Assembly: GCF_900119915.1 (NCBI RefSeq)
Contig: NZ_LT635455.1
Span: 1,302,001-1,366,000, forward strand
From: Olsenella timonensis
GTDB taxonomy: Bacteria > Actinomycetota > Coriobacteriia > Coriobacteriales > Atopobiaceae
Direction of reading: 5' to 3'
DNA length: 64,000 bases
Both the position numbers and the translations under genes were made by a program. Below the pieces are notes generated by a model, which was not told the DNA's origin, did no database searches, and saw only the letters and a list, made by a program, of their open reading frames with translations. Below, piece after piece: positions 1 to 64,000 of the stretch. Each line of letters begins with the position of its first letter. Within the stretch, counting starts at the first letter, position 1.

Positions 1-223
1 GGAGCTCCCAGACGCGCGCGGGGTCCGACGCGTCGATCCCGGCGACCCTGAGCTCGCCGTCCCGCAGCGGGACGAGCGCGTTCAGGTGCCGCGCGAGCGT
101 CGTCTTGCCGGAGCCGTTCTCGCCGACTATGGCCACGAACTCCCCGCTTGCCACGTCGATCGAGGCGCCGCGCAGCGACGGGCGACCCGGCGCGTAGGCA
201 TGGCGGATGTCGCGCGCCTCCAC
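1..223 (-). CDS. ABC transporter ATP-binding protein, ECF/CbiO type (5' part only)
   Basis: Only the N-terminal ~74 residues lie in the window; the gene runs off the left edge. The translation has a typical ATPase start (VEARDIRHAYAPGRPSLRG) and a clear Walker A, GENGSGKTT, followed by LARHLNALVPLRDGELRVAG. The LxRHLNGLxxPxxG pattern after Walker A is characteristic of EcfA/CbiO ATPases of energy-coupling-factor vitamin or metal transporters. The start is uncertain: a GTG at 223 follows an AGAGG run, and an in-frame GTG at 247 has a GGGAG too close to it. No membrane partner or substrate protein is visible, so the substrate cannot be told. Confidence 0.75.
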   Translation of the reverse strand, partial: MEARDIRHAYAPGRPSLRGASIDVASGEFVAIVGENGSGKTTLARHLNALVPLRDGELRVAGIDASDPARVWEL

Positions 224-456
224 GATCCTCTCGCCCGTCCTGGCCACCTCCCGGCGTCGCGCGTAACTGACACAGCGTCGTCTATTCTACCGCAGACGGG
301 TCGGGCGGCGCACATACCCCGCACGCGCGTGCACACACCCTCCGGCGGCGGGTCCGCCCCACTCCGTTATAGCGGCGAATGTGCAACGATGGGGCGGGCG
401 AGGCTCCCCACCTGCGGTATCCTTACGATATCACCGACCGCAACCAAGGAGGACAC

Positions 457-1269
457 GTGCTCGCATTCGAGAAGTACGTCCGCCCCGGCAGCGCCCGCCA
501 GGCCCTCGAGCTCCTGCGAGAGCATCCCCAGGCAACCGTTATCGGCGGCATGATGTGGCTGCGCCTCGCAGATCGCACCGCACCGCTCGGCATCGACCTC
601 TCCGGCTGCGGGCTCGACCGCGTCGAGGAGACCGACGAGGCGTTCAGGATCGGCGCGATGGTGACGCTCGGCCAGCTGGAGAGCCACGTGCGCTTCCAGG
701 CCGCCACCTGCGGCGCGTTTAGCGAGGCGGTCCGTGACGTCGTGGGCACGCAGTTTCGCAACCTCGCCACGGTGGGCGGCTCCGTCTACGCGCGCATGGG
801 GTTCTCCGACGTCGTGACCGTGCTGCTCGCGCTCGACACCGAGGTCGAGCTCGAGGGGGCCGGCGTGATGCCGATCGTCCCGTTCGTGGAGCGTGGCGCG
901 CGCGGAGACATCCTCACCCACGTCATCGTGCGCAAGCACCACTACCGGGCGGCCTTCGAGTCGGTGCGCAACGCGGCGACGGACTTCTCCGCGCTCAACG
1001 CGGCGGCCGCCTGCTGGCAGGGCTCCTGGCACGTCACCGTGGGCGCGCGCCCCAAGAAGGCGACGCTCGTCACCGGCGGGGAGCGCATCCCGCTGCGCGC
1101 CGGGTTCTCCCCCGCGGAGCTTGACGCCGCCTGCGAGCTCGCCGAGAGCCTGGACTTTGGCGACGACCTGCGCGGCACCGCCGCGTGGCGCCGCGCCGTG
1201 GCGCCCGCGCTCGTCCGCCGCGCCGTGGAGCGCGCCGCAGAGAAGCCCCGCGCAGAGAAGGAGGCCTAG
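457..1269 (+). CDS. Xanthine dehydrogenase-type FAD-binding subunit
   Basis: About 270 residues. This is the medium, FAD-binding subunit of a molybdenum hydroxylase, which passes electrons between the iron-sulfur subunit and its acceptor. The N-terminal part carries the FAD-binding segment (VIGGMMWLRL near residue 28) and the family motif FRNLATVGGSV near residue 100, where the FAD pyrophosphate sits. The C-terminal part resembles the CO-dehydrogenase flavoprotein C domain. I chose the GTG at 457 because an AAGGAGG ribosome site sits 5 bases upstream and the protein then begins at the usual LAFEKYVRP. It ends 2 bases before the next gene, so the two are surely cotranscribed and form one enzyme. 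The substrate is probably a purine or another N-heterocycle, by family inference only. Confidence 0.88.
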   Translation: MLAFEKYVRPGSARQALELLREHPQATVIGGMMWLRLADRTAPLGIDLSGCGLDRVEETDEAFRIGAMVTLGQLESHVRFQAATCGAFSEAVRDVVGTQFRNLATVGGSVYARMGFSDVVTVLLALDTEVELEGAGVMPIVPFVERGARGDILTHVIVRKHHYRAAFESVRNAATDFSALNAAAACWQGSWHVTVGARPKKATLVTGGERIPLRAGFSPAELDAACELAESLDFGDDLRGTAAWRRAVAPALVRRAVERAAEKPRAEKEA

Positions 1270-1271
1270 GG

Positions 1272-4052
1272 ATGCTCGTCAACCTCACCTTGAACGGCGC
1301 GCGCCTCGAGGAGGACGTCCGCCCGGACATGACGCTCTTCGACTTCTGCCGCGCGCACGGCTACAAGTCCGTGAAGTGCGCGTGCGAGACCTCCAACTGC
1401 GGCCTCTGCACCGTTCTGCTTGACGGCGAGCCCGTGCTCTCGTGCTCGGTCATGATAGCCCGCGCAGACGGCCACGAGGTCACCACGCTCGAGGGCATGC
1501 GCGACGGCCGCCGCGAGCTTCTGGCCCAGTGCCTCGCCGAGGAGGGGGCCGAGCAGTGCGGCTTCTGCGCACCGGGCCTCGAGATGGCCGTGCTCGCGCT
1601 CGACGCCGCCCGCCCCGGCGCCGACGACGAGACCGTGCGCCGCTACCTCTCCGGCAACCTCTGCCGCTGCTCCGGCTACGCCGGCCAGATGCGCGCGATC
1701 CGCCGCTTCCTCGCCCGTCACGACAACGGCGGCGAGCTGCCGCCGCGCGTGGTCCCGGACGACCTCACCACCGAGTCGGGCGAGAGGCACGCCCAGATCG
1801 CGCGGCCCCTCGCGAAGAAGGACTCCGACGCCCTGCTCTCCGGCGCGCCGGTCTACACCGCCGACCTCGTTCCCGAGGGCGCCCTCGTGGTGAAGCTCGT
1901 GCGCAGCCGGCACGCCAACGCCCTGGTCACGAGCATCGACAAGAGCCGCGCGCTCGAGGTCCCCGGCGTCGTCGCGGTCTTCGGCCCGGATGACGTGCCC
2001 CACAACCGCTTCACGCTGGCCGGCCAGAGCTTCCCCGAGCCGAGCCCCTATGACACGGTCCTCCTCGACCGCCACGTGCGCTACGTGGGCGACGAGGTGG
2101 CCATGGTCGTAGCCGAGACCGAGGCCGCTGCCGCCGCGGGCGTGAAGGCCGTGAAGGTCGCCTACGAGCAGCTGCCCGCCGTCATCGACGTGGAGGAGGC
2201 GCTGGACAACGCCACCGTCATCCACGACGAGCAGGACTGGACGCCCGGCGGCGACAAGTCGGGCGACCCGTCTCGCAACCTCGTGGCGCACGGCGAGCGC
2301 GTCCACGGCGACCTGGAGGCGGCCTTCGCTGCCTCTGACGTGGTAATCGAGCGCACCTACCGCACGCAGGCCACGCAGCAGTCCATGATGGAGACGTTCC
2401 GCTCCTTTGCCTACTCCGACGCCTTTGGCCGCCTCACCGTGGTGAGCTCCACGCAGGTGCCCTTCCACATCCGCCGCCAGGTGGCAAACGCCCTGGGGAT
2501 TCCCAAGCGCCAGGTGCGCGTCATCAAGCCGCGCGTGGGCGGCGGCTTTGGCGCCAAGCAGAGCGGCTGCAACGAGCCCTTCGCCGCGTTCGCCGCGATG
2601 AAGACGGGCCGCCCGTGCGTGTGCACCTACACGCGCGCGGAGACCATGAGCTGCTCCAACACGCGTCACGAGATGGTCCTCAAGGTGCGCGTGGGTGCAC
2701 GCCGCGACGGCACGATCGAGGCCATCGACCTCTACGCGCTCTCCAACGCCGGCGCCTACGGGTACCACGGCACCACCACGGTCACGCTCGTGGGCGGCAA
2801 GGCGCTCCCGATCTACAACCACGCGACGGCGAGCCGCTTCAGCTACGACGTGGTCTACACCAACACCACGCCGGGCGGCGCCTATCGCGGCTACGGCGCG
2901 ACGCAGGGCTGCTTTGCCGTGGAGTCCGCTGTCAACGAGCTGGCCGACGAGCTGGGCATGGACCCGTGCGAGCTGCGCCTCAAGAACCTCGTCAGGCCCG
3001 GCGAGACCCTCTGGCAGCTCAACGACGAGCACCTCCACAGCTGCCGCCTCGACGAGTGCCTCGGCCGCGCGATGGAGATGGTGGGCTGGAAGGGCCGGCC
3101 CCTCCGCGAGGACCTCGGCGACCGCGTGCGCGGCCTGGGCGTGGCGCTCACGATGCAGGGCTCCGGCATCGCGATGGTCGACATCGCCAACGTGGACATC
3201 CGCCTCGAGGACGACGGCTTCTACGTGCTCTCCATCGGTGCCACCGACGTGGGGACCGGCGCCGACACGATCCTGGCGCAGATGGCGGCCGAGGCGCTCG
3301 GCTGCAGCGTGGACCGCATCGTCACCAAGGGCGTCGACACCGACACCTCCCCCTTCGACACCGGCGCCTACGCCTCCTCGGGCACCTACACCACCGGCGG
3401 CGCCGTCGTGCGCGCGGCAGAGGACCTCGTCCGGCAGATCCGGGGGCAGGCGGCCCGCCTCTGGGACGCGGACGAGAAGGACGTGGAGTTCGACGGCGAG
3501 CTCCTCCGCTGCGGCGGGCGCCAGATGACGGTCGCCGAGCTCGCCAACAAGATGATCGGCTTTGGCCTGCAGCCCGGCATGCTCGAGGGCCACGGGTCCA
3601 ACGCGCAGCCCACCTCGCCGCCCCCCTACATGGCCGGCATAGCCGAGGTCGAGGTCGACAAGGCCACGGGCAAGGTCACGGTCACCGACTACGCGGCGGT
3701 GGTGGACTGCGGCACCGTCATCAACCCCGCGCTCGCCCGCGTGCAGGCGGAGGGCGGCATCGCCCAGGGGATTGGCATGGCGCTCACCGAGGACGTCTCC
3801 CGCGACGAGCGCGGCGGCCTGCGCACCGGCAGCCTCATGACGTACAAGCTGCCCTCCCGCCTGGACGTGCCCGAACCGCGCGTGGAGTTCATGCCGAGCT
3901 TCGAGCCCACGGGGCCCTTCGGCGCGAAGTCCATCGGCGAGGTCGTCATCAACACCCCCTCCCCCGCCGTCATGAGCGCCGTCGCCCATGCCACGGGACG
4001 CTACGTGCGCGACCTGCCGATCACCCCGAGCAAGGTGCTCGGCGCCCGGTAG
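1272..4052 (+). CDS. Fused [2Fe-2S] and molybdopterin-binding subunit of xanthine dehydrogenase-family hydroxylase
   Basis: 926 residues joining two subunits that are often separate. Residues ~1-155 are the small iron-sulfur subunit. They hold a plant-type 2Fe-2S cysteine set (CACETSNCGLC, then VLSCS) and a second helical 2Fe-2S set (CGFCAPG and LCRCSGY). From ~185 the protein is the large molybdenum-cofactor subunit, with VGGGFGAKQ, GAYRGYGATQG and, near the end, IGEVVINTPSPAV, whose glutamate matches the catalytic base of the family. The AYRG arginine and the lack of a Cys-Ser active loop favour a xanthine/purine-type hydroxylase over CO dehydrogenase. The protein works with the FAD subunit just upstream. 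No XdhC/MocA-type maturation gene follows; the next gene is on the other strand. Confidence 0.9.
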   Translation: MLVNLTLNGARLEEDVRPDMTLFDFCRAHGYKSVKCACETSNCGLCTVLLDGEPVLSCSVMIARADGHEVTTLEGMRDGRRELLAQCLAEEGAEQCGFCAPGLEMAVLALDAARPGADDETVRRYLSGNLCRCSGYAGQMRAIRRFLARHDNGGELPPRVVPDDLTTESGERHAQIARPLAKKDSDALLSGAPVYTADLVPEGALVVKLVRSRHANALVTSIDKSRALEVPGVVAVFGPDDVPHNRFTLAGQSFPEPSPYDTVLLDRHVRYVGDEVAMVVAETEAAAAAGVKAVKVAYEQLPAVIDVEEALDNATVIHDEQDWTPGGDKSGDPSRNLVAHGERVHGDLEAAFAASDVVIERTYRTQATQQSMMETFRSFAYSDAFGRLTVVSSTQVPFHIRRQVANALGIPKRQVRVIKPRVGGGFGAKQSGCNEPFAAFAAMKTGRPCVCTYTRAETMSCSNTRHEMVLKVRVGARRDGTIEAIDLYALSNAGAYGYHGTTTVTLVGGKALPIYNHATASRFSYDVVYTNTTPGGAYRGYGATQGCFAVESAVNELADELGMDPCELRLKNLVRPGETLWQLNDEHLHSCRLDECLGRAMEMVGWKGRPLREDLGDRVRGLGVALTMQGSGIAMVDIANVDIRLEDDGFYVLSIGATDVGTGADTILAQMAAEALGCSVDRIVTKGVDTDTSPFDTGAYASSGTYTTGGAVVRAAEDLVRQIRGQAARLWDADEKDVEFDGELLRCGGRQMTVAELANKMIGFGLQPGMLEGHGSNAQPTSPPPYMAGIAEVEVDKATGKVTVTDYAAVVDCGTVINPALARVQAEGGIAQGIGMALTEDVSRDERGGLRTGSLMTYKLPSRLDVPEPRVEFMPSFEPTGPFGAKSIGEVVINTPSPAVMSAVAHATGRYVRDLPITPSKVLGAR

Positions 4053-4071
4053 CAACGGGAGGGGCGGGCCC

Positions 4072-4635
4072 TCAGGCGAGCTCCCTGACGACGCGCGCCG
4101 GCACGCCCGCCACGAGCACGTTGTCCGGGAACGACCGCGTCACCACGGCGCCCGACGCCACGACGACGCCGTCGCCGAGCGTGACGCCGGGGTTGATCGT
4201 GGCATGGCCGCCGATCCAGCAGTTGCGACCGATGCGGACGCCGCGGCCGCGCTCCACTCCGGTGGCACGGCGCGCGGCGTCGAGCGGGTGCTCCACGGCG
4301 TAGATCCCGACCTGGGGCCCGACGAGCGTCCCGGCGCCGATCTCGATGGGGGCCACGTCAAGGAAGACGCAGCCCACGCCCACGAAGACCCCGTCGCCCA
4401 CGTGGATGTTCATGCCGTAGTCGCACTGGAACGGCGACTTGACGTTGGCCCCCTCCCCGAGGGACCCGAGCAGCTCGCGCAGGATGTCCGAGCGGGCGCC
4501 CTTGTCGGCGTTGCTCGTGTCGTTGAGCCTGTCGAGCAGCTCGTAGCAGCGGCCGCGGAGCCCCCGCAGCCGCCCGTCCGACGGGCGGAAGTAGTCCCCC
4601 GAGAGAAAGCGGTCGTAGTCGCTGGCGTCTGGCAT
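4072..4635 (-). CDS. Sugar/maltose O-acetyltransferase family protein
   Basis: 187 residues with a left-handed beta-helix of hexapeptide repeats. It transfers acetyl from acetyl-CoA to a hydroxyl group of a sugar or similar acceptor. An N-terminal maltose-acetyltransferase helical cap (FLSGDYFRPSDGRLRGLR) is followed by the hexapeptide core, with FQCDYGMNIHVGDGVFVG, the catalytic-histidine region IYAVEHPLDAARR and a CoA-end motif, WIGGHATINPGVTLGDGVVV. The ATG is preceded by GGAAGGAG. It stands alone, convergent with the hydroxylase operon and divergent from the exporter pair. The true acceptor is unknown; LacA and NodL belong to the same family. Confidence 0.9.
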   Translation of the reverse strand: MPDASDYDRFLSGDYFRPSDGRLRGLRGRCYELLDRLNDTSNADKGARSDILRELLGSLGEGANVKSPFQCDYGMNIHVGDGVFVGVGCVFLDVAPIEIGAGTLVGPQVGIYAVEHPLDAARRATGVERGRGVRIGRNCWIGGHATINPGVTLGDGVVVASGAVVTRSFPDNVLVAGVPARVVRELA

Positions 4636-4743
4636 GGCTCTCCTTCCGATCCTGCCCGTCCGATCGTTATACCCGCAACGCGTGGCAACCTCAAGGCCCC
4701 GCGCGCTAGAATTGTGCGGTTACCCCTCACGCCCGGAGGCCGC

Positions 4744-6474
4744 ATGTTCAAGCTCAGGCGCTACCTCGCGGGCCACTACGCCCAGTGCGTGCTGGCACCG
4801 CTGTTCAAGATGCTCGAGGCGCTTCTCCAGCTCCTCGTCCCGCTCGTGATGGCCCAGGTCATCGACGTCGGCATCGCCACGCGCGACACCGGGTACGTGC
4901 TCCTCCACGGGGCGCTGCTCGTCGTCATGGGCGTCTTCGCCTGGGTCGTCTCGGTCACGGCGCAGTTCTTCAGCGCGCGGCTCGCGGCGGCCTTTGGCAC
5001 CGCCATGCGCGACGACCTCTTCGCCCACGTGCTCACGCTCTCCCGCGAGGACGTGGAGCGCCTCGGCCGGGCGAGCCTCGTGACGCGTCTCACCAACGAC
5101 TCACAGCAGGTCCAGGACGGACTCAACATGTTCTTCCGCCTGATCCTGCGCTCCCCGTTCGTGACCTTCGGGACGGTGGTCGCCGCCTTCTTCGTGGACG
5201 GCGTCGAGGGCGCGGTGCTGCTCGCCGCCGTGCTCGCGGCCGGCGCGCTCGTGATCGGATTCATGTACGCGACCACCGACCGCTACCGCGGCATCCAGCG
5301 CGGCCTCGACGACGTGCAGCTCGCCGTCTCGGAGAACCTGGAGGGCGCCCGCGTGCTGCGCGCCTTTCGCCGCGAGGCCAGCGAGCGCGCCGCCTTCGCC
5401 GAGACGGCCGCCACCGTGCGCGACCGCCAGGTCGCGACCGGCGACATCTCCGCCCTCGTGAACCCGCTCACCTACGCCGCCGTCAACTGCGGCCTCATCG
5501 CCCTGCTGTGGTTCGGCGGGGCGCAGGTGGACGTCGGCCACCTCACCCAGGGCCAGCTCGTCGCCCTCGTGAGCTACGTCAGCCAGGCGCTCGTGGAGCT
5601 CCTCAAGCTCACGAACCTCATCGTCCTTCTCGCCAAGGCGTCCGCCTGCGCCCGGCGCATCAACGAGGTCTTCGAGACGACGCCATCCCTCGGGGACGGC
5701 ACGCTCGACGCCGCCTCCGCGCCTGACGCCCCCGCCCTCGCCTTCCGCGACGTGAGCTTCGCGTACCCCGGCGCCGCGGGAGACGCCCTCTCCCACGTGA
5801 GCTTCTCCGTCGAGCCGGGGGGCACGCTCGGCGTGATCGGGGGCACGGGCTCCGGCAAGTCCACGCTCGCGAGCCTCGCCATGCGCTTCTACGACGTGAC
5901 GGGCGGAGAGGTCGCGGTCGGCGGGCAGGACGTCCGAGACCTCACGCGCCGCACGCTGCGCGCCCAGGTCTCGCTCGTGGCGCAGGGCGCCACGCTCTTC
6001 TCGGGCACCGTCGCGTCGAACCTGCGCTGGGCGAACCGAGACGCCAGCGAGGACGACCTGCGCTCAGCCCTTGCGACCGCGCAGGCGACGGGCATCGTGG
6101 ACGGCAGGCCCGAGGGCCTGGACGCCGAGGTCGAGCAGTTCGGGCGCAACTTCTCCGGCGGGCAGCGCCAGCGGCTCGCCATCGCGCGCACCCTCGTGCG
6201 CCGCCCGCGCGTCCTCGTCCTCGACGACGCCTCCTCCGCGCTCGACTACGCCACCGACGCGGCGCTGCGCCGCGCGATCGCCCGCGACTGCGCGGGCACC
6301 GCCGTCGTCACCATCTCCCAGCGCGTGGCCGCCGTGCGCCACGCCGACCAGATCCTCGTGCTCGACGGCGGCCGCCAGATGGGCCTCGGGACGCACGAGG
6401 AGCTGCTCGCTGGCTGCCCCGTCTACCGCGAGATCTGCGAGTCGCAGCTCACCGGCGAGGAGGTGGCGCGATGA
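4744..6474 (+). CDS. ABC exporter, fused permease/ATPase, degenerate-site half
   Basis: 576 residues: an N-terminal type-1 exporter membrane domain (~1-300, about six helices) and a C-terminal nucleotide-binding domain. Walker A is GGTGSGKST and the signature is [12 protein letters not shown]. Walker B reads LVLDDASSALD, with Asp in place of the catalytic Glu, and the switch region reads ISQRVAAV, with Gln in place of His. These two changes mark the degenerate-site half of heterodimeric exporters such as TM287/288, LmrCD and BmrCD. The next gene starts inside its stop codon (ATGA) and supplies the active site. The ATG at 4744 follows CCCGGAGGCCGC. The substrate is unknown; family members export drugs, peptides or lipids. 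Confidence 0.92.
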   Translation: MFKLRRYLAGHYAQCVLAPLFKMLEALLQLLVPLVMAQVIDVGIATRDTGYVLLHGALLVVMGVFAWVVSVTAQFFSARLAAAFGTAMRDDLFAHVLTLSREDVERLGRASLVTRLTNDSQQVQDGLNMFFRLILRSPFVTFGTVVAAFFVDGVEGAVLLAAVLAAGALVIGFMYATTDRYRGIQRGLDDVQLAVSENLEGARVLRAFRREASERAAFAETAATVRDRQVATGDISALVNPLTYAAVNCGLIALLWFGGAQVDVGHLTQGQLVALVSYVSQALVELLKLTNLIVLLAKASACARRINEVFETTPSLGDGTLDAASAPDAPALAFRDVSFAYPGAAGDALSHVSFSVEPGGTLGVIGGTGSGKSTLASLAMRFYDVTGGEVAVGGQDVRDLTRRTLRAQVSLVAQGATLFSGTVASNLRWANRDASEDDLRSALATAQATGIVDGRPEGLDAEVEQFGRNFSGGQRQRLAIARTLVRRPRVLVLDDASSALDYATDAALRRAIARDCAGTAVVTISQRVAAVRHADQILVLDGGRQMGLGTHEELLAGCPVYREICESQLTGEEVAR

Positions 6475-8228
6475 GCGAGAGGGACCGCGCGCGCTCGGGC
6501 GACACCGTTCGTCGCATGCTGGCGCTCTTCTCCGCGCGGCGCGGCGGGGTCGCGGCGACCGCGCTGCTCACGGTCTGCGTCGTGGTGGGCACGCTCGCGC
6601 TGCCCGTGCTCAGCGGACGGGCGATCGACTGCGTCGTGGGCGCGGGCGAGGTGGACTTCGCCGGCCTCGCCCGCTCGCTCGCCTGGATAGCCGCGACGCT
6701 CGGGGGCACCGCGCTCTGCCAGTGGGCGCTCACCGCCGTCACCAACCGCCTCGCCTTCGGCGCGGCGCTCGAGCTGCGCGAGCGTGCCTTCGACCACCTC
6801 CAGGAGCTCCCGCTCTCCTACATAGACTCCCACGGCCACGGCGACCTCGCCGCGCGCATCGTGACCGACGCCGACATGCTCACCAGCGGCCTGCTCATGG
6901 CCTTCCAGCAGCTGCCCGTCGGGGTGCTCACGATCGTCGTGACGCTCGCCTTCATGTTTGCGCTCAACCCGCCCATAGCCGCCGTGGTGGCGCTGCTGAC
7001 GCCCGTCTCGGTGTTCACCGCGCGCTTCATCGCCACGCACAGCGCCAGGCACTTCTCGGGGCAGACGCGGCTGCGCGGCGAGCTCACTGCATACGTCGAG
7101 GAGATGGTCGGCGGCATCTCCGAGATCGAGACCTTCGACGTGGCGCGACAGGCCCACGAGCGCTTTGCCGAGACGGACGCCGCGCTCGGACGGGAGAGCC
7201 TCAAGGCGGTGTTCTTCTCGTCCCTGGTGAACCCCACCACGCGCTTTGCGAACGCCCTCGTCTACGCGGCCATAGGCATCTTCGGCGCGTTCGTCGCCAT
7301 GGGGGGCGGCATCACCGTGGGCGGGCTCTCCGCCTTCCTGGGCTACGCTGACCAGTACGCCAAGCCCTTCAACGACATCTCCGGCGTGGCGACCGAGCTG
7401 CAGAACTCAGTCGCCTGCGCCCGGCGCCTGTTCGCCCTGCTCGACGTCCCCGCCGAGGCACCGGACGCCCCGGGCGCGCTCGCGCTCGACGAGCCGCGCG
7501 GCGAGGTCGAGCTGGACCACGTCGTCTTTGGCTACGACCCGGCGCGCCCGGTCCTGCGCGACGTCGACCTCGGCGTGCGTCCGGGCCAGCGCGTCGCCCT
7601 CGTGGGCGAGACGGGCTGCGGGAAGACCACCCTCATCAACCTCATCATGCGCTTCTACGACGTGGACGGCGGCGCCGTGCGCGTGGACGGGCACGACGTG
7701 CGCGACCTCACGCGCGAGAGCCTGCGCTCGGGGTGGGGCATGGTGCTGCAGGACACGTGGGTGCGCCGCGCCACGGTGCGCGAGAACGTGAGCATGGGTC
7801 GCCCCGACGCCACGCTCGAGGAGGTGCGCGCCGCATGTCGCGAGGCGTATGCGGACGACTTCATCTGCCGCCTGCCGCAGGGCTACGACACGGTGCTCGA
7901 CGGCTCGACGTCGCTGTCCGCCGGGCAGCGACAGCTCCTGTGCATCGCGCGCGTCATGCTCGCGCGGCCCGCGATGCTCATCCTCGACGAGGCGACCTCC
8001 AACATCGACACACGCACCGAGCTCCTGGTCCAGCGCGCGCTGGCGCGCCTCATGGAGGGCCGCACGAGCTTTGTCGTGGCGCACCGGCTCTCCACCGTGC
8101 GCGACGCCGATCTCATCTGTGTAATCGCCGACGGGCGCATCGCCGAGCGCGGCACCCACGAGGGGCTGCTCGCCGCAGGCGGGCGCTATCGGTGCATCTA
8201 CGAGGCGCAGTTCGCGCCGACGGAGTAG
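6471..8228 (+). CDS. ABC exporter, fused permease/ATPase, catalytic half
   Basis: 585 residues, overlapping the preceding half-transporter by 4 bases. The membrane domain (~1-320) is followed by an ATPase domain with Walker A GETGCGKTT, signature LSAGQRQLLCIAR, Walker B LILDEATSNID with the catalytic Glu, and an intact H-loop (VVAHRLSTV). It therefore carries the canonical residues its partner lacks, and the pair should form one heterodimer with one consensus and one degenerate ATP site. Translational coupling through the ATGA overlap would give equal amounts. The lower-strand genes downstream are separated by a strong inverted repeat. Confidence 0.92.
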   Translation: MSERDRARSGDTVRRMLALFSARRGGVAATALLTVCVVVGTLALPVLSGRAIDCVVGAGEVDFAGLARSLAWIAATLGGTALCQWALTAVTNRLAFGAALELRERAFDHLQELPLSYIDSHGHGDLAARIVTDADMLTSGLLMAFQQLPVGVLTIVVTLAFMFALNPPIAAVVALLTPVSVFTARFIATHSARHFSGQTRLRGELTAYVEEMVGGISEIETFDVARQAHERFAETDAALGRESLKAVFFSSLVNPTTRFANALVYAAIGIFGAFVAMGGGITVGGLSAFLGYADQYAKPFNDISGVATELQNSVACARRLFALLDVPAEAPDAPGALALDEPRGEVELDHVVFGYDPARPVLRDVDLGVRPGQRVALVGETGCGKTTLINLIMRFYDVDGGAVRVDGHDVRDLTRESLRSGWGMVLQDTWVRRATVRENVSMGRPDATLEEVRAACREAYADDFICRLPQGYDTVLDGSTSLSAGQRQLLCIARVMLARPAMLILDEATSNIDTRTELLVQRALARLMEGRTSFVVAHRLSTVRDADLICVIADGRIAERGTHEGLLAAGGRYRCIYEAQFAPTE

Positions 8229-8280
8229 CTCCCGCCCGTCGCCGCGGCCCCCCGCCCGTCGCCACGGGCCCTCGTGGGTG

Positions 8281-8336
8281 CCGCGGGCCGCGGATGGACG
8301 TTTCAGCCGAGAAGAACGTCCATCCGCGGCCCGCGG
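8281..8336. repeat. Perfect 22-bp inverted repeat with 12-nt loop
   Basis: Positions 8281-8302 are the exact reverse complement of 8315-8336, with a 12-base loop. The stem begins CCGCGGGCCGCGGATGG. It lies between the end of the exporter pair and the end of a convergent minus-strand gene, so a bidirectional terminator is the simplest reading. There is no T-run on either side and the stem is unusually long and exact, so a palindromic mobile-type repeat is also possible. Confidence 0.7.
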
Positions 8337-8340
8337 CGGT

Positions 8341-8385
8341 ATGCGGGGTATGCTGGGTATGCTGGGTATGCGGGGTATGCGGGGG
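8341..8385. repeat. Short tandem repeat, five copies of a 9-mer
   Basis: Five head-to-tail copies of ATGCGGGGT, two of them with the variant ATGCTGGGT and the last ending in G. The array starts four bases after the inverted repeat and ends just before the stop codon of the small minus-strand gene. Copy number is likely to vary by slippage. Confidence 0.85.
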
Positions 8386-8391
8386 ATGCCC

Positions 8392-8595
8392 CTACAGCCC
8401 GCGCTCGCGCAGGCGCGCGTCGATCTCCTTCAGCGTGACTCTCGCGGCAAAGAGCTGGCGATACGTCGCCGTCTTCACCTTGCCCGCCGCGGCGAGCTCG
8501 TCCATCCGGGCCCTCGTGGCCGCAAGCTCGTCGCGCACCGCGGCAGCGAACTCGTCGTATGCGGCGAGGCGCGCGGCGTCGTCGGGCGCGCCCAT
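8392..8595 (-). CDS. Small hypothetical helical protein
   Basis: 67 residues beginning MGAPDDAARLAAYDEF. I do not recognise the family. The sequence is rich in Ala, Arg and Glu and looks wholly alpha-helical, with two likely helices (roughly residues 5-35 and 42-62) and no signal peptide or membrane segment. Its ATG shares one base with the TGA stop of the tautomerase gene upstream, so the two are translationally coupled and it is probably a real gene. The tandem repeat lies right behind its stop codon. Confidence 0.6.
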   Translation of the reverse strand: MGAPDDAARLAAYDEFAAAVRDELAATRARMDELAAAGKVKTATYRQLFAARVTLKEIDARLRERGL

Positions 8596-8945
8596 CAGAA
8601 GTTGGCCCCGTTCCAGCCGAAGTCCGGCGTCCAGCCGTAGCGGATGTAGAGCCTCGACGCGTCCACGCCCAGCTCGCGGCAGATCACGGGCGTGACCTCC
8701 TCGGTGAAGCGCTCCCACGCGCTCGAGGGAACCTCACTGCGAGCGAACACGCCGACCTCGACGTAGGCGGACGGCTCGGCGTCGTCGCCGGCGAAGTAGA
8801 TGTGAGCGTCATCCTCGAACAGGCACATCAGCCATGCCTCGGACTTTCCGGGGACGACCTCGATGGCGCGCCCGTAGGCGGCCTTGAGGACCTCGCGCGA
8901 CGCCGGCGAGATCGGCGCTGAGCAGTAGGTGTGGACGACGGGCAT
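8595..8945 (-). CDS. MIF/tautomerase-superfamily protein
   Basis: 116 residues, the usual size of the macrophage-migration-inhibitory-factor family. Methionine is followed directly by proline (MPVVHTYCSAPIS), the N-terminal proline that acts as catalytic base in tautomerases once Met is removed. A central segment, EAWLMCLFEDDAHIYFAG, and the C-terminal YIRYGWTPDFGWNGANF fit the MIF fold, where the C-terminus lines the neighbouring active site of the trimer. The start has a GGAG site (GAAAGGAGCCGCC). The likely activity is keto-enol tautomerisation of a phenylpyruvate-like compound, but the physiological substrate is unknown. Confidence 0.8.
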   Translation of the reverse strand: MPVVHTYCSAPISPASREVLKAAYGRAIEVVPGKSEAWLMCLFEDDAHIYFAGDDAEPSAYVEVGVFARSEVPSSAWERFTEEVTPVICRELGVDASRLYIRYGWTPDFGWNGANF

Positions 8946-9018
8946 GGCGGCTCCTTTCGCGTGGACGACGCCAAGAGCATAGCCCAGCGGGGCCCTCGGG
9001 GCGGCGCGGCGGCCCGCC

Positions 9019-9064
9019 GACGGGGGCGGACGGCCAGCGGTTGGCCGGGCCGCCCGTCCCCGTC
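9019..9064 (-). terminator. GC-rich hairpin after the PTS/SIS operon
   Basis: GACGGGG at 9019 pairs with CCCCGTC ending at 9064. Inside it are further paired blocks, CGGCC with GGCCG. It lies 19 bases past the last SIS gene. There is no U-run, so factor-independent termination is only inferred. Confidence 0.5.
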
Positions 9065-9082
9065 ATCTCCTCCCGCGAGGAG

Positions 9083-9832
9083 CTAGAGGCTGCGGATTCG
9101 ATAGAAGTACTTGTCCACCAACCGGTCGTTGTGGCCCGCGCAGCCCTCGTCCATGAAGGCCATGTGGCCGTTGTAGTAGACGTCCGGCTCGAGGCCCCTG
9201 CGTACGAGGACCTCCACCATCTCGACGAGGATGGCGTTCTGCAGGAAGACCGCCGGGATCGTGGAGGTCGAGCCCACCTTCATGGGGAACCCCTCGACCT
9301 CGGTCGCGGCGTCGCCTACGAGCGAGCAGTTGTCGAGCACCACGTCGGCGACGTCCTTGAGCTTCACGCCCGCGCGGTGCTTGGTCGTGAGGAAGTCGCT
9401 GTACTCCACGGCCGTGATCGCGATCACGGGTATCCCCTTCTCGCGGGCGCGCAGCGCGGCGTCGACCGGGGCGATGTTGTTGCCGGAGTTGGAGATGATG
9501 ATCATGCAGTCGTCGGGCGTGATGCGGTGGTAGTCGACCACGTTCGTCCCCACCCCGTAGAGGTTCTCGAAGCCGTAGCTCTTCGTGATCTCAAAGCTGC
9601 CCGTCGCGCTCTGCTCGAGCAGGGCGCAGTAGTTGGCGGGCGTCGCCGCGCGCCAGAAGGCGTCGTCGGTCACGAGGTGCGAGTGCCCCGTGCCAAAGCC
9701 GTAGATGATGCCGCCCCTCTCGGTGGTGTCGGCGAGGAGCTCGGCGGCACGCTCGATCGCCTCGCCCTGCGTCTCGCGCACGCGCTGGACGACCTGCTGC
9801 ATGGTCTCGAAGTAGCGTTCCCAGGCTCTCAT
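9083..9832 (-). CDS. SIS-domain protein, UPF0309-like (second copy)
   Basis: 249 residues with a single SIS (sugar isomerase) fold, which binds phosphosugars. The phosphate-binding Ser/Thr-rich loops are visible: GFGTGHSH near residue 45, IIISNSGNN near 113, and VGSTSTIPA near 188. The protein is about 41 residues into its fold before the first loop, as in the UPF0309 group. It is the last gene of the PTS operon, 35 bases after a paralogue of the same length. A sugar-phosphate isomerase or a sensor acting on the phosphosugar made by the PTS is the reasonable inference. It starts after GAGGAGGCCCC. The specific reaction is not known. Confidence 0.85.
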   Translation of the reverse strand: MRAWERYFETMQQVVQRVRETQGEAIERAAELLADTTERGGIIYGFGTGHSHLVTDDAFWRAATPANYCALLEQSATGSFEITKSYGFENLYGVGTNVVDYHRITPDDCMIIISNSGNNIAPVDAALRAREKGIPVIAITAVEYSDFLTTKHRAGVKLKDVADVVLDNCSLVGDAATEVEGFPMKVGSTSTIPAVFLQNAILVEMVEVLVRRGLEPDVYYNGHMAFMDEGCAGHNDRLVDKYFYRIRSL

Positions 9833-9867
9833 GGGGCCTCCTCTCCTCCCCGCGCTCGCGCCGCGGG

Positions 9868-10611
9868 CTAGAAGCGATAGTGGATGCAGTCGCGGTACTC
9901 GTCGACGAGGCGCTTGTTGAGCTCGTCGCCGCCGTCGAGGTTGGCGCTATAGAACACCGGCGGCCGCTCCATGCCCTCGTCCACGAGGCGCTGCACGAGC
10001 GCGGCCACGATGGAGTTGAGCATGACGGCGCCCACGACGGTCGAGGTGGGCGAGACGCGCTGGTCGAGCCCCTCGATCGCGACAGCCGCATCGCCCACCT
10101 CGCCGTGGTTGTCGAGCACCACGTCGGCGAGCTCGAACAGGCGCAGGCCGCTGGGATGGCGCGAGGTCACCGACTGCGAGTAGGTGAGGTTGGTGATCGC
10201 GACGACCTTGGCGCCGGCGTCTCGGGCCGCCATGGCGACCTCGATCGTCACGGGGTTGCGGCCCGAGACCGAGTGTGCGATGAGGACGTCGCCGGGCCCA
10301 AAGTCTGCCTGATCGCGGGCGAGCTCCGTGCCGTAGCCGACGAGCCGCTCCATGTGACTGGTGTGGGTGATCGGGGCAGTGTCCAGCATGATCTCCCGCC
10401 CGAAGATGGGGTTCATGAGCATGAGGCCGCCGGCGCGGTAGTACATCTCCTCCGAGAGGATGCCGGCATGGCTCGCGCCGAAGGTGTAGATGGAGTGCTT
10501 CTCGCGCACGCACGTGGCGAGCAGCTCCACGCACTGCTCCATGTGCTCGCTCTCCCGCTCCTCGATCGTGTCGATGAGGCCGCGCACGATGTCTATGTAG
10601 TCAAAGCGCAT
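9868..10611 (-). CDS. SIS-domain protein, UPF0309-like (first copy)
   Basis: 247 residues, same fold and family as the next gene. Phosphosugar-loop motifs are FGASHAG near residue 43, IAHSVSGRNPV near 110 and VSPTSTVVGAV near 186. The two copies differ widely in sequence, so they are old paralogues that may form a heteromer or act on different intermediates. It follows the PTS EIIC gene but is separated from it by a hairpin with a T-run, so its expression is probably lower than that of the transporter or separately controlled. A GGGAG site lies before the ATG. Confidence 0.85.
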   Translation of the reverse strand: MRFDYIDIVRGLIDTIEERESEHMEQCVELLATCVREKHSIYTFGASHAGILSEEMYYRAGGLMLMNPIFGREIMLDTAPITHTSHMERLVGYGTELARDQADFGPGDVLIAHSVSGRNPVTIEVAMAARDAGAKVVAITNLTYSQSVTSRHPSGLRLFELADVVLDNHGEVGDAAVAIEGLDQRVSPTSTVVGAVMLNSIVAALVQRLVDEGMERPPVFYSANLDGGDELNKRLVDEYRDCIHYRF

Positions 10612-10628
10612 CGGGTGTGCTCCCTTCT

Positions 10629-10663
10629 AAAAGGGGCGCGCACGTCCCGACCGTGCGCGCCCC
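10629..10663 (-). terminator. Internal intrinsic terminator between EIIC and SIS genes
   Basis: On the minus strand an 11-bp perfect stem (GGGGCGCGCAC with GTGCGCGCCCC, 9-base loop) is followed at once by TTTT. It sits inside an otherwise collinear operon, so it should act as a partial terminator that reduces transcription of the two SIS genes. Confidence 0.75.
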
Positions 10664-10702
10664 GCTCCCCGAGTGCCCGGGGACGGCAGAGAGAGGGTGG
10701 CG

Positions 10703-11995
10703 CTAGGCGACGCCGGCGATCAGACGCGCGACCGCGCCGCAGATCATGCCCCAGATGTCGAAGTCCTGGCCGCCGTAGACGAGCATCCAGTCCTGGATGG
10801 TGTTGTTGAAGAAGTAGGCGCCAAAGCCGACGAGCAGGACGGCGAGAACGCCGCAGAGGGCGGCGCCGATGATGGTGCCGCGGATGCCGCCCTGGGCGTT
10901 GCAGATGATCGACGCCGCGCCGATCTCGAAGAAGCACGTGGTGACGAGCGGGATGACGACGGTCGGGAAGATGCCCATGGCCGTGGTCACGAGAATCGTG
11001 ATGATGGAGGTGATGAGGGCCACGATGAAGCCGATGATCAGGGCGTTGGGACCGTACGGGAAGATGACGGGGCAGTCGAGGGCGGGAATGGCGCCCGGGA
11101 CGATCTTCTCGGCGATGCCCTGGAAGGCGGGGACGATCTCGGCGATGAGCATGCGGACGCCCTGCATCATGACCGTCATGCCGACGCCGAAGTAGACGGC
11201 GTGCGTGAAGATGTAGGTGAAGATGCCCGTGGTGCCCTCGGCGTAGCCCCAGACGACGCCCGGGTCATAGCCGTTGGCCTGCAGGACGAAGAACATGACG
11301 ACGTAGCTCAGGGCGACGAGGATCGAGCCGGTGATGGAGACCTCGCGCAGGAAGCCGAGGGACTTGGGGACCTTGATGTCCTCGGTGGAGTGGGACGGGT
11401 CGCCCACGGCGCGGGCCACGAGACCGGAGATGACGGACAGGCCGGTCGTGGGGTGGCCGAGCGTGAAGGAGTCGTCGCCGGTCGCCTTGGTCACGAACGG
11501 ACGGATGAGGTTCGGGGAGACGATGAAGTAGAGCGAGGTGAAGACCGCGGCCAGGGCGATCAGCGGCGCGCCGGAGAGGCCGGCGCCGACGCCCGCGGCG
11601 ATGAACACGTACGGGAACCAGTAGAACATGTGGCCCGTCAGGAAGATCGTCTTCCACTTGGTGAAGCGCGCGAACAGGATGTTCACCAGGAAGGCGACGA
11701 TCATGACGATGCCGATCTCGGTGCCGTACTCGCCGCCGATGTCGACGGAGGTGGTCTCAACGGCCTGCGGCATGACGGTGTTGAACGCGCTGATGATGCC
11801 GTCGATGGAGCTGCCGGTGATCAGTCCGGTACCGGTGTTCAGGACGAAGAAGCCGATGGCCGTCATGATCGTGCCGCGCACGATCTCGGAGACGGGCTTC
11901 TTCTGGAGGATGAGGCCGATAAGGGCGATGAGCGCCAGGAAGATGGCGCCCTGGCCAAAGATCTCGTTGATTACGAAGTTCAGGACGGCGTCCAT
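10703..11995 (-). CDS. PTS transporter EIIC, ascorbate (UlaA/SgaT) family
   Basis: 430 residues with many hydrophobic segments, the length and pattern of the UlaA/SgaT fold. It forms the membrane channel that takes up a sugar-like substrate while it is phosphorylated by EIIB. The N-terminus (MDAVLNFVINEIFGQ), a loop with GHPTTGLSVISGL near residue 180, and FPYGPNALIIGF near 315 match this family. Ribosome site GGGAAG precedes the ATG. EIIB and EIIA lie just upstream in the same direction. Ascorbate itself is doubtful because the Ula catabolic genes (UlaD/E/F) are absent and SIS-domain proteins are present instead. Confidence 0.88.
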   Translation of the reverse strand: MDAVLNFVINEIFGQGAIFLALIALIGLILQKKPVSEIVRGTIMTAIGFFVLNTGTGLITGSSIDGIISAFNTVMPQAVETTSVDIGGEYGTEIGIVMIVAFLVNILFARFTKWKTIFLTGHMFYWFPYVFIAAGVGAGLSGAPLIALAAVFTSLYFIVSPNLIRPFVTKATGDDSFTLGHPTTGLSVISGLVARAVGDPSHSTEDIKVPKSLGFLREVSITGSILVALSYVVMFFVLQANGYDPGVVWGYAEGTTGIFTYIFTHAVYFGVGMTVMMQGVRMLIAEIVPAFQGIAEKIVPGAIPALDCPVIFPYGPNALIIGFIVALITSIITILVTTAMGIFPTVVIPLVTTCFFEIGAASIICNAQGGIRGTIIGAALCGVLAVLLVGFGAYFFNNTIQDWMLVYGGQDFDIWGMICGAVARLIAGVA

Positions 11996-12038
11996 GTTGC
12001 TTCCCTTTCGATTCCGTGGGGGCTGGCGCCCCGCTTAC

Positions 12039-12344
12039 CTAGGCGTCTGCGTGCTCCGCCGCGAACGACTCGAGGTACGCGAGGGTCTTCTCCTCCACCT
12101 CGGCCTTGTTCATGAAGTTGTCGAACTCCACGACGGGCACCTTGGCGCGGCCCTCGATGCGCTCTCCGAGCTCCTTGGAGATGAAGATGACGTCGCACTC
12201 GTTGGCGCAGCACGTCCCCACGTCCCCGCAGTAGGCCCTGATCTCGTAGCCGTGTGCCTTCGCGATCTTCTCGACGTTCATGCGCAGCATGAGCGACGAG
12301 CCGCAGCCCACGCCACAGACCGTCTGGATGGTTGGCACTGCCAT
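12039..12344 (-). CDS. PTS EIIB subunit, ascorbate/SgaB type
   Basis: 101 residues, a small soluble EIIB. The phosphocysteine loop is VCGVGCGSSLMLRM near residues 9-22, as in lactose/ascorbate-type EIIB proteins, where the first cysteine takes phosphate from EIIA and passes it to the sugar in EIIC. A second cysteine-rich stretch (YCGDVGTCCANEC) is unusual but not in the active site. It lies between EIIA and EIIC with a GGAG site before the ATG. Confidence 0.9.
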   Translation of the reverse strand: MAVPTIQTVCGVGCGSSLMLRMNVEKIAKAHGYEIRAYCGDVGTCCANECDVIFISKELGERIEGRAKVPVVEFDNFMNKAEVEEKTLAYLESFAAEHADA

Positions 12345-12393
12345 GTCGTGCTCCTTTCTCTCGCGGCCCTGTCGGACCTCGTTCCTACCCTGC

Positions 12394-12828
12394 CTATGCG
12401 TTCACGAGCTCGTAGAGCTCCTGGTCGCTCGAGCAGGCGACCATGCGCTCGACGAACGTCTCGTCCAGAAGCTTCTCGGCGACGCCCTGGAGGCGCGCGA
12501 TGTGCGACTCGCGGTCCACGCACGCCAGGCACATGACCACGCGCACCGGGTCGTTGTCGGAGCCGAAGAAGACCTCGCCGTCGAAGAGCGCCACCGAGAG
12601 GTCGCTCACGTGGACGTCATCGCCCGGTGCGGCGTGCGCCAGCGCGAAGCCGGGCATGAGCACGATGTAGGGACCGAGCTCGACGACGCTCGCAATCATG
12701 CGGTCGACGTATGAGGTCTCGATGCTGCCGCGCTCGACGAGCGGGGCGGCGGCGAGGCGAATCGCGTCCTGCCAGGAGTCGGCGTGGGCGCCGACCCTGA
12801 CGCAGTCACGGGCGATGGAGTCGCTCAT
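12394..12828 (-). CDS. PTS EIIA subunit, mannitol/fructose/ascorbate type
   Basis: 144 residues of the EIIA type-2 fold. The phosphorylated histidine lies in MPGFALAHAAPGDD near residue 70. The region DAIRLAAAPLVERGSI is the usual helix before it. It transfers phosphate from HPr to EIIB. The start at 12828 is chosen for its position after GGAAAGGACAGAAG; an upstream in-frame Met would add 24 residues that do not fit the family. It lies 40 bases after the regulator gene and its sequence resembles the regulator's C-terminal EIIA domain. Confidence 0.9.
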   Translation of the reverse strand: MSDSIARDCVRVGAHADSWQDAIRLAAAPLVERGSIETSYVDRMIASVVELGPYIVLMPGFALAHAAPGDDVHVSDLSVALFDGEVFFGSDNDPVRVVMCLACVDRESHIARLQGVAEKLLDETFVERMVACSSDQELYELVNA

Positions 12829-12868
12829 CTTCTGTCCTTTCCTCTCGGTGACGTCATGGCAAAGCGTG

Positions 12869-14851
12869 TCAGTCGTGCAGGTCGAGCACCTCGGCCACAC
12901 TGAGGTCGGGGCGCCCTATCGTACGGATGGTCCCCTTGCGCTCGAAGATCGGCGCAAGGGCGAGCAGAAGGCTCCGCTCGGTGTCATGGATGCCCAGGAC
13001 GATGACGCAGCGCACGGGCTTCTCGCCCTGCGGGCCGAAGGGGATGTCGTGGTCGAGCACCAGGATCGACGCGCAGTTCTCGCGGGCCCCGTCCGAGAGG
13101 CCCGCGTGCACGTAGGCCGTGCGGGGCGTGAGCACCATGTAGGGCCCGTAGTCCTCCACCGCACCGATCATCCGCTCCACGTAGCGCCCCTCGATCAGCC
13201 CGCGCTCGAGCAGCGGCCGCGCGGCGATCCTGATCGCGTCGCGCCAGTCGTCGCAGCCCACGCCCACCTGGACGCACTCGGGGCCGACGAAGTCGCGCAC
13301 CGAGCGCACGGGGCCGCCCTCCTGCAAGCTGGTCGAGTAGGAGCGCAGGAAGTACGAGCAGATCTTCGAGTAGGAGAGCTGCATGATCTGGCTCTTGACG
13401 CGCTCTATCTCCGGCTGGCGCAGCAGCGGGTCGACGGTCACGACGGGCACGTCGCCCAGGCTGCAGTCCGTGGTGGAGACCACGAGGTCAACCTGGTTTG
13501 CCGCCACGTAGTCGCGCGCCTCGTCCTCGGTCATGGGCCCGATGACGGTGCACTCCGCGAGCGCGTAGGAGAGCCGCGTCATCAGGACGGAGCTCGACGC
13601 CAGCCCGAAGGGGCACACGAAGAGCACCTTGAGGACCACGGACTCCCGGGCGCTCGACTCGTAGATGGCGTCAAGGTACATGGCGATGTAGCCGATCTCC
13701 GCATCGTTGAGGCTCACGCCGTAGCGCTGCTCGGCCAGGCGCATCTGCTTGAGCGTGAAGTCGTAGAGCAGGGAGATGGAGACCATGATCTGGCTGGGGA
13801 GCTCGCTCTCCACCTGGATGTCGTTGCGGCATCGGTAGATGGCGGCCCTCAGGTGCGTGGTGAGGCCGTCGATGAGGTGGGCGAGCGCGTCCTCGTCGAT
13901 CACGTGCAGCTCGCGCAGGGCGGAGATGAGGTCGCGCGAGATCAGCGCCGCCTCGTCGTCGGGAGCGGCGCTCGCGCGGTGCATCAGCCCCACGCTGGTC
14001 GTGCGCTGGGCAAACACGAGCGCACCGGCGAAGCGCCGCTCCCGGGGCTGCTCGAAGACGTCGGAGAGCAGCCCGCGGAGGGAGCGTAGGAAGGTGTCGT
14101 CGGCCCCGAGGGCGTCCTCGTCGGCGAGGGGGAACTCGGGAGGGCACAGCTCGCTGCCCTCGGGCAGCACGTGCCCGGCCTCGACGCGGGAGAGCGCGTA
14201 GGCGAGCATGAGCGCGAGCGCGGGGACGTCGACGAAGGAGGCGCCCTGAAGGCGCTCTATGTCGACCACGAGAGCGTCGACACGCTCGAGCACGGCGGGA
14301 GGAAGCTCCCGGCGCGCCACCATGCGCGCCACGTCACGCGTGGCAGAGCCGGTGACGAGGCCCATGAAGCAGTGGCGCATCTCCAGCTCGCCGCCGCGCA
14401 GGGACGACCCGACGCCCTGCTCGCGGCAGAGCTCGATGCCCACCCCCGCGAAGAAGGCCGCGATGTCGTCGCACTGCGCCACGATGGTCTGGCGACTCAC
14501 CCCGCACAAGTTCGCGATCTGCTGGAAGGTGACCGTGGGCCGCACGAGCAGCATGACCTCCGCCGCCACCTCCCGGTCCGCCCGGTCGGTGTAGGAGCTG
14601 TCCGGCTCGTCCAGCGCGGCGAGAATGGCGGAGCGCAGCGCGGGCGACGCGACGAGGCGGATCCCCGACCCCGGGACGCGCTCGATCAGCGCCCCGCGCT
14701 CGCGGGCGTACGCCTCGATCGCACCGAGGTCGGAGCGAACCGTGCGCTCTGAGACGTCGAGATGGCGGGCCAGCAGGGCGGTCGTGACATGGCCGACCTG
14801 ACGGCACAGGTACCGCAGACACGCCTTCTGTCGTCTGCTCAGCTCGATCAT
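12869..14851 (-). CDS. PRD-domain transcriptional regulator with EIIB and EIIA domains
   Basis: 660 residues. The order is: two helix-turn-helix domains at the N-terminus (QVGHVTTALLARHLDVSERT, residues ~15-40, and ATVGLCGVSRQT-like segment near 120), two PTS regulation domains (~190-400), an EIIB-like domain whose cysteine is in VLFVCPFGLASSS near 415, and an EIIA domain whose histidine is in TPRTAYVHAGLSD near 600. Regulators of this kind are activated or silenced by PTS-dependent phosphorylation and control their neighbouring PTS operon. The ATG at 14851 has GAGGAGGGCAGCC before it; longer in-frame starts lack support. It is the first gene of the operon. Confidence 0.9.
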   Translation of the reverse strand: MIELSRRQKACLRYLCRQVGHVTTALLARHLDVSERTVRSDLGAIEAYARERGALIERVPGSGIRLVASPALRSAILAALDEPDSSYTDRADREVAAEVMLLVRPTVTFQQIANLCGVSRQTIVAQCDDIAAFFAGVGIELCREQGVGSSLRGGELEMRHCFMGLVTGSATRDVARMVARRELPPAVLERVDALVVDIERLQGASFVDVPALALMLAYALSRVEAGHVLPEGSELCPPEFPLADEDALGADDTFLRSLRGLLSDVFEQPRERRFAGALVFAQRTTSVGLMHRASAAPDDEAALISRDLISALRELHVIDEDALAHLIDGLTTHLRAAIYRCRNDIQVESELPSQIMVSISLLYDFTLKQMRLAEQRYGVSLNDAEIGYIAMYLDAIYESSARESVVLKVLFVCPFGLASSSVLMTRLSYALAECTVIGPMTEDEARDYVAANQVDLVVSTTDCSLGDVPVVTVDPLLRQPEIERVKSQIMQLSYSKICSYFLRSYSTSLQEGGPVRSVRDFVGPECVQVGVGCDDWRDAIRIAARPLLERGLIEGRYVERMIGAVEDYGPYMVLTPRTAYVHAGLSDGARENCASILVLDHDIPFGPQGEKPVRCVIVLGIHDTERSLLLALAPIFERKGTIRTIGRPDLSVAEVLDLHD

Positions 14852-15012
14852 GGCTGCCCTCCTCGGCTCCATCGTGGCTGGGCGCACCTGCCTCTTCAAT
14901 GGCAAAAGGGCGCAGCGGCTGCGGCAAATTTCGTACTTTTCCCTGAAAGCGGGCGGCGGCACGGCGACCCGGGCAGCCCTGAGGACAATGGCAGCAGTAG
15001 GATAGGAGACAG

Positions 15013-15378
15013 TTGCAGTTGCGGCTTTGGAGAAGGGCGTGGGACATGCGACGGTCAAGGGCGTTCTGGCTGGGATTCGGGCTCCTGTGCGGGGCATGCC
15101 TGCTCAGCGTGATCAATCCCTGCGTGGGTGTGTTTGCGCTGGTCCACCTCGTCATCGCGCTCGTCGCGCTCGTCGCCTACCTCGTCATGCGAGCCCGGGC
15201 GGGAATGCTTCGGGAGGAAGGCGCCGAGGGCGGCCGCGTGATGCTCCCGGTGCAGCTCGCCTCGTTCGACGCCGCCCTCGACCTCTGGGCCCTCTCGGCC
15301 GTCATGGGCATCTCCGCCGCAGTCGCGCTCGTCTCGGCGGGCGGCGACGTCCGCCGCTGGCTCGGCGGCGTGGCGTAG
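15013..15378 (+). CDS. Small membrane protein of unknown function
   Basis: 121 residues with three likely membrane helices (about 18-33, 38-58 and 92-110). The middle has a short basic/acidic loop (MRARAGMLREEGAEGG). I do not recognise the family. I favour the TTG at 15013 because GATAGGAGACAG stands just in front of it; the ATG at 15046 has a weaker site and would remove 11 residues. It is divergent from the PTS regulator and convergent with the release-factor-like gene. Confidence 0.6.
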   Translation: MQLRLWRRAWDMRRSRAFWLGFGLLCGACLLSVINPCVGVFALVHLVIALVALVAYLVMRARAGMLREEGAEGGRVMLPVQLASFDAALDLWALSAVMGISAAVALVSAGGDVRRWLGGVA

Positions 15379-15388
15379 CGAGGCGGGC

Positions 15389-15766
15389 CTACTCCCCGTC
15401 CACGCGGCGGCGAAGCTGCTTGAGCTTGCCGCGGGAGCGCTTGGCCTCCAGGCGTCTGCGCTTCTGGGCGGCGGAGACGCGCGTCCTCTTGCGGGGGCGG
15501 GGCGGCCGTGCGCGGCGGCGGCACGCCTCGCGGATCTTCTCGACGCAGCGCTCGCGGTTGCGCAGCTGGCTGCGCTCCTCGCGCGACACCACCACAATGC
15601 CGGTCGGCACGTGACGCATGCGCACGGCCGAGTCGGAGGTGTTCACGCCCTGACCGCCCGGGCCCGACGCATGAAAGGTCTGCACCTCGCAGTCGCGGGC
15701 GATCTCGTCGGCGCCCATCCGGGCGAAGGCGGCATAGTCACGGTATGTGAGCTCGTTGTTCTCCAT
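15389..15766 (-). CDS. Peptide chain release factor-like protein with GGQ motif
   Basis: 125 residues consisting of just the catalytic domain of class I release factors followed by a very basic tail. The hallmark GGQ is in [20 protein letters not shown] near residue 37, which enters the ribosomal peptidyl-transferase centre and releases the nascent chain. Codon-recognition domains are missing. The size and lysine/arginine-rich C-terminus ([19 protein letters not shown]) recall ArfB/YaeJ, which rescues stalled ribosomes, but the N-terminal 30 residues differ from ArfB. Rescue factor is the likely role; a second possibility is an orphan member of the RF-1 domain family. Confidence 0.85.
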
Positions 15767-15868
15767 GGTCCCATCCTATCAGGGGCGCGGCGGCGCACCT
15801 GCACAAGTTTTTGACATGAGGCCTGTATCATGAGCGCTTCGTAAAGACAGCGTCATGGAAAGACAACT

Positions 15869-18028
15869 ATGCTCTCTACCCTCATGGCCCTTCCCCTCGC
15901 CGCCGCCGCGGTCACGATCGTCGCCCTCGCCGCCCGTCTCTCGCGCGGAGGGGCGCGTCCGTCCCGGGGACAGCTCTGCTGGCTCGCCGCTCCCGTGCTC
16001 GCGCTCGTCGTCCTCGCCGTCCTGTGCGTGCTCGGCCTCTACCAGGGCGGCCCGCTCGAGCCGCTCATTCTGATCGCCGCCGCGCTCGCCGCCTCCTGGG
16101 TCGCGCTCCGCCGCGATCGAGTCCGAGAAGCCGTCTCGGCATGGGGCGAGCGGCGCGGCTGGCCGCAGGCGCGCACCCACGCGCTCCTCGCCCTGGTCGC
16201 CCTTCTCGTCTGCGCGCTGCTCGGCTTCCTGGCCGTGGAGCTTCCCTACAACTACGAGATCCTGCGGATGGCGCCGCAGTACGCGCTGCTTCAGGGCGCT
16301 CTCATCCTGCTCGCCCTGGCCGCGCTCCACTTTCTGTTCCAGCGGCGCGGAGGGGGCATGGTCGTGGGCGTGGGCCTGTGCTTCGTGATCGGGCTCGCGC
16401 AGTTCTTCGTTGCCAGCTTCAAGTCGGCCGCGATCCTTCCCAACGACCTCTTCGTCCTCGGCACCGCCGCCGCCGTGAGCGGCGGCTACACCTACGCCGT
16501 CGGGGGCGGCGTCGTGCTCGGCCTCGCCTGCCTGCTGCTCGCCTGCGCCGCGGGCGCGCTCGTCGTCCCGACGCCCGCAGCCGCCCGCGGCAGGCGCGTC
16601 GCGGCCAACCTCGGCTGCGCCGCCGTCCTTCTCGCCCTGCTCGTCGCGGGCGTCACCGTCCCGAGCTACTTTGACGACCTGGGCGTCGAAATGAAGTACT
16701 GGTACTCGCTCGACTACTACCGGCGCCAGGGCTTCATCACCTCGTTCGTCGCCGTGGCCCAGGACCTTCCGATCGACGTCCCCGACGGCTACGACAAGGA
16801 CTCCGCGGCCAGGCTCGAGGCCGACTACGTCGAGCTCTACGACGAGGGTGCGGGCGCCACGGCCGAGCGCGCCGCCGCCGAGGAGCAGTTCGAGCAGGAG
16901 CGCCCGAGCGTCGTGTGCATCATGAACGAGTCCTTCGCCGACCTCTCCGCGCTCGGCGGCGAGAGCTGGGGCTACTCCGGCCCCTCGTTCGTGAACTCCG
17001 TCGACGACGCGCTCGCGCACGGCGACCTCGCCGTCTCCGTGCTCGGCGGCGGCACGTGCAACACGGAGTTCGAGTTCCTCACCGGCGTCTCGCTCGCCTA
17101 CATCGGCGACGGCAAGTACCCCTACTCCCTCTACGACCTCTCCTCGGCGCCGAGCATCGCCCGCCAGTTCTCCGAGCTCGGCTACCAGACCACCGCCATG
17201 CACCCCAACTACGCCACCAACTGGAACCGCGACCGTGTCTACGAGGCGCTCGGCTTTGACACGTTCCTCTCCATCGACGACTTCGCCGGGGCGGAGACCT
17301 ACCACAGCGGCGTGTCTGATGAGGAGACCTACGACAAGTGCCTCGAGCTGCTCGAGAACGGCGACGACCCGCAGTTCATCTTCAACGTGACGATGCAGAA
17401 CCACTCCGGCTACGACCAGAACAACCTCGGCGACGTGCCGCAGTACCACGTCGACGGCATGAGCGACTACGACAACGCCCGCCTCTCCGAGTACCTTGCC
17501 TGCGTCGACGAGTCCGACCGCGCGCTCGAGGAGTTCCTCGGCGAGCTGGCCCAGCTCGACCGCCCCGTGGTCGTGGTCTTCTTCGGCGACCACCAGCCCG
17601 CGCTCTCCACGATCGTGGAGGCCGCGGTCTCCGGCGAGCAGGTCTACGACGAGACCGGCGCCGCGACCGTGGGCGGCACGGGCGGCGGCGACGCCGCCGG
17701 GGACGCCGCGGCGACCCCCGAGACCTACACGTCGAGCTATCTCATCTGGGCGAACTACGACGTGGCGGGACGCACCGAGGGCGTCGGGCGGAGCACCACG
17801 AGCCCCGCCTACCTCGCCGCGAAGACGGCCGACCTGATCGGCGCGCCGCTCACGAACTTCCAGAAGGCGCAGCTCGCGATCAGCGAGGAGATGCCCGCGA
17901 TCAGCCTGCTCGGCGTCGAGGACGCCGACGGCACGTGGACGAGCGCGGACGACGAGGGCGCGCTGCCCTCGGTCTACAACGACTTTGCGCAGATCACCTA
18001 CCTGGAGTTTGCGAGCAAGCTACGATAG
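15869..18028 (+). CDS. LTA synthase/phosphoglycerol transferase-family membrane protein
   Basis: 719 residues. About five to seven N-terminal membrane helices (residues ~1-265) anchor an extracellular sulfatase-fold domain (~345-690). Catalytic features are PSVVCIMNESFADLS (metal-binding Glu), GGGTCNTEFEFLTG (Thr nucleophile), FNVTMQNHSGY, and VVVFFGDHQPAL (metal-binding Asp-His). This is the architecture of LtaS and of enzymes that move glycerol-phosphate to cell-surface polymers. A Gly/Ala-rich insertion (VGGTGGGDAAGDAAATPET) interrupts the C-terminal region near residue 605. The gene stands alone between convergent neighbours. Whether the product is lipoteichoic acid or a modified glycan is not settled by the sequence. 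Confidence 0.88.
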   Translation: MLSTLMALPLAAAAVTIVALAARLSRGGARPSRGQLCWLAAPVLALVVLAVLCVLGLYQGGPLEPLILIAAALAASWVALRRDRVREAVSAWGERRGWPQARTHALLALVALLVCALLGFLAVELPYNYEILRMAPQYALLQGALILLALAALHFLFQRRGGGMVVGVGLCFVIGLAQFFVASFKSAAILPNDLFVLGTAAAVSGGYTYAVGGGVVLGLACLLLACAAGALVVPTPAAARGRRVAANLGCAAVLLALLVAGVTVPSYFDDLGVEMKYWYSLDYYRRQGFITSFVAVAQDLPIDVPDGYDKDSAARLEADYVELYDEGAGATAERAAAEEQFEQERPSVVCIMNESFADLSALGGESWGYSGPSFVNSVDDALAHGDLAVSVLGGGTCNTEFEFLTGVSLAYIGDGKYPYSLYDLSSAPSIARQFSELGYQTTAMHPNYATNWNRDRVYEALGFDTFLSIDDFAGAETYHSGVSDEETYDKCLELLENGDDPQFIFNVTMQNHSGYDQNNLGDVPQYHVDGMSDYDNARLSEYLACVDESDRALEEFLGELAQLDRPVVVVFFGDHQPALSTIVEAAVSGEQVYDETGAATVGGTGGGDAAGDAAATPETYTSSYLIWANYDVAGRTEGVGRSTTSPAYLAAKTADLIGAPLTNFQKAQLAISEEMPAISLLGVEDADGTWTSADDEGALPSVYNDFAQITYLEFASKLR

Positions 18029-18055
18029 CGCCGCGGGCGCGCCCGCGGCGCGGCC

Positions 18056-18346
18056 TCACTCCCCGTTGGCGTCCCTCCGCTCCACGAAGAAGCGGCCGCG
18101 CTCCCACCAGAGCGTGCGCCAGACGCCCGCGGCGACCTCGACGCGCCACCCCCTGACGACGCTGCCGTTCTCCCAGCGGCCCCACTCCTGCTGCGCGCCG
18201 CGCGAGAGCACCGGGAAGCGCCGGGTGCCGTCCCAGTCTATCTCCGTCGGCTGAACGACGCCGGCAGAGTCCACGACGCAGGCGACCTTGACGTAGACGC
18301 GACGGTCGTAGCGCGGGATTCCGCAGGTTCCCCCAAGCCTCGTCAT
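18056..18346 (-). CDS. Small hypothetical protein, possibly DUF6504
   Basis: 96 residues, soluble, no signal peptide. The N-terminal half (RYDRRVYVKVACVVDSAG, then PTEIDWDGTRRFPV) and the tryptophan-rich C-terminal half (WRVEVAAGVWRTLWWERG) look like two beta-rich subdomains. It resembles small actinobacterial proteins annotated as DUF6504, but I hold this from memory only. A GGGAGGGGAGGGCC ribosome site precedes the ATG. Convergent with the LtaS-like gene. No function is known. Confidence 0.65.
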   Translation of the reverse strand: MTRLGGTCGIPRYDRRVYVKVACVVDSAGVVQPTEIDWDGTRRFPVLSRGAQQEWGRWENGSVVRGWRVEVAAGVWRTLWWERGRFFVERRDANGE

Positions 18347-18488
18347 GGCCCTCCCCTCCCTCTGACCAGAACACGTGTACCCATCATAGCGAGCACGCCG
18401 GACACAAAGGGCCGCCGAGTCGCCCCGGACGCCCCCGCGAGGGCGGGAATCGGTCAGGTTCGCTTGAGGTTCGCCGCCTAGCATGCCC

Positions 18489-18596
18489 TCAAATCATGCC
18501 GTTTCGATGCCGCACGGGCATCGAGGCCGGCGGTTCGGACCGTGCGGCGCTCGGCTCTGACTCGTAGGTCTTCGTCAGGTGCGACACCTCGATCAT
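18489..18596 (-). pseudogene. Remnant of an ABC transporter ATP-binding gene (5' end)
   Basis: The minus strand has a good ribosome site (GGATAGGAGGCCC) and then an open frame of 35 codons starting MIEVSHLTKTYE. These twelve residues are the typical start of an ABC ATPase. After them the reading turns to unrelated sequence and stops at 18489. Nothing further of the gene (no Walker A) is found before the next gene. It appears that a gene behind the sigma-factor operon was mostly deleted, leaving its first codons and its ribosome site. Confidence 0.5.
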
Positions 18597-18734
18597 TGGG
18601 CCTCCTATCCCGAGACAGACAGAGAGGCGGGGCCCGTTCGAGTCTGTGGACGCATCCCCTAGGTGTCGAGACGGAAGCGAGGCGGGCCGCCATGGCAGCG
18701 GCTCGCCCCCTTCGCATCGCAGGCTGCCACGGAC

Positions 18735-19844
18735 CTACGCAGCGCTCACGGGAATCTCCACGTCACCCACCGTCACACTCACGATGTCGCCTGCGGCAAC
18801 GATGCGGTCGTAGGTCCTCGCCTTGGTGACGACGCTCGTGCCGCCGTCTCGCTTCACCGCAGAGCCGTTGGCGTCCGTGGCGTCAAACGTCGTGCCGTCA
18901 GCAAAGGTCACGATCACGGGCAGGCCCAACACGGCGGCCTGCTCCGCCAGGGCCTCGTCGCTCATCTGGCCCGAGGGGCCGAGGTCGCCGATCTGCCGGT
19001 CGATCGTGTAGTCCACCGTGACGCCGAGGGAGGACACCGACACGGCGTCGATCGTGACGTCCGAGCCCTGCCACGTCGTGCTCTGGCCTGCTGGCAGGTC
19101 GACGGTCGTGTCCACGTAGTTCATCTCGAACTTGAAGTTCCAGTCGCCTGCCGCCAGGGTCTCGATCTCCCCTTCGTCGGTGAAGATCTCAAGCTTGCTC
19201 ATGGTGAAGCGCGCCGTGCGGCCCACTACGCCTGCGTCGTTCCACGTCTGCACCCCCATGACCTCTACGAGCTGCAGCGTGTTGTCCGTGGGGTCGGCGT
19301 CGTAAAGGCGGGCGAACCCACCGCCACTCATCGCGCCGTCCACGCGCAGGAAGGCGTCCCCCACGTACGTCAGCTTGCCGCCCTCGTGAAACTCGAGCTC
19401 CTCGAGCACGGAGGAGTCGTCGAATTCGATGGAGTATGCGACGGCGTAGTTGGAGCGGTCGCCTACCACGGCCTCGGCCGTCACGGTGACGCCGTTCGAG
19501 GTCGCGGTCGCGCCAACCGGCCGGCCGACGTCGTTCAGAAGCTCAGTCTGGGCCGGCGCGCCGCCGAAGACGTCTGAGAGTACGTCGGCAGGGTTGGGCA
19601 GCACGCCCGCCGCCACGGCGACGGTGGCGCCCCCGCCCAGCACGAGGGCGAGCGCGAGCCCGGCGGCGACGCGTGCCCAGCGGCGCGGACGGCGGCGCGC
19701 GGGCATGGTCAGGACCTCCGCAGCGGTCCCGGGCCGCGCATTCTTCTCGGCATCCTTCAGTGCCTCGACCATGCGGGGCCTGGCCTCGTCGGGAAAGCGC
19801 AGGCCGTCCATTGATGCGGTGTAGCTATCAAGCGGGGAAGTCAT
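18735..19844 (-). CDS. DUF4179-type membrane protein, probable anti-sigma partner
   Basis: 369 residues. Residues 1-50 are cytoplasmic and hold a short charged helix; one membrane helix follows at ~57-80 (RVAAGLALALVLGGGATVAVAAG); the remaining ~285 residues are outside the cell and beta-rich. This layout matches DUF4179 proteins, which are commonly encoded right after an ECF sigma factor and thought to hold it at the membrane. The start codon lies 17 bases inside the end of the sigma-factor gene, which couples their translation. The extracellular part would be the sensor; its signal is not known. Confidence 0.85.
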   Translation of the reverse strand: MTSPLDSYTASMDGLRFPDEARPRMVEALKDAEKNARPGTAAEVLTMPARRRPRRWARVAAGLALALVLGGGATVAVAAGVLPNPADVLSDVFGGAPAQTELLNDVGRPVGATATSNGVTVTAEAVVGDRSNYAVAYSIEFDDSSVLEELEFHEGGKLTYVGDAFLRVDGAMSGGGFARLYDADPTDNTLQLVEVMGVQTWNDAGVVGRTARFTMSKLEIFTDEGEIETLAAGDWNFKFEMNYVDTTVDLPAGQSTTWQGSDVTIDAVSVSSLGVTVDYTIDRQIGDLGPSGQMSDEALAEQAAVLGLPVIVTFADGTTFDATDANGSAVKRDGGTSVVTKARTYDRIVAAGDIVSVTVGDVEIPVSAA

Positions 19845-20355
19845 CGTAGTCTCCCTTCAGGTCTTCTCTGAGCCTGGCGCGGGCACGGCTCAGGCGCTGG
19901 CGCACGGCCTCGTCGGTGGCACCCACGATCCGAGCGACCTCGCGCGTGGGGTAGCCCTCGTAGTAGTGCAGGTAGACCGCCTCTCGCTGCGGGAGCGGGA
20001 GCGCCATCACGGCGGCGAGCACGCGGTCGTCGCGCTGTCGGAGCTCACCCTCCCCCGGCCCCTCCGCCGCAACGGGCTCCGGCGCGGAGTCGAGGTCCGC
20101 CTCGCGGTGCGCACTGCGATCCCGCAGCAGGTTCTTGCAGGCGTTCGACGCCACGCGGACGACCCACGCGCGCTCGTGGCCGGGGTCGCGGAACGGCTCA
20201 TCGCGGTAGATGAGCTTCACGAGCGTGTCCTGGCAGACGTCCTCGGCGTCGGCCGTCGAGCGCAGGTAGGTGTAACAAACGCGCAGGACAAGGTCGGCGT
20301 AGTCGCGCACGAGCCGCTCGGGGTCGCGGTCGGGCACACTGTGCGAGCAAGCCAT
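19828..20355 (-). CDS. ECF-type RNA polymerase sigma factor
   Basis: 175 residues. Region 2 (residues ~15-80) includes DLVLRVCYTYLRSTADAEDVCQ-like helices that bind RNA polymerase and the -10 element; region 4 (~115-170) includes LPLPQREAVYLHYYEGYP and VARIVGATDEAVRQRLSRAR, the helix-turn-helix for the -35 element. The start at 20355 follows GAGGAGGCTGCCT; longer in-frame readings are not supported. It overlaps the DUF4179 gene, which probably restrains it. Sigma factors of this group often transcribe their own operon. Confidence 0.92.
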   Translation of the reverse strand: MACSHSVPDRDPERLVRDYADLVLRVCYTYLRSTADAEDVCQDTLVKLIYRDEPFRDPGHERAWVVRVASNACKNLLRDRSAHREADLDSAPEPVAAEGPGEGELRQRDDRVLAAVMALPLPQREAVYLHYYEGYPTREVARIVGATDEAVRQRLSRARARLREDLKGDYDDFPA

Positions 20356-20490
20356 AGGCAGCCTCCTCTCGTAGTTCGCCGAATGTCTCCTCGGGGCCGC
20401 AGCCGCCTTCCCCTCACCTAGTACACACGGGAAGGGGCAGGATGTGACGGGGAAAACTCGGGAGAAGCGGGACGCCCATTGATCGGACCC

Positions 20491-20533
20491 CACAAACAAG
20501 AAAGCGGGCCGGACAGTTCTCCGTCTGGCCCGC
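20491..20533 (-). terminator. Intrinsic terminator upstream of the sigma-factor gene
   Basis: On the minus strand an 11-bp stem with one G-T pair (20523-20533 with 20504-20514, 8-base loop) is followed by TTTCTTGTTTG. It would end transcripts of the PadR operon before the sigma factor. Apart from it, nothing recognisable is seen in 20356-20698. Confidence 0.8.
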
Positions 20534-20698
20534 GTCATTGATGGCGGGCGTCACAACTCCTTCCCGTCGCCAGAGGTTGGGTATGCCCCAGGGAGCCCCC
20601 GTGCAGGGCGGCGGCGAATCGACGCAGACTCGAGGTCGCTTGGGTTGAGGCTCGGGTTTCGTCGGCCCACACGGTCCGGCGGACGGGGCATGCTGCGC

Positions 20699-20983
20699 CT
20701 AGGGCGCGGCAGGCGCCTCCGGGGCCGCAGGGGCCTCGGGCGCGGCGATGGCGGAGGTGTCGACCTCACCGACCTTGCCGAGCTGCTCGATGAGGGGTAG
20801 GCCCGTCGGGTCGTCCACTTCGACGCCGCCGAGGATGACCGCCCCGTCCCCGCGCAGGTCGATCTGCGTCGAGAAAACAGCAGGGTCGAGGCCCGAGGCG
20901 ACAAACCCGATTCCCGCGAGGACGACGCCCGCGGCCACAAGCCCGCCCGCCACGGCGAGGTAGATCTTCTTGGCGTTGGTCAT
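20699..20983 (-). CDS. Small membrane-anchored protein, last gene of PadR operon
   Basis: 94 residues. One N-terminal membrane helix (~7-30, YLAVAGGLVAAGVVLAGIGF), then a short extracytoplasmic part with GDGAVILGGVEVDD, ending in an Ala-Pro-Glu repeat tail (APEAPAAPEAPAAP). In related operons the third gene encodes a longer DUF4097-like adhesin-type protein; this may be a much shortened version, retaining just the anchor and the first strands. It starts 15 bases after the DUF1700 gene and has GGAAGGAGCG before its ATG. Confidence 0.7.
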   Translation of the reverse strand: MTNAKKIYLAVAGGLVAAGVVLAGIGFVASGLDPAVFSTQIDLRGDGAVILGGVEVDDPTGLPLIEQLGKVGEVDTSAIAAPEAPAAPEAPAAP

Positions 20984-20998
20984 GCTGATCGCTCCTTC

Positions 20999-21622
20999 CT
21001 ATACCGCAAGGTGCGCGGCCGCCTCGCTCTTCTCGCCCCTGCCCTTCCAGAAGGGCGAGACGGCCTTCCTCGCCCAGAGCGCGGAGAGACGAGCGATCTG
21101 TTTGGAGGCCTCCCAGGCTCCCGCTCCCACGAGAAGCGCAGCACCAATGAGGCCGAGCCCCATGCCCGCCGACGCCAGGACGTACGGGACGTGCCCGATG
21201 GCGATGCCCCCCACGGCGAACGCGAGCTCAACCACGCCCACGCCGCCAAAGGCCGCGGCCACGATCCAGACGCACAGGGCCAGAACCCAGATGCAGACGT
21301 AGACGATGAACGCCACGGCGAAAAACGCGATGAGCAGGGGCGCCCAGACCGGAGACCCCACGATTGCGAGCGCCCACAGCAGCGCGTTGCTCCTGCGGCG
21401 CGTCTTGGCGATGGCGCGCGGCACGGCGGGCAGGTCGTCGAGCGTGGCCTCCGCCACCTCGCCCGGCGCGCCCATCGCGGCAACGGCCTCCTCCTCGCTC
21501 ATGCCGTCCTCCATGCGGTCGGCGATTGCCTCCGCGTAGAACGCCTTGGTCTCCTCTACCTGCTCGGCCGGCAGGCAGGCGAGCAGCTCGCCCAGCCGGC
21601 CCAGGAACTCATCGCGCGTCAT
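20999..21622 (-). CDS. DUF1700/HAAS-domain membrane protein
   Basis: 207 residues. The N-terminal ~60 residues form the HAAS helical domain (MTRDEFLGRLGELLACLP, then MEDGMSEEEAVAAMGAPGEV), followed by two or three membrane helices between ~85 and 165 and a basic cytoplasmic tail. Such proteins are regularly encoded with PadR regulators and thought to serve in membrane stress sensing. It overlaps the PadR gene by 14 bases, so the two are coupled. The start at 21622 is the only one that gives a family-like N-terminus. Confidence 0.85.
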   Translation of the reverse strand: MTRDEFLGRLGELLACLPAEQVEETKAFYAEAIADRMEDGMSEEEAVAAMGAPGEVAEATLDDLPAVPRAIAKTRRRSNALLWALAIVGSPVWAPLLIAFFAVAFIVYVCIWVLALCVWIVAAAFGGVGVVELAFAVGGIAIGHVPYVLASAGMGLGLIGAALLVGAGAWEASKQIARLSALWARKAVSPFWKGRGEKSEAAAHLAV

Positions 21623-21929
21623 GGTGCGCCCCCTCCACGTATGCGTAGATCTCCTGCACGGACGGCCACTCGGCCAGGAACTCCTCGATGCGCTCGCGCC
21701 CGGCATCCGTGATGCGGTAGTACCGGCGCAGCCGACCGTTGTGCTCGGCAGAGCGCGCCGTGATGCACCCCGCCTTCTCAAGGCGCTTGAGGAGCGGGTA
21801 GAGCGTCGACTCCGTGAGCCCCATGCTCGCCGGCACGTCCTTCACGATCTGGTAGCCGTAGGACTCCTCGCCCGAGACGGCCGCGAGCACGCAGGCCTCG
21901 AGGAAGCCGCGCTTCATCTGGGCCTCCAT
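21609..21929 (-). CDS. PadR-family transcriptional regulator
   Basis: 106 residues, a typical small PadR with a winged helix (MKRGFLEACVLAAVSG, SYGYQIVKDVPASMGLTEST, LYPLLKRLEKAGCITARS) and a C-terminal dimer helix (AGRERIEEFLAEWPSVQEI). It represses its own operon and responds to membrane or phenolic stress in known cases. The ATG at 21929 has GGGAGGTGTGCGG before it. A palindromic site of the PadR kind lies 21 bases upstream, so autoregulation is likely. Confidence 0.92.
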   Translation of the reverse strand: MEAQMKRGFLEACVLAAVSGEESYGYQIVKDVPASMGLTESTLYPLLKRLEKAGCITARSAEHNGRLRRYYRITDAGRERIEEFLAEWPSVQEIYAYVEGAHHDAR

Positions 21930-21949
21930 CCGCACACCTCCCCTCGTCG

Positions 21950-21972
21950 TATACTGTGTTATACACACTATA
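21950..21972. promoter_or_regulatory. Probable PadR operator
   Basis: TATACTGTG, five bases, then CACACTATA: an imperfect palindrome matching at 8 of 9 positions, in an A/T-rich patch directly upstream of the padR-type gene. PadR repressors bind such TATA...TATA dyads over their own promoter. On the minus strand the same bases offer a -10-like TATAAC or TATAGT. Confidence 0.65.
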
Positions 21973-22152
21973 TGGCGCAAGGTATCTGGCGTCAACTTAT
22001 ATAGCGAAGATTCTTCCATTTCATGTGATGCGAACGCGACATCGACGGCCAGTTGACTTCATGCGAGAAACGTCAACCAACGCTCCTTTGAATCCACTAT
22101 TGCTCGACCGCATACTGGAGTCACCAGTCGGACGCAGCAGCAAGGGGGCAGC

Positions 22153-23436
22153 ATGAGCACGACCGTCAACATCGGGCGCACCATCGCGCGGGAACGCCGC
22201 CGCAAGGGCGTCACGCAGGAGGTGCTGGCCGCCCACCTGGGCGTCTCGAAGGCCGCCGTCTCCAAGTGGGAGCTTTGCCAGAGCCTGCCCGACGTGGGCC
22301 TGCTGCCGCGCATCGCCGCGTACTTCTCGCTCACGCTAGACGAGCTCTTCGACTGGCGAGACGAGCTCTCCGAGGAGGAGTCCGCAGCGCTCTACGCCGA
22401 GGTCTACGCGCTGGCCGAGAAGGACCTCCCCGCCGCGCACGAGCGGCTGCGCGCTCTCGCCGCCGAGCACTACTCGGACGCGAGCCTCCTGCTCATGCTG
22501 GCGTCGCTCCTCACGGTGTGGGCAGCCGGCATGGCCACGCCGTTCACGACAGAGAGCGAGAAGAACAGTGCGCCCGACGCCAACGCTCTCGCGGATGAGG
22601 CGCTCGCCCTGCTCGACCGCGTGTTCGAGGTGACGGCGGATCCGGCGACGCTCTTCCTTGCGCAGCAGCAGAAGGCCACGACGCTCTTCCAGGCGGACCG
22701 TATTGATGAGGCCGCGGCGTTTCTGGAGCCGCTCGTGCGCCGACAGGACACGGGCGCGCCGACGATGCTCCTCGCCTCGGCCTGGCGAAGGCTCGGACGC
22801 GATAACGACGCCCTCGACCTCTTGCAGACGGAGCGGCTGCGCGCCGCGAACTTCGTGCTCTCGTCACTCGTACAAGAAGTGAGCATGCGGGATGACGCCG
22901 CCTTCGCACGGGCGGCCGCCACCGCCGCCACGGCGGTCTGCGACGCGCTGGACATGCGGGCGATGAACCCGTTCTTCTCGGTCACGATGGCCTTCGAGGT
23001 GGCAGACGCCCTGCGGAAGGCAGGCGAGAGGGACGAGGCGCTCACGGCGCTCGAGCAGGCGGTGGACGCCGTGGCGGACACTCGGGTAAGCCCCGAGGCG
23101 GCCGGCACCCCGCTCTGGGACCGCATGACGAGCCGACTCGACCCCGCCCGCTCCGGCGCTGCCTGGGCCGAGCACAAGGCCCACCAGATGGACGGGCTGC
23201 GCCATACGCTGCGACAGAGCGCCGCCGAGCATGTGGCGGCCCCCGCATGGCGCGAGTTCGCCGGCGACGACCCGCGCTACCGGGAGATCATTGACGCGCT
23301 CGAACGCCTGGCAGGCGAAGGGGAGGACCGCGCACTGCGCGCCCGCGGGCGTGATGCTCGACACGCCCCTACAACGCGTCGAGGACATGCCTCCAGCCCC
23401 GGCGCTCCTCGGGGTGCTCAGCGACGCGCGCCTTGA
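22153..23436 (+). CDS. XRE-family helix-turn-helix regulator with helical-repeat domain
   Basis: 427 residues. The N-terminal ~65 residues are a Cro/C1-type DNA-binding domain (NIGRTIARERRRKGVTQEVL, HLGVSKAAVSKWELCQSLPD). The rest is alpha-helical with TPR-like repeats, as in many stand-alone XRE regulators of Gram-positive bacteria. The last ~30 residues (after ERLAGEGEDRALRARGRD) lose this character, become rich in Arg, Pro and Ala and lie antisense to the next gene, so the original stop has probably been lost. Its ATG follows AAGGGGGCAGC. The target genes are unknown; it is divergent from the PadR operon. Confidence 0.82.
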   Translation: MSTTVNIGRTIARERRRKGVTQEVLAAHLGVSKAAVSKWELCQSLPDVGLLPRIAAYFSLTLDELFDWRDELSEEESAALYAEVYALAEKDLPAAHERLRALAAEHYSDASLLLMLASLLTVWAAGMATPFTTESEKNSAPDANALADEALALLDRVFEVTADPATLFLAQQQKATTLFQADRIDEAAAFLEPLVRRQDTGAPTMLLASAWRRLGRDNDALDLLQTERLRAANFVLSSLVQEVSMRDDAAFARAAATAATAVCDALDMRAMNPFFSVTMAFEVADALRKAGERDEALTALEQAVDAVADTRVSPEAAGTPLWDRMTSRLDPARSGAAWAEHKAHQMDGLRHTLRQSAAEHVAAPAWREFAGDDPRYREIIDALERLAGEGEDRALRARGRDARHAPTTRRGHASSPGAPRGAQRRAP

Positions 23437-23647
23437 GCATGGCGAGCAAATCGGGGTTGCGGCGGAAGACGTCGATGTCGTTGGCCTTGCGGAGACGCTT
23501 GATGTGGTCGTCAATCTCCTCTGCGCTGTGGAACGCCTTCGGATCGGTGGTGTCATACCAGTAGCCGAGGCGCTCCTTGGCGGTTACCGGCCTCGCGTAG
23601 CCCAGCCAGTTCGAGCGCTCGACCTTTTCCTTGTCCAGAACGACCAT
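23369..23647 (-). CDS. Hypothetical protein
   Basis: 92 residues, soluble and charged, beginning MVVLDKEKVERSNWLGYARP. I do not recognise it. It is rich in Arg, Lys, Asp and Glu, with an SAEEIDDHIKRLRKANDIDV helix in the middle. The coding strand has good third-position GC bias and a GGGGGG site (GCAAGGGGGGGCACGAGC) ahead of the ATG. Its last 68 bases overlap the 3' end of the XRE gene on the other strand. Confidence 0.6.
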   Translation of the reverse strand: MVVLDKEKVERSNWLGYARPVTAKERLGYWYDTTDPKAFHSAEEIDDHIKRLRKANDIDVFRRNPDLLAMLKARVAEHPEERRGWRHVLDAL

Positions 23648-23719
23648 GCTCGTGCCCCCCCTTGCGGTTGCGATTCAGGGGAAGCGTAGCGCGAGTCGAG
23701 CCTCCCCGCCGGTTCATCG

Positions 23720-23990
23720 CTAGTAGCGGCATCTCAGCACGACGGGGACGGACCGAGTATAATTAGCGATTTTGAATATTATCCCAGTTAAATTGGCATG
23801 TTTTAGTTTGCCGACGGCAAACCGGATAAAATCAGCCGAGCCGTCGAATAGACGAGCAAGCGCACCCCTACCTCGGTAAACGGCGATGTAATCGTGTAAG
23901 CGAAAAAGCCGGGAGTGGCACGCCCGCAACAACGTCGAGCGATTCCCGAGGTTGATCATTTTGGGGCAGTTTTGGGTCAAACGAAGACAG
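23720..23990. other. Low-GC intergenic stretch beside tRNA-Val
   Basis: A run of unusually A/T-rich sequence for this genome (for example 23758-23830) between the hypothetical gene and tRNA-Val. An 86-codon minus-strand frame exists but has no ribosome site and resembles nothing, so I do not call it. The position just past a tRNA 3' end is one where integrated elements settle, and this may be a relic of one. Confidence 0.4.
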
Positions 23991-24015
23991 GTCGGAAGCT
24001 CATGGCCTCCGACCT
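23981..24015 (-). terminator. Terminator of tRNA-Val
   Basis: An 11-bp stem with one G-T pair (24005-24015 with 23989-23999, 5-base loop) followed on the minus strand by GTCTTCGTTT. It starts 10 bases past the CCA end of the tRNA. Confidence 0.75.
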
Positions 24016-24024
24016 GCTAATTCG

Positions 24025-24099
24025 TGGTGGGCGTTACAAGATTTGAACTTGTGACCTCTTCCGTGTCAGGGAAGCGCTCTCCCCCTGAGCTAAACGCCC
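24025..24099 (-). tRNA. tRNA-Val (GAC)
   Basis: Cloverleaf with acceptor GGGCGTT/AACGCCC, D arm GCTC/GAGC, anticodon loop CTGACAC giving GAC, T loop TTCAAAT, discriminator A and an encoded CCA. 75 nt including CCA. Confidence 0.95.
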
Positions 24100-24137
24100 T
24101 TATGTGATGCACTGCTGGGGACCGCAGCGCGAGGGAT

Positions 24138-24167
24138 ATAGTAGCAAGGAACCGTCTCGCAGTGCAA
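24138..24167 (-). promoter_or_regulatory. Promoter of tRNA-Val
   Basis: On the minus strand TTGCAC (24162-24167), 18 bases, then TACTAT (24138-24143), a close match to sigma-70 consensus, 38 bases before the mature tRNA. Confidence 0.6.
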
Positions 24168-24217
24168 GCACATTTTTGAAAAACTCCCCGATTGCCCAAA
24201 GCGACACGGGCAACGCC

Positions 24218-25579
24218 CTATGCGCCGTCCTTCTCGGCAGCCTCCTTCTTGGCCGCCGCTGCCGCCTTGCCGGCAGCGATGCGCGCCTGGACGTCCGAGG
24301 TGCCGCCGGTCTTGGCACCCGCACCCGACACGACGACCTTCCTCTTGGCGCCGGGCCTCACCGTGACGCCGCCGCGCGCCGCAGCGCGCTTGCCGCCGCG
24401 CCCGGTCACAAGGCCCGCCATGCGCTTGCGGAAGCGGCCCCAGCGACGGTTGAGGCTCTCCCCGCCCTTGGAGCGCATGCCCATGCACGGCGCGGCGATC
24501 AGCACCGGCAGCAGGTACTCGACCGCGCGCCAGATCACGAAGCCGGCCGTGGTGTGCACGCCGTACATGCCGCGGAACAGGATCGCAAAGCCCACCTCGG
24601 CACCGCCTGCGCCGCCCGGCAGCGGCACGGCATTGATCAGCAGCTCCAGCATGGAGCCCGACGCCAGGCAGACCATGAAGTCCGCCGGCTCTCCGAAGGA
24701 GCGCAGCACGAACCACGGCAGCGCGTACATGCAGCCGAGCTGCAGGAGCGTCACCGCCATCGTGAGCAGCATCTCGCGGACGTTCTTCGCGGAGCGCTTG
24801 AAGGCGGCGGAGAACTTGACCACCTGGGTGTTGACCATCTCGTAGTACTTCTTGAACTTCTCGTCCTTGAGCCAGCCCCTGCGGTTTGCGAAGCGCAGCG
24901 CCCAGTTGCCGATCGCCACGACCGGCTTGGGGAACAGGCACAGGAAGAGCATCGCGCCCACCTGGACAACCTTGAAGCCAAAGAGGAACAGGCCGACGAG
25001 CGTGACGTCACCGAAGGTCTCGTAGAAGTACCCTCCGCAGAAGATGAGCATGATCGCGGCAAAGACGCCCTCGCCCGCCTCGTAGAGCACCGTGCGCGTG
25101 AAGTTGAGGGCGCTCGCCTCGCCCACGGAGAGCCCCGCGCGCGTGAGGCGATAGATCTGCGCGGGAGGGGCGCCCGCGGAGTTGGGGGTGAGCCGCATGA
25201 AGAAGACGCCGGACGCCTCGACGCTCATGAGGTCGCGGATGCCCACCGGGTTGTCCGGGTCGGCGATGATCGAGAGCGCGTAGGCGAGCACGCCAAAGAC
25301 GTAGTAGAACAGGAAGCAGACGACCCCCGCCGCGATCCAGGCGAGGTCCACGCCCGCGAGCGACGTCACGAACTCGTCCACCTGGCCGGAGAACACGAGG
25401 TAGGCGGCATAGGCCACCGCGACAAAGCCGAGGAAGACGAAGGTCTTCCTGACCTGTCCCATCGACTTTTTGTCGGCGGCGCTGTCCTCGGGCGAGACCG
25501 AGCGCACGGCCGAGACCTTCAGCGGGACCTTCTTGGCCGCCGCCGTGGCCTTCTTGGGGCTCTTCTCGTCTGCTGCCAC
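24218..25579 (-). CDS. Flippase-like membrane protein (LPG synthase TM/YbhN family)
   Basis: 453 residues. After a cytoplasmic N-terminus of ~40 residues rich in Lys and Ala there are about eight membrane helices (~45-350) and a long basic C-terminal tail (KKEAAEKDGA end). Motifs such as FFMRLTPNSAGAPPAQIYRL, LPGGAGGAEVGFAILF and YLLPVLIAA are the ones shared by the transmembrane part of lysylphosphatidylglycerol synthases and by AglD/YbhN proteins. The cytoplasmic aminoacyl-transfer domain of MprF is missing, so only a lipid-flipping role is likely. It is transcribed alone, after tRNA-Val is read in the same direction. Confidence 0.85.
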   Translation of the reverse strand: MAADEKSPKKATAAAKKVPLKVSAVRSVSPEDSAADKKSMGQVRKTFVFLGFVAVAYAAYLVFSGQVDEFVTSLAGVDLAWIAAGVVCFLFYYVFGVLAYALSIIADPDNPVGIRDLMSVEASGVFFMRLTPNSAGAPPAQIYRLTRAGLSVGEASALNFTRTVLYEAGEGVFAAIMLIFCGGYFYETFGDVTLVGLFLFGFKVVQVGAMLFLCLFPKPVVAIGNWALRFANRRGWLKDEKFKKYYEMVNTQVVKFSAAFKRSAKNVREMLLTMAVTLLQLGCMYALPWFVLRSFGEPADFMVCLASGSMLELLINAVPLPGGAGGAEVGFAILFRGMYGVHTTAGFVIWRAVEYLLPVLIAAPCMGMRSKGGESLNRRWGRFRKRMAGLVTGRGGKRAAARGGVTVRPGAKRKVVVSGAGAKTGGTSDVQARIAAGKAAAAAKKEAAEKDGA

Positions 25580-25671
25580 GTGCGCTCCCGTCGCGTGCGT
25601 CGTTGGTCCAGTCAGCTAAGTGTACCGCGCGGGCGAGAGGAACGTCAGCTCGCTGTCCGCCACGCGGGCGT

Positions 25672-26157
25672 CTACGGCAATTCTTCGTCTCTCCAGCCCT
25701 TGGCGACGTCCACCCAGCCGCGCGCGCCGGAGAAGCGCTCGAGCTCGTCCAGGGTGAGCTCGATGGCGGAGTTGGAGCTGCCGGCGGCCGGCCACACGGT
25801 CTCGAAGCGCCTGAGGGACTCGTCGAGGAAGACCTCGACCCCCGGCTCGATCCCGAACGGGCACACGCCGCCGACGGCGTGGCCGATCAGGCTCTCCGCC
25901 TGGTCCGCGGAGAGCATCTTGGGCTTGGTGTGGAACGTCGCCTTGAACGCCTGGTTGTTGACGCGCGCGTCCCCAGCGAACAGGATCAGCGTGGGCGTCT
26001 CCCCCACCATGAAGCTCAGCGTCTTGGCGATGCGCGCGGGCTCGGTGCCCACGGCGGAGGCGGCGAGCTCCACCGTGGCGCTCGACTCCTCGAACTCCCG
26101 GATGCGCCCCTCGGCGCCGAACTGCGCGAGGTGCGCGCGGACCCTCTCTATCGACAT
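25672..26157 (-). CDS. YbaK/EbsC-family aminoacyl-tRNA deacylase
   Basis: 161 residues of the YbaK/ProX fold, which hydrolyses wrongly charged tRNAs (Cys-tRNA-Pro or similar). Recognised by RIAKTLSFMVGETPTLILFAG (the catalytic lysine lies in AKTL), VNNQAFKATFHTKPKMLS, and GHAVGGVCPFGI near residue 100. It overlaps the 3' end of mnmA by 10 bases and shares its direction, so it is the last gene of iscS-mnmA-ybaK. Start: ATG immediately after the mnmA end. Confidence 0.9.
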   Translation of the reverse strand: MSIERVRAHLAQFGAEGRIREFEESSATVELAASAVGTEPARIAKTLSFMVGETPTLILFAGDARVNNQAFKATFHTKPKMLSADQAESLIGHAVGGVCPFGIEPGVEVFLDESLRRFETVWPAAGSSNSAIELTLDELERFSGARGWVDVAKGWRDEELP

Positions 26158-27215
26158 GGCTCCCCCCTCTGCACGACGCCGCCGCCGAGGCAGCGGACAC
26201 CATCGTAGACCACTGCGGACTGTCCGGGCGCGACGCGGCGCACGGGCTCGTCGAAGCGCAGCCGCCCCCCGTCGAGCTCGGCTTCGCGCAGCTCGCCGGT
26301 GTGGCGCGTCCGCACGAGGTAGTGACCGGGCGCCGGGGCGGCGCCGGAGACCCAGCGCACGTCGCCGAGGGCGATCTCGCGCGAGAAGAGCGCCGGGCTG
26401 TCGTGGTCGGCCGTCACGTACACCACGTTTTTCTCGACGTCCGTCTCCACGACGTAGCGGGCGGGACCTCCCCCCAGGTCGAGGCCGCGACGCTGCCCCA
26501 CCGTGAAGAGGAACGCCCCGTCATGGCGGCCGAGGACGCGCCCCGTCTCCCACTCCACGACGTCACCCGCGCGCCGCTCGAGCGAGTCGAGCAGAAACGC
26601 CCGGATGCCCACCGGGCCCACGAAGCAGATGCCGTCGGAGTCCGGCTTGTTCTCCACGCCCAGGCCCCGCTCGGCGCACATGCGGCGCACCTCCGCCTTG
26701 TCGCGTATCTCGCCCACCGGCAGGAGCGTCCGCGCGAGCGCGTCCGCCCCCACGCGCCACAGGAAGTACGTCTGGTCCTTGTGCTCGTCGACGGCGCGCA
26801 GCAGGCGCGCGCTGCCGTCCCCGTCGCGCTCGACGCGCCCGTAGTGGCCCGTCGCCACGTAGTCCGCCCCCTCCTCGAGCGCGCGGGCGAGGAACGTCCC
26901 GAACTTGATCGTCTGGTTGCACATGACGTCGGGGTTTGGCGTGTAGCCGTGGGCGTAGGCGTCCACCAGGTAGTCGACGACCGTTGCCTTGTATTCCGCC
27001 TCGCAGTCCCAGACCTCCAGGTCGATCCCCAGGGTCACCGCCACCCGCTCGGCATCCGCCAGCTCGCGCGCCCACGGGCACCTGAACCCCGGCAGGTCGC
27101 GCGACCAGTTGCGCATGTAGACGGCCGTGACGTCGTAGCCCGCCTCCACCAGAAGGGCCGCCGCGAGCGCCGAGTCGACCCCGCCGGAGAGGCCGCAGTA
27201 AACCTTGCCAGCCAT
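26148..27215 (-). CDS. mnmA: tRNA-specific 2-thiouridylase MnmA
   Basis: 355 residues. It adds sulfur to uridine 34 of Lys, Glu and Gln tRNAs. The PP-loop (GLSGGVDSALAA near residue 8) binds ATP. The nucleophilic cysteines are in NPDVMCNQTIKFG (~105) and DSDGICFVG (~200). ATGHYGRV and DQTYFLW match the family too. The sulfur comes from the cysteine desulfurase encoded immediately upstream with 10 bases between. Length is normal. The C-terminal beta-barrel (~285-355) is complete. Confidence 0.95.
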   Translation of the reverse strand: MAGKVYCGLSGGVDSALAAALLVEAGYDVTAVYMRNWSRDLPGFRCPWARELADAERVAVTLGIDLEVWDCEAEYKATVVDYLVDAYAHGYTPNPDVMCNQTIKFGTFLARALEEGADYVATGHYGRVERDGDGSARLLRAVDEHKDQTYFLWRVGADALARTLLPVGEIRDKAEVRRMCAERGLGVENKPDSDGICFVGPVGIRAFLLDSLERRAGDVVEWETGRVLGRHDGAFLFTVGQRRGLDLGGGPARYVVETDVEKNVVYVTADHDSPALFSREIALGDVRWVSGAAPAPGHYLVRTRHTGELREAELDGGRLRFDEPVRRVAPGQSAVVYDGVRCLGGGVVQRGEPCR

Positions 27216-27225
27216 GGCCGCCCCG

Positions 27226-28425
27226 CTAGTCCGGGCGCTCGGAGGCAAGGGGCGGGCGAGTGCGCGCGCCTCGCCTTGCCAGCTCCGCGCCCACGGCGTC
27301 GGCTATGGCGCCGACCGCGTAGTCCACGTCCTCCTCGGTGGTGGTGCGGCCCAGCGTGAGGCGCAGGCTTCCCTCGGCAAGCTCGCGCGGCATGCCGATC
27401 GCCTCCAGCACGTGGGAGACGCGCATGCGGCTCGCGGCGCAGGCCGAGCCCGTGCCGACCGAGACCCCCACGCGCTCGAGCGCGATCACCAGCCGACGCG
27501 CCTCCACGCCCGGAAACGACACGTGCAGGAGGCCCGGAAGGCGCCGCTTGGGGCTCTTGGGGCCCGTGACCACCATCGACGGCACGCGCGCGAGAAGCCC
27601 CTCGCGCAGCCGTTCGCGCAGGCCCGCGAGCCGTCGGCTCTCCTCGGCGCGTCGCTCGACCGCGAGCTCCAGCGCCCTGGCGAGCCCCACGATTCCCGCC
27701 ACGTTCTCCGTGCCGGAGCGCACGCCACCCTCCTGGCCCCCGCCGTAGACGAGCGGACGCAGCCGCACGTCCTCCGACGCCCACAGCACGCCCACCTGCT
27801 TGGGACCGTAGATCTTGGCGGCCGAGAGCGTGAGCAGGTCCACGCCAAGCGTCGCCACGTTCACCGAGAGGGCGCCCGCCGCCTGGGATGCGTCGGAGTG
27901 CAGGTAGATCGGCGTTGCCTCCCCCGCCTCCAGACGCCGCGCGCGCTCGGCGGCGACCACGCGCGCGATCTCGCGCACGGGCTGGACACAGCCGATCTCG
28001 CCGTTGGCGAGCTCGACCGAGACGAGCTCGGTGTCGGGGCGGATGGCGCGCGCCACCGCGGATGGGTCCACGAGCCCGTCGGGCCCCACCCGCACGGTTC
28101 GCCGTGCGTGCGTGGCGGCGCAGGCGAGCACGCTCTCGTGCTCGACGGCGTCCACCACCACGTGGCCCTCGACCGACGCAAAGGCGAGGTTGTTCGCCTC
28201 GGTCGCCCCGGCGGTGAACGTGATGCAGTCGGGGCGGGCGCCGATGAGGCGCGCCACGGTGCCGCGGGCGCGCTCCACGTCGTCGCGCACCTCGCGCGCC
28301 CGGGCATAGGGGGCAGAGGGGTTCCAGAACCGCTCCGTCAGATACGGCATCATGACCGCGGCGACCTCGGGATCAACCGGGGTGGCCGCGGCGTGGTCGA
28401 GGTAGACCTCGCGCTGCGTCATCAC
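27226..28425 (-). CDS. Cysteine desulfurase (IscS/NifS family)
   Basis: 399 residues. A PLP enzyme that takes sulfur from cysteine. It begins YLDHAAATPVDPEVA, binds PLP on the lysine in LSAAKIYGPKQVGVLW (~205), and carries the sulfur-accepting cysteine in GTGSACAASRMRVS (~330), a loop type seen in the group II enzymes. It precedes mnmA, as in many Gram-positive bacteria where a dedicated desulfurase (like YrvO) serves the tRNA thiolase. It overlaps the upstream membrane protein gene by 4 bases (ATGA). Confidence 0.93.
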   Translation of the reverse strand: MMTQREVYLDHAAATPVDPEVAAVMMPYLTERFWNPSAPYARAREVRDDVERARGTVARLIGARPDCITFTAGATEANNLAFASVEGHVVVDAVEHESVLACAATHARRTVRVGPDGLVDPSAVARAIRPDTELVSVELANGEIGCVQPVREIARVVAAERARRLEAGEATPIYLHSDASQAAGALSVNVATLGVDLLTLSAAKIYGPKQVGVLWASEDVRLRPLVYGGGQEGGVRSGTENVAGIVGLARALELAVERRAEESRRLAGLRERLREGLLARVPSMVVTGPKSPKRRLPGLLHVSFPGVEARRLVIALERVGVSVGTGSACAASRMRVSHVLEAIGMPRELAEGSLRLTLGRTTTEEDVDYAVGAIADAVGAELARRGARTRPPLASERPD

Positions 28426-29396
28426 TCTCCGCCTCCCCTGGACACGGCGTTGCCGTCCTCGTCGAGCACGATGTTGCCGTGCTCATCGACCTTGTCGCGA
28501 TCGCCGCCGATCTTGAGGTTCTGGAAGCGACCGGCGATGAACTCGTCGCTGTAGTTGGTGTCGACCCACTGCTCAAAGGCGTTGGCCGGCGGCACGCCCG
28601 CGTCGCGTGCCGTCTTGCGGTCGAAGCACACGAGCGTCATGGCAACGTCAACGACCAGGTACACCGCCACGAGCGTCACGAAGACGGCCTGGCGGCGCGT
28701 GGTGGGCATGCCGATCTGATAGAGCAGCCGCGGCATGACGGCGCGGCACCAGACGAGCCCCAGCACGCCCCACGCCGCGAGGAAGCGCCATGCGACCCAC
28801 TGCGTGATGTGGTCGGGAAGGTGGAGGTAGGTCCAGGACTCCGCGTCGAAGAACGTGGACATGGACCAGCCGGCGAGCTGCTCCAGCACGCCGCCGACGA
28901 CCGTGGAGACGAGAAAAGCCTGCCATCCCGACGCCCCGCGCGAGCGCAGGTAGAAGCTCATCCACGTGAGCAGCACGGCACCCAGGCCGTAGAGCGGCGA
29001 GAAGGGACCCCACACCAGGCCCACGCGACTCTCGGTGAGCCCGGCGCTCATGAGCATCCACACCTCCTCGATCAGAAGGCCGGCCATCGATCCGAGGAAG
29101 AAGATGATCACGGCCTGGTACCAGCCGAGGTGCAGGTGGTCGAGGTACTCGTCGATCGCCTCGCCCGTGGCGTGCCAGCGCGCGAAGAGGCGCGAGAGGC
29201 CCCGGCGGCGCTCCGCCTGCGCAAGCTCGCGCTCGAGAACGTCTTCGGACTGGTCGAGCGCGTTCTCCGCGCGCTCGACGCGCTCCTCGTCCAGGCGGTC
29301 CCCGTTCGACAGCCACTCCCAGAAGAACACGACCACGCGCACGAACCCCTGGATCACGGCAAAGAGAAACGCCACGAAGATGAGGGAGAGGAACAT
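28422..29396 (-). CDS. CmpB/putative ABC-transporter type IV membrane protein
   Basis: 324 residues. One N-terminal membrane helix (residues ~1-25), a charged helical stretch (DRLDEERVERAENALDQSED, ~35-75), then about five membrane helices with motifs IIFFLGSMAGLLIEEVW, WGPFSPLYGLGAVLLTW and STVVGGVLEQLAGWSM. This pattern fits the PF06541 family (CmpB). Despite the name no ATPase partner is evident. An AAGGAG lies 11 bases before the ATG. The 3' end overlaps iscS by 4 bases, so it heads the operon. Confidence 0.75.
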   Translation of the reverse strand: MFLSLIFVAFLFAVIQGFVRVVVFFWEWLSNGDRLDEERVERAENALDQSEDVLERELAQAERRRGLSRLFARWHATGEAIDEYLDHLHLGWYQAVIIFFLGSMAGLLIEEVWMLMSAGLTESRVGLVWGPFSPLYGLGAVLLTWMSFYLRSRGASGWQAFLVSTVVGGVLEQLAGWSMSTFFDAESWTYLHLPDHITQWVAWRFLAAWGVLGLVWCRAVMPRLLYQIGMPTTRRQAVFVTLVAVYLVVDVAMTLVCFDRKTARDAGVPPANAFEQWVDTNYSDEFIAGRFQNLKIGGDRDKVDEHGNIVLDEDGNAVSRGGGE

Positions 29397-29445
29397 GTAC
29401 TCAGCGACTCCTTGGGAACGGGACCTCGTGCTCGACAAGCATGGC

Positions 29446-29471
29446 AAAAGGGCCGGTCAGAGACCGGCCCT
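29446..29471 (-). terminator. Terminator of the first tRNA-Gly
   Basis: Perfect 10-bp stem (AGGGCCGGTC with GACCGGCCCT, loop of three) followed on the minus strand by TTTTGCC, 11 bases after the tRNA. Confidence 0.85.
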
Positions 29472-29481
29472 CGAGAGTTTC

Positions 29482-29557
29482 TGGAGCGGGCTACGGGGTT
29501 CGAACCCGCGACCTCAACCTTGGCAAGGTTGCGCGCTACCAACTGCGCTAAGCCCGC
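29482..29557 (-). tRNA. tRNA-Gly (GCC)
   Basis: Acceptor GCGGGCT/AGCCCGC, D arm GCGC/GCGC, anticodon loop CTTGCCAAG giving GCC, T loop TTCGAAC, discriminator T, encoded CCA; 76 nt. The same sequence occurs again at 29954-30029. Confidence 0.96.
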
Positions 29558-29570
29558 GACGCAAGGAGAC

Positions 29571-29599
29571 ATGATACGGGAAGAGTCTCCGCGGCGCAA
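29571..29599 (-). promoter_or_regulatory. Promoter of tRNA-Gly (first copy)
   Basis: TTGCGC (29594-29599), 17 bases, TATCAT (29571-29576) on the minus strand. Confidence 0.6.
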
Positions 29600-29677
29600 G
29601 AGGTTTTTTCTCGCGGCGCGCTCCCGCACGGGCGACTCGGACGGTCGCTCTTCTCGCCCCGCTCGCCCAGGACCCGA

Positions 29678-29752
29678 TTAACACGCAGAATCCGGGTTTG
29701 TCCGAGAAGTTCCCTGCGGATATACGGGACTTAACCTGATTCTGCATGTTAA
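29678..29752. repeat. 75-bp palindromic interspersed element, copy 1
   Basis: Outer arms TTAACACGCAGAATC and GATTCTGCATGTTAA pair at 14 of 15 positions. The interior holds CCCTGCGGATATACGGGAC and TTAACCTGATT. A second copy with the same order of blocks is at 60217-60294. The rest of 29558-29842 shows only promoter and terminator signals. Confidence 0.75.
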
Positions 29753-29808
29753 TGTCAGGCGCTTCCACCAGGAGGGTGCCGTGAGGACCCGGATGGTCGT
29801 CCGGCATG

Positions 29809-29833
29809 AAAAAGGGCGCCCCGAAGGGCGCCC
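29809..29833 (-). terminator. Terminator of tRNA-Gly/tRNA-Cys operon
   Basis: Stem GGGCGCCC with GGGCGCC(C), loop CCGAA region, followed on the minus strand by TTTTTCATG, 10 bases after tRNA-Cys. Confidence 0.88.
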
Positions 29834-29842
29834 GTCACGGTC

Positions 29843-29916
29843 TGGAGGCGAAGCCCGGATTCGAACCGGGGGTCAGGGCTTTGCAGGCCCGTGCCTTACC
29901 ACTTGGCCACTTCGCC
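29843..29916 (-). tRNA. tRNA-Cys (GCA)
   Basis: Acceptor GGCGAAG/CTTCGCC, anticodon loop CCTGCAAAG giving GCA, T loop TTCGAAT, discriminator T, encoded CCA; 74 nt. Transcribed after tRNA-Gly with 37 bases between. Confidence 0.95.
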
Positions 29917-29953
29917 GTATGAAAAAGGCCGATGTGCTCGGCCCGGAGCTGCA

Positions 29954-30029
29954 TGGAGCGGGCTACGGGGTTCGAACCCGCGACCTCAACCTTGGCAAGG
30001 TTGCGCGCTACCAACTGCGCTAAGCCCGC
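29954..30029 (-). tRNA. tRNA-Gly (GCC), second copy
   Basis: Identical in sequence to 29482-29557. First gene of the Gly-Cys pair. Confidence 0.96.
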
Positions 30030-30041
30030 AAGAGCAAAAAT

Positions 30042-30070
30042 ACTATACGGGCCGCGCCACGCCCGCGCAA
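30042..30070 (-). promoter_or_regulatory. Promoter of the tRNA-Gly/tRNA-Cys pair
   Basis: TTGCGC (30065-30070), 17 bases, TATAGT (30042-30047) on the minus strand, 12 bases before the tRNA. Confidence 0.65.
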
Positions 30071-30120
30071 GCCTCATTCCGCAAACGGATGAAGAAATCG
30101 TGAACCCACAGGCCATGACC

Positions 30121-30873
30121 TCACGCCGGGAGCACCTCGTCGCCCCTGACGAGCTTCACGAGGCGGACGACCGTCCCGTCTCCCGCGCTCTTGGGCGAGA
30201 TGGTCACGGAGTCCGCGAGCAGGCGCATGAGCCGAATCCCGCGGCCGCGCTCCGCGTACGGCCCGACCTCGGGAAGCTCCTCGTCCTCGGCGACCTGGAA
30301 CCCGCAGCCGCAGTCCGATACCTCCACGACGGCCCGGTCGGGGTAGGCCGCCACCGTCGCGAGCACGCCCCCCTCGCAGGTGTGGTCCACGGCGTTTCCG
30401 AGCGCCTCGCCGCAGGCGAGCTTCATGTCAAAGACCTCGTCGGGCGAGAAGGGCATCGACGCCAGCAGCTCGCCCAGGCGCTCGCGCGCCTCGGAGAGGC
30501 CGTCTGCGTCGACGCGAAACGTCATACGCCACTGCGGCAGCACGGACGGGTCGAGGCCCGTGACGCGCGGGCGTGCGGAGGTTCGTCGCACCGGCATGAA
30601 GTCGAGCACCCGCATCCGACGAAGCGCCAGGTAGAGCTGGTCCGAGACGTTGATGAGCGAGAGCAGGCCCCCGAGGGACCGCATGCGGCGCAGCTCGGTC
30701 AGGATGAGGCCGAGGCCCGCGGAGTCGACGTAGCCCACGTCGGCCATGTTCACGAAGAGGCGGCGGCACCCGCCCGCGACGAGTCGGTCGACCCTCCTGC
30801 GCACGGCGGGCACGGTCGTGACGTCGAGGTCTCCCTCGACGGGGACGAGCGCTATGTTGACACTGCCGGACAT
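30121..30873 (-). CDS. STAS domain-HATPase fusion (anti-sigma antagonist joined to anti-sigma kinase)
   Basis: 250 residues. Residues ~1-95 are a STAS domain with the conserved phosphoserine loop (DVGYVDSAGLGLILTELRR). Residues ~110-245 are a Bergerat-fold ATPase of the RsbW/SpoIIAB type, with the N box in LACGEALGNAVDHTCEGG, SDCGCGF (G1 box) and GRGIRLMRLLADSV (G2). The two partners of a sigma-factor switch are usually separate proteins. It starts 29 bases after the PP2C phosphatase gene, which would remove phosphate from the STAS serine. No cognate sigma factor is nearby. Confidence 0.87.
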   Translation of the reverse strand: MSGSVNIALVPVEGDLDVTTVPAVRRRVDRLVAGGCRRLFVNMADVGYVDSAGLGLILTELRRMRSLGGLLSLINVSDQLYLALRRMRVLDFMPVRRTSARPRVTGLDPSVLPQWRMTFRVDADGLSEARERLGELLASMPFSPDEVFDMKLACGEALGNAVDHTCEGGVLATVAAYPDRAVVEVSDCGCGFQVAEDEELPEVGPYAERGRGIRLMRLLADSVTISPKSAGDGTVVRLVKLVRGDEVLPA

Positions 30874-30902
30874 GCTGTCCTTATTCCCGCGGCGTCGGTC
30901 CC

Positions 30903-33158
30903 CTAACGCCGCGCGCCGCCCTTCTCGGCGGGCGCCGCGGGGGCGTCGTCGAAGCGCAGGGCGACCATGGCGACGTCGTCCTCGAGGTTGTTGCCGGTGA
31001 AGTCGTCGAGCGTCGCCAGCAGTCTCCCCACGAAGCCCTCGAAGGGCCTCTCTCCCGCGCTCTCGCGCATGACCGCCTCGCGCAGCCCCTCCTCGCCGAA
31101 GAACGCCCCCGCGGGGTCGCGCGCCTCGGTGGTGCCGTCGGTGTAGAGCAAAAGGACGTCGCCGGCCGAGAAGCGCGTCACACCGTCCTGGTAGGCAATG
31201 TCATGGAAGGCGCCGACCACGCCCGACTGCACGTCGAGTATGGAGATCTCCCTCACATCGGCGCTCACCATGATCGCGGGGGGATGCCCCGCGGAGCAGT
31301 AGCGGACCGTTCCGGAGTCGAGGTCTATCAGGCCCACGAAGAGCGTTGCGAAGGTCTCGAGGCGCGAGAAGCCCAGCAGGAACTCGTTGAGCGAGCGCAC
31401 CATGCGCGCGGGGGCGAGCCCCTCCCAGGCGTACGCACCGAGCGCCGTCTTCACGGCCGCCGAGACCGAGGCGGCCTCGACGCCCTTGCCCGAGACGTCG
31501 CCCATGATGACGCACGCGCGGCGGCCCGGAAGGCGAATCAGGTCGTAGAAGTCGCCGCCCACCGACGCCGCGGCGGTCGCCGACGAGTAGACCGCCTCCG
31601 CGGTGATGCCCTCGACCTCCTGGAGCTCGTTCCTCATGCCCATCTGGAGCGCCTGCGAAATTCGCTTGTCCTGCTCGCGCGCCTCCTCGCCCCGGGCGAT
31701 GTCACGACAGTCGCAGACGAGGTCGTACAGGAACTCCGTCTCCAGCTCGTCGAGCGGCTCGGCCCCGTCGGGGCGCAGCACGAACGCCCTGCGTCGCACG
31801 CCTGCGAGCTCTCCCAGGTCGATCAGGGCCCCGACGCACGGCTCGCCGAGGTCGCGCAGCATGAGCGAGAGCTCGGTGTCCGGCGGCACCGGGGCCACCG
31901 CCACGCCGTCGCGCAGGTGGGGGGCCGCAAGCGCGTCGAGGTCGACGTCAAGCTCGCGCGGCCCGTTCAGGGGGAGGCTCGCCAGCGCGCGGCGATCGTC
32001 AACGCCGTCTGCGACCAGAACGAGCGCGGCCTCGAGCTCCTCGGCCGCCTCGCGGAGCACGTCGTCCAGACGCCGGACCGCGCCCTCCTCGGACCCCTCC
32101 GTCGCGGCGTCGAGCAGCTCCTCCCGCAGCTCCGTCTCGAGCGAGGCGAGCTGGTCTGCCCGCTGGGACCTGAGCGAGGTGAACGCACTCGCGAGCTGCA
32201 CCGACAGGTAGTGAGCGACGGAGTCGAGCAGCTGGGCGTCCTCCTTGGGCAGCGGGTGCAGGCGGCGCCAGCCCACCTCGATGATGGAGATAACGTGCCC
32301 GCCGAACCACACCGGCACGACCATGAAGCTCGTGAACGGGGGCAGCATCGAGCTCCTCACGCGCAGGACCTCGTGCGTCTCCTCGCTCACGACCTCGCGC
32401 GTGGTGAGACGGCCCTGGCGCAGCGCGTCGGAGCTCGGCGAGACGACCCTGAGGCGCACCGTGCGCCCGTCGCGCACGGCAAAGCGCTCGAGACTGCGCC
32501 CGAAGGGCATGAAGCGCGCAAGCCGCTCCCCCAGAAGCGAGCTCGAGACGCCGCGCAGGCGGAAGCCGTCCGCCTCCGAGAGGTAGACGAGGGTCCCGTC
32601 GGCCTCCATGGTGTCGGTGATCTCCTCGAGCACGCGGCCAAAGAGGCGCTGGAGGTCGTCGGCGTCGATCGTGTCCAGGACGATGTTCAGCGTTCCCGAG
32701 AGGCGATGGTTGGCGCGGCGGAGGTCGTCGATCGTGCGCTCGACCTCACGGCTGGTGAACTCGTACGTGCCGACGGGGAGCGCCAGCAGCAGGTACGTCT
32801 CGCCCGGGGCGCGGACGGAGTCACAGCGGACGCGCACCTCGATCTGCCTGCCCGACGCCGAGGCGCAGACCGCCCTGGCGGACGTCCCGTCCACGGGGAA
32901 GGGCAGCGCGTCGGTCGAGAAGGGCCCGAGCGCGTCGTCGTCTCCCCCCGAGGGGAAGAGCAGGCGGACGTCGGTGCCGACCAGCCCCCCGGGGGCCGCC
33001 AGGAGCTCCTCCGACTCCTCGTTGGCGAGCAGGACGCGCCCGGTCCCGTCGAACACCAGGACCGCCTCGCAGCTCAGCTGGAGCAGCTTCGAGAGCGTCC
33101 CGACGACGCTTCCCTCGCCGATGCCCTCGACGCGCCTGCTGAGCCCGTGCTGCGCCAT
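30903..33158 (-). CDS. SpoIIE/PP2C-family serine phosphatase with PAS and GAF sensor domains
   Basis: 751 residues. A PAS domain (~20-130, LSCEAVLVFDGTGRVLLANE), a coiled linker (VERTIDDLRRANHRLSGTLN), a GAF domain (~165-345), a second degenerate GAF (~375-490) and the PP2C domain (~525-740) with metal ligands in ASVGGDFYDLIRL, VIMGDVSGKGVEAA, LYTDGTTEARD and NNLEDDVAMVAL. It is expected to dephosphorylate a STAS protein, here the next gene, in response to the PAS/GAF input. It starts at 33158 after GAGGAGGGGGTCAC; the upstream in-frame Met is less well placed. No membrane helix, so a cytoplasmic sensor. Confidence 0.9.
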   Translation of the reverse strand: MAQHGLSRRVEGIGEGSVVGTLSKLLQLSCEAVLVFDGTGRVLLANEESEELLAAPGGLVGTDVRLLFPSGGDDDALGPFSTDALPFPVDGTSARAVCASASGRQIEVRVRCDSVRAPGETYLLLALPVGTYEFTSREVERTIDDLRRANHRLSGTLNIVLDTIDADDLQRLFGRVLEEITDTMEADGTLVYLSEADGFRLRGVSSSLLGERLARFMPFGRSLERFAVRDGRTVRLRVVSPSSDALRQGRLTTREVVSEETHEVLRVRSSMLPPFTSFMVVPVWFGGHVISIIEVGWRRLHPLPKEDAQLLDSVAHYLSVQLASAFTSLRSQRADQLASLETELREELLDAATEGSEEGAVRRLDDVLREAAEELEAALVLVADGVDDRRALASLPLNGPRELDVDLDALAAPHLRDGVAVAPVPPDTELSLMLRDLGEPCVGALIDLGELAGVRRRAFVLRPDGAEPLDELETEFLYDLVCDCRDIARGEEAREQDKRISQALQMGMRNELQEVEGITAEAVYSSATAAASVGGDFYDLIRLPGRRACVIMGDVSGKGVEAASVSAAVKTALGAYAWEGLAPARMVRSLNEFLLGFSRLETFATLFVGLIDLDSGTVRYCSAGHPPAIMVSADVREISILDVQSGVVGAFHDIAYQDGVTRFSAGDVLLLYTDGTTEARDPAGAFFGEEGLREAVMRESAGERPFEGFVGRLLATLDDFTGNNLEDDVAMVALRFDDAPAAPAEKGGARR

Positions 33159-33241
33159 GTGACCCCCTCCTCGTCCACCACGGCTAGCGTACCACGGCCG
33201 AGCACGTCCGTCCGGGATGCCCTGGCTCAGCCGGCGCATAC

Positions 33242-33267
33242 GAAAACGGACCCCTCTCGGGGTCCGT
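33242..33267 (-). terminator. Terminator of tRNA-Leu
   Basis: Perfect 9-bp stem ACGGACCCC/GGGGTCCGT with a 4-base loop, followed on the minus strand by TTTTCG. Confidence 0.9.
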
Positions 33268-33276
33268 CTGCTTGCG

Positions 33277-33367
33277 TGGTGTCGGAGGCGGGACTTGAAC
33301 CCGCACGACCTTTTAGTCAGTCACTAGCACCTCAAGCTAGCGCGTCTGCCAATTCCGCCACTCCGAC
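33277..33367 (-). tRNA. tRNA-Leu (GAG)
   Basis: Class II tRNA with a long variable arm. Acceptor GTCGGAG/CTCCGAC, anticodon loop TTGAGGT giving GAG, T loop TTCAAGT, discriminator A, encoded CCA; 91 nt. Confidence 0.95.
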
Positions 33368-33505
33368 TTGTCACTGCGCTTTCGCGCAAGGGATAGTATG
33401 CACCAGTCCGCCCCCGCGTGCAAGCCCCAGTTTTGAGGTTTTTCTCGCCTGCCCGGCAGCCGCGAGGAAACAGAGACGTGCGTCAGTGGGTGCGCAACAG
33501 AGAAG

Positions 33506-33534
33506 GGCGGGGCCGGAACGCATCCGACCCCGCC
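33506..33534 (-). terminator. Terminator after the oligopeptide operon
   Basis: 12-bp stem with one G-T pair (33523-33534 with 33506-33517, 5-base loop) followed on the minus strand by CTTCTCTGTT, 26 bases past the last gene. Confidence 0.75.
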
Positions 33535-33559
33535 TCACGGGAAAGCTTGATGGCCGTGC

Positions 33560-34581
<1,022 letters not shown>

Positions 34582-34582
<1 letters not shown>

Positions 34583-35688
34583 TAGGCCTCGCCCCCTTCC
34601 TTGACGTCAGAACGCGAGGTCTTGGGCGCGTTCTTCTCGACAAACGCAACGTCGCCCGAGAAGTGGCAGCGGGAGTAGTGGCCGGTCTCGGTGACGTGGA
34701 GCTCGGGCATCTCGGTCCTGCATCGGTCGGTGGCGTACGGGCAGCGCGGCGAGAAGGGACATCCGCTCGGCAGGTTCACCAGCGAGGGCGGGTTGCCCTC
34801 GATCGGGGTGAGCGCCGTCTTCTGGTCGCCTGCCGGCTTGGGGATGGAGCGGACGAGGCCCCAGGTGTAGGGGTGCACCGGCTCGTAGAAGATCTCCTCG
34901 GCGGTGCCGAACTCCACGGGGTGGCCGGCGTACATGACCATGATCTTGTCGGCCACGTCGGCAACGACGCCGAGGTCGTGCGTGATGAGGATGATGGCGT
35001 TGCCGTTGGTCTGCTGCATCTCCTTCATCAGCTCGATGATCTGCGCCTGGATGGTCACGTCGAGGGCCGTGGTGGGCTCGTCGGCGATGAGGATGTCGGG
35101 GTCGCAGGCGAGCGCCATGGCGATCATGACGCGCTGGCGCATGCCGCCGGAGAACTGGTGCGGGTAGTCCTTGACGCGCTGCTCGGGATTGGGGATGCCA
35201 ACCATGTCGAGAAGCTCGACGGCACGCTCGAGGGCCTGCTGCTTGGTGTAGCCGCGGTGCAGGCGAAGCCCCTCCCCGAGCTGGTGTCCGATCGTGTAGA
35301 CCGGGTTCAGCGAGGTCATGGGGTCCTGGAAGACCATCGCGATGTCGTTGCCGCGGATGTGCTGCATCTCCTCCTCGCTCATCTCGAGCAGGGAGCGGCC
35401 GCGATAGCGGACGTCACCGCCCTCGATCCTGCCCGGGGGCATGTCGATGAGGCCCATGATGGTCTTGGCCGTGACGGACTTGCCCGAGCCGGACTCGCCG
35501 ACCACGCCCAGGGTCTCGCCGCGGTCGAGCGTGTACGAGACGCCGTCGACGGCCTTGACGACGCCGTCCTGGGTGTGGAAGTACATCTTGAGGTCGTCGA
35601 CCTCGAGGAGGTGGGAGCCCTCGGGGACCGGCTGGTTCTTGAGGTCGAGCGCCGGGTCCAGGGCGCGCTTCTTCTTGCCGAATGCCAT
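34582..35688 (-). CDS. oppD: Oligopeptide ABC transporter ATP-binding protein OppD
   Basis: 368 residues. Walker [14 protein letters not shown], signature [15 protein letters not shown], Walker [17 protein letters not shown]-loop LITHDLGVV, and the C-terminal [18 protein letters not shown] with the cysteine cluster. It has an N-terminal extension of ~28 residues ([20 protein letters not shown]) compared with typical OppD. The start shares one base with the OppC stop. It hydrolyses ATP with OppF to drive peptide import. Confidence 0.95.
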
Positions 35689-36608
35689 TATGCGTCCTTC
35701 ATCTTGACGTCGAGTGCGTCGCGCAGGCCGTCGCCCAGAAGCGAGAAGGCCAGCACGGTGGTGAGGATGGCGAGACCCGGCAGAATCATGAGCCACGGCT
35801 CGGTCTGCAGGAAGGTCTGGCCGTCCTGGATCATGGTGCCCCACGAGGGCGTGGGCGGGGTGACGCCCATGCCGAGATAGGACAGGGCGCTCTCGGTGAG
35901 GATGGCGCCGCCGATGTTCATCGTCGCGTAGACCACGATGGAGGCCACCGAGTTGGGGAAGATGTGACGTGCGACGATGCGCAGGTCGGACGCACCCATG
36001 GCACGCGCGGCGTCGACGTAGTCGTTCTCCTTGATGGAGAGGATCGCCGAACGGAAGACGCGGGCGATGGACGGCCATCCGAGGATGCCGATGGCGATGA
36101 AGACGTTCTGCAGGCTTCTGCCTATGACCGCGATGAGCGCGATGACGAAGAGCGTGTACGGGAAGGCGAGGAACATGTCGGCGAGGCGCATGATGATGGT
36201 GTCCCAGATTCCGCCGTAGTAGGCGGCAATGGCGCCCATGACCAGGCCGATGGCCGTGGAGATGAGCGTGGCCACCACGCCGACGGTGAGCGAGACGCGC
36301 GCGCCGTAGATGACGCGGACGAGCACGTCGCGACCAGAGGCGTCCGTGCCGAAGGGGTGCTCGAGCGACGGAGCGAGGCGGGCGTTGGAGGCAGCCGTGG
36401 CGGTGTCGATGGCCGTGGGCGAGCCGAGCAGCTGCGGGGCCCAGAGGTCTGCCGTGACGGCCACGAGGATCACGAAGATGATCCAGGCGGCACCGATCAT
36501 GGCGAGCTTGTTCTTGCGCAGGCGCGCCCAGGCGTCGCCCCAGAGGGTGCGGGAGCTGGAAGGCGCCGACTCCTCCGACTGCGCGGTGGTGTTCATGGTG
36601 TCACTCAT
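35688..36608 (-). CDS. oppC: Oligopeptide ABC transporter permease OppC
   Basis: 306 residues with six membrane helices. The first helix (LAMIGAAWIIFVILVAVTA) follows a cytoplasmic N-terminus. The EAA loop that contacts the ATPase is in AARAMGASDLRIVARHIFPN near residue 205. HPFGTDASGRDVLVRVIYGA is the conserved segment of OppC/DppC after helix 1. Ribosome site GGAGGGATAGG. It lies 7 bases after oppB. Confidence 0.95.
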   Translation of the reverse strand: MSDTMNTTAQSEESAPSSSRTLWGDAWARLRKNKLAMIGAAWIIFVILVAVTADLWAPQLLGSPTAIDTATAASNARLAPSLEHPFGTDASGRDVLVRVIYGARVSLTVGVVATLISTAIGLVMGAIAAYYGGIWDTIIMRLADMFLAFPYTLFVIALIAVIGRSLQNVFIAIGILGWPSIARVFRSAILSIKENDYVDAARAMGASDLRIVARHIFPNSVASIVVYATMNIGGAILTESALSYLGMGVTPPTPSWGTMIQDGQTFLQTEPWLMILPGLAILTTVLAFSLLGDGLRDALDVKMKDA

Positions 36609-36615
36609 GGGTTTC

Positions 36616-37653
36616 CTATCCCTCCTTCTTGGGCGACCCGTAGCGGATGCGCGGGTCGAGGAAGGCGTAGCTCACGTCGACGAGCAGGTTGATGATCATG
36701 ACCACGACGACGATGACCGTGACGCCGCCCAGCACGATGGGCCAGTCGCGCTGCGTGATCGCGCGATAGATCTCCATGCCCACGCCCGGCCAGTTGAAGA
36801 CCGTCTCGGTGAGGATGGCGCCGGAGAGCATGGCGCCAAAGTCGATGCCGATGTAGGTGATGACCGGGATGAGGGCGTTCTTGAGCGCGTGGTGCAGGAT
36901 GATGCCCCCGCGCGAGAGGCCCTTGGCCTTGGCGGTCACGATGTAGTCCTGGTTCATGACCTCGAGCAGCTGGGAGCGCATGATGCGCGCCGTGTAGGCC
37001 GTGGAGACCGAGGCGAGCGTGATCGCGGGCAGGATGTAGTAGACCCAGCCCTGGAACTCCGCATGGGCGCCGCCCGCACCGGAGATGGGCAGGTAGAAGG
37101 CACCACCGGTGACGTTCTTGAGGAAGACGCCAAAGAAGAGCTGCAGCAGCATGCCGAGCCAGAATGCCGGCATGGCAACGAGGACCGACGTCACGAGCGT
37201 CACGAGCACGTCCCAGAACGAGTAGCGCTTGACTGCCGAGACAATGCCGGCGCCTATGCCGACCACCGCCTCTATGCAGATGGCGAGCGCCGCCAGGCGT
37301 ACCGTGTAGGGATACTTCTCCAGCAGGATGTCTGTGACGTCAAGGCCGCGCGAGTAGCTCGTACCCAGGTCGCCATGCAGAAGACCGTTCAGGTAGTTGA
37401 AGTACTGCTTCCAGACCGGCGTGGGGATCGTGTCACCGTTCTCGTCATAGATGGCGTTGCCGCTCTCGTCGGTCTCGATGAGACCCTGAGCGGCACGGAT
37501 GGCGGTGTCGGTCTCCTGGCTCACGGCCTTGCCGCCCGTGATGAGCAGGACGGGGTCACCCGGAACGATATTCTGCAAAGCGAACAGGATGATGGTCACA
37601 CCGAGAAAGACCGGTATGAACTGGACGACGCGCTTGAGGATGTACTTTCCCAT
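36616..37653 (-). CDS. oppB: Oligopeptide ABC transporter permease OppB
   Basis: 345 residues, starting MGKYILKRVVQFIPVFLGVT, the typical OppB/DppB N-terminus. The EAA motif is in YIVTAKAKGLSRGGIILHHA near residue 245. It has a ~35-residue extra loop after helix 1 (ESGNAIYDENGDTIPTPVWK), on the outer face. Together with OppC it forms the channel. It follows oppA with 108 bases between, of which the first part is a hairpin-prone stretch (37690-37745) that may regulate expression of the membrane genes relative to OppA. Confidence 0.95.
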   Translation of the reverse strand: MGKYILKRVVQFIPVFLGVTIILFALQNIVPGDPVLLITGGKAVSQETDTAIRAAQGLIETDESGNAIYDENGDTIPTPVWKQYFNYLNGLLHGDLGTSYSRGLDVTDILLEKYPYTVRLAALAICIEAVVGIGAGIVSAVKRYSFWDVLVTLVTSVLVAMPAFWLGMLLQLFFGVFLKNVTGGAFYLPISGAGGAHAEFQGWVYYILPAITLASVSTAYTARIMRSQLLEVMNQDYIVTAKAKGLSRGGIILHHALKNALIPVITYIGIDFGAMLSGAILTETVFNWPGVGMEIYRAITQRDWPIVLGGVTVIVVVVMIINLLVDVSYAFLDPRIRYGSPKKEG

Positions 37654-37761
37654 GGATACTCCGTAATCTGCGAGCCTGCGGCACGCGAACCGACCGAGCG
37701 GCGGGACGCCGACAACCGACGTCCCGCCGCCGTGGCGATGCCGACCGCAGGCTCGGCTGGC

Positions 37762-39450
37762 TTAGGCCTCGAGCTCGACCTCGGCCATGTCGACGAGCTT
37801 GAGCATGTTCATGTTCAGCGCGTTGACACGCTCGGAACCGACCATCGTGTGGGTGTAGAAGAAGATGGGGATGTCCGGGCAGTCCTCGGCGATGACGCGG
37901 TTGACGGCCTTGAGGGCCTCGGTGCGGGCGTCCTTGTCGAGGGTGGCGCGGGCCGCGTCGATGGCAGAGTCGACCTCGGCGTTGGAGTACTTGCCGCGGT
38001 TGTCGCCGTTGCCGGTGTAGAACAGCGGGTAGATGAAGTTGTCCATGATCGGGTAGTCGGCGATCCAGCCGAGACGGCCGAACTGGAAGTTGCCCGCGGC
38101 GTAGTTGTCGAGGATCGTCGCCCACTCCTGGGTGTCGGACTCGACCTGGATGCCGAGCGCGTTGAAGTCGGCGATGACCATCTCCATGATCTGCTTGTGC
38201 GAACCGTCGAGGTTGTAGGAGAGGGTCAGCGTGATGCCGCGGTTGCCGTCGGCGTCGGCGGTGTAGCCCGCCTCGTCGAGGATCTGGGCAGCCTGCTCGG
38301 GGTCGTACTTGGCGTACGGCCACGCGCCCTCCTCGTAGCCGTCGAGTCCGGGCGGGACGATGTTGTCGGCCGGGGTCGCGCCGATGCCCATGAAGCAGGT
38401 CTCGCAGATGGCCTCGCGGTTGATGGCCAGCGAGAGAGCGTGACGCAGGTTGACGTCGGCCATCTGCTCATCCTCCATGTTGATGAGGATGTAGTAGGTG
38501 GAGAGCTCGGCGCCGTCGAGCACGTGCTGCTCGGGAGCCATGTTGTAGCCGTCCTCGGACTCGCCGTACTGGTCGATGGCGTCCTGGAGCTGGGCCGTGG
38601 GAATCTGGCAGACGTCGAGGTTGCCGGCCTGGAACTCACGGTAGGCGGTCTCCACGTCCTTCTGGATGGAGAAGTGGACGCCGTCGATCTTGGCAGCCTC
38701 GCCGTAGTAGTCGTCGTAGCGGACGAGGTTGATCTCCTGGCCGTCGACCCAGGAGCCGTCCATCTTGAAGGCGCCGTTGCCGATCGGGGCGCGGAAGAAG
38801 GCGTCAAAGTCGTCGCCGGCCTCCATCGGGGCGGACGAGGGCACGGGCGAGAGCGCCGGGTGCGAGCAGACGAACGGGAAGTCGGCGTAGGGAGCGGAGA
38901 GCTTCACCACGAAGGTGTTGTCATCCGGGCAGGAGAGGCCGGAGAGCTCGGTGGCGCTGCCGTCGAGCATCGCGTCGTAGCCATCCACCAGCGAGAGGTG
39001 ATAGGAAATCTGGGAGGGCTGGTTGCCGGTCTTGGGGTTGCAGACGCGCTCCCACGCGTACTTGAAGTCCGCGGCGGTCACCGGGTCGCCGTTGTGGAAC
39101 GTGGCGCCCTCGACCAGGTGGAAGGTGAACTCGTCGGCGGCGTCGTTGACGTCCCAGGACTCGGCGGCCAGGCCCATGAGCTCGTCGGTGTCGAAGTCAT
39201 AGATGGTCAGCGCGTCGAAGAGCTGGTAGCAGACCTGCATGCCCTGGTCTTCCTGGGCGTTGTACGGATCGATGGAGACCGGGTTGTTGATGTAGTAGTT
39301 CAGGATGGCACCGGAGGCGCCCCCCTCAGAACCCTCGCCACCAGTGGCCGCATCGTTCTTGCACGCGGCGAGAGCGGCGAGCGCGCTCGCGGCAAGTCCG
39401 CCCTTCACGAAGTTGCGACGAGTGACACCACCAATCTTCTGCTGAGCCAT
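37762..39450 (-). CDS. oppA: Oligopeptide-binding lipoprotein OppA
   Basis: 562 residues, SBP family 5. A twin-arginine-like signal (TRRNFVKGG near residue 10) leads to a lipobox LAALAAC, so it should be lipid-anchored outside and might travel by the Tat route. Family motifs include FHLVEGATFHNGDPVTAADF, VNLRHALSLAINREAI (~335) and TQEWATILDNYAAGNFQFGR. It binds the peptide for OppBCDF. The ATG at 39450 follows GAGGAGGAAAGAAC. It heads the operon. Confidence 0.95.
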   Translation of the reverse strand: MAQQKIGGVTRRNFVKGGLAASALAALAACKNDAATGGEGSEGGASGAILNYYINNPVSIDPYNAQEDQGMQVCYQLFDALTIYDFDTDELMGLAAESWDVNDAADEFTFHLVEGATFHNGDPVTAADFKYAWERVCNPKTGNQPSQISYHLSLVDGYDAMLDGSATELSGLSCPDDNTFVVKLSAPYADFPFVCSHPALSPVPSSAPMEAGDDFDAFFRAPIGNGAFKMDGSWVDGQEINLVRYDDYYGEAAKIDGVHFSIQKDVETAYREFQAGNLDVCQIPTAQLQDAIDQYGESEDGYNMAPEQHVLDGAELSTYYILINMEDEQMADVNLRHALSLAINREAICETCFMGIGATPADNIVPPGLDGYEEGAWPYAKYDPEQAAQILDEAGYTADADGNRGITLTLSYNLDGSHKQIMEMVIADFNALGIQVESDTQEWATILDNYAAGNFQFGRLGWIADYPIMDNFIYPLFYTGNGDNRGKYSNAEVDSAIDAARATLDKDARTEALKAVNRVIAEDCPDIPIFFYTHTMVGSERVNALNMNMLKLVDMAEVELEA

Positions 39451-39554
39451 GTTCTTTCCTCCTCCTGTCTTGAGGCGGGCAGGCTCCCTGCCCCGTCCCT
39501 CCATCCTGCACGTCATCTAGGGGTAGCGTACAGAACGACTGTTTACTTTATCCT

Positions 39555-39585
39555 AAAAAAGCGTGTCGGACAAAGCCCGACACGC
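39555..39585 (-). terminator. Terminator of secG
   Basis: Perfect 9-bp stem GCGTGTCGG/CCGACACGC (7-base loop) followed on the minus strand by six T. Ends 41 bases past secG and insulates the opp operon. Confidence 0.92.
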
Positions 39586-39625
39586 ATACGTAACGTATGG
39601 CCGCGTGTTTCCGGCCGATTGCACC

Positions 39626-39877
39626 CTACCCGAGCGAGCCGGTCGGGAACGTCAGCGCCATGATCACCACGCTGAGAACGAAGACCGTGGCGGTGATGAC
39701 CGTGAGGCGGTTGAGGTTCTTCTCGAGCACGCCCGAGCCGGTGCCGGAGTTGTAGAGCGACGAGGCGATCATCTCGGAGACGCCCGTCCCCTTGCCGGAG
39801 TGCATGAGGACGAGGATCACGGTGAGGGCACCGGAGACGAACAGCAGGACGGTGAGAATGACGTTGAGCGGGTTCAC
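39626..39877 (-). CDS. secG: Preprotein translocase subunit SecG
   Basis: 83 residues with two membrane helices (~4-24 and 57-77) and the conserved loop ILVLMHSGKGTGVSEMI, LYNSGTGSGVLEKNLNRLTV. It supports protein export through SecYEG. The start is a GTG at 39877 with AAGGAG six bases before it; translation then begins at VNPLNVILTVLLFV, the usual N-terminus. It follows the glycolytic genes, as in many Gram-positive bacteria. Confidence 0.93.
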   Translation of the reverse strand: MNPLNVILTVLLFVSGALTVILVLMHSGKGTGVSEMIASSLYNSGTGSGVLEKNLNRLTVITATVFVLSVVIMALTFPTGSLG

Positions 39878-40062
39878 AGGGGCTCCTTCGGGAACAGATG
39901 CATAGCAAGCGTCTATGGTAGCACACATCAGCCGAGCACGGCCCTTCTCCCCTCCTCTGCGGGTTTGGGTTCGCATTTGCGGCACAATGGGCACGCTTGG
40001 AATCGCTCGCCTGGAGCTTTGTCCCGAGAGTCCGCCTCGCTTCTCGCCCCGCCGCGTGGCCC

Positions 40063-40114
40063 AGTACGCTACTTCCTACGAAATGGGGGCTCGAAACGTT
40101 GGAACCCGCGTACT
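40063..40114. repeat. 52-nt hairpin unit A between tpiA and secG
   Basis: Ends AGTACGC and GCGTACT are perfect complements. A second stem (TTCCTACG with CGTTGGAA, one mismatch) encloses the loop with GGGGGC and GAAAC. It matches unit B at 37 of 52 positions without a gap. Nothing else is seen in 39878-40290 apart from the tpiA terminator and secG promoter-like sequence. Confidence 0.7.
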
Positions 40115-40124
40115 GCCGACGGGC

Positions 40125-40176
40125 GATACGCAAGTTCCAACAGAATCGGGGCCAGAAACGATGGCAAGCGCGTATT
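40125..40176. repeat. 52-nt hairpin unit B between tpiA and secG
   Basis: Same length and layout as unit A, starting 62 bases later. Ends GATACGC and GCGTATT pair fully (one G-T). The G-C pair next to the end of unit A is an A-T pair here, a compensatory change that supports the stem. GGGGC and GAAACG in the loop are conserved. Confidence 0.7.
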
Positions 40177-40234
40177 ACGCGTGGACGACGTCAACCACCA
40201 CGCGCGGGGCAGGCTACACCCTTTCACACGAGAA

Positions 40235-40262
40235 GGGCCCGGACGCGTGAGCGCCCGGGCCC
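40235..40262 (-). terminator. Hairpin terminator of gap-pgk-tpiA
   Basis: 12-bp stem GGGCCCGGACGC/GCGCCCGGGCCC with one G-T pair and loop GTGA, then TTCTCG on the minus strand, 29 bases past tpiA. Confidence 0.7.
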
Positions 40263-40290
40263 GGTCAGAGCAGGTGTGCGCGAAGGCGCC

Positions 40291-41058
40291 CTACGCCATC
40301 GCGGACTTCACCATGGCGGCGAAGCTGTCGGCCTTGAGGGAGGCGCCGCCGACGAGCGCGCCGTCGACGTCCTCCTTCTCGAGGAAGCCGGCGATGTTCT
40401 CGGGCTTGGCGGAGCCGCCGTAGAGGACGCGGATGCCGGAGGCGACCTCCTCGCCGAAGACCTCGACGAGGGTGGCGCGGATGGCGCCGCAGACCTCCTG
40501 GGCGTCGTCGGCCGTGGCGGTCTTGCCGGTGCCGATGGCCCAGATGGGCTCGTAGGCGATCACGTACTTGGACGGGTCGGTGATCGTGAGGCCCTCGGTG
40601 TCCTTCTTGATCTGGTCGACGACGAACTCGACGTGCTTGCCGGCCTCGCGGACCTCGAGGGACTCGCCGCAGCAGGAGATGGGCACGATGCCGTGAGCCA
40701 TGAGGGCCTTGGCCTTCTTGTTCACGTCCTCGTCCGTCTCGCCGAAGTAGTCGCGGCGCTCGGAGTGGCCGATGATGCAGTGGGTGGCGCCCACGGCCTC
40801 GAGCATGCTGGGAGCGGTCTCGCCGGTGTAGGCGCCGGACTCCTCCCAGTAGACGTTCTGCGCGCCGAGCGCGAACGGCGCGGAGGCCTGCTCGATGACC
40901 TCGGAGACGCCCTTGAGGTCGACGGCGGGCGGGCAGACGACGACGTCGACGTCGCCGGTGCCGTCGGCAAGCTCGTCGGCAAGGCCCTGGGCGAGGACGA
41001 CGCCCTCGCTGTAGGTCTTGTTCATCTTCCAGTTGCCAGCAATCATCCTCTTACGCAT
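40291..41058 (-). CDS. tpiA: Triosephosphate isomerase
   Basis: 255 residues. It interconverts glyceraldehyde-3-phosphate and dihydroxyacetone phosphate. Begins [15 protein letters not shown] (catalytic Lys), has the electrophilic His in [14 protein letters not shown], the catalytic Glu in [15 protein letters not shown] and the phosphate loop in [12 protein letters not shown]. The start lies 8 bases inside the pgk gene, with GGAGG in its end. Full length. Confidence 0.97.
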
Positions 41059-42241
41059 CGAGAAGCGCCTCCACTCCGGGAAGGGCCTTGCCCTCGACGA
41101 GCTCCATGGAAGCGCCACCGCCGGTGGAGATCCAGCTCATCTTGTCGGCCAGGCCGAACTTGTTGATGGCCGCGACGGAGTCGCCGCCGCCGATGATCGA
41201 GGTGCAGTCGGACTCCGCGATGGCGCGGGCGACGGCCTCGGTGCCGTGGGCGAAGTTGTCGAACTCGAAGACGCCCATCGGGCCGTTCCAGAAGACGGTC
41301 TTGGCGCCCATGACGGCCTCGGCGTAGAGCTTCTCGGTCTCGGGGCCGATGTCCATGCCCTCACGGTCGTCGGGGATGGCGTCGGAGGAGACGACCTCCG
41401 GCACGGCGTCCTCGCCGAAGTGGTCGGCGACGCGGTTGTCGATCGGGAGCAGGATCTTGACGCCCTTCTCCTCGGCCTTCTTCAGCATCTCGCCGGCGCG
41501 CTCGACCCAGTCCTCCTCCTTGAGGGACAGGCCGACGCTCCTGCCCTGGGCGAGGAAGAAGGTGTAGGCCATGCCGCCGCCGATGATCAGCGTGTCGGCG
41601 GAGTCGATCAGGTGATCGAGGACGCCGATCTTGGAGGACACCTTGGAGCCGCCGACGATGGCGACGAAGGGGCGCTCGGGCTCGGCGAAGATCGAGGTCA
41701 GGGTGTCGACCTCCTTCTCGAGCAGGAAGCCGGCGTAGGCGGGCAGGTAGGCGGCGGGGCCGACGACCGAGCCCTGGGCGCGGTGCGCGGTGCCGAAGGC
41801 GTCGAGCACGAAGATGTCGCCGTAGGAGGCGAGGGTCTTGGCGATCTCGGGGTCGTTCTTCTTCTCGCGCTTGTCGAAGCGGACGTTCTCGAGGACGAGG
41901 ATGTCGCCGTCCTGGAGGGCGTCGACGGCCGCCTTGGCCTTCTCGCCGTAGGTGTCGTCGACGAACTTCACGTCATAGCCGGTGATCTCGGCGAGCTTGT
42001 CGGCGGCCGGCTTGAGGGAGAACGCGGGCTCGGGGCCGTCGCCCTTGGGGCGGCCGAGGTGGCTCATGAGGATGATCTTGGCGCCCTTGTCCTTGAGGTA
42101 CTCGATGGTGGGGATGGCGGCGCGCACGCGGGTGTCGTCAGTCACGACGCCGTCCTTCAGGGGGACGTTGAAGTCGACGCGCATGAGGACGCGCTTGCCC
42201 GCGACGTCGGCGTCGCGGACGGTCTTCTTGGTGAAGGCCAT
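41051..42241 (-). CDS. pgk: Phosphoglycerate kinase
   Basis: 396 residues. It makes ATP from 1,3-bisphosphoglycerate. Signature [20 protein letters not shown] near residue 18, [10 protein letters not shown] near 60, [17 protein letters not shown] near 190, and the nucleotide-binding end [16 protein letters not shown] and [15 protein letters not shown]. It overlaps tpiA by 8 bases and follows gap after 95 bases, so the three are one glycolytic operon. Confidence 0.97.
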
Positions 42242-42336
42242 GTTCACTCCTTTGACGGGTTCCTGCGAAAAGGGGGTGCGGCCGCGGCCCTGTGAGCTGC
42301 GACCGCACCCCTGCGAAGCTGATGCGAAGCGAGTGA

Positions 42337-43362
42337 CTACGCGACGAACTTCTCGAAGTACTTGATGGTGCGGACCATCTGGGAGGTGTAGGAGTTCTCG
42401 TTGTCGTACCAAGAGGTGACCTGAACGAGGCTCTGGCCGTTGCCGAGGTCCTGGACCATGGTCTGGGTGGCGTCGAAGATCGAGCCGTGGGTCTCGCCGA
42501 TGATGTCGGAGGAGACGATGTCGTCCTCGTTGTAGGCGAAGGTCTCGGGGATGGTCTCGGCGTAGGCCTTCATGGCAGCGTTGACCTCGTCGACGGTGAC
42601 CTTCTTGTCAACCACGCAGTAGAGGTTGGTGATGGAGCCGGTGGGCGTGGGAACGCGCTGGGCGGCACCGATCAGCTTGCCGTTGAGCTCCGGGAGGACC
42701 AGGCCGATGGCCTTGGCGGCACCCGTGGAGTTGGGGACGATGTTCTGCGCGCAGGCGCGGCTGCGGCGCTTGTTGCCCTTGCGCTGCGGGCCGTCGAGCG
42801 GCATCTGGTCGCCGGTGTAGGCGTGGATGGTGGTCATGATGCCGGAGACGATGGGGGCGAAGTCGTTCAGGCCCTTGGCCATCGGGGCGAGGCAGTTGGT
42901 GGTGCAGGAGGCCGCGGAGATGATGTTGTCATCGGCGGTCAGCTGCTCGTGGTTGACGTTGTAGACGATCGTGGGGAGGTCGTTGCCCGCGGGAGCGGAG
43001 ATGACGACCTTCTTGGCGCCGGCGTCGATGTGGGCCTGGGCCTTGGCCTTGGAGGTGTAGAAGCCGGTGCACTCGAGGACGACGTCAACGCCGAGCTCGC
43101 CCCAGGGGAGCTTGGAGGCGTCGGCCTCCTTGTAGATGGTGATCTGCTTGCCGTCGACGGTGATGGAGTCCTCGCCGGCCTCGACCTTGTGGTCGCGAGC
43201 GTAGTTGCCCTGCGTGGTGTCGTACTTCAGGAGGTACGCGAGCATGTCCGGGGAGGTGAGGTCGTTGATGGCGACGATCTCGGAGCCCTCGTGACCGAAC
43301 ATCTGACGGAACGCCAGACGGCCGATGCGACCAAAGCCGTTGATAGCAACCTTTACTGCCAT
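42337..43362 (-). CDS. gap: Glyceraldehyde-3-phosphate dehydrogenase, type I
   Basis: 341 residues. NAD-binding [14 protein letters not shown] at the N-terminus and the catalytic cysteine in [16 protein letters not shown] (~155). [12 protein letters not shown] and the C-terminal [17 protein letters not shown] are typical. It starts after AAAGGAGAAAGC. It is the first gene of gap-pgk-tpiA; a -10-like TACACTAT lies about 85 bases upstream on the minus strand. Confidence 0.97.
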
Positions 43363-43575
43363 GCTTTCTCCTTTCACGGTGCCGCCGGGGACCTCCCCCG
43401 ACAACCCAAAGCAGACGGGCGCGATGCCCTAACCATCCGATAGTGTACCCCACGCGCGGGCGCGCGGGCGCCTTAATCTGAATGCGTCGGCATTTCGGCC
43501 GTGGGCGCTCGGAATTCAGCCGTCGGCGTGGGATTGTTCCCACAGAGGGGGCGACAAGGGCGCCTCGCCGAGCGG

Positions 43576-44523
43576 CTAGCCCCTCCCGGCATCCTCCCCG
43601 GCCTCGTCGACGAGGGCCTGGAGGCGCAGCACGCGATGGTACATGGCGGACTTTGACGCCGGCGGGTCGAGCAGCTCGCCGAGCGCGGCGAGGGAGAGCT
43701 CGGGGTTGGCGCGCCGCACGCGGCAGAACTCGCGCAGGGCGGGAGGCAGCGCCGAGAGCCCCGGCGCGCGCTCGGCGCGCTCGATCAGCTCGAGCTGCTC
43801 CGCCGCGGCGCCGGTGGAGCGCGCCTGGTTCGCCATCTCCGCGTTCACGCGACGGTTGACGTCGTTCTTGACGGACTTCTTCGCGCGCGCGACGTCGACG
43901 AAGCGCGCCGTCCTGAGCGCACCCATGCCGCGCAGGAGCGCGCTCACGTCGTCGTAGCTCTTGAGGTAGATCGCAAAGGCACCGCGGCGACGGTTGAGGC
44001 GGGCCGCCGCGCCCAGGGTGCCGACGAGGCGCACGAGGTCGGAGGCGTAGTCCTCCCCCGTCACGGCGACCTCGAGGTGGAACTCGCCGCGCGGGTCGGC
44101 GATGAAGCCACCCGCCATGAAGGCCCCGCGCACGTAGGCGGCTCGCGCGGCGGCAGAGGAGACGAGCGCGGCGGGGACGCCGGGGAGCAGGCCGCGCCCC
44201 GGGGCGAGGATGCCCAGGCGCACGAGGTCGCGGTCGAGCCCCTCCTGCTCGGGGATCTCGATCAGGTAGTTGCGCGTCTTGTGCAGGACCGAGCGCCGCA
44301 CGGTGAGGGCGGTCTCGAGGTCGAAGAGCTTGTGCGTGAGCTTGATCACGGTGCGCGCCACGGCGCCGGTCTCGGTGGCGACCCTGAGCGAGTAGCGGCC
44401 CGAGCCGTGGAAGGAGAGCGTGCCGCAGATGCGCACGAGCGCCGAGAGCTGTGCCAGCTCGGCTGCGGGCGAGGGGGCCTCCACGCGGGAAAGCTCGTCT
44501 TTGACCTCTGCGGTGAACGACAT
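43576..44523 (-). CDS. whiA: DNA-binding protein WhiA
   Basis: 315 residues. N-terminal part is a degenerate LAGLIDADG homing-endonuclease fold (MSFTAEVKDELSRVE, then ELAQLSALVRICGTLSFHGS and YVRGAFMAGGFIADPRGEFH), and the C-terminal part is a helix-turn-helix (LPPALREFCRVRRANPELSL, LGELLDPPASKSAMYHRV). It regulates cell division and sporulation genes in actinobacteria and Firmicutes. It follows rapZ directly (one base between). The yvcK gene that often lies between them is absent. Confidence 0.95.
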   Translation of the reverse strand: MSFTAEVKDELSRVEAPSPAAELAQLSALVRICGTLSFHGSGRYSLRVATETGAVARTVIKLTHKLFDLETALTVRRSVLHKTRNYLIEIPEQEGLDRDLVRLGILAPGRGLLPGVPAALVSSAAARAAYVRGAFMAGGFIADPRGEFHLEVAVTGEDYASDLVRLVGTLGAAARLNRRRGAFAIYLKSYDDVSALLRGMGALRTARFVDVARAKKSVKNDVNRRVNAEMANQARSTGAAAEQLELIERAERAPGLSALPPALREFCRVRRANPELSLAALGELLDPPASKSAMYHRVLRLQALVDEAGEDAGRG

Positions 44524-44524
44524 G

Positions 44525-45451
44525 CTAGCTCGTCCTGACGTTGGCCAGCGCGAGGTCGCGGTGGGAGATGCTCACGTGGTAGCCGCTCTTCTCGAGATAG
44601 GACGCGGTCGCCTCGGCAATGGCAACGCTGCGGTGCTGGCCGCCCGTGCACCCCACGGCGATGGAGAGGTGGCTCTTGCCCTCGGCTACGTAGCCGGGCA
44701 TGGCAACGTCGAGCAGGCGCTCCCAGGCGTCCATGAACCTTTCGGTCGCGGGATTGCCCAGGACGAAGTCGGCGACCAGGCGGTCCCTGCCCGTCAGCGT
44801 TCGCATCTCCGGGTCGTAGAAGGGGTTGGGCAGGAAGCGCACGTCGATCATGAGGTCGGCCTCGACCGGCATACCGTGCTTGAAGCCGAACGAGAAGACC
44901 GAGACCTCCATGAGCTGCTGGTCGGTGAGCTCCGAGAACGCCCGGCGCAGACGGGAGCGCAGGTCCCTCGGGCGCAGGCGGCTCGTGTCGATCACCAGGT
45001 CCGCGGCGTCGCGCACGGCGCTGAGCTGCGCGCGCTCGCGGGCGATCGTGCGGTCGAGAGGCTCGCCCGCCACCGCGAGCGGGTGACGGCGGCGGTTCTC
45101 GTCATAGCGGCGCATGAGGACCTCGTCGGAGGTGTCGAGAAACACCACCGAGCAGGAGATCTCATGGTCGCGAAGGAGCTTCACCGACTCGGAGAACTCG
45201 TCGAAGAGGCCCTGGCTGCGCAGGTCGCAGGTCACGGCGAGGTGCCGGCCGACCCCGGTGTTGATGCCGACTATCTCCGCGAGCTGCAGGAGCAGGCGGG
45301 GCGGGAGGTTGTCGATGCAGTAGTAGCCCATGTCCTCGAAGACGTGGAGGGCCTGGGTGCGGCCGGAGCCGGACATGCCGGTGACCACCACGACGTCGGG
45401 CACGCGGGCGGCGCTCTCGCGGGCGCGCATCTGCTGGCCAGCCTCGCTCAT
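44525..45451 (-). CDS. rapZ: RNase adapter/nucleotide-binding protein RapZ (YvcJ)
   Basis: 308 residues. N-terminal P-loop VVVTGMSGSGRTQALHVFED carries Arg where Lys is usual, as also seen in actinobacterial members. Family segments are GYYCIDNLPPRLL, DTSDEVLMRRYDENRRRHPL (~110), SFGFKHGMPVEADLMIDVRF (~185), and GCTGGQHRSVAIAEA (~268). In enterobacteria RapZ senses glucosamine-6-phosphate and directs an RNase to a small RNA; in Gram-positives its role is less clear. It is cotranscribed with whiA. Confidence 0.95.
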   Translation of the reverse strand: MSEAGQQMRARESAARVPDVVVVTGMSGSGRTQALHVFEDMGYYCIDNLPPRLLLQLAEIVGINTGVGRHLAVTCDLRSQGLFDEFSESVKLLRDHEISCSVVFLDTSDEVLMRRYDENRRRHPLAVAGEPLDRTIARERAQLSAVRDAADLVIDTSRLRPRDLRSRLRRAFSELTDQQLMEVSVFSFGFKHGMPVEADLMIDVRFLPNPFYDPEMRTLTGRDRLVADFVLGNPATERFMDAWERLLDVAMPGYVAEGKSHLSIAVGCTGGQHRSVAIAEATASYLEKSGYHVSISHRDLALANVRTS

Positions 45452-45514
45452 GGAGCTCCCTTCTCGTCTGTTCGAGTATACCCCGAGGCGGACGGCGAGA
45501 AGGGCGCCGGGCCG

Positions 45515-46264
45515 CTACTCCCCCACCGCGACCACGTTGGCGAGCCCTCGGTACTCCTGCGGCACGTCGCCGGCGGTGAGGATCTGCGCGGAGGCGAAGG
45601 GCGCGAAGCTGACGCGGCTCGTGCGGCCGAACTTGCTCGCGTCGGAGAGCACGTAGCGGCGCTCGGCGCGCTCCATGGAGGCCTGCTTGACCTGGGCCTC
45701 GCTGCGGTCGGGTGTGGTGTAGCCGGCGTCCTCGGTGATGCCGTTGGATCCCCAGAACCCCAGCGTGAAGTGGTAGCGCTCCAGCGACGCGATGGCGTCG
45801 GGGCCCACGAGGGCCTCCGTGGCGCTCTTGAGCTCGCCGCCGAGCACCGTGACGCGGCACCCGCGCGCGGCGAGCGCCGTCGCGTGCGAGACGGAGTCGG
45901 TCACGTAGAGCGCGCGCGTCTCGGTGATGCGCGCCACGAGGGCCTCGGTCGAGGTGCCCGCGTCGACGTAGACGAAGTCGTCGGGGCCGATGAGGCCCGC
46001 GGCGTACTCGGCGATGGCGCGCTTCTCCTCGTCGTGCAGGCCGTGGCGCTCCAGGAGCGTGAGGTCGCGCGTGAGGTGGGCCGCCTCGCGGGCGGTGGCG
46101 CCGCCGTGCACCTTGACGAGGCGGTGGGCCTGGTCGAGCTTGTCGAGGTCCCGGCGGATGGTGGACTCGGAGATGCTGAGCGCCGAGGCGAGCTCCGAGA
46201 CGCTCGCGGTGCCGCGGCGCTCCACCATCTCCACGATGCGCGCGAGGCGCTCCTCGGCGATCAT
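45515..46264 (-). CDS. DeoR/GlpR-family transcriptional regulator
   Basis: 249 residues. N-terminal helix-turn-helix (RIVEMVERRGTASVSELASA, SISESTIRRDLDKL), then a sugar-phosphate binding domain with YVDAGTSTEALVARI (~95) and FWGSNGITEDAGYTT (~175). Such regulators release their operators when they bind a phosphosugar. It starts one base after the oxidoreductase gene and so is made with it. The operator-like repeats ahead of the oxidoreductase are its likely target. Confidence 0.93.
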   Translation of the reverse strand: MIAEERLARIVEMVERRGTASVSELASALSISESTIRRDLDKLDQAHRLVKVHGGATAREAAHLTRDLTLLERHGLHDEEKRAIAEYAAGLIGPDDFVYVDAGTSTEALVARITETRALYVTDSVSHATALAARGCRVTVLGGELKSATEALVGPDAIASLERYHFTLGFWGSNGITEDAGYTTPDRSEAQVKQASMERAERRYVLSDASKFGRTSRVSFAPFASAQILTAGDVPQEYRGLANVVAVGE

Positions 46265-46265
46265 G

Positions 46266-47351
46266 CTAGCGCTCCTCGGGGTAGACGACGCCCCAGTCGG
46301 CGCGCAGGCGGGTCATGAGCTCCATCACGTCTGCGGCGTAGCCGAGAAGGACGCGCTTCTCGGCGTCGCCGGCCACGGCGGCCTCGAGGTCGGCCATCTC
46401 GTAGCAGAGGGCGTAGGCCTCCTCGCCGCACGTCACGGTCTCGCGGCGGCCGTCGGCGGTCCAGACGATCGTGGCCGTGTCGGCGCGCGGGTACTCCCCG
46501 ACCTCGACGTAGCACTCGTCGAAGGAGACGACGGCGCGCTTGGGCTGCTTGGAGTGCAGGGTCAGCGAGACGACGCCGAGCTGGCCCTCGGCGTTGCGGC
46601 ACACGATGCCGCCCGCCACGTCGACGCCCGTCTCGCAGAGGTTGCCGAGCGAGACCACCTCGTGCGGCTGGGACGCCATGAACAGGCGCATCAGGCTGAG
46701 CGCGTAGACGCCGATGTCGAGCATCGCGCCGCCGGCGAGCCTGGGGTTGTAGAAGCGGTTGGTGAGGTCACCGTACTCCTTGTAGGAACCGAAGTTGAGC
46801 TGCGCCAGGTTCATGCGGCCAAACTCGCCGGTAGCCGCGCGGCGACGAAGCTCCTGGTAGAGCGGCATGTGCAGAATCGTGGTGGCATCCATGAGCACGA
46901 CGCCGTGGGCGTCGGCGATCGCGCGCGCCTCGTCGAGCTCGGCGGAGTTCAGTGTGATGGACTTCTCGCAGAGCACGTGCTTGCCGGCGGCCAGCGCGCC
47001 GCGCAGGTAGCGGATGTGGGTGTTGTGCGGCGTGGTGATGTAGACGGCGTCGATAGCGGGGTCGGCGTAGAGCTCCTCGCAGGTGTCGTAGACGCGCTCC
47101 ACGCCGTGCCTCTCGGCGAAGGCGACGGCCTTCTCGCGCGTGCGGTTCGTGACGCCGGCCAGCCTCCGGCCCGCGAGCGCGAGCGACTCGGCCATTTGGT
47201 TGGCGATGACGCCACAGCCGATGACGGCCCAGTTGAGCTGGGGCGCCGTGAAGATGTCGCCAGGGAACGGCTTGCCCTGGACGGAGGCGAAGGCCGCGGA
47301 GGCGGCAGCGGCGGCGTCGAGCGGGGCGGCGGTCTGTGCGGTGTCTGACAT
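46266..47351 (-). CDS. Gfo/Idh/MocA-family oxidoreductase
   Basis: 361 residues. NAD(P)-binding fold with WAVIGCGVIANQMAESLALAG after a ~30-residue Ala-rich leader, the catalytic-lysine motif KHVLCEKSITLN (~120), and a C-terminal beta-sheet domain with NFGSYKEYGDL and LAGGAMLDIGVYALSLM. Family members oxidise or isomerise sugars, inositols or similar compounds. Start at 47351 follows CAGGAGACTCC. The DeoR regulator downstream suggests that it belongs to a sugar pathway; substrate unknown. Confidence 0.93.
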   Translation of the reverse strand: MSDTAQTAAPLDAAAAASAAFASVQGKPFPGDIFTAPQLNWAVIGCGVIANQMAESLALAGRRLAGVTNRTREKAVAFAERHGVERVYDTCEELYADPAIDAVYITTPHNTHIRYLRGALAAGKHVLCEKSITLNSAELDEARAIADAHGVVLMDATTILHMPLYQELRRRAATGEFGRMNLAQLNFGSYKEYGDLTNRFYNPRLAGGAMLDIGVYALSLMRLFMASQPHEVVSLGNLCETGVDVAGGIVCRNAEGQLGVVSLTLHSKQPKRAVVSFDECYVEVGEYPRADTATIVWTADGRRETVTCGEEAYALCYEMADLEAAVAGDAEKRVLLGYAADVMELMTRLRADWGVVYPEER

Positions 47352-47385
47352 GGAGTCTCCTGTTCTTCTCGCTTTGTGAGTCTCA

Positions 47386-47497
47386 TTTTTGCGCAAATTC
47401 TTCCAAAAATGGGCACATTTGCGCAAACCGGCGGCAAGCGGTCGATATTCTCCGCCTAACGGTCAATTTCTTTCAATTTTAGTCATTTTTACGCAAT
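47386..47497. promoter_or_regulatory. Repeated TTTGCGCAAA-like operator sites
   Basis: TTTGCGCAAA at 47388-47397, the same palindrome at 47418-47427, and a variant TTTACGCAAT at 47488-47497. The first two are exactly 30 bases apart centre to centre and the third 70 further. They lie upstream of the oxidoreductase/DeoR pair in an A/T-rich zone that also has GAAA-type runs on the minus strand. Confidence 0.6.
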
Positions 47498-47548
47498 AGT
47501 CGAGCAAAACTGCGCATATCAGGCCGGGGCGCACACCCCTCGCCCCCC

Positions 47549-48241
47549 CTACGACAGCGCGTCGGCGAACCAGCCGGTCACGGTTGTCGGGTGGGTGATC
47601 GCGGTGCCCACGACCACAGCCCAGGCGCCGGCGTCGAGGGCGGCGCGGGCGTCGGCCGGCGTGTGGACGTGGCCCTCGCACACGATCGGCACCCCCGGGA
47701 ACTCCGCGACCGCAGCGCGCAGAAGTGGCAGGTCGGGGCCGTCGTCAAGCGCCGTGCCCGCCGCAGCACGCCCATGGGAGAGCGTGGTGGAGACCAGCTC
47801 GCAGCCCGCCGCCGCGGCGCGTCGGACGTCTTCGATCGTGGCGCAGTCGGCCATGAGCGCCACGTCGGTGGCGGCGCGGACGGCCTCGACCGTCTGCTCG
47901 AACGTGCGGCCGTCGGGTCGGGCGCGGTCGGTGGCGTCGAGGGCGACCACGTCGGCGCCGGCATTCGCGCAGGCAAGCGCGTGGCGCAGCGTGGGCGTGA
48001 TGAAGACCCCCTCGTGCCCCTCCTTCCACAGGCCGATCACGGGCACCTCGACGCGCCCCTTGACCGCGGCGATGTCGGCGAGCCCCTGGCAGCGGATCGC
48101 GGCCGCCCCTCCCAGCTCGCAGGCACGCGCCATCTGCGCCATGGTCTCGGGATGGCGCAGCGGCTCGCCGGGGTACGCCTGGACGCTCACGATGAGCCCG
48201 CCCCGCAGGGCGGCGACGATCGGATGGACGCTCGCGCTCAC
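47549..48241 (-). CDS. nanE: N-acetylmannosamine-6-phosphate 2-epimerase NanE
   Basis: 230 residues, TIM barrel. It converts ManNAc-6-P to GlcNAc-6-P in sialic acid and amino-sugar use. Motifs are LRGGLIVSVQAYPGEPLRHP at the start, VPVIGLWKEGHEGVFITPT (catalytic Lys in IGLWK), VVALDATDRARPDG, LMADCATIEDVRRA, and VVGTAITHPTTVTGWF. It starts one base after uvrC and ends the femX-uvrC-nanE run. No sialic acid lyase or kinase is in the window. Confidence 0.95.
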   Translation of the reverse strand: MSASVHPIVAALRGGLIVSVQAYPGEPLRHPETMAQMARACELGGAAAIRCQGLADIAAVKGRVEVPVIGLWKEGHEGVFITPTLRHALACANAGADVVALDATDRARPDGRTFEQTVEAVRAATDVALMADCATIEDVRRAAAAGCELVSTTLSHGRAAAGTALDDGPDLPLLRAAVAEFPGVPIVCEGHVHTPADARAALDAGAWAVVVGTAITHPTTVTGWFADALS

Positions 48242-48242
48242 G

Positions 48243-50216
48243 TCACTCCCCTCCCGCGGGGCCCTCGGCGCCCGCGTCCCTCTCTGCCGGCCCCTCCGGG
48301 CCCAGCTCGTGCAGCGCCTGCCACACGGCGCGCGCCACCTCGGCGGGCACGCCGGGCGTCTGCGCGATCTGCTCCTCGCTCGCGGCGCGCAGGCGCCTGA
48401 GCGAGCCGAACCTCCTCATGAGCGCGCGGCGGCGCTTGGGGCCCACCCCCGGCACGTCGTCGATCACCGAGCGCGTCATCGCCTTGTCGCGCAGCTCCCG
48501 GTGGAACGTGATGGCAAAGCGGTGCGACTCGTCGCGCACCTGCTTGATGAGGTAGAGCGACGGCGAGCCGCTCGGCAGCACGACCGGCGTGTCGTCCCAC
48601 GGCACGAAGATCTCCTCGTCCGACTTGGCGAGGCCGCACACGGGGATGTCGAGCCCCAGCTCCTCGAGCTGCGCCGTCGCCGCCGTGAGCTGTGGCTTGC
48701 CGCCGTCGACGACGAGCAGGTCGGGACGGCGCCCAAAGCGCTCGTCGGCCATGCGCTCCGGGGAGTAGCGCCTCCCCAGCACCTCCGACATCGAGACGAA
48801 GTCGTTGGCCTCGGTGAGCGGCGTCTGGATCTTGAAGCGCCGGTACTGGGACTTGTCCGGCCGCCCGTTGGTGAAGACCACCATCGACGCCACCGTAAAG
48901 TGGCCGTGGAGGGTGGAGATGTCGAAGCACTCGATGCGCATCGGCGGGGCGTCCAGCGCCAGCGCGCTCTCCAGCTGGAGCAGCGCCTGGTTCGTACGCT
49001 CGTCGGCATAGCCGGTCTTGACCATGTGGCGCATGAGCGCGTGCCGGGCGTTGGTCGCCGCCATGTCGAGCAGGTGGCGCTTCTCGCCGCGGCGCGGGCG
49101 GTGGAGGTGCACCGGCCGCCCGCGCTTCTCGGAGAGCCAGCCCTCCAGGACCTCGGCGTCGGAGAGCTCGCAGTCGAGGTCGACCTCAGCCGGGAGGTCG
49201 GCCGTCTCGTCGTAGTAGCGCTTCAAAAAGCCGCCGACCAGCTCCTCCTCGCCCACGTCGAGCCCCTTGTCCAGGATGAACTCGACGGAGCGCACCGTGC
49301 GGCCCTCGCGGACCACGAAGACGCAGGCGCAGCTTATGGTCTCCTCGCGGTAGATGCCGATGAGGTCGGCGCTCACGTTGGACGAGAAGACCACCTGCTG
49401 GCGGTCGTCGAGGGCGTCCAGCCCCTCGAGGCGCGCCTTGAGGCGACCCGCTCGCTCGAAGTCGAGGTTGGCGGCGGCCTCGCGCATCTGGTCGGTCAGC
49501 TCGCCGACGATCGCGCGGCGGTTGCCGGCGAGGAAGCTCTCGACCTGGCGCACGTGGCGCGCGTACTCCACCGTGTCGATCATGCCGGCGCACACGCCGG
49601 GTCCGCGCCCCACGTGGTAGTCGAAGCAGGGGCGGCAGCGCTGGGCGAGGACCAGGTTGGCGACGGCCGCCTGCGACGGGTCGCGGTCGAGGACGCGCTT
49701 GGCGCGCTTCCACTCCGCGCAGGTCGCCATGCAGATGGGCACCACCTTGCGCAGGGTGTCGATGGTCTCGCGGGCAGCACGGGCGTCGGTGTAGGGGCCG
49801 AAGTAGCGCGTCCCCTTGCGGTGACGCTCGCGCGTGTACTTGATCGCGGGGAAGACGTCCGACTCGGTGATCGCGATGAAGGGGTAGCTCTTGTCGTCCT
49901 TGTAGTCGACGTTGAAGTAGGGGTGGTACTGCGCGATGAGGTTGCGCTCCAGCACGAGCGCCTCGTGCTCGGAGCCCACGACGACGTAGTCGAAGTCGCG
50001 GACCACCTGCATCATGAGCGGGATCTTCTCGCGCTCGTCGGAGAGCGTCACGTACTGGCGCATGCGCGCGCGCAGGCTCTTGGCCTTGCCCACGTAGACG
50101 ACCTCGCCCCTCGCGTCCTTCCAGAGGTAGCACCCGGGCTCGGTGGGGACCTGGGCGACGCGGGCGGCGAGAAGGTCGAGGTGGTCGTCGGGGATGTCGG
50201 CGGCGGGGCCGGGCAT
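48243..50216 (-). CDS. uvrC: Excinuclease ABC subunit UvrC
   Basis: 657 residues. GIY-YIG nuclease at the N-terminus (PTEPGCYLWKDARGEVVYVG, ~25-45, with KAKSLRARMRQY) makes the 3' cut. A cysteine-rich stretch follows (CRPCFDYHVGRGPGVCAGM), then the UvrB-binding UVR motif (~210-240), an RNase H-like nuclease (RIECFDISTLHGHFTVASMV, LLVVDGGKPQL) for the 5' cut, and a helix-hairpin-helix pair near 590-625. Full length. It starts one base after the femX stop codon. Confidence 0.97.
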   Translation of the reverse strand: MPGPAADIPDDHLDLLAARVAQVPTEPGCYLWKDARGEVVYVGKAKSLRARMRQYVTLSDEREKIPLMMQVVRDFDYVVVGSEHEALVLERNLIAQYHPYFNVDYKDDKSYPFIAITESDVFPAIKYTRERHRKGTRYFGPYTDARAARETIDTLRKVVPICMATCAEWKRAKRVLDRDPSQAAVANLVLAQRCRPCFDYHVGRGPGVCAGMIDTVEYARHVRQVESFLAGNRRAIVGELTDQMREAAANLDFERAGRLKARLEGLDALDDRQQVVFSSNVSADLIGIYREETISCACVFVVREGRTVRSVEFILDKGLDVGEEELVGGFLKRYYDETADLPAEVDLDCELSDAEVLEGWLSEKRGRPVHLHRPRRGEKRHLLDMAATNARHALMRHMVKTGYADERTNQALLQLESALALDAPPMRIECFDISTLHGHFTVASMVVFTNGRPDKSQYRRFKIQTPLTEANDFVSMSEVLGRRYSPERMADERFGRRPDLLVVDGGKPQLTAATAQLEELGLDIPVCGLAKSDEEIFVPWDDTPVVLPSGSPSLYLIKQVRDESHRFAITFHRELRDKAMTRSVIDDVPGVGPKRRRALMRRFGSLRRLRAASEEQIAQTPGVPAEVARAVWQALHELGPEGPAERDAGAEGPAGGE

Positions 50217-50217
50217 G

Positions 50218-51186
50218 CTACTTGAACAGCTTCCGGTACAGCTTGAGGGCGGCGTCCCAGACGTGGTAGAGCGGCGAGAGCGGCCGGTCGAACGACCCCA
50301 CCCACACGGTGGGCTCGCCGGCGAAGAGCAGCTTGAAGGTGCTCACTCCGCCCTCGAGAAGGCCGTTCAGGTCGTAGAGCCGCGACCCCGCGCGCTTTGC
50401 GGCGACGATGGCCTCCCACTTGAGCAGGTAGTTCGCACGCAGCCGCTTCCCCTCGTCGGTCACGCCGCCCCACAGCTCGAACGCCGTCCCGGACGTGGCC
50501 ACGTTCCACAGGAAGGCGAGCGCGCGGCCCTCGAGCTCGGCGACGAAGACCTGGTTGACGTCGTCGCACGCCGACATCGCCGTGCGATAGTACTCGTCGG
50601 GGTGCAGGGCGAACTCGTCGGCGTCTGCCGTGTGGTGGTAGATGTCGAGAATCGCGTCGAGGTCCGCCTCGGTCGCTCGGCGCACGGCGACGCCCGAGCG
50701 GGCCGCCTTGCGGATGTACTGGCGCGCCTTCTTGGAGTGGAGGCCCGCCATGATCTCCTCCTCGGTGGGGGCGAGGTCGATCGCGGCGGTGCGGGGCAGC
50801 AGGACCTTCTCGGAGCGCTCCCAGCGGTCGCCGAGCGAGAGCTCGCCCTCCCTCACGGCCGGGTCGATCTTGAGGGAGACGGCGGACAGGTTCTCCCGGC
50901 ACCACTCGGCGACCTCGTCGGCCACCTCCGGCAGGAGCTCGGGCGAGGCGACGGGGCCGCGCGGGGCGTAGCAGATGTGGCCGAAGGGCCACGGGAGCCT
51001 GCGTACGAGCACCTGGCAGGCCCCGTCGACGCGGCCGTCGCGCTCGACCACGATGCGGCGCGCCGTCCACGAGCCCGTCCGCTCCTTGAGCTCGCCCCAT
51101 CCCCATGCCTGCATGGGGTGCCCGCCCCGCTCGTCGACGAGCGCGTCCCATTCCTCGGCGGACGTGACCTCGCGATACTCTGTCAT
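50218..51186 (-). CDS. FemX/FemAB-family peptidoglycan bridge aminoacyltransferase
   Basis: 322 residues, two GNAT-like domains. It takes amino acids from aminoacyl-tRNA and adds them to lipid II to build the peptidoglycan crossbridge. Motifs are HPMQAWGWGELKERTGSW near the N-terminus, KKARQYIRKAARSGVAVRRA (~150-170), and LRANYLLKWEAIVAAKRAGS plus YDLNGLLEGGVSTFKLLFAG near the end. The coiled helical arm of FemA is lacking, as in FemX and MurM. 104 bases from its start, on the other strand, is an abnormal tRNA-Thr-like gene, which might be its donor. It heads the femX-uvrC-nanE operon. Confidence 0.92.
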   Translation of the reverse strand: MTEYREVTSAEEWDALVDERGGHPMQAWGWGELKERTGSWTARRIVVERDGRVDGACQVLVRRLPWPFGHICYAPRGPVASPELLPEVADEVAEWCRENLSAVSLKIDPAVREGELSLGDRWERSEKVLLPRTAAIDLAPTEEEIMAGLHSKKARQYIRKAARSGVAVRRATEADLDAILDIYHHTADADEFALHPDEYYRTAMSACDDVNQVFVAELEGRALAFLWNVATSGTAFELWGGVTDEGKRLRANYLLKWEAIVAAKRAGSRLYDLNGLLEGGVSTFKLLFAGEPTVWVGSFDRPLSPLYHVWDAALKLYRKLFK

Positions 51187-51247
51187 GCGCCCTGTCCCCC
51201 CAATGTGGATTTTAGCTGCGCCGTAACTCTACCACGCCCCGCGCGCC

Positions 51248-51275
51248 TTGCATCAACTCGACACACCGCTATACT
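51248..51275 (+). promoter_or_regulatory. Promoter of the tRNA-Thr-like gene
   Basis: TTGCAT (51248-51253), 16 bases, TATACT (51270-51275), 15 bases before the tRNA 5' end. A strong sigma-70 type promoter. Confidence 0.7.
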
Positions 51276-51290
51276 GGGGCACGCTTGCAC

Positions 51291-51365
51291 GCCGATGTAG
51301 CTCAACGTCAGAGCACCGGTCTTGTTTTCCGGGGACGCAGCGTTCGACTCCTGCCATCGGCTCCA
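51291..51365 (+). tRNA. tRNA-Thr (TGT)-like gene with altered D, anticodon and T arms
   Basis: 75 nt with CCA. The acceptor GCCGATG/CATCGGC is perfect, D stem GCTC/GAGC is perfect, anticodon loop CTTGTTT reads TGT (threonine), T loop TTCGACT is normal, and CCA is encoded. Abnormal: the D loop (AACGTCA) lacks the G18-G19 pair; position 37 is T rather than a purine; pair 31-39 is T-T; the T stem must bulge one C (GCAG-C-G against CCTGC) to form. It is a free-standing gene with its own promoter and terminator. It is either a decaying tRNA-Thr or one specialised for a task outside translation. Confidence 0.75.
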
Positions 51366-51374
51366 TGCGCTTCT

Positions 51375-51396
51375 CGGCCGCTCGCGCGGCCTTTTT
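51375..51396 (+). terminator. Intrinsic terminator of the tRNA-Thr-like gene
   Basis: GGCCGC, loop TCGC, GCGGCC, then TTTTT, starting 10 bases after the CCA. Confidence 0.92.
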
Positions 51397-51424
51397 CATG
51401 TCGCGGCCGCGCGCCGGCGACGCG

Positions 51425-53152
51425 CTACTCGCTCACATAGCGCCAGATCGCGACCTGCTCCCCGGTCTGCGTGGTCTCGCCGAGCGTCTCGACGCGCTCG
51501 GCGCGCACGTCGGAGCCCGTGTGCTCCGTGAGGTAGGCGGCGATGAGCTCCGCCTGGCTCTCGTAGCTCGCCGTCACCATGTCCTCGCTGTCCACGAGGT
51601 TGGCGAGGTATCCCTTGCGCGAGAGGCCGGAGCGCTCGAGATAGGTCTGCCACGACGGGGTGTAGTACTCGTAGCCGCCGATGAAGACCGCGTTGTCGGG
51701 CTGCTCCCAGGCATCGAAGGCGAAGACGTCGTCGTTGGTGAGGATGCCCTGGGTCTGCGTGAAGAGCACCGTCGTGTCCGCGTTGTCCGCGAGGTACGCC
51801 TCCGCGGCGGGGGTGAGGTCGTTGGCGAGCGACGCCTGCAGCGGCCGGACGTAGGTGAGCCAGAGCAGGCCCAGCACGCCCGCATACGCCAGCACGCCCG
51901 CAACGGGCACCACGCGGCCCAGGAAGACGCCCTCGGCGCGCCCCTCCTCCCCCTCCTCGGGGACGAGGCAGCACACGACGAGCGCGAAGAGCGCCACGAC
52001 GAAGACCGGGAGGAAGACGTGGATCTTCAGGCGGGCACGCAGGAATATGAGGAGGAACTCGAGAAGGGCGAGCACGGGCACGGAGAGCGTGAGCGCGAGC
52101 GCGGCCCCCCTGTGGCGCCGAGACGCGCAGACGTAGCCCGCGGTGGCGAAGAGCACCACGATGAGCCCGAGCGCGAACGCGGTGAACGACGGGCGGGCGA
52201 GGATGGCCCCGAGCATCGTGTCGAGCCCATAGCCGCTCACCACCTCCCCGACCCTCTGGAAGGTCTCCAGCGAGAAGGTGTCCTCGTCCACGAACAGGAA
52301 GCCGTAGATCATGTCGACGTCGGTCTGCGAGAGCTCGGGCGCGACGCGCTGAACGTCGGCGTAGTCGACGACAGGGTAGTCGGCGATGGAGCGCGCGGCG
52401 TCCGCGGTCTGCTCGAACTCCTCCCAGCCGGGGGTGTGGTGCCAGGCGAGCATGCCCGCCGCCCAGGACAGCCCAACCGCCGCGACCACGCCGAGCGCCA
52501 TGAGCATCGTGCGAGCGTTGCGGTTGCGCGCGAGCGCCCACGCGAGGAAGGGCACGAAGAGCGCGAGCGCGGCGAGGCCCGACTCCGGCCGCAGCGAGAA
52601 GCCCTCGACGATGAGGGCGAATGCGAGGACGTCGGAGGCGCGGAGACCCTCGGGCCGGCAGAACGCCGCGCGCCGCAGCACCAGCGCGACGCCCGCGGCG
52701 AGGGCCAGGAACGCGACTATCGTGTAGGTGAGGTAGACCGTGACCATGACCTCGCAGAGCAGGAGCGCGCAGAGCAGGAAGACCGTCAGCGGGGTGCGCA
52801 CGCGAGCGAGGAGGACGATCGCGCCCATGACCGCGAACGAGACCGCGATGAGGGCGAGCAGGGAGAGCGGGTACCACGGCACGGACGGCGCGAGCGCGTA
52901 GAGCCCCGCCAGCGGCGCGCTGTACCCGACGAGGGAGTAGAGCATCAGGAACCCCGGGGTGTCGAAGTAGGCCCCACGGGCGTACAGGTCCTGCATGAAG
53001 TCGTCGGGCATGGCGTACTTGGGCGCCTGCACCAGGCAGACGAGTGCGACGATCGCGACGGAGACGGCCAGGCAGGCGACCACCTGCCTCCAGGACGCCC
53101 GGTCGGCGGCCGGTTCCGGAGAGTTGCTCAGATGCTTGGCGACGCTTGTCAT
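51425..53152 (-). CDS. Polytopic membrane protein, GT-C-like architecture
   Basis: 575 residues with about 11-12 membrane helices (first ~25-45, last ~420-440) and a C-terminal extracellular domain of ~130 residues (ADNADTTVLFTQTQGILTND). The first outer loop, after helix 1, has KYAMPDDFMQDLYARGAYF, with paired aspartates where GT-C glycosyltransferases carry their catalytic acid. I do not recognise the family. It may add a sugar to a wall polymer, given the neighbouring envelope genes. The ATG at 53152 follows GAGAGGACCGAGC. Coded opposite to the ATP-grasp gene. Confidence 0.72.
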   Translation of the reverse strand: MTSVAKHLSNSPEPAADRASWRQVVACLAVSVAIVALVCLVQAPKYAMPDDFMQDLYARGAYFDTPGFLMLYSLVGYSAPLAGLYALAPSVPWYPLSLLALIAVSFAVMGAIVLLARVRTPLTVFLLCALLLCEVMVTVYLTYTIVAFLALAAGVALVLRRAAFCRPEGLRASDVLAFALIVEGFSLRPESGLAALALFVPFLAWALARNRNARTMLMALGVVAAVGLSWAAGMLAWHHTPGWEEFEQTADAARSIADYPVVDYADVQRVAPELSQTDVDMIYGFLFVDEDTFSLETFQRVGEVVSGYGLDTMLGAILARPSFTAFALGLIVVLFATAGYVCASRRHRGAALALTLSVPVLALLEFLLIFLRARLKIHVFLPVFVVALFALVVCCLVPEEGEEGRAEGVFLGRVVPVAGVLAYAGVLGLLWLTYVRPLQASLANDLTPAAEAYLADNADTTVLFTQTQGILTNDDVFAFDAWEQPDNAVFIGGYEYYTPSWQTYLERSGLSRKGYLANLVDSEDMVTASYESQAELIAAYLTEHTGSDVRAERVETLGETTQTGEQVAIWRYVSE

Positions 53153-53296
53153 GCTCGGTCCTCTCGACACACCATCCCTTCACATCTTATCGAATCGAAC
53201 CGAGGCCGGTCGACGGGGCGGGCACTGGGCTACAATCGGGACGCAAGCGCGCGCCCGCCGAGCCGGCGCGCGAGTCCCTCGGACGAAAGATCTCCC

Positions 53297-54535
53297 ATGG
53301 CATCCTCGCCCTCTCGAACCGACTTCCTCCCCGTCGTCCTCGGGGGCGACATCGGCGCCTACGCTCTCTGCCGTGAGTTCCACGAGGCGTACGGCATGCG
53401 GCCCGTCATCATGAGCACCGGCTTCATCGGCGCCATCGCCCACTCGAGGATCCTCGCGACATGCCCCGTTCCCGCGCTCGCGCGCGAGGAGCTCCTCGAG
53501 GCGCTCGGTCGCGTCGCAGACGAGCACCCCGGGACGATCATCCTGCTCGTCGCCAACACCGACCCGCTCATCGAGCTGCTCGAGGAGATCGCCGACGAGC
53601 TGCCCGAGCGGGTGGTCTGCCCCATCCCGCCCAGGCACGCCTTCGACTCGGTGTGCGACAAGGGCGTCTTCACGCGCCTGTGCCGCGAGCACGGGCTCGA
53701 CACCCCGCGCACCGAGGTGGTTCGACTCGCCGGGGGCGACCCCATCGCCCCGAGCGAGATTCCCTTCCCCGTCGTGGCGAAGCCCGCCGTCTCCGCCGGC
53801 TACTACCCCACGCTGATGAAGGGCTTCAAGAAGGTCTACTACGCGACCGCGCAGTCCGAGCTCGACGAGCTGTGGCGCGACCTGCGCGCCTCGGGCTTCG
53901 ACGGCGACTTCCTCGTCCAGGAGCTCGTCGGCGGGGACGACACCTACATGGACTCGCTCACGCTCTACATCGGCGGCGACGGGAGGGCGCGGCTGCTCGG
54001 CGCGGCGCAGGTGCTGCTCGAGGACCACGCCCCCGCCATGCTCGGCAACCCGGTCGCCATGGTCATCCGCGAGAAGCGCGAGCTGTGGGAGCGCGCCGCC
54101 GCACTGCTCGCGGACGCGGGCTACCGCGGCTTTGCCAACTTCGACGTCAAGCGCGACCCCAAGACCGGTCGCGAGCTCTTCCTCGACTGCAACCCGCGCA
54201 TCGGGCGCAACTCCTACTACAACGTCGCCGGGGGCGTGAACCCGATGGAGGTGCTCGTCCGCGACGTCATCGACGGCGCGACGGACGAGGTCCGTGTGGC
54301 GGCGGACGAGGCCCTCTACACGCTCGTCCCCGTCTCGCTGCTTCGGCGCTACGTGCGCGACGAGGCGCTGCTCGCCGAGGTGGACGGGCTGATCCGTCGC
54401 GGGAGGGTCTTCGACCCGCAGCGCTACGACCGCGACCGGGGGCTTCGCCGCCTCATCGACGTCGAGCTCACCGAGAAGAACCACATCCGCAAGTTCGCCC
54501 AGTACTACCCCAAGCCCACCGACACCTCCTTCTAG
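53297..54535 (+). CDS. ATP-grasp carboxylate-amine ligase
   Basis: 412 residues. An N-terminal pre-ATP-grasp domain (FLPVVLGGDIGAYALCREFH) and an ATP-grasp fold (~120-330) with FPVVAKPAVSAGYYP, FLVQELVGGDDTYMDSLTLY, and the metal-binding ELFLDCNPRIGRNSYYNVAG. It forms a peptide-like bond between a carboxylate and an amine. The D-aspartate ligase of Enterococcus, which adds D-Asp to the peptidoglycan stem, is a family member, so a wall-precursor role is plausible given FemX and MurJ nearby. The start is at 53297 with a GAAAGA site. It is followed 18 bases later by the PLP enzyme. Confidence 0.82.
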   Translation: MASSPSRTDFLPVVLGGDIGAYALCREFHEAYGMRPVIMSTGFIGAIAHSRILATCPVPALAREELLEALGRVADEHPGTIILLVANTDPLIELLEEIADELPERVVCPIPPRHAFDSVCDKGVFTRLCREHGLDTPRTEVVRLAGGDPIAPSEIPFPVVAKPAVSAGYYPTLMKGFKKVYYATAQSELDELWRDLRASGFDGDFLVQELVGGDDTYMDSLTLYIGGDGRARLLGAAQVLLEDHAPAMLGNPVAMVIREKRELWERAAALLADAGYRGFANFDVKRDPKTGRELFLDCNPRIGRNSYYNVAGGVNPMEVLVRDVIDGATDEVRVAADEALYTLVPVSLLRRYVRDEALLAEVDGLIRRGRVFDPQRYDRDRGLRRLIDVELTEKNHIRKFAQYYPKPTDTSF

Positions 54536-54553
54536 CAGCGAGAGGGGACGCAC

Positions 54554-55741
54554 ATGGCCGACCGTCGCACCACGCTCGACGAGCTTCGCGAGGCGTTTGC
54601 CCGCAGGACGCGCACCGAGGCGCGGGACTGGTTCCCCGTCTTCAAGGCCCGCTACGGCATGCGCGAGGTCTTCCGCGCCGCGGCCGACGTGCACGGCGCC
54701 GGGCAGGTGGTCACCACGCTCTTCACCGGGTGCACCGCGGTCGACTCGATCTTCTCCGCCGGGCTCTCCGCCCGCTACGACGCCATCGACCCCGCCACGC
54801 TCACCGTGGACGTCCGCGCGCTCTCCCTGGACGAGTCGGTCCGCGCCGTGATCATCCAGAACTCCTACGGCATCATCGACGAGCGCGCGAGCGCCGAGGC
54901 CGCCGCCAAGGCGCACGACGCCGGCGCGCTCTTCATGGAGGACAGCGCGCACTGCGTCACGCGGATGGCGCGCGACGCCGAGGGGCGCCCGCTCGCCGAC
55001 GTCTCGATCCACTCCCTCGGCATCGAGAAGCAGTTCTCCATCGGCTTCGGCGGCCTCGTGTGGGTGAGCCCCGACATGCCGGACGCTGCGCTGCGCGAGC
55101 GAATCGTCTCGGCGCTGGGGTCCCTCCCCGAGCCGCCCGCGCGCCTCAGCCGCAACGCCCGACGCTATCGGACGCAGAACCGCGTGCTCGCCCACCTGCC
55201 CGGTTCGCTCGGCCCCGCGCTGCGCGCCTGGCTGACCTCGTCGGGCGGCCTCGAGCCCCCCGTTGCGGCAGTGGAGCAGCGCGGCGAGCTCCCCTACCCC
55301 TCCTATCTGCCAAGCGACGAGATCGCGCACAGAATCCTCGCCGCCCTCCCCGGCATCGACGATGACGAGGCCGTGCGGAGGCTCTGGGTTGCGGGCTACG
55401 CCGACGCCCTCGAGGGCGAGGACCGGCTCTCCATCCCCCGGGGGGCGCTCGAGGTGGGCCGCACCCAGCCCCTCACCCGCTTCCCGATAGTCCTCTCCGA
55501 CGAGCCGCGCGCCCGCGCCCTCATCGACGACCTCCGCTCGCACGGGTTCTACTGCGTGGACTGGTATCGGGTGCCCTTCTATCCGGGGGCGACCGAGCTC
55601 TCCGCCTATGGCGTCTCGGAGGCAGACCAGGCATACCGCGACTTTCGGAGCACCTACGGGGGCATCGTGGGACTGCCCACCGACCTCGACCCCTCGCGCA
55701 TGGCAGAGGCGCTCGAGATCGTGCGCGGACACCTCGGCTAG
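54554..55741 (+). CDS. DegT/DnrJ/EryC1-type PLP-dependent aminotransferase
   Basis: 395 residues, aspartate-aminotransferase fold. The PLP-ring aspartate is in ALFMEDSAHCVTRM (~135), and the Schiff-base lysine is in IHSLGIEKQFSIGFGG (~160). TTLFTGCTAVDSIFSAGLSA is the phosphate-cup region. Relatives put amino groups on nucleotide-linked sugars or act in wall polymers. It is encoded with the ATP-grasp ligase and likely provides or shares its amine substrate (inference). Ribosome site GAGAGGGGACGCAC. Its last 4 bases overlap murJ on the other strand. Confidence 0.85.
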   Translation: MADRRTTLDELREAFARRTRTEARDWFPVFKARYGMREVFRAAADVHGAGQVVTTLFTGCTAVDSIFSAGLSARYDAIDPATLTVDVRALSLDESVRAVIIQNSYGIIDERASAEAAAKAHDAGALFMEDSAHCVTRMARDAEGRPLADVSIHSLGIEKQFSIGFGGLVWVSPDMPDAALRERIVSALGSLPEPPARLSRNARRYRTQNRVLAHLPGSLGPALRAWLTSSGGLEPPVAAVEQRGELPYPSYLPSDEIAHRILAALPGIDDDEAVRRLWVAGYADALEGEDRLSIPRGALEVGRTQPLTRFPIVLSDEPRARALIDDLRSHGFYCVDWYRVPFYPGATELSAYGVSEADQAYRDFRSTYGGIVGLPTDLDPSRMAEALEIVRGHLG

Positions 55742-57405
55742 CTGCTGCGACGCGCAGCGACCCTTCCGATCTTCTCGAACAGGGCATCGAAGAACGGGGC
55801 CTCCGAGCGGTGGCAGAGGTGCGCCGTCCCGAAGCACGCCACGAGCGCCGCCGCACCGCCGACCAGGGTGTAGGCGAGGTTCGCGAGAAGCCCCTCCGCC
55901 GGGCCGAGCAGCGCGCTCAGGCCCGCGAGGACGGCGCCGCCGGAGATCGCCCCCAGCAGGCCGAAGCCGAGGGCGTGCAGCGACGAGACGACGACCGAGC
56001 GCATCCCGAAGGGGCCAATCTCGCGGCGGACGGACACGAAGGAGATCACGTCGACCGCGATGAACAGGAACGTCGAGCTGAAGGGCACGACGTAGAGCCC
56101 GTACATCGGCGTGAGGACGATGCAGAAGGCGACCTGTATCGCCGAGGCGACGACCGTGGCGAGCGCATAGATCCTCATGCGCATGAGCGACGAGCATATC
56201 TTCTGGAAGTAGGTGGAGACGCCGTAGAAGGGCAGCGCGATGGCCTGGAACTGGAGATAGGTCGCCGTGAGCTGGGCGTCGTGCGCGTCAAAGCCGCCGA
56301 TGACGGCGATGAGATAGGGCGCGAACACGACGAGCAGCAGGGTGCAGGGGATCAGCGTGAAGGCGATCTTGCGTATGCCCGAGGCGACGGTGTGGCGATA
56401 GGCGTCCATCCTGCCCGCCACGCGATAGTTCGAGAGCTCGGTGAACATGGTCGTCGAGATGGGGATCGCCAGGATCGAGTACGGCAGCACGTACCAGACG
56501 CGCGAGTAGTACGCGATGGCGGCGCCGTTGGCGGTCACCTGGAGCGCGCAGGAGGACTGGACGGCGTTGGTGGGGAACGAGGCGAAGGTCACGACGAGCG
56601 TGGGCAGCCCGATGGCGAGTGTCTCGCGCAGCGCGGGGTCGTGCAGGTTCACGCGAAAGCGCAGGCGCACGCCGTGGCGGCGAAGGGCCGGCAGCTGGAT
56701 GAGCACCTGCGACGCCACGCCGAGGGGGTTGCCGACGGCGAGGACGATGAGCGCCTGGTCCCACGCCATCGTCCCGGAGTTCACCAGGTACGCGTAGATG
56801 GTGAACGACGCGATTGTGATGACGTTGTTCAGGATGGGCGCGGCGTTGCTCCAGACGTAGTCCCGCTCGGCGTTGAGGACTCCCGAGATGACCGAGGAAG
56901 CGCCGTAGAGCATGACCTCGAAGGCAAAGAACCGGAAGAACCAGACGGCGAGGTCGAAGTCGAACTCCGAGCTCGCACCCGCCGACTGCGTCCACACGAG
57001 CGGCACGGCGAAGACGAGGCACAGGACCGACATGGCGCCCATGGCGAGAAGCACGAGCGAGAGGAGGTTGGAGGCGTAGTCCGCGGCGCCGTCGTGCCCG
57101 CGCCGGCGCCTCACCGAGAGGTAGACCGGGAGGAAGGACGTGATGAGCATCCCGCCCATGACGAGCTCGTAGAGGAAGTTGGGGAGCGTCGAGGCGACGG
57201 TGTAGCAGCTCGCAACCGACATGAGCGCGCCCGAGAGCGCGTTGGCCTGGGCCATCGTCCGCCCGAACCCGGTGATACGGCTCGCGATGATGAGCAGGCT
57301 CGCGCCGTTGGCCTTGCGCGCGGCGAGGCTCTCGACCTCCTCCTCGCTCTCCTCGCCGACGACGGAGTCCGTCTCTAGCGGCGCTCTGCCCCTCTCCTCC
57401 GCCAT
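55738..57405 (-). CDS. murJ: Lipid II flippase MurJ (MviN family)
   Basis: 555 residues with a cytoplasmic head of ~35 residues (ETDSVVGEESEEEVESLAAR) and 14 membrane helices. Motifs are LLIIASRITGFGRTMAQANA, ASTLPNFLYELVMGGMLITS and FLPVYLSVRRRRG in the N-terminal lobe. It carries lipid-linked peptidoglycan precursors across the membrane. It follows the NlpC/P60 gene after 3 bases, so the two are one operon. Convergent with the ATP-grasp/DegT pair. Confidence 0.92.
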   Translation of the reverse strand: MAEERGRAPLETDSVVGEESEEEVESLAARKANGASLLIIASRITGFGRTMAQANALSGALMSVASCYTVASTLPNFLYELVMGGMLITSFLPVYLSVRRRRGHDGAADYASNLLSLVLLAMGAMSVLCLVFAVPLVWTQSAGASSEFDFDLAVWFFRFFAFEVMLYGASSVISGVLNAERDYVWSNAAPILNNVITIASFTIYAYLVNSGTMAWDQALIVLAVGNPLGVASQVLIQLPALRRHGVRLRFRVNLHDPALRETLAIGLPTLVVTFASFPTNAVQSSCALQVTANGAAIAYYSRVWYVLPYSILAIPISTTMFTELSNYRVAGRMDAYRHTVASGIRKIAFTLIPCTLLLVVFAPYLIAVIGGFDAHDAQLTATYLQFQAIALPFYGVSTYFQKICSSLMRMRIYALATVVASAIQVAFCIVLTPMYGLYVVPFSSTFLFIAVDVISFVSVRREIGPFGMRSVVVSSLHALGFGLLGAISGGAVLAGLSALLGPAEGLLANLAYTLVGGAAALVACFGTAHLCHRSEAPFFDALFEKIGRVAARRSS

Positions 57406-57408
57406 GCG

Positions 57409-58494
57409 CTAGACCGGAGACCCGCCGCCGACGTAGTTGCCGCCCGCGCTGAGCGTGGAGACGATCACGCCCACGCCCGGCGAGGAGGCGTGCACGTACT
57501 GGCCCCCACCGATGTAGAGGCCGACGTGGTAGATGGCCGAGGAGCTGCCGCCGTTGCCCCAGAAGACGAGGTCGCCGGGCTTGAGGTTGGAGATGTCGTA
57601 GACGATGTGGCCCTTGCCGGCGACGAGGTTGTACTGCAGCTGGGACTGGTGCGGGATGCTGATGCCCACCTGGGCGTAGGCATAGGAGGTGAGGCCGGAG
57701 CAGTCGAAGGAGTTGGGGCCTCCCGCCCCCCAGACGTAGGGCTTGCCCACCTGGGCGAGCGCGACGTCGACGACGCTCGAGGGGGCGTTTCCGGAGTTCG
57801 TGTTGCCGTTGTCGCTCGCCGAGCCGCCGCCCTGCGACTCCTCCTGCTCGCGCCTCGCCTCCTCGGCCGCCCGGACGGCCTCCTCCTCGGCAAGCTTGTC
57901 CTTGAGGTCCTGGTCGAGCGCCTCGTAGTAGCTCTGCTGCTCGGAGACGCGCTGGTTGACCTCGTCCACGCGGGCCTGCTGCTCGGCGACGAGCTCCGAC
58001 TGGGCCCGCTCCTGCTCGGCGAGCTCCTCCTGCTTCTGCTGGAGCTCGTCGCGGTCGGACTTGACCTGCTCGACGAGCTCGGCGTCGTGGTCGGCGATGC
58101 GGTTGGCGTAGAAGAGGTTCGAGAAGAGCTCGTCGAAGTCGGACGAGCCGAGGACGACGTCGATCAGCGACGTGCCGCCGTGCTTGTAGGTGTCGGAGAG
58201 GCGCTCGGAGATGGCCTGCTGGCCCTCCTCGATGTCCTGCTCCTTCTGCTCGATCTCCGCCTGGGTCTGCTCGATCTGGGCGCGCGTCTGCTCGAGCTCC
58301 TCGGTCACGGCGGCAAGCTCGCCGTTCGCGAGCTCGAGCTCCATTGTGTACTCCTGGAGCTGGGCATACGCCTCGTTCACGCGCTCCTGGATCTCCGCGG
58401 AGGTCTCCGCGAGCGCGGGCGACGGGAGAACGGCCAGGCCGAGCGCGAGGGTCCCGGACACGACGGCGGCGAGCAGGGTACGGCTGAGCTTCAT
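57409..58494 (-). CDS. NlpC/P60 peptidoglycan hydrolase with coiled coil (PcsB/RipC-like)
   Basis: 361 residues. A Sec signal peptide (residues 1-30, ending LPSPALAETS), a long coiled coil (~32-215, with EQTRAQIEQTQAEIEQKEQD), a Gly/Ser/Asn linker (~220-245) and the C40 peptidase (~250-361). Catalytic Cys is in SFDCSGLTSYAYAQVG, His in IYHVGLYIGGG, and the third residue in QYVHASSPG. It cleaves peptidoglycan stem peptides; such proteins are held by an FtsEX-like complex. The start at 58494 follows AAAAAAGGTGGTTCGCAC. Confidence 0.93.
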   Translation of the reverse strand: MKLSRTLLAAVVSGTLALGLAVLPSPALAETSAEIQERVNEAYAQLQEYTMELELANGELAAVTEELEQTRAQIEQTQAEIEQKEQDIEEGQQAISERLSDTYKHGGTSLIDVVLGSSDFDELFSNLFYANRIADHDAELVEQVKSDRDELQQKQEELAEQERAQSELVAEQQARVDEVNQRVSEQQSYYEALDQDLKDKLAEEEAVRAAEEARREQEESQGGGSASDNGNTNSGNAPSSVVDVALAQVGKPYVWGAGGPNSFDCSGLTSYAYAQVGISIPHQSQLQYNLVAGKGHIVYDISNLKPGDLVFWGNGGSSSAIYHVGLYIGGGQYVHASSPGVGVIVSTLSAGGNYVGGGSPV

Positions 58495-58593
58495 GTGCGA
58501 ACCACCTTTTTTCTTATCGTCGTCCGGCCATCTTAGCAAAACGCCCTGTCGCGCAGACGCTCCCGGGGGGTCCTCCGCAAATCGAGCGAAAAG

Positions 58594-58911
58594 CTAGCGA
58601 CGCCGCGCGTCGAGCTCCCCCGCGAGCTCCTCCGTCGTGACGCCGTAGCGCTCGAGCGTGACGAGCAGGTGGTAGACGAGGTCCGCCGCCTCGTAGCGGA
58701 TGTGGTCGTGGTCGTCGTCCTTGCAGGCCATGATGACCTCGGACGCCTCCTCGGCGAGCTTCTTGAGCAGACCGTCCTCCTTGCCCTGGAGCAGGCGTGC
58801 CGTGTAGGAGGACTCCGGCGAGGCCTGGCGGCGGCCATGGATCACCTCGGCGAGCCCCGCGATGGTCTGCCCCAAGTCCCCGTTGACGACGTTCTCGGTG
58901 CGCTCGCCCAT
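58594..58911 (-). CDS. hisE: Phosphoribosyl-ATP pyrophosphatase HisE
   Basis: 105 residues, all-alpha MazG-like fold. It hydrolyses PR-ATP to PR-AMP, step 2 of histidine synthesis. SSYTARLLQGKEDGLLKKLA and EEASEVIMACKDDDHDHIRYE (split here at the metal-binding Glu/Asp) are the hallmarks. The start follows the hisI stop by two bases. Last gene of hisF-hisI-hisE. Confidence 0.95.
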   Translation of the reverse strand: MGERTENVVNGDLGQTIAGLAEVIHGRRQASPESSYTARLLQGKEDGLLKKLAEEASEVIMACKDDDHDHIRYEAADLVYHLLVTLERYGVTTEELAGELDARRR

Positions 58912-58913
58912 GT

Positions 58914-59294
58914 CTACTCTCCGTCCTTCTCGCCCGCGTCCGCGAGCTGCCTGAAGAAGCAGCTCCTGTGTCCCGTGTGGCAGGCCGGGCCCGGCGAGTC
59001 CACCTCGACGAGCAGGGTGTCGGCGTCGCAGTCGACCAAGACGCGTCGCACCTGCTGAACGTTGCCGCTGGTGGCGCCCTTGTTCCAGAGCTCCTGCCGG
59101 CTGCGGCTCCAGAACCACGTGGTCCCCGTCTCGAGCGTGAGGCGGAGCGACTCCGCGCTCATCCACGCCACCATGAGGACCTCCCCGGTGCCTGCCTGCT
59201 GCACCACGGCGGGCACCAGCCCGCGCTCGTCGAAGCGGACGTCGGCGGCCAGCGCCTCGCCGTCGAGCCCCTCCCCGGCATAGCCCTGTCCCAT
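58914..59294 (-). CDS. hisI: Phosphoribosyl-AMP cyclohydrolase HisI
   Basis: 126 residues. It opens the adenine ring of PR-AMP, step 3 of histidine synthesis. [34 protein letters not shown] (substrate loop), and zinc/magnesium ligands [10 protein letters not shown] and [11 protein letters not shown] are conserved. A separate protein from HisE, unlike in enterobacteria. It lies 15 bases after hisF. Confidence 0.96.
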
Positions 59295-59309
59295 GGAAGC
59301 CTCCCGTCG

Positions 59310-60080
59310 CTAGAAGTCCAGGCGCACCGGAATGCCCTGGCTCGCCAGGTACTCCTTGACCTGCCTGATCGTGAACGTGCCAAAGTGGAAGACGCTCGCG
59401 GCGAGCACGGCGTCGGCCTCGCCCTCCAGGATGCCCTCGGCAAAGTGCTCGAGGGTGCCCACGCCGCCCGACGCGATCACCGGGATCGGCACGGCGCGCG
59501 CCACCGCACGGGTGAGGGCGAGGTCAAAGCCATCCCTCGTGCCGTCGCGGTCCATGCTCGTGAGCAGGATCTCCCCCGCCCCGCGCCGGGCTGCCTCCTC
59601 GGCCCACGCCACGGCGTCGATGCCCGTGGCCTGCCGGCCGCCCGCCAGGTACACCTCCCATCGGTCGCCGCCGCCCGGGACGCGCTTGGCGTCGATCGCG
59701 CAGATCACCGCCTGGGAGCCAAAGGCCGCGGCAGCCGCGGTGATGAGGCTCGGGTCGCGCACGGCAGCGGAGTTGAGCGACACCTTGTCGGCCCCCGCGG
59801 CAATCATCGTGCGACAGCCCGCGACGTCGCGGAAGCCGCCGCCCACCGTGTAGGGGATGCGCAGCTCGCCGGCGGCGCGGCTGGCCAGCTCGACCGTCGT
59901 TGCGCGGTTGTCGGAGGTTGCCGTGATGTCGAGGAAGACGACCTCGTCCGCGCCCTCGTGGTCGTAGCGGCGCGCCAGCTCCACGGGGTCGCCCGCGTCG
60001 CGCAGGCCGACGAAGTTGACACCCTTCACCACACGGCCGTCCTTAACGTCCAGACACGGGATGACGCGCTTGGTCAGCAT
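59310..60080 (-). CDS. hisF: Imidazole glycerol phosphate synthase subunit HisF
   Basis: 256 residues, TIM barrel. It makes imidazole glycerol phosphate and AICAR with ammonia from His[20 protein letters not shown] holds the first catalytic Asp, and [16 protein letters not shown] the second. Phosphate sites are [10 protein letters not shown] and [13 protein letters not shown]. The ATG at 60080 follows AGAAAGGAAGCC. HisH and HisA, its usual neighbours, are not in the window, so the his genes are split across the genome. Confidence 0.96.
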
Positions 60081-60216
60081 GGCTTCCTTTCTGGTCGTCG
60101 GGCGGCCCGAGCGCCGGGCCCCTGCGGAAAGCTTACCGCGAGTCGGAGGCGGACGCACCGCTTGCCCCCGGGTCGTAACATGACGGCGGGCCACGTCGCA
60201 CGTGGCGTCGTCACCA

Positions 60217-60294
60217 AATAACAAGCAGAATCCAGGTGGTATCAAACTGGTTTCCTGCGGATATAGGACACTAAACCTGATTTTGCGTGTTATT
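60217..60294. repeat. 78-bp palindromic interspersed element, copy 2
   Basis: Outer arms AATAACAAGCAGAATC and GATTTTGCGTGTTATT, with 14 of 16 positions paired. Interior blocks TTTCCTGCGGATATAGG and CTAAACCTGATT match those of copy 1 at 29678-29752. The right arm includes the stop codon of the aldo/keto reductase gene. Confidence 0.75.
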
Positions 60295-61483
60295 TCGAAT
60301 CAGGGCGGCGCGACCACGCCTTAAGGGCCCAACCCACGGGTCCCGGCTGGAAACGCCTGCCCACGTCGGCCAGGCGCGCGGGGATGTCGATGTGCTGGGG
60401 GCAGCGTGCCGCGCAGGCACCACAGCCGACGCAGTTGCTCACGAGCCTGGGCTCGCTCGTGCGCACGGCGCTCGCGGCGTAGTACTGCCACGCGCCCGAA
60501 AACCAGCCGTGCGCGTAGCTCGCGTTGTAGGCCGAGAACGACCCGGGGATGTTGATGCCCTGCGGACACGGCATGCAGTAGTTGCATCCCGTGCACCGCA
60601 CGCGGTTCACGCGCTCGAACTCGGCGACCACGCGCGCGATAGCCTCATGCTGGGCGGGCGCGAGCGAGCCGGGAAGGGCTCGCTCGGCGATCGCTGCGTT
60701 CTCGTCGACCTGCTCGGGCTCGGCCATGCCGGAGAGCAGCATCGTCACCTCGGGGTGGTCCCACACCCAGGAGAGGCCCCAGGCCGCCGGGGTCGCCAGC
60801 TCGGGCGTCGCGGCGGCCTCAAGGATGCGGCGGGCGCGGTCGGGCAGTCGGTCGGCAAGGCGGCCGCCCAGCAGCGGTTCCATGATGAAGACGGCGAGAC
60901 CGCGCGCCGCCGCGGCGCGCAGGCCCGCCGTGCCCGCCTGGTAGCGCTCGCCGACGTAGTTGTACTGGATCTGGCAGAAGTCCCAGTCGTAGGCGTCGAG
61001 GACCACGGTGAAGTCGCCGGCGCTGCCGTGGTAGGAGAAGCCGATCTGGCGGATGCGGCCCGCCTCGCGCTGGCGGGCGACCCACTCCTCGAAGCCGAGC
61101 TCACACAGATGCTCCCACTGCGCCGGGCTCGTGACGTTGTGGACGAGATAGTAGTCGACGCGGTCCGTGCGCAGCCGCCGGAGCTGCTCGTCGAAGATGC
61201 GGTCGAGGTCCTCTGCGCGCCTCACCGAGCCGTGCGGGAGCTTGGTGGCGATGAGGACCCGGTCGCGCGCGCCGAGCTCCTCGAGCGCGGCACCCACGCA
61301 CGCCTCGTTGCCCGGATAGAGATAGGCCGTGTCGAGGTAGTTGATGCCGCGCTCGAGGGCGCGGGCAATGATATCGCGCGCGCGGCGGGCGTCGGGACGG
61401 CCGAGCGCCCCGGGGAAGCGCATGCATCCGAGGCCGAGCGCCGAGATGCGCTCGCCGTTCCTGGGGTTCACGCGGTACTGCAT
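60290..61483 (-). CDS. Aldo/keto reductase with C-terminal 4Fe-4S ferredoxin-like domain
   Basis: 397 residues. Residues ~1-280 are a TIM-barrel aldo/keto reductase ([35 protein letters not shown] with the catalytic Asp/Tyr, and LIATKLPHG with the Lys). The C-terminal ~110 residues carry cysteine motifs [14 protein letters not shown] and [15 protein letters not shown], which hold 4Fe-4S clusters. Such fusions are common in anaerobes and probably use ferredoxin-linked electrons; substrate unknown. Its stop codon lies in repeat copy 2. The IS element is inserted 36 bases upstream of its start, possibly cutting it from its promoter. Confidence 0.9.
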
Positions 61484-61578
61484 GCTTCCTCCCTGTCGTG
61501 ACGGGGCCCGTGTCGAAAGTGAACTGCCTCCCATTTCTTGGACATGGAAATTGAAGTCCGAGGAATGGGAGGCTTTTT

Positions 61579-62094
61579 ATGGCATTGGATCTGAGATGCA
61601 GGCACGACGAGTCGCTCCGCCTCGAGGCCGCCCGGCTCCACGACGCGGGCCTCGGCCGCCGCGCGATCGGCGCCGCGCTTGGCGTGCCCCACGAGGCCGT
61701 GAGAAGATGGCTGGAGAAGTACAGGGCCGGCGGGACGGAGCTGCTCCTCAAGATGGGCGGGAAACAGGCGAGGTACGACTACGAGACCAAGGTCGCCGCG
61801 GCGCGCGCCGTGGTCGACGGCGGGATGGCCGGGCCCGAGGCGATGGAGCGCTTCGGCATCGCGAGCGCGACGCCGCTGAGGCAGTGGTGCAGGCTGTACC
61901 GCGAGGGCGGCGCCGAGGCGCTCAGGCCGAGGCCCAGGGGCAGGCCGAGGGGGTCCGGCGCGACGGGCGCGCCGAGGACCCGCGAGCAGGAGCTCGAGGA
62001 GCGCGTCCGCAAGCTCGAGGCGCAGGTGGCGTACCTAAAAAAATCGATAGCCCTGAAGGCGGAGCTGCGCTCCCGAGGCGGGAGAAGGCCCTAG
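61579..62094 (+). CDS. IS3-family transposase OrfA
   Basis: 171 residues. Two helix-turn-helix units (LHDAGLGRRAIGAALGVPHE near residue 22; ERFGIASATPLRQWCRLYRE near 92) that recognise the element ends, and a C-terminal leucine-zipper-like helix (EQELEERVRKLEAQVAYLKK). The frame passes over the seven-A run at 62037-62043 and stops at 62094. The longer fused product comes from ribosomes that slip back there. Confidence 0.9.
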   Translation: MALDLRCRHDESLRLEAARLHDAGLGRRAIGAALGVPHEAVRRWLEKYRAGGTELLLKMGGKQARYDYETKVAAARAVVDGGMAGPEAMERFGIASATPLRQWCRLYREGGAEALRPRPRGRPRGSGATGAPRTREQELEERVRKLEAQVAYLKKSIALKAELRSRGGRRP

Positions 62095-62954
62095 CGGTCG
62101 CCGAGCTTTCAGGGCTGGGGCACGACCTGGCCGACCTGCTGGAGGCCGCCGGCCTCGCCAGGTCCACGTACTATTACGCGCTCGCGCACCCCAAGGCCCC
62201 GACCAGGCCGGAGCTCCGGGACAGGGTCGCCGAGATCTTCGGGAGGCTCCCGAACGGCGTCGGCCACCGCCAGGTCGCGATGGAGCTGCGGGCCGTGGAC
62301 GGCGCCCGCGTAGCCGACAAGACCGTCCTCAAGATGATGCGCGAGATGGGCCTGCGCTGCGGCATCCGCCGCGAGACCGACTACCACAGGTACAACTCGT
62401 ACAGGGGCGTCGTCGGCGAGACCTTCGAGAACGTGCTCGGGCGCGACTTCTCCGCGGACGGCCCGTGGCAGAAGATGGGCACCGACGTCACCGAGTTCAG
62501 GCTCTCCTTCGGCAAGGCCTACCTCGCGCCGGTGTACGACTTCGGGAGCAAGGAGATCGTGGCGCACTCGATCTCGGAGCACCCCGACCTCGAGCAGCAG
62601 CGCGAGATGCTCTCCATGCTCGCGGAGGCCAAGCCCGGGTGGGCCAGCCCGGTCATGCAGACGGACATGGGCTGGCAGTACCAGCACGCCGAGTTCGTCG
62701 CCGCGCTCGAGGGGATGGGGATCGCCCAGAGCATGTCGCGCAAGGGCAACTGCATCGACAACGGCGCCACCGAGCAGGTGTTCGGGCACATCAAGGACGA
62801 GTTCCTCCGCGGGCGCGACTGGGACACGTTCGAGGAGTTCAAGGCGGACCTCGAGGCCTACATCCACCACTGGAACCACGTGAGGCGCCAGGTCAGGCTG
62901 AAGGGCCTGACCCCGGTGGAGTTCCGGGAGCAGGCCCTTCGGGAGGCCGCCTAG
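62037..62954 (+). CDS. IS3-family transposase OrfB (DDE integrase domain), made by -1 frameshift
   Basis: About 305 residues in the -1 frame relative to OrfA, entered at the run of seven A. After a HTH_21-type region (GHDLADLLEAAGLARSTYYY) comes the integrase core with the DDE residues: D in MGTDVTEFRLSFGK, D in VMQTDMGWQYQHAEF and E in NCIDNGATEQVFGHIKDE. It ends 41 bases before the right end of the element. No ribosome site supports separate synthesis, so the OrfAB fusion is the working transposase. Confidence 0.9.
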   Translation, partial: KKIDSPEGGAALPRREKALAVAELSGLGHDLADLLEAAGLARSTYYYALAHPKAPTRPELRDRVAEIFGRLPNGVGHRQVAMELRAVDGARVADKTVLKMMREMGLRCGIRRETDYHRYNSYRGVVGETFENVLGRDFSADGPWQKMGTDVTEFRLSFGKAYLAPVYDFGSKEIVAHSISEHPDLEQQREMLSMLAEAKPGWASPVMQTDMGWQYQHAEFVAALEGMGIAQSMSRKGNCIDNGATEQVFGHIKDEFLRGRDWDTFEEFKADLEAYIHHWNHVRRQVRLKGLTPVEFREQALREAA

Positions 62955-63066
62955 CGGTTATGATTTATCGCGTCCAAGTTTTGGGGCGCAGTTCAAAGCC
63001 GAGCCGGGGCCAGTGTAGCGCACCGTATCGTCGCCCGAGCGGGCTCGGAGAAGACGCCACCTCACC

Positions 63067-63309
63067 GTGGCATGCAAAACGCGCACCGGTGTGATGATTA
63101 TCCGTTTCTGCGCGCAAAACCTCCGCTCGTGCGACACACATTTCGTCCCTATCGTAGATTTGCTTTATATTTCTATGTCCTTTCCTGCGGAAACGCTGAA
63201 TATAAATTCCGGACATCTTCCCCAGAGCCCAAACAGCATCACACGAACGCTCGATTTGCGCCGCGAAACCTCGGAACATCACACGAGCAAGCATTTTGCG
63301 TGCCGCGAA
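63067..63309. repeat. Four-copy array of a ~32-bp motif, two on each strand
   Basis: Copies at 63067-63096 and 63105-63136 (minus) and at 63237-63268 and 63277-63309 (plus). Shared blocks in the plus orientation are CATCACACGA, then five to seven variable bases, then TTTTGCG and CCGCGAA. The pairs face each other across a 100-bp A/T-rich centre containing TTTCCTGCGGAAA, TTTATATT with AATATAAA, and ATGTCC with GGACAT. No gene is seen in 62996-63410. Confidence 0.75.
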
Positions 63310-63353
63310 GGTCGACGACAACGAGCGCGCCCCGAAACAGGGCACCCAGACGC

Positions 63354-63389
63354 GTGGCGGGCCGCCGGGATAACCCGGCGGCCCGCCAC
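63354..63389 (-). terminator. Hairpin terminator of the surface-protein gene
   Basis: Perfect 16-bp stem GTGGCGGGCCGCCGGG and its complement, with a 4-base loop, 21 bases past the gene. No U-run, but the stem is strong. Confidence 0.7.
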
Positions 63390-63410
63390 GGGAAGGAACA
63401 AACTCACGCG

Positions 63411-63836
63411 TTAGCGCGTCTGACGCAGCCGCACGGCGCCGACAACGGCGGCGACGCCGGCAACGCATGCCACGATGGGCACCACGTAGTTGGATGTGTC
63501 ACCAGTCGCGGGGATGCCGCCGTCTGCGGGCATGTCGGTCGAGGGAGCGGTTGAACCGGCGGGATGCTTGGCACCGCAGTTCCTGCAGACGCCGTCAACA
63601 AAGTCGTGGCCCGTGGCGGGGATGGCTGCCTCGGACGTGGCGGTGTACTCGGTGCCGTCGAGCTCCACCGTCCCGGTGTAGAGCATGACGCCCGGCTCGG
63701 TGCAGGTGGGCTTCACCTTGACGGTGGCGGTGGGCACTGTCTCGCGCTCCTCGACGTGGGAGGCGTTGCGCTCGCAGGTGAACGTGGCAACGAAGCGCTC
63801 GCCGTCGGCGGACCAGCCCCACTCGGGCTCGGCGCA
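63411..63836 (-). CDS. LPXTG-type surface protein, C-terminal part
   Basis: 142 codons readable; the 5' part is missing at about 63836. It contains one adhesin-like repeat (WGWSADGERFVATFTCERNA, then VPTATVKVKPTCTEPG) and the cysteine pair GHDFVDGVCRNCGAKH. A Pro/Thr/Ser-rich stretch leads to the sortase signal IPATGD, a membrane helix (YVVPIVACVAGVAAVVGAV) and the positive tail RLRQTR. It would be attached to the cell wall by sortase. No start codon with a ribosome site is found before the break, where plus-strand coding sequence begins. Confidence 0.75.
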   Translation of the reverse strand, partial: CAEPEWGWSADGERFVATFTCERNASHVEERETVPTATVKVKPTCTEPGVMLYTGTVELDGTEYTATSEAAIPATGHDFVDGVCRNCGAKHPAGSTAPSTDMPADGGIPATGDTSNYVVPIVACVAGVAAVVGAVRLRQTR

Positions 63837-64000
63837 TGGCAGAGGAGGGCTATCTCGCGACGTATCTGGAGGGGCTAGACCTCTCCCAGGGCGGCTCCGT
63901 GCGCATCGGGCTCGTCCTGTTCGGGACGACCGAGGAGGGCGCGCACACCATTCTGCCCCTCACGCCGTATGACGAGGATCACCTCGACGCCATTACTGAC
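63836..64000 (+). CDS. Fragment of VWA-domain protein, open to window edge
   Basis: 55 codons open to the last base. The translation begins MAEEGYLATYLEGLDLSQGG and continues VRIGLVLFGTTEEGAHTILP, LTPYDEDHLDAITD. The RIGLVLFG strand and the following PLT..DEDHLDAI helix are typical of von Willebrand factor A domains, common in the N-terminal half of LPXTG pilins and adhesins. There is no ribosome site before the ATG, so the fragment likely belongs to a longer frame interrupted at this point. Confidence 0.55.
   Translation, partial: MAEEGYLATYLEGLDLSQGGSVRIGLVLFGTTEEGAHTILPLTPYDEDHLDAITD

Follow-up and report, generated by a model that had tools for sequence, protein, structure and literature searches.

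In Staphylococcus aureus, three of the five tRNA-Gly species carry UU or CU in place of G18-G19 together with pairs that favour weak EF-Tu binding, such as A51-U63, and they are described as tRNAs thought to serve wall synthesis (PMC4052509, PMC9976931, PMC4810233). The FemX ligase of Weissella viridescens, by one account, discriminates among its donors partly by acceptor pair 2-71, and the same account regards the diversion of aminoacyl-tRNA from protein synthesis to wall ligases as somewhat unclear in most instances (PMC4052509). The wall of Olsenella uli is given as A4-beta, L-Orn-D-Asp (PMC3035265), and for lactic acid bacteria D-Asp is described as being added by an ATP-grasp ligase (AslA) and L-residues as coming from aminoacyl-tRNA (PMC4155827).

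The locus considered here lies in a stretch of 64,000 nucleotides of Olsenella timonensis DNA, the whole of which is referred to as the window, and consists of an atypical tRNA-Thr gene next to femX. On comparative sequence evidence we consider it likely that the gene encodes a threonine-specific tRNA dedicated to FemX, a cell-wall donor rather than a decoder, and the observations that speak to this are the anatomy of the tRNA, its conservation, stem covariation, linkage to femX and co-occurrence with it, a conflict between the histories of FemX and uvrC, and the drift of base 34. An earlier sequence-only reading had proposed that this tRNA supplies threonine to FemX; the comparative evidence supports that proposal, at whose biochemical core stand charging, escape from EF-Tu, use by FemX and the composition of the bridge, all of which we infer. 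The features of the locus are given below, counts out of eight referring to the tRNA-bearing genomes.

48243 to 50216, minus strand: uvrC, a housekeeping neighbour used as a yardstick for descent (Pfam; homologue near all eight loci).
50218 to 51186, minus strand: femX, predicted FemABX-family peptidoglycan ligase of 322 aa that uses aminoacyl-tRNA (PF02388, 96.5 bits; S. aureus 6snr, E 1e-13; Weissella FemX 1ne9, E 8e-11, residues 22-306).
51248 to 51275, plus strand: promoter-like TTGCAT-16-TATACT (8 of 12 consensus bases; absent from the output of a strict scan).
51291 to 51365, plus strand: atypical tRNA-Thr, anticodon TGT (51323-51325), encoded CCA (51363-51365) (ARAGORN and Rfam RF00005, 48.2 bits; similar tRNA in seven other genomes).
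51304 to 51310, plus strand: its D loop, AACGTCA, with G18 kept and G19 changed to U (direct reading; the genome's own normal tRNA-Thr has AATGGCA).
51337 to 51354, plus strand: its T arm, with a bulged C (51341) and an A51-U63 pair (bulged base in seven of eight genomes).
51376 to 51396, plus strand: intrinsic terminator, six GC pairs followed by T5 (hairpin and T run found by script in six of eight genomes).
53297 to 54535, plus strand, start approximate: ATP-grasp-like ligase, proposed partner for the next crossbridge residue (NCBIfam carbamoyl-phosphate-synthase-like, E 1.3e-9, far under the model cut-off).
55738 to 57405, minus strand: MurJ lipid II flippase (PF03023, 180.6 bits; homologue near seven of eight loci).

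ARAGORN and Rfam both called a tRNA at 51291-51365, ARAGORN assigning it to threonine by its TGT anticodon, and together with direct reading they bear out the perfect acceptor stem, the anticodon and the encoded CCA that the sequence-only reading had described in this cloverleaf; all acceptor positions of the window copy are paired. The same reading had held that the D loop lacks G18-G19, which stands for G19 but not for G18: the loop is as long as that of the normal tRNA-Thr, so that G18 is retained and the loss is limited to G19. The T at position 37 and the bulged C in the T stem were seen again on direct reading, and the minimum-energy fold is a cloverleaf with the same bulge and a nine-base anticodon loop (z-score -1.3, with 15 of 200 shuffles folding equally well). 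That loop, which results from a U31xU39 mismatch, and a variable loop of four bases are features that had gone unmentioned. With U37 no t6A is possible. The T stem has A51-U63, as against G51-C63 in the normal tRNA-Thr. Among the 52 Rfam tRNA matches of the genome this one has the bottom score (48.2 bits, the next being 50.6), and it is the sole tRNA without GG in the D-loop stretch, the other 51 all having it. The proposal stood to fall if a sequencing error had produced these oddities or if the genome held no other TGT-reading tRNA-Thr. The same type of tRNA occurs in seven further genomes, so that sequencing error is very unlikely, and a normal tRNA-Thr(TGT) is present in the same genome (L022:109-183), whose normal threonine set covers TGT, GGT and CGT. 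The atypical gene is thus an extra isoacceptor, and in the four of eight genomes that were read a normal TGT copy was seen each time, the others being Enorma massiliensis, Collinsella tanakaei and Collinsella ihumii. Elsewhere in the window (29482-30029, minus strand), two tRNA-Gly(GCC) genes of equal Rfam score flank a tRNA-Cys.

BLAST with the locus over 60 genomes, that of O. timonensis included, recovered two congeners (G005 and G006) in which the same tRNA, with its oddities, lies beside femX. A covariance model built from these three tRNAs (R1) puts some 40 bits between atypical and normal tRNA-Thr. Across 31 genomes of the genus, three reach 108-109 and in 28 a copy scores 64-67, with GG and A37 present in each of the 24 such copies that were read base by base; FemX (E 1e-30) is found in exactly the same three genomes. 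Extended to 395 Coriobacteriales genomes, the search gave FemX in 19 (E <= 1e-25) and an R1 match in seven (E <= 1e-17), all seven with FemX, and an eighth atypical tRNA, that of C. tanakaei, was found by reading FemX flanks. The conservation in related species on which the sequence-only reading had suggested a check takes the form of eight carriers in 395 genomes, each with FemX; 376 genomes have neither at the thresholds used. The carriers are O. timonensis itself, Olsenella sp. An270 (G005), an uncultured Atopobiaceae (G006), Enorma massiliensis (G219), Collinsella massiliensis (G220), an uncultured Coriobacteriaceae (G222), C. ihumii (G180) and C. tanakaei (G204), and their FemX proteins are at least 60% identical to that of the window, the eleven others being at most 59% identical. 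The Fisher value for the order is 5.5e-12, a figure that takes no account of kinship and should not be read as a probability. The strict R1 threshold missed C. tanakaei, so that a genome without FemX could likewise contain a highly diverged copy that escaped the search.

The flanks of the other eleven FemX genes (up to 9 kb per side, less at contig ends) contained no tRNA over the Rfam cut-off, and the best R2 match in each of these genomes, several of which are incomplete and in which the lower matches were covered at most in part, was a normal tRNA-Thr in nine and another tRNA in two (G098, G031). ARAGORN alone reported one doubtful tRNA-Leu, in the L108 FemX flank, and at a relaxed score it made 894 calls in 23 loci and was uninformative. 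With no such tRNA found in 11 of 19 FemX genomes, FemX as a family does not appear to need it. R2 over 396 genomes from the phylum gave the atypical tRNA only in G000, G219 and G204; the remaining matches at E 1e-16 (G003, G019, G025, G660 and the normal copy of O. timonensis itself) are normal tRNA-Thr. An extra 46-bit match in G021 was rejected as a tRNA-Gln. Nor was there any blastn match at E 1e-5 among 72,556 plasmid and 50,697 phage records, on which ground an origin on a mobile element or plasmid was rejected. Two observations were made alongside these searches. Bifidobacterium colobi, whose FemX is 60% identical to that of the window, has an extra odd tRNA-Thr(CGT) (L240 1501-1576, minus strand) with U37, a weak anticodon stem, encoded CCA and the D-loop GG kept, clustered with a Leu-TAG and a second, ordinary-looking Thr-CGT; this tRNA may be a dedicated one of independent origin. 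Among the matches from Saccharibacteria, FemX homologues of about 40% identity are frequent, and a tRNA-Ser(CGA) of ordinary appearance often lies 4-5 kb off (e.g. L178, L198, L210, L222, mostly Saccharibacteria).

The sequence-only reading had put femX 104 bases from the tRNA on the opposite strand, and the start of femX at 51186 agrees with this. The two genes are divergent and 100-133 bases apart in six of the eight genomes, and lie 3.8 kb apart in C. ihumii, with two genes between, and 4.4 kb apart in C. tanakaei, with three. Of the promoter and strong terminator that had also been claimed, the terminator was found, and the promoter-like hexamers are present but make a fair match that the strict scan did not return. 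A promoter-like site 12-15 bases upstream of the tRNA is the best or joint-best match in seven genomes, the window included, a ranking made without a shuffle control; a promoter was searched for in C. tanakaei and none was found. The terminator hairpins differ in sequence among the six genomes that have them. A tRNA transcribed away from femX, with a promoter-like site and terminator of its own, might be an uncharged-tRNA sensor or an antisense regulator of femX and not a substrate at all, yet the distances in the two Collinsella species, and an acceptor stem that is wholly paired (G-U counted) in seven of eight copies, make such a regulator extremely improbable.

Among the eight atypical tRNAs, G1-C72, C2-G71, U73, CCA, G35 and U36 are invariant, so that the parts read by threonyl-tRNA synthetase (G1-C72, C2-G71, G35, U36), which the sequence-only reading had noted as kept, are kept in all eight genomes; the identity rules applied here are those of E. 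coli, which we presume to hold. At base 34 four genomes have T, three have C and one has A, the last of these being unusual in bacterial tRNA-Thr. That base 34 varies while the threonine identity bases stay fixed is as expected if selection acts on charging and not on decoding; by these predictions the charging determinants hold and the decoding features drift. G18 is kept and G19, which a decoding tRNA would be expected to have, is lost in all eight, and U37 and U31xU39 are found in seven. All cloverleaf pairs are present in seven. The copy of C. tanakaei has a broken T stem and one broken acceptor pair; that of C. ihumii has a normally paired anticodon stem and A at position 37, and its predicted fold is something other than a cloverleaf. 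Over seven distinct sequences, standard pairs fill 96.4% of the pair cells, a value reached by none of 500 shuffles, and sliding controls each pair fewer than half of the cells; double changes were seen in five cells at three of 20 pairs, as many being reached by 23 of 500 shuffles.

These comparisons allow two further explanations to be weighed. The gene might be a decaying tRNA-Thr duplicate that lies near femX by chance, as its lowest score among the tRNAs of the genome, the broken T stem of C. tanakaei and its faster change would suggest (73-79% identity among E. massiliensis, C. tanakaei and C. ihumii, as against 95-97% for their normal tRNA-Thr). However, decay does not account for odd features common to eight genomes of two families, for compensatory stem changes, for fixed threonyl-tRNA synthetase identity bases or for a promoter-like site at about one distance in seven genomes and terminator hairpins of differing sequence in six, and we regard it as very unlikely; the pseudogene reading was rejected for the group, although the C. 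tanakaei copy may be decaying and may itself be a pseudogene. Alternatively, the tRNA might still be used by the ribosome as a special decoder, for instance under stress, a reading to which the threonine anticodon in all eight genomes and the intact cloverleaf in seven are favourable. Against this, base 34 drifts to C and A, G19 is lost throughout with U37 and U31xU39 in seven, normal tRNAs for TGT, GGT and CGT are already present in the O. timonensis genome, and the presence of the atypical tRNA tracks FemX, all of which leaves a decoding role improbable.

The predicted FemX is the sole PF02388 gene found in its genome, scoring above the cut-off of that family, and aligns with the solved Weissella enzyme over nearly all of its length. 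By a rough count dN/dS is 0.14-0.58 over 21 pairs, which would place FemX under purifying selection. Asp209 is the only residue specific to the FemX of the tRNA clade; two C-terminal columns also differ, at positions where the other rows are cut. In 18 of 19 FemX genomes (17 of 18 flanks and the window) a homologue of the ATP-grasp protein lies no more than about 5 kb from FemX, and at E 1e-40 homologues occur in 278 of 395 Coriobacteriales genomes. The Pfam and NCBIfam scores of the protein fall under their cut-offs; the C. tanakaei homologue matches carbamoyl-phosphate synthase in phmmer (E 4e-7). Apart from uvrC and MurJ, the clusters of predicted proteins around the eight loci, some members of which bear Pfam or NCBIfam names, include an NlpC/P60-type protein at seven, a DegT aminotransferase at five and a YbaK-type deacylase at five. 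A YbaK/EbsC-type aminoacyl-tRNA deacylase gene adjoins the atypical tRNA in both Collinsella loci that belong to C. tanakaei and C. ihumii (L105 4711-5217 and L117 4238-4729). Between the tRNA and the ATP-grasp gene the window encodes a 581-aa protein (51425-53170, minus strand) that has homologues in three other tRNA-bearing loci and for which a Pfam or NCBIfam match was sought at E 0.001 and none found. E. massiliensis has a second ATP-grasp paralogue about 5 kb from femX (L118 14656-15972, minus strand), with 42% identity to that of the window.

When 31 FemX proteins were placed in a maximum-likelihood tree, those of the eight tRNA-bearing genomes formed one clade (support 96/89), so that co-occurrence may reflect few events; two Bifidobacterium FemX proteins (60-62% identity), which have no such tRNA near femX, fall outside it. 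Within the clade, the proteins of the window and of Olsenella sp. An270 group with those of Enorma, C. massiliensis and the uncultured Coriobacteriaceae at 99/95, with the congener G006 outside. UvrC of the window is 87% identical to that of G006 and 72% to that of Enorma; the corresponding values are 72% and 79% for FemX, 51% and 77% for the ATP-grasp protein. FemX and the ATP-grasp protein therefore reverse the order given by uvrC, from which it appears that femX and the ATP-grasp gene were probably transferred between families. The atypical tRNAs of the window and Enorma are 93% identical, as against 77% for their normal tRNA-Thr, yet the window copy shares more bases with that of G006 (72 of 75) than with that of Enorma (70 of 75), so that the FemX conflict is not repeated; these data fit joint travel of the tRNA with femX and do not prove it. 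G006 has a different ATP-grasp protein and almost the same tRNA, which suggests that the tRNA is tied to FemX and not to the ligase.

Our working model for a tRNA dedicated to FemX is as follows. Threonyl-tRNA synthetase, for which each of the eight carrier genomes has one thrS over the cut-off, would charge the tRNA via the retained G1-C72, C2-G71, G35 and U36. The lost G19-C56 contact, the T-stem bulge, A51-U63 and the nine-base anticodon loop with U37 would make it a poor EF-Tu ligand and a poor decoder, the bulge and A51-U63 being the features that suggest weak EF-Tu binding, and threonine would thereby stay out of protein synthesis. FemX would then attach the threonine to the third precursor residue (probably L-Orn or L-Lys) through its side chain, after which the neighbouring ATP-grasp ligase would add an acidic D-residue. 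Given the A4-beta wall of O. uli, the addition of D-Asp by an ATP-grasp enzyme and the supply of L-residues from aminoacyl-tRNA, FemX may insert L-Thr before the D-residue, so that what was an A4 L-Orn-D-Asp bridge would become Orn(Lys)-L-Thr-D-Asp/Glu. A tRNA linked to FemX might instead carry another amino acid, or bring threonine to a different acceptor, given that the identity rules come from E. coli and that the acceptor and donor specificity of FemX is not readable from sequence. We judge this unlikely: G35 and U36 are invariant, the tRNA lacks the G3-U70 pair of alanine, the C35-C36 of glycine and the long arm of serine, and the genome has the one PF02388 gene. A literature search largely outside subscription journals found no published threonine-containing wall or dedicated tRNA-Thr for these species; the paper on C. 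massiliensis mentions a unique Collinsella peptidoglycan type, which the accessible part of that paper leaves unnamed (PMC4149003).

A broader formulation is that of a two-part orthogonal cassette, in which this FemX clade and its threonine tRNA have been exchanged between families beside uvrC, the tRNA being no longer bound by the genetic code (its wobble base may be T, C or A) and under selection solely for threonylation and use by FemX; we regard the chances of this as close to even, inclining slightly in its favour. If it holds, this would be, to our knowledge, the first tRNA dedicated to the cell wall that serves an amino acid other than glycine, and the first seen to travel with its ligase. 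The linked tRNA and ligase, in eight natural copies, offer a comparative system in which fixed and drifting positions may tell what threonyl-tRNA synthetase, EF-Tu and FemX each need, and the tRNA itself is a scaffold expected to accept threonine while staying off the ribosome. The model predicts, in species already cultured, a threonine crossbridge that is unreported in the literature searched.

When set beside the known systems, the locus resembles the A4-type machinery with AslA in having an ATP-grasp-like ligase near FemX in nearly all FemX genomes, and departs from it in that an L-amino acid borne by a tRNA would precede the D-residue, the putative likeness to AslA being that of an ATP-grasp relation. 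The predicted FemX belongs to the same family as that of W. viridescens and matches it over nearly the full length, but the atypical tRNA-Thr has C2-G71, whereas that enzyme, for which we know of no dedicated tRNA, prefers Ala-tRNA with G2-C71. With the staphylococcal tRNA-Gly, substrate of FemX/A/B, the tRNA shares its status as an extra isoacceptor beside a normal set, a partial loss of the D-loop GG, A51-U63 and a FemABX ligase as partner (PMC4052509, PMC9976931). It differs from these tRNAs in its amino acid, its retained G18, its bulged T stem and its nine-base anticodon loop with U37, as well as in a base 34 that varies between species, in a gene that stands beside femX in six of eight genomes and in its Coriobacteria host. 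In the staphylococcal kind both G18 and G19 are replaced; with G18 kept in all eight copies, we do not file the tRNA-Thr described here as a member of that kind, although it would work like one.
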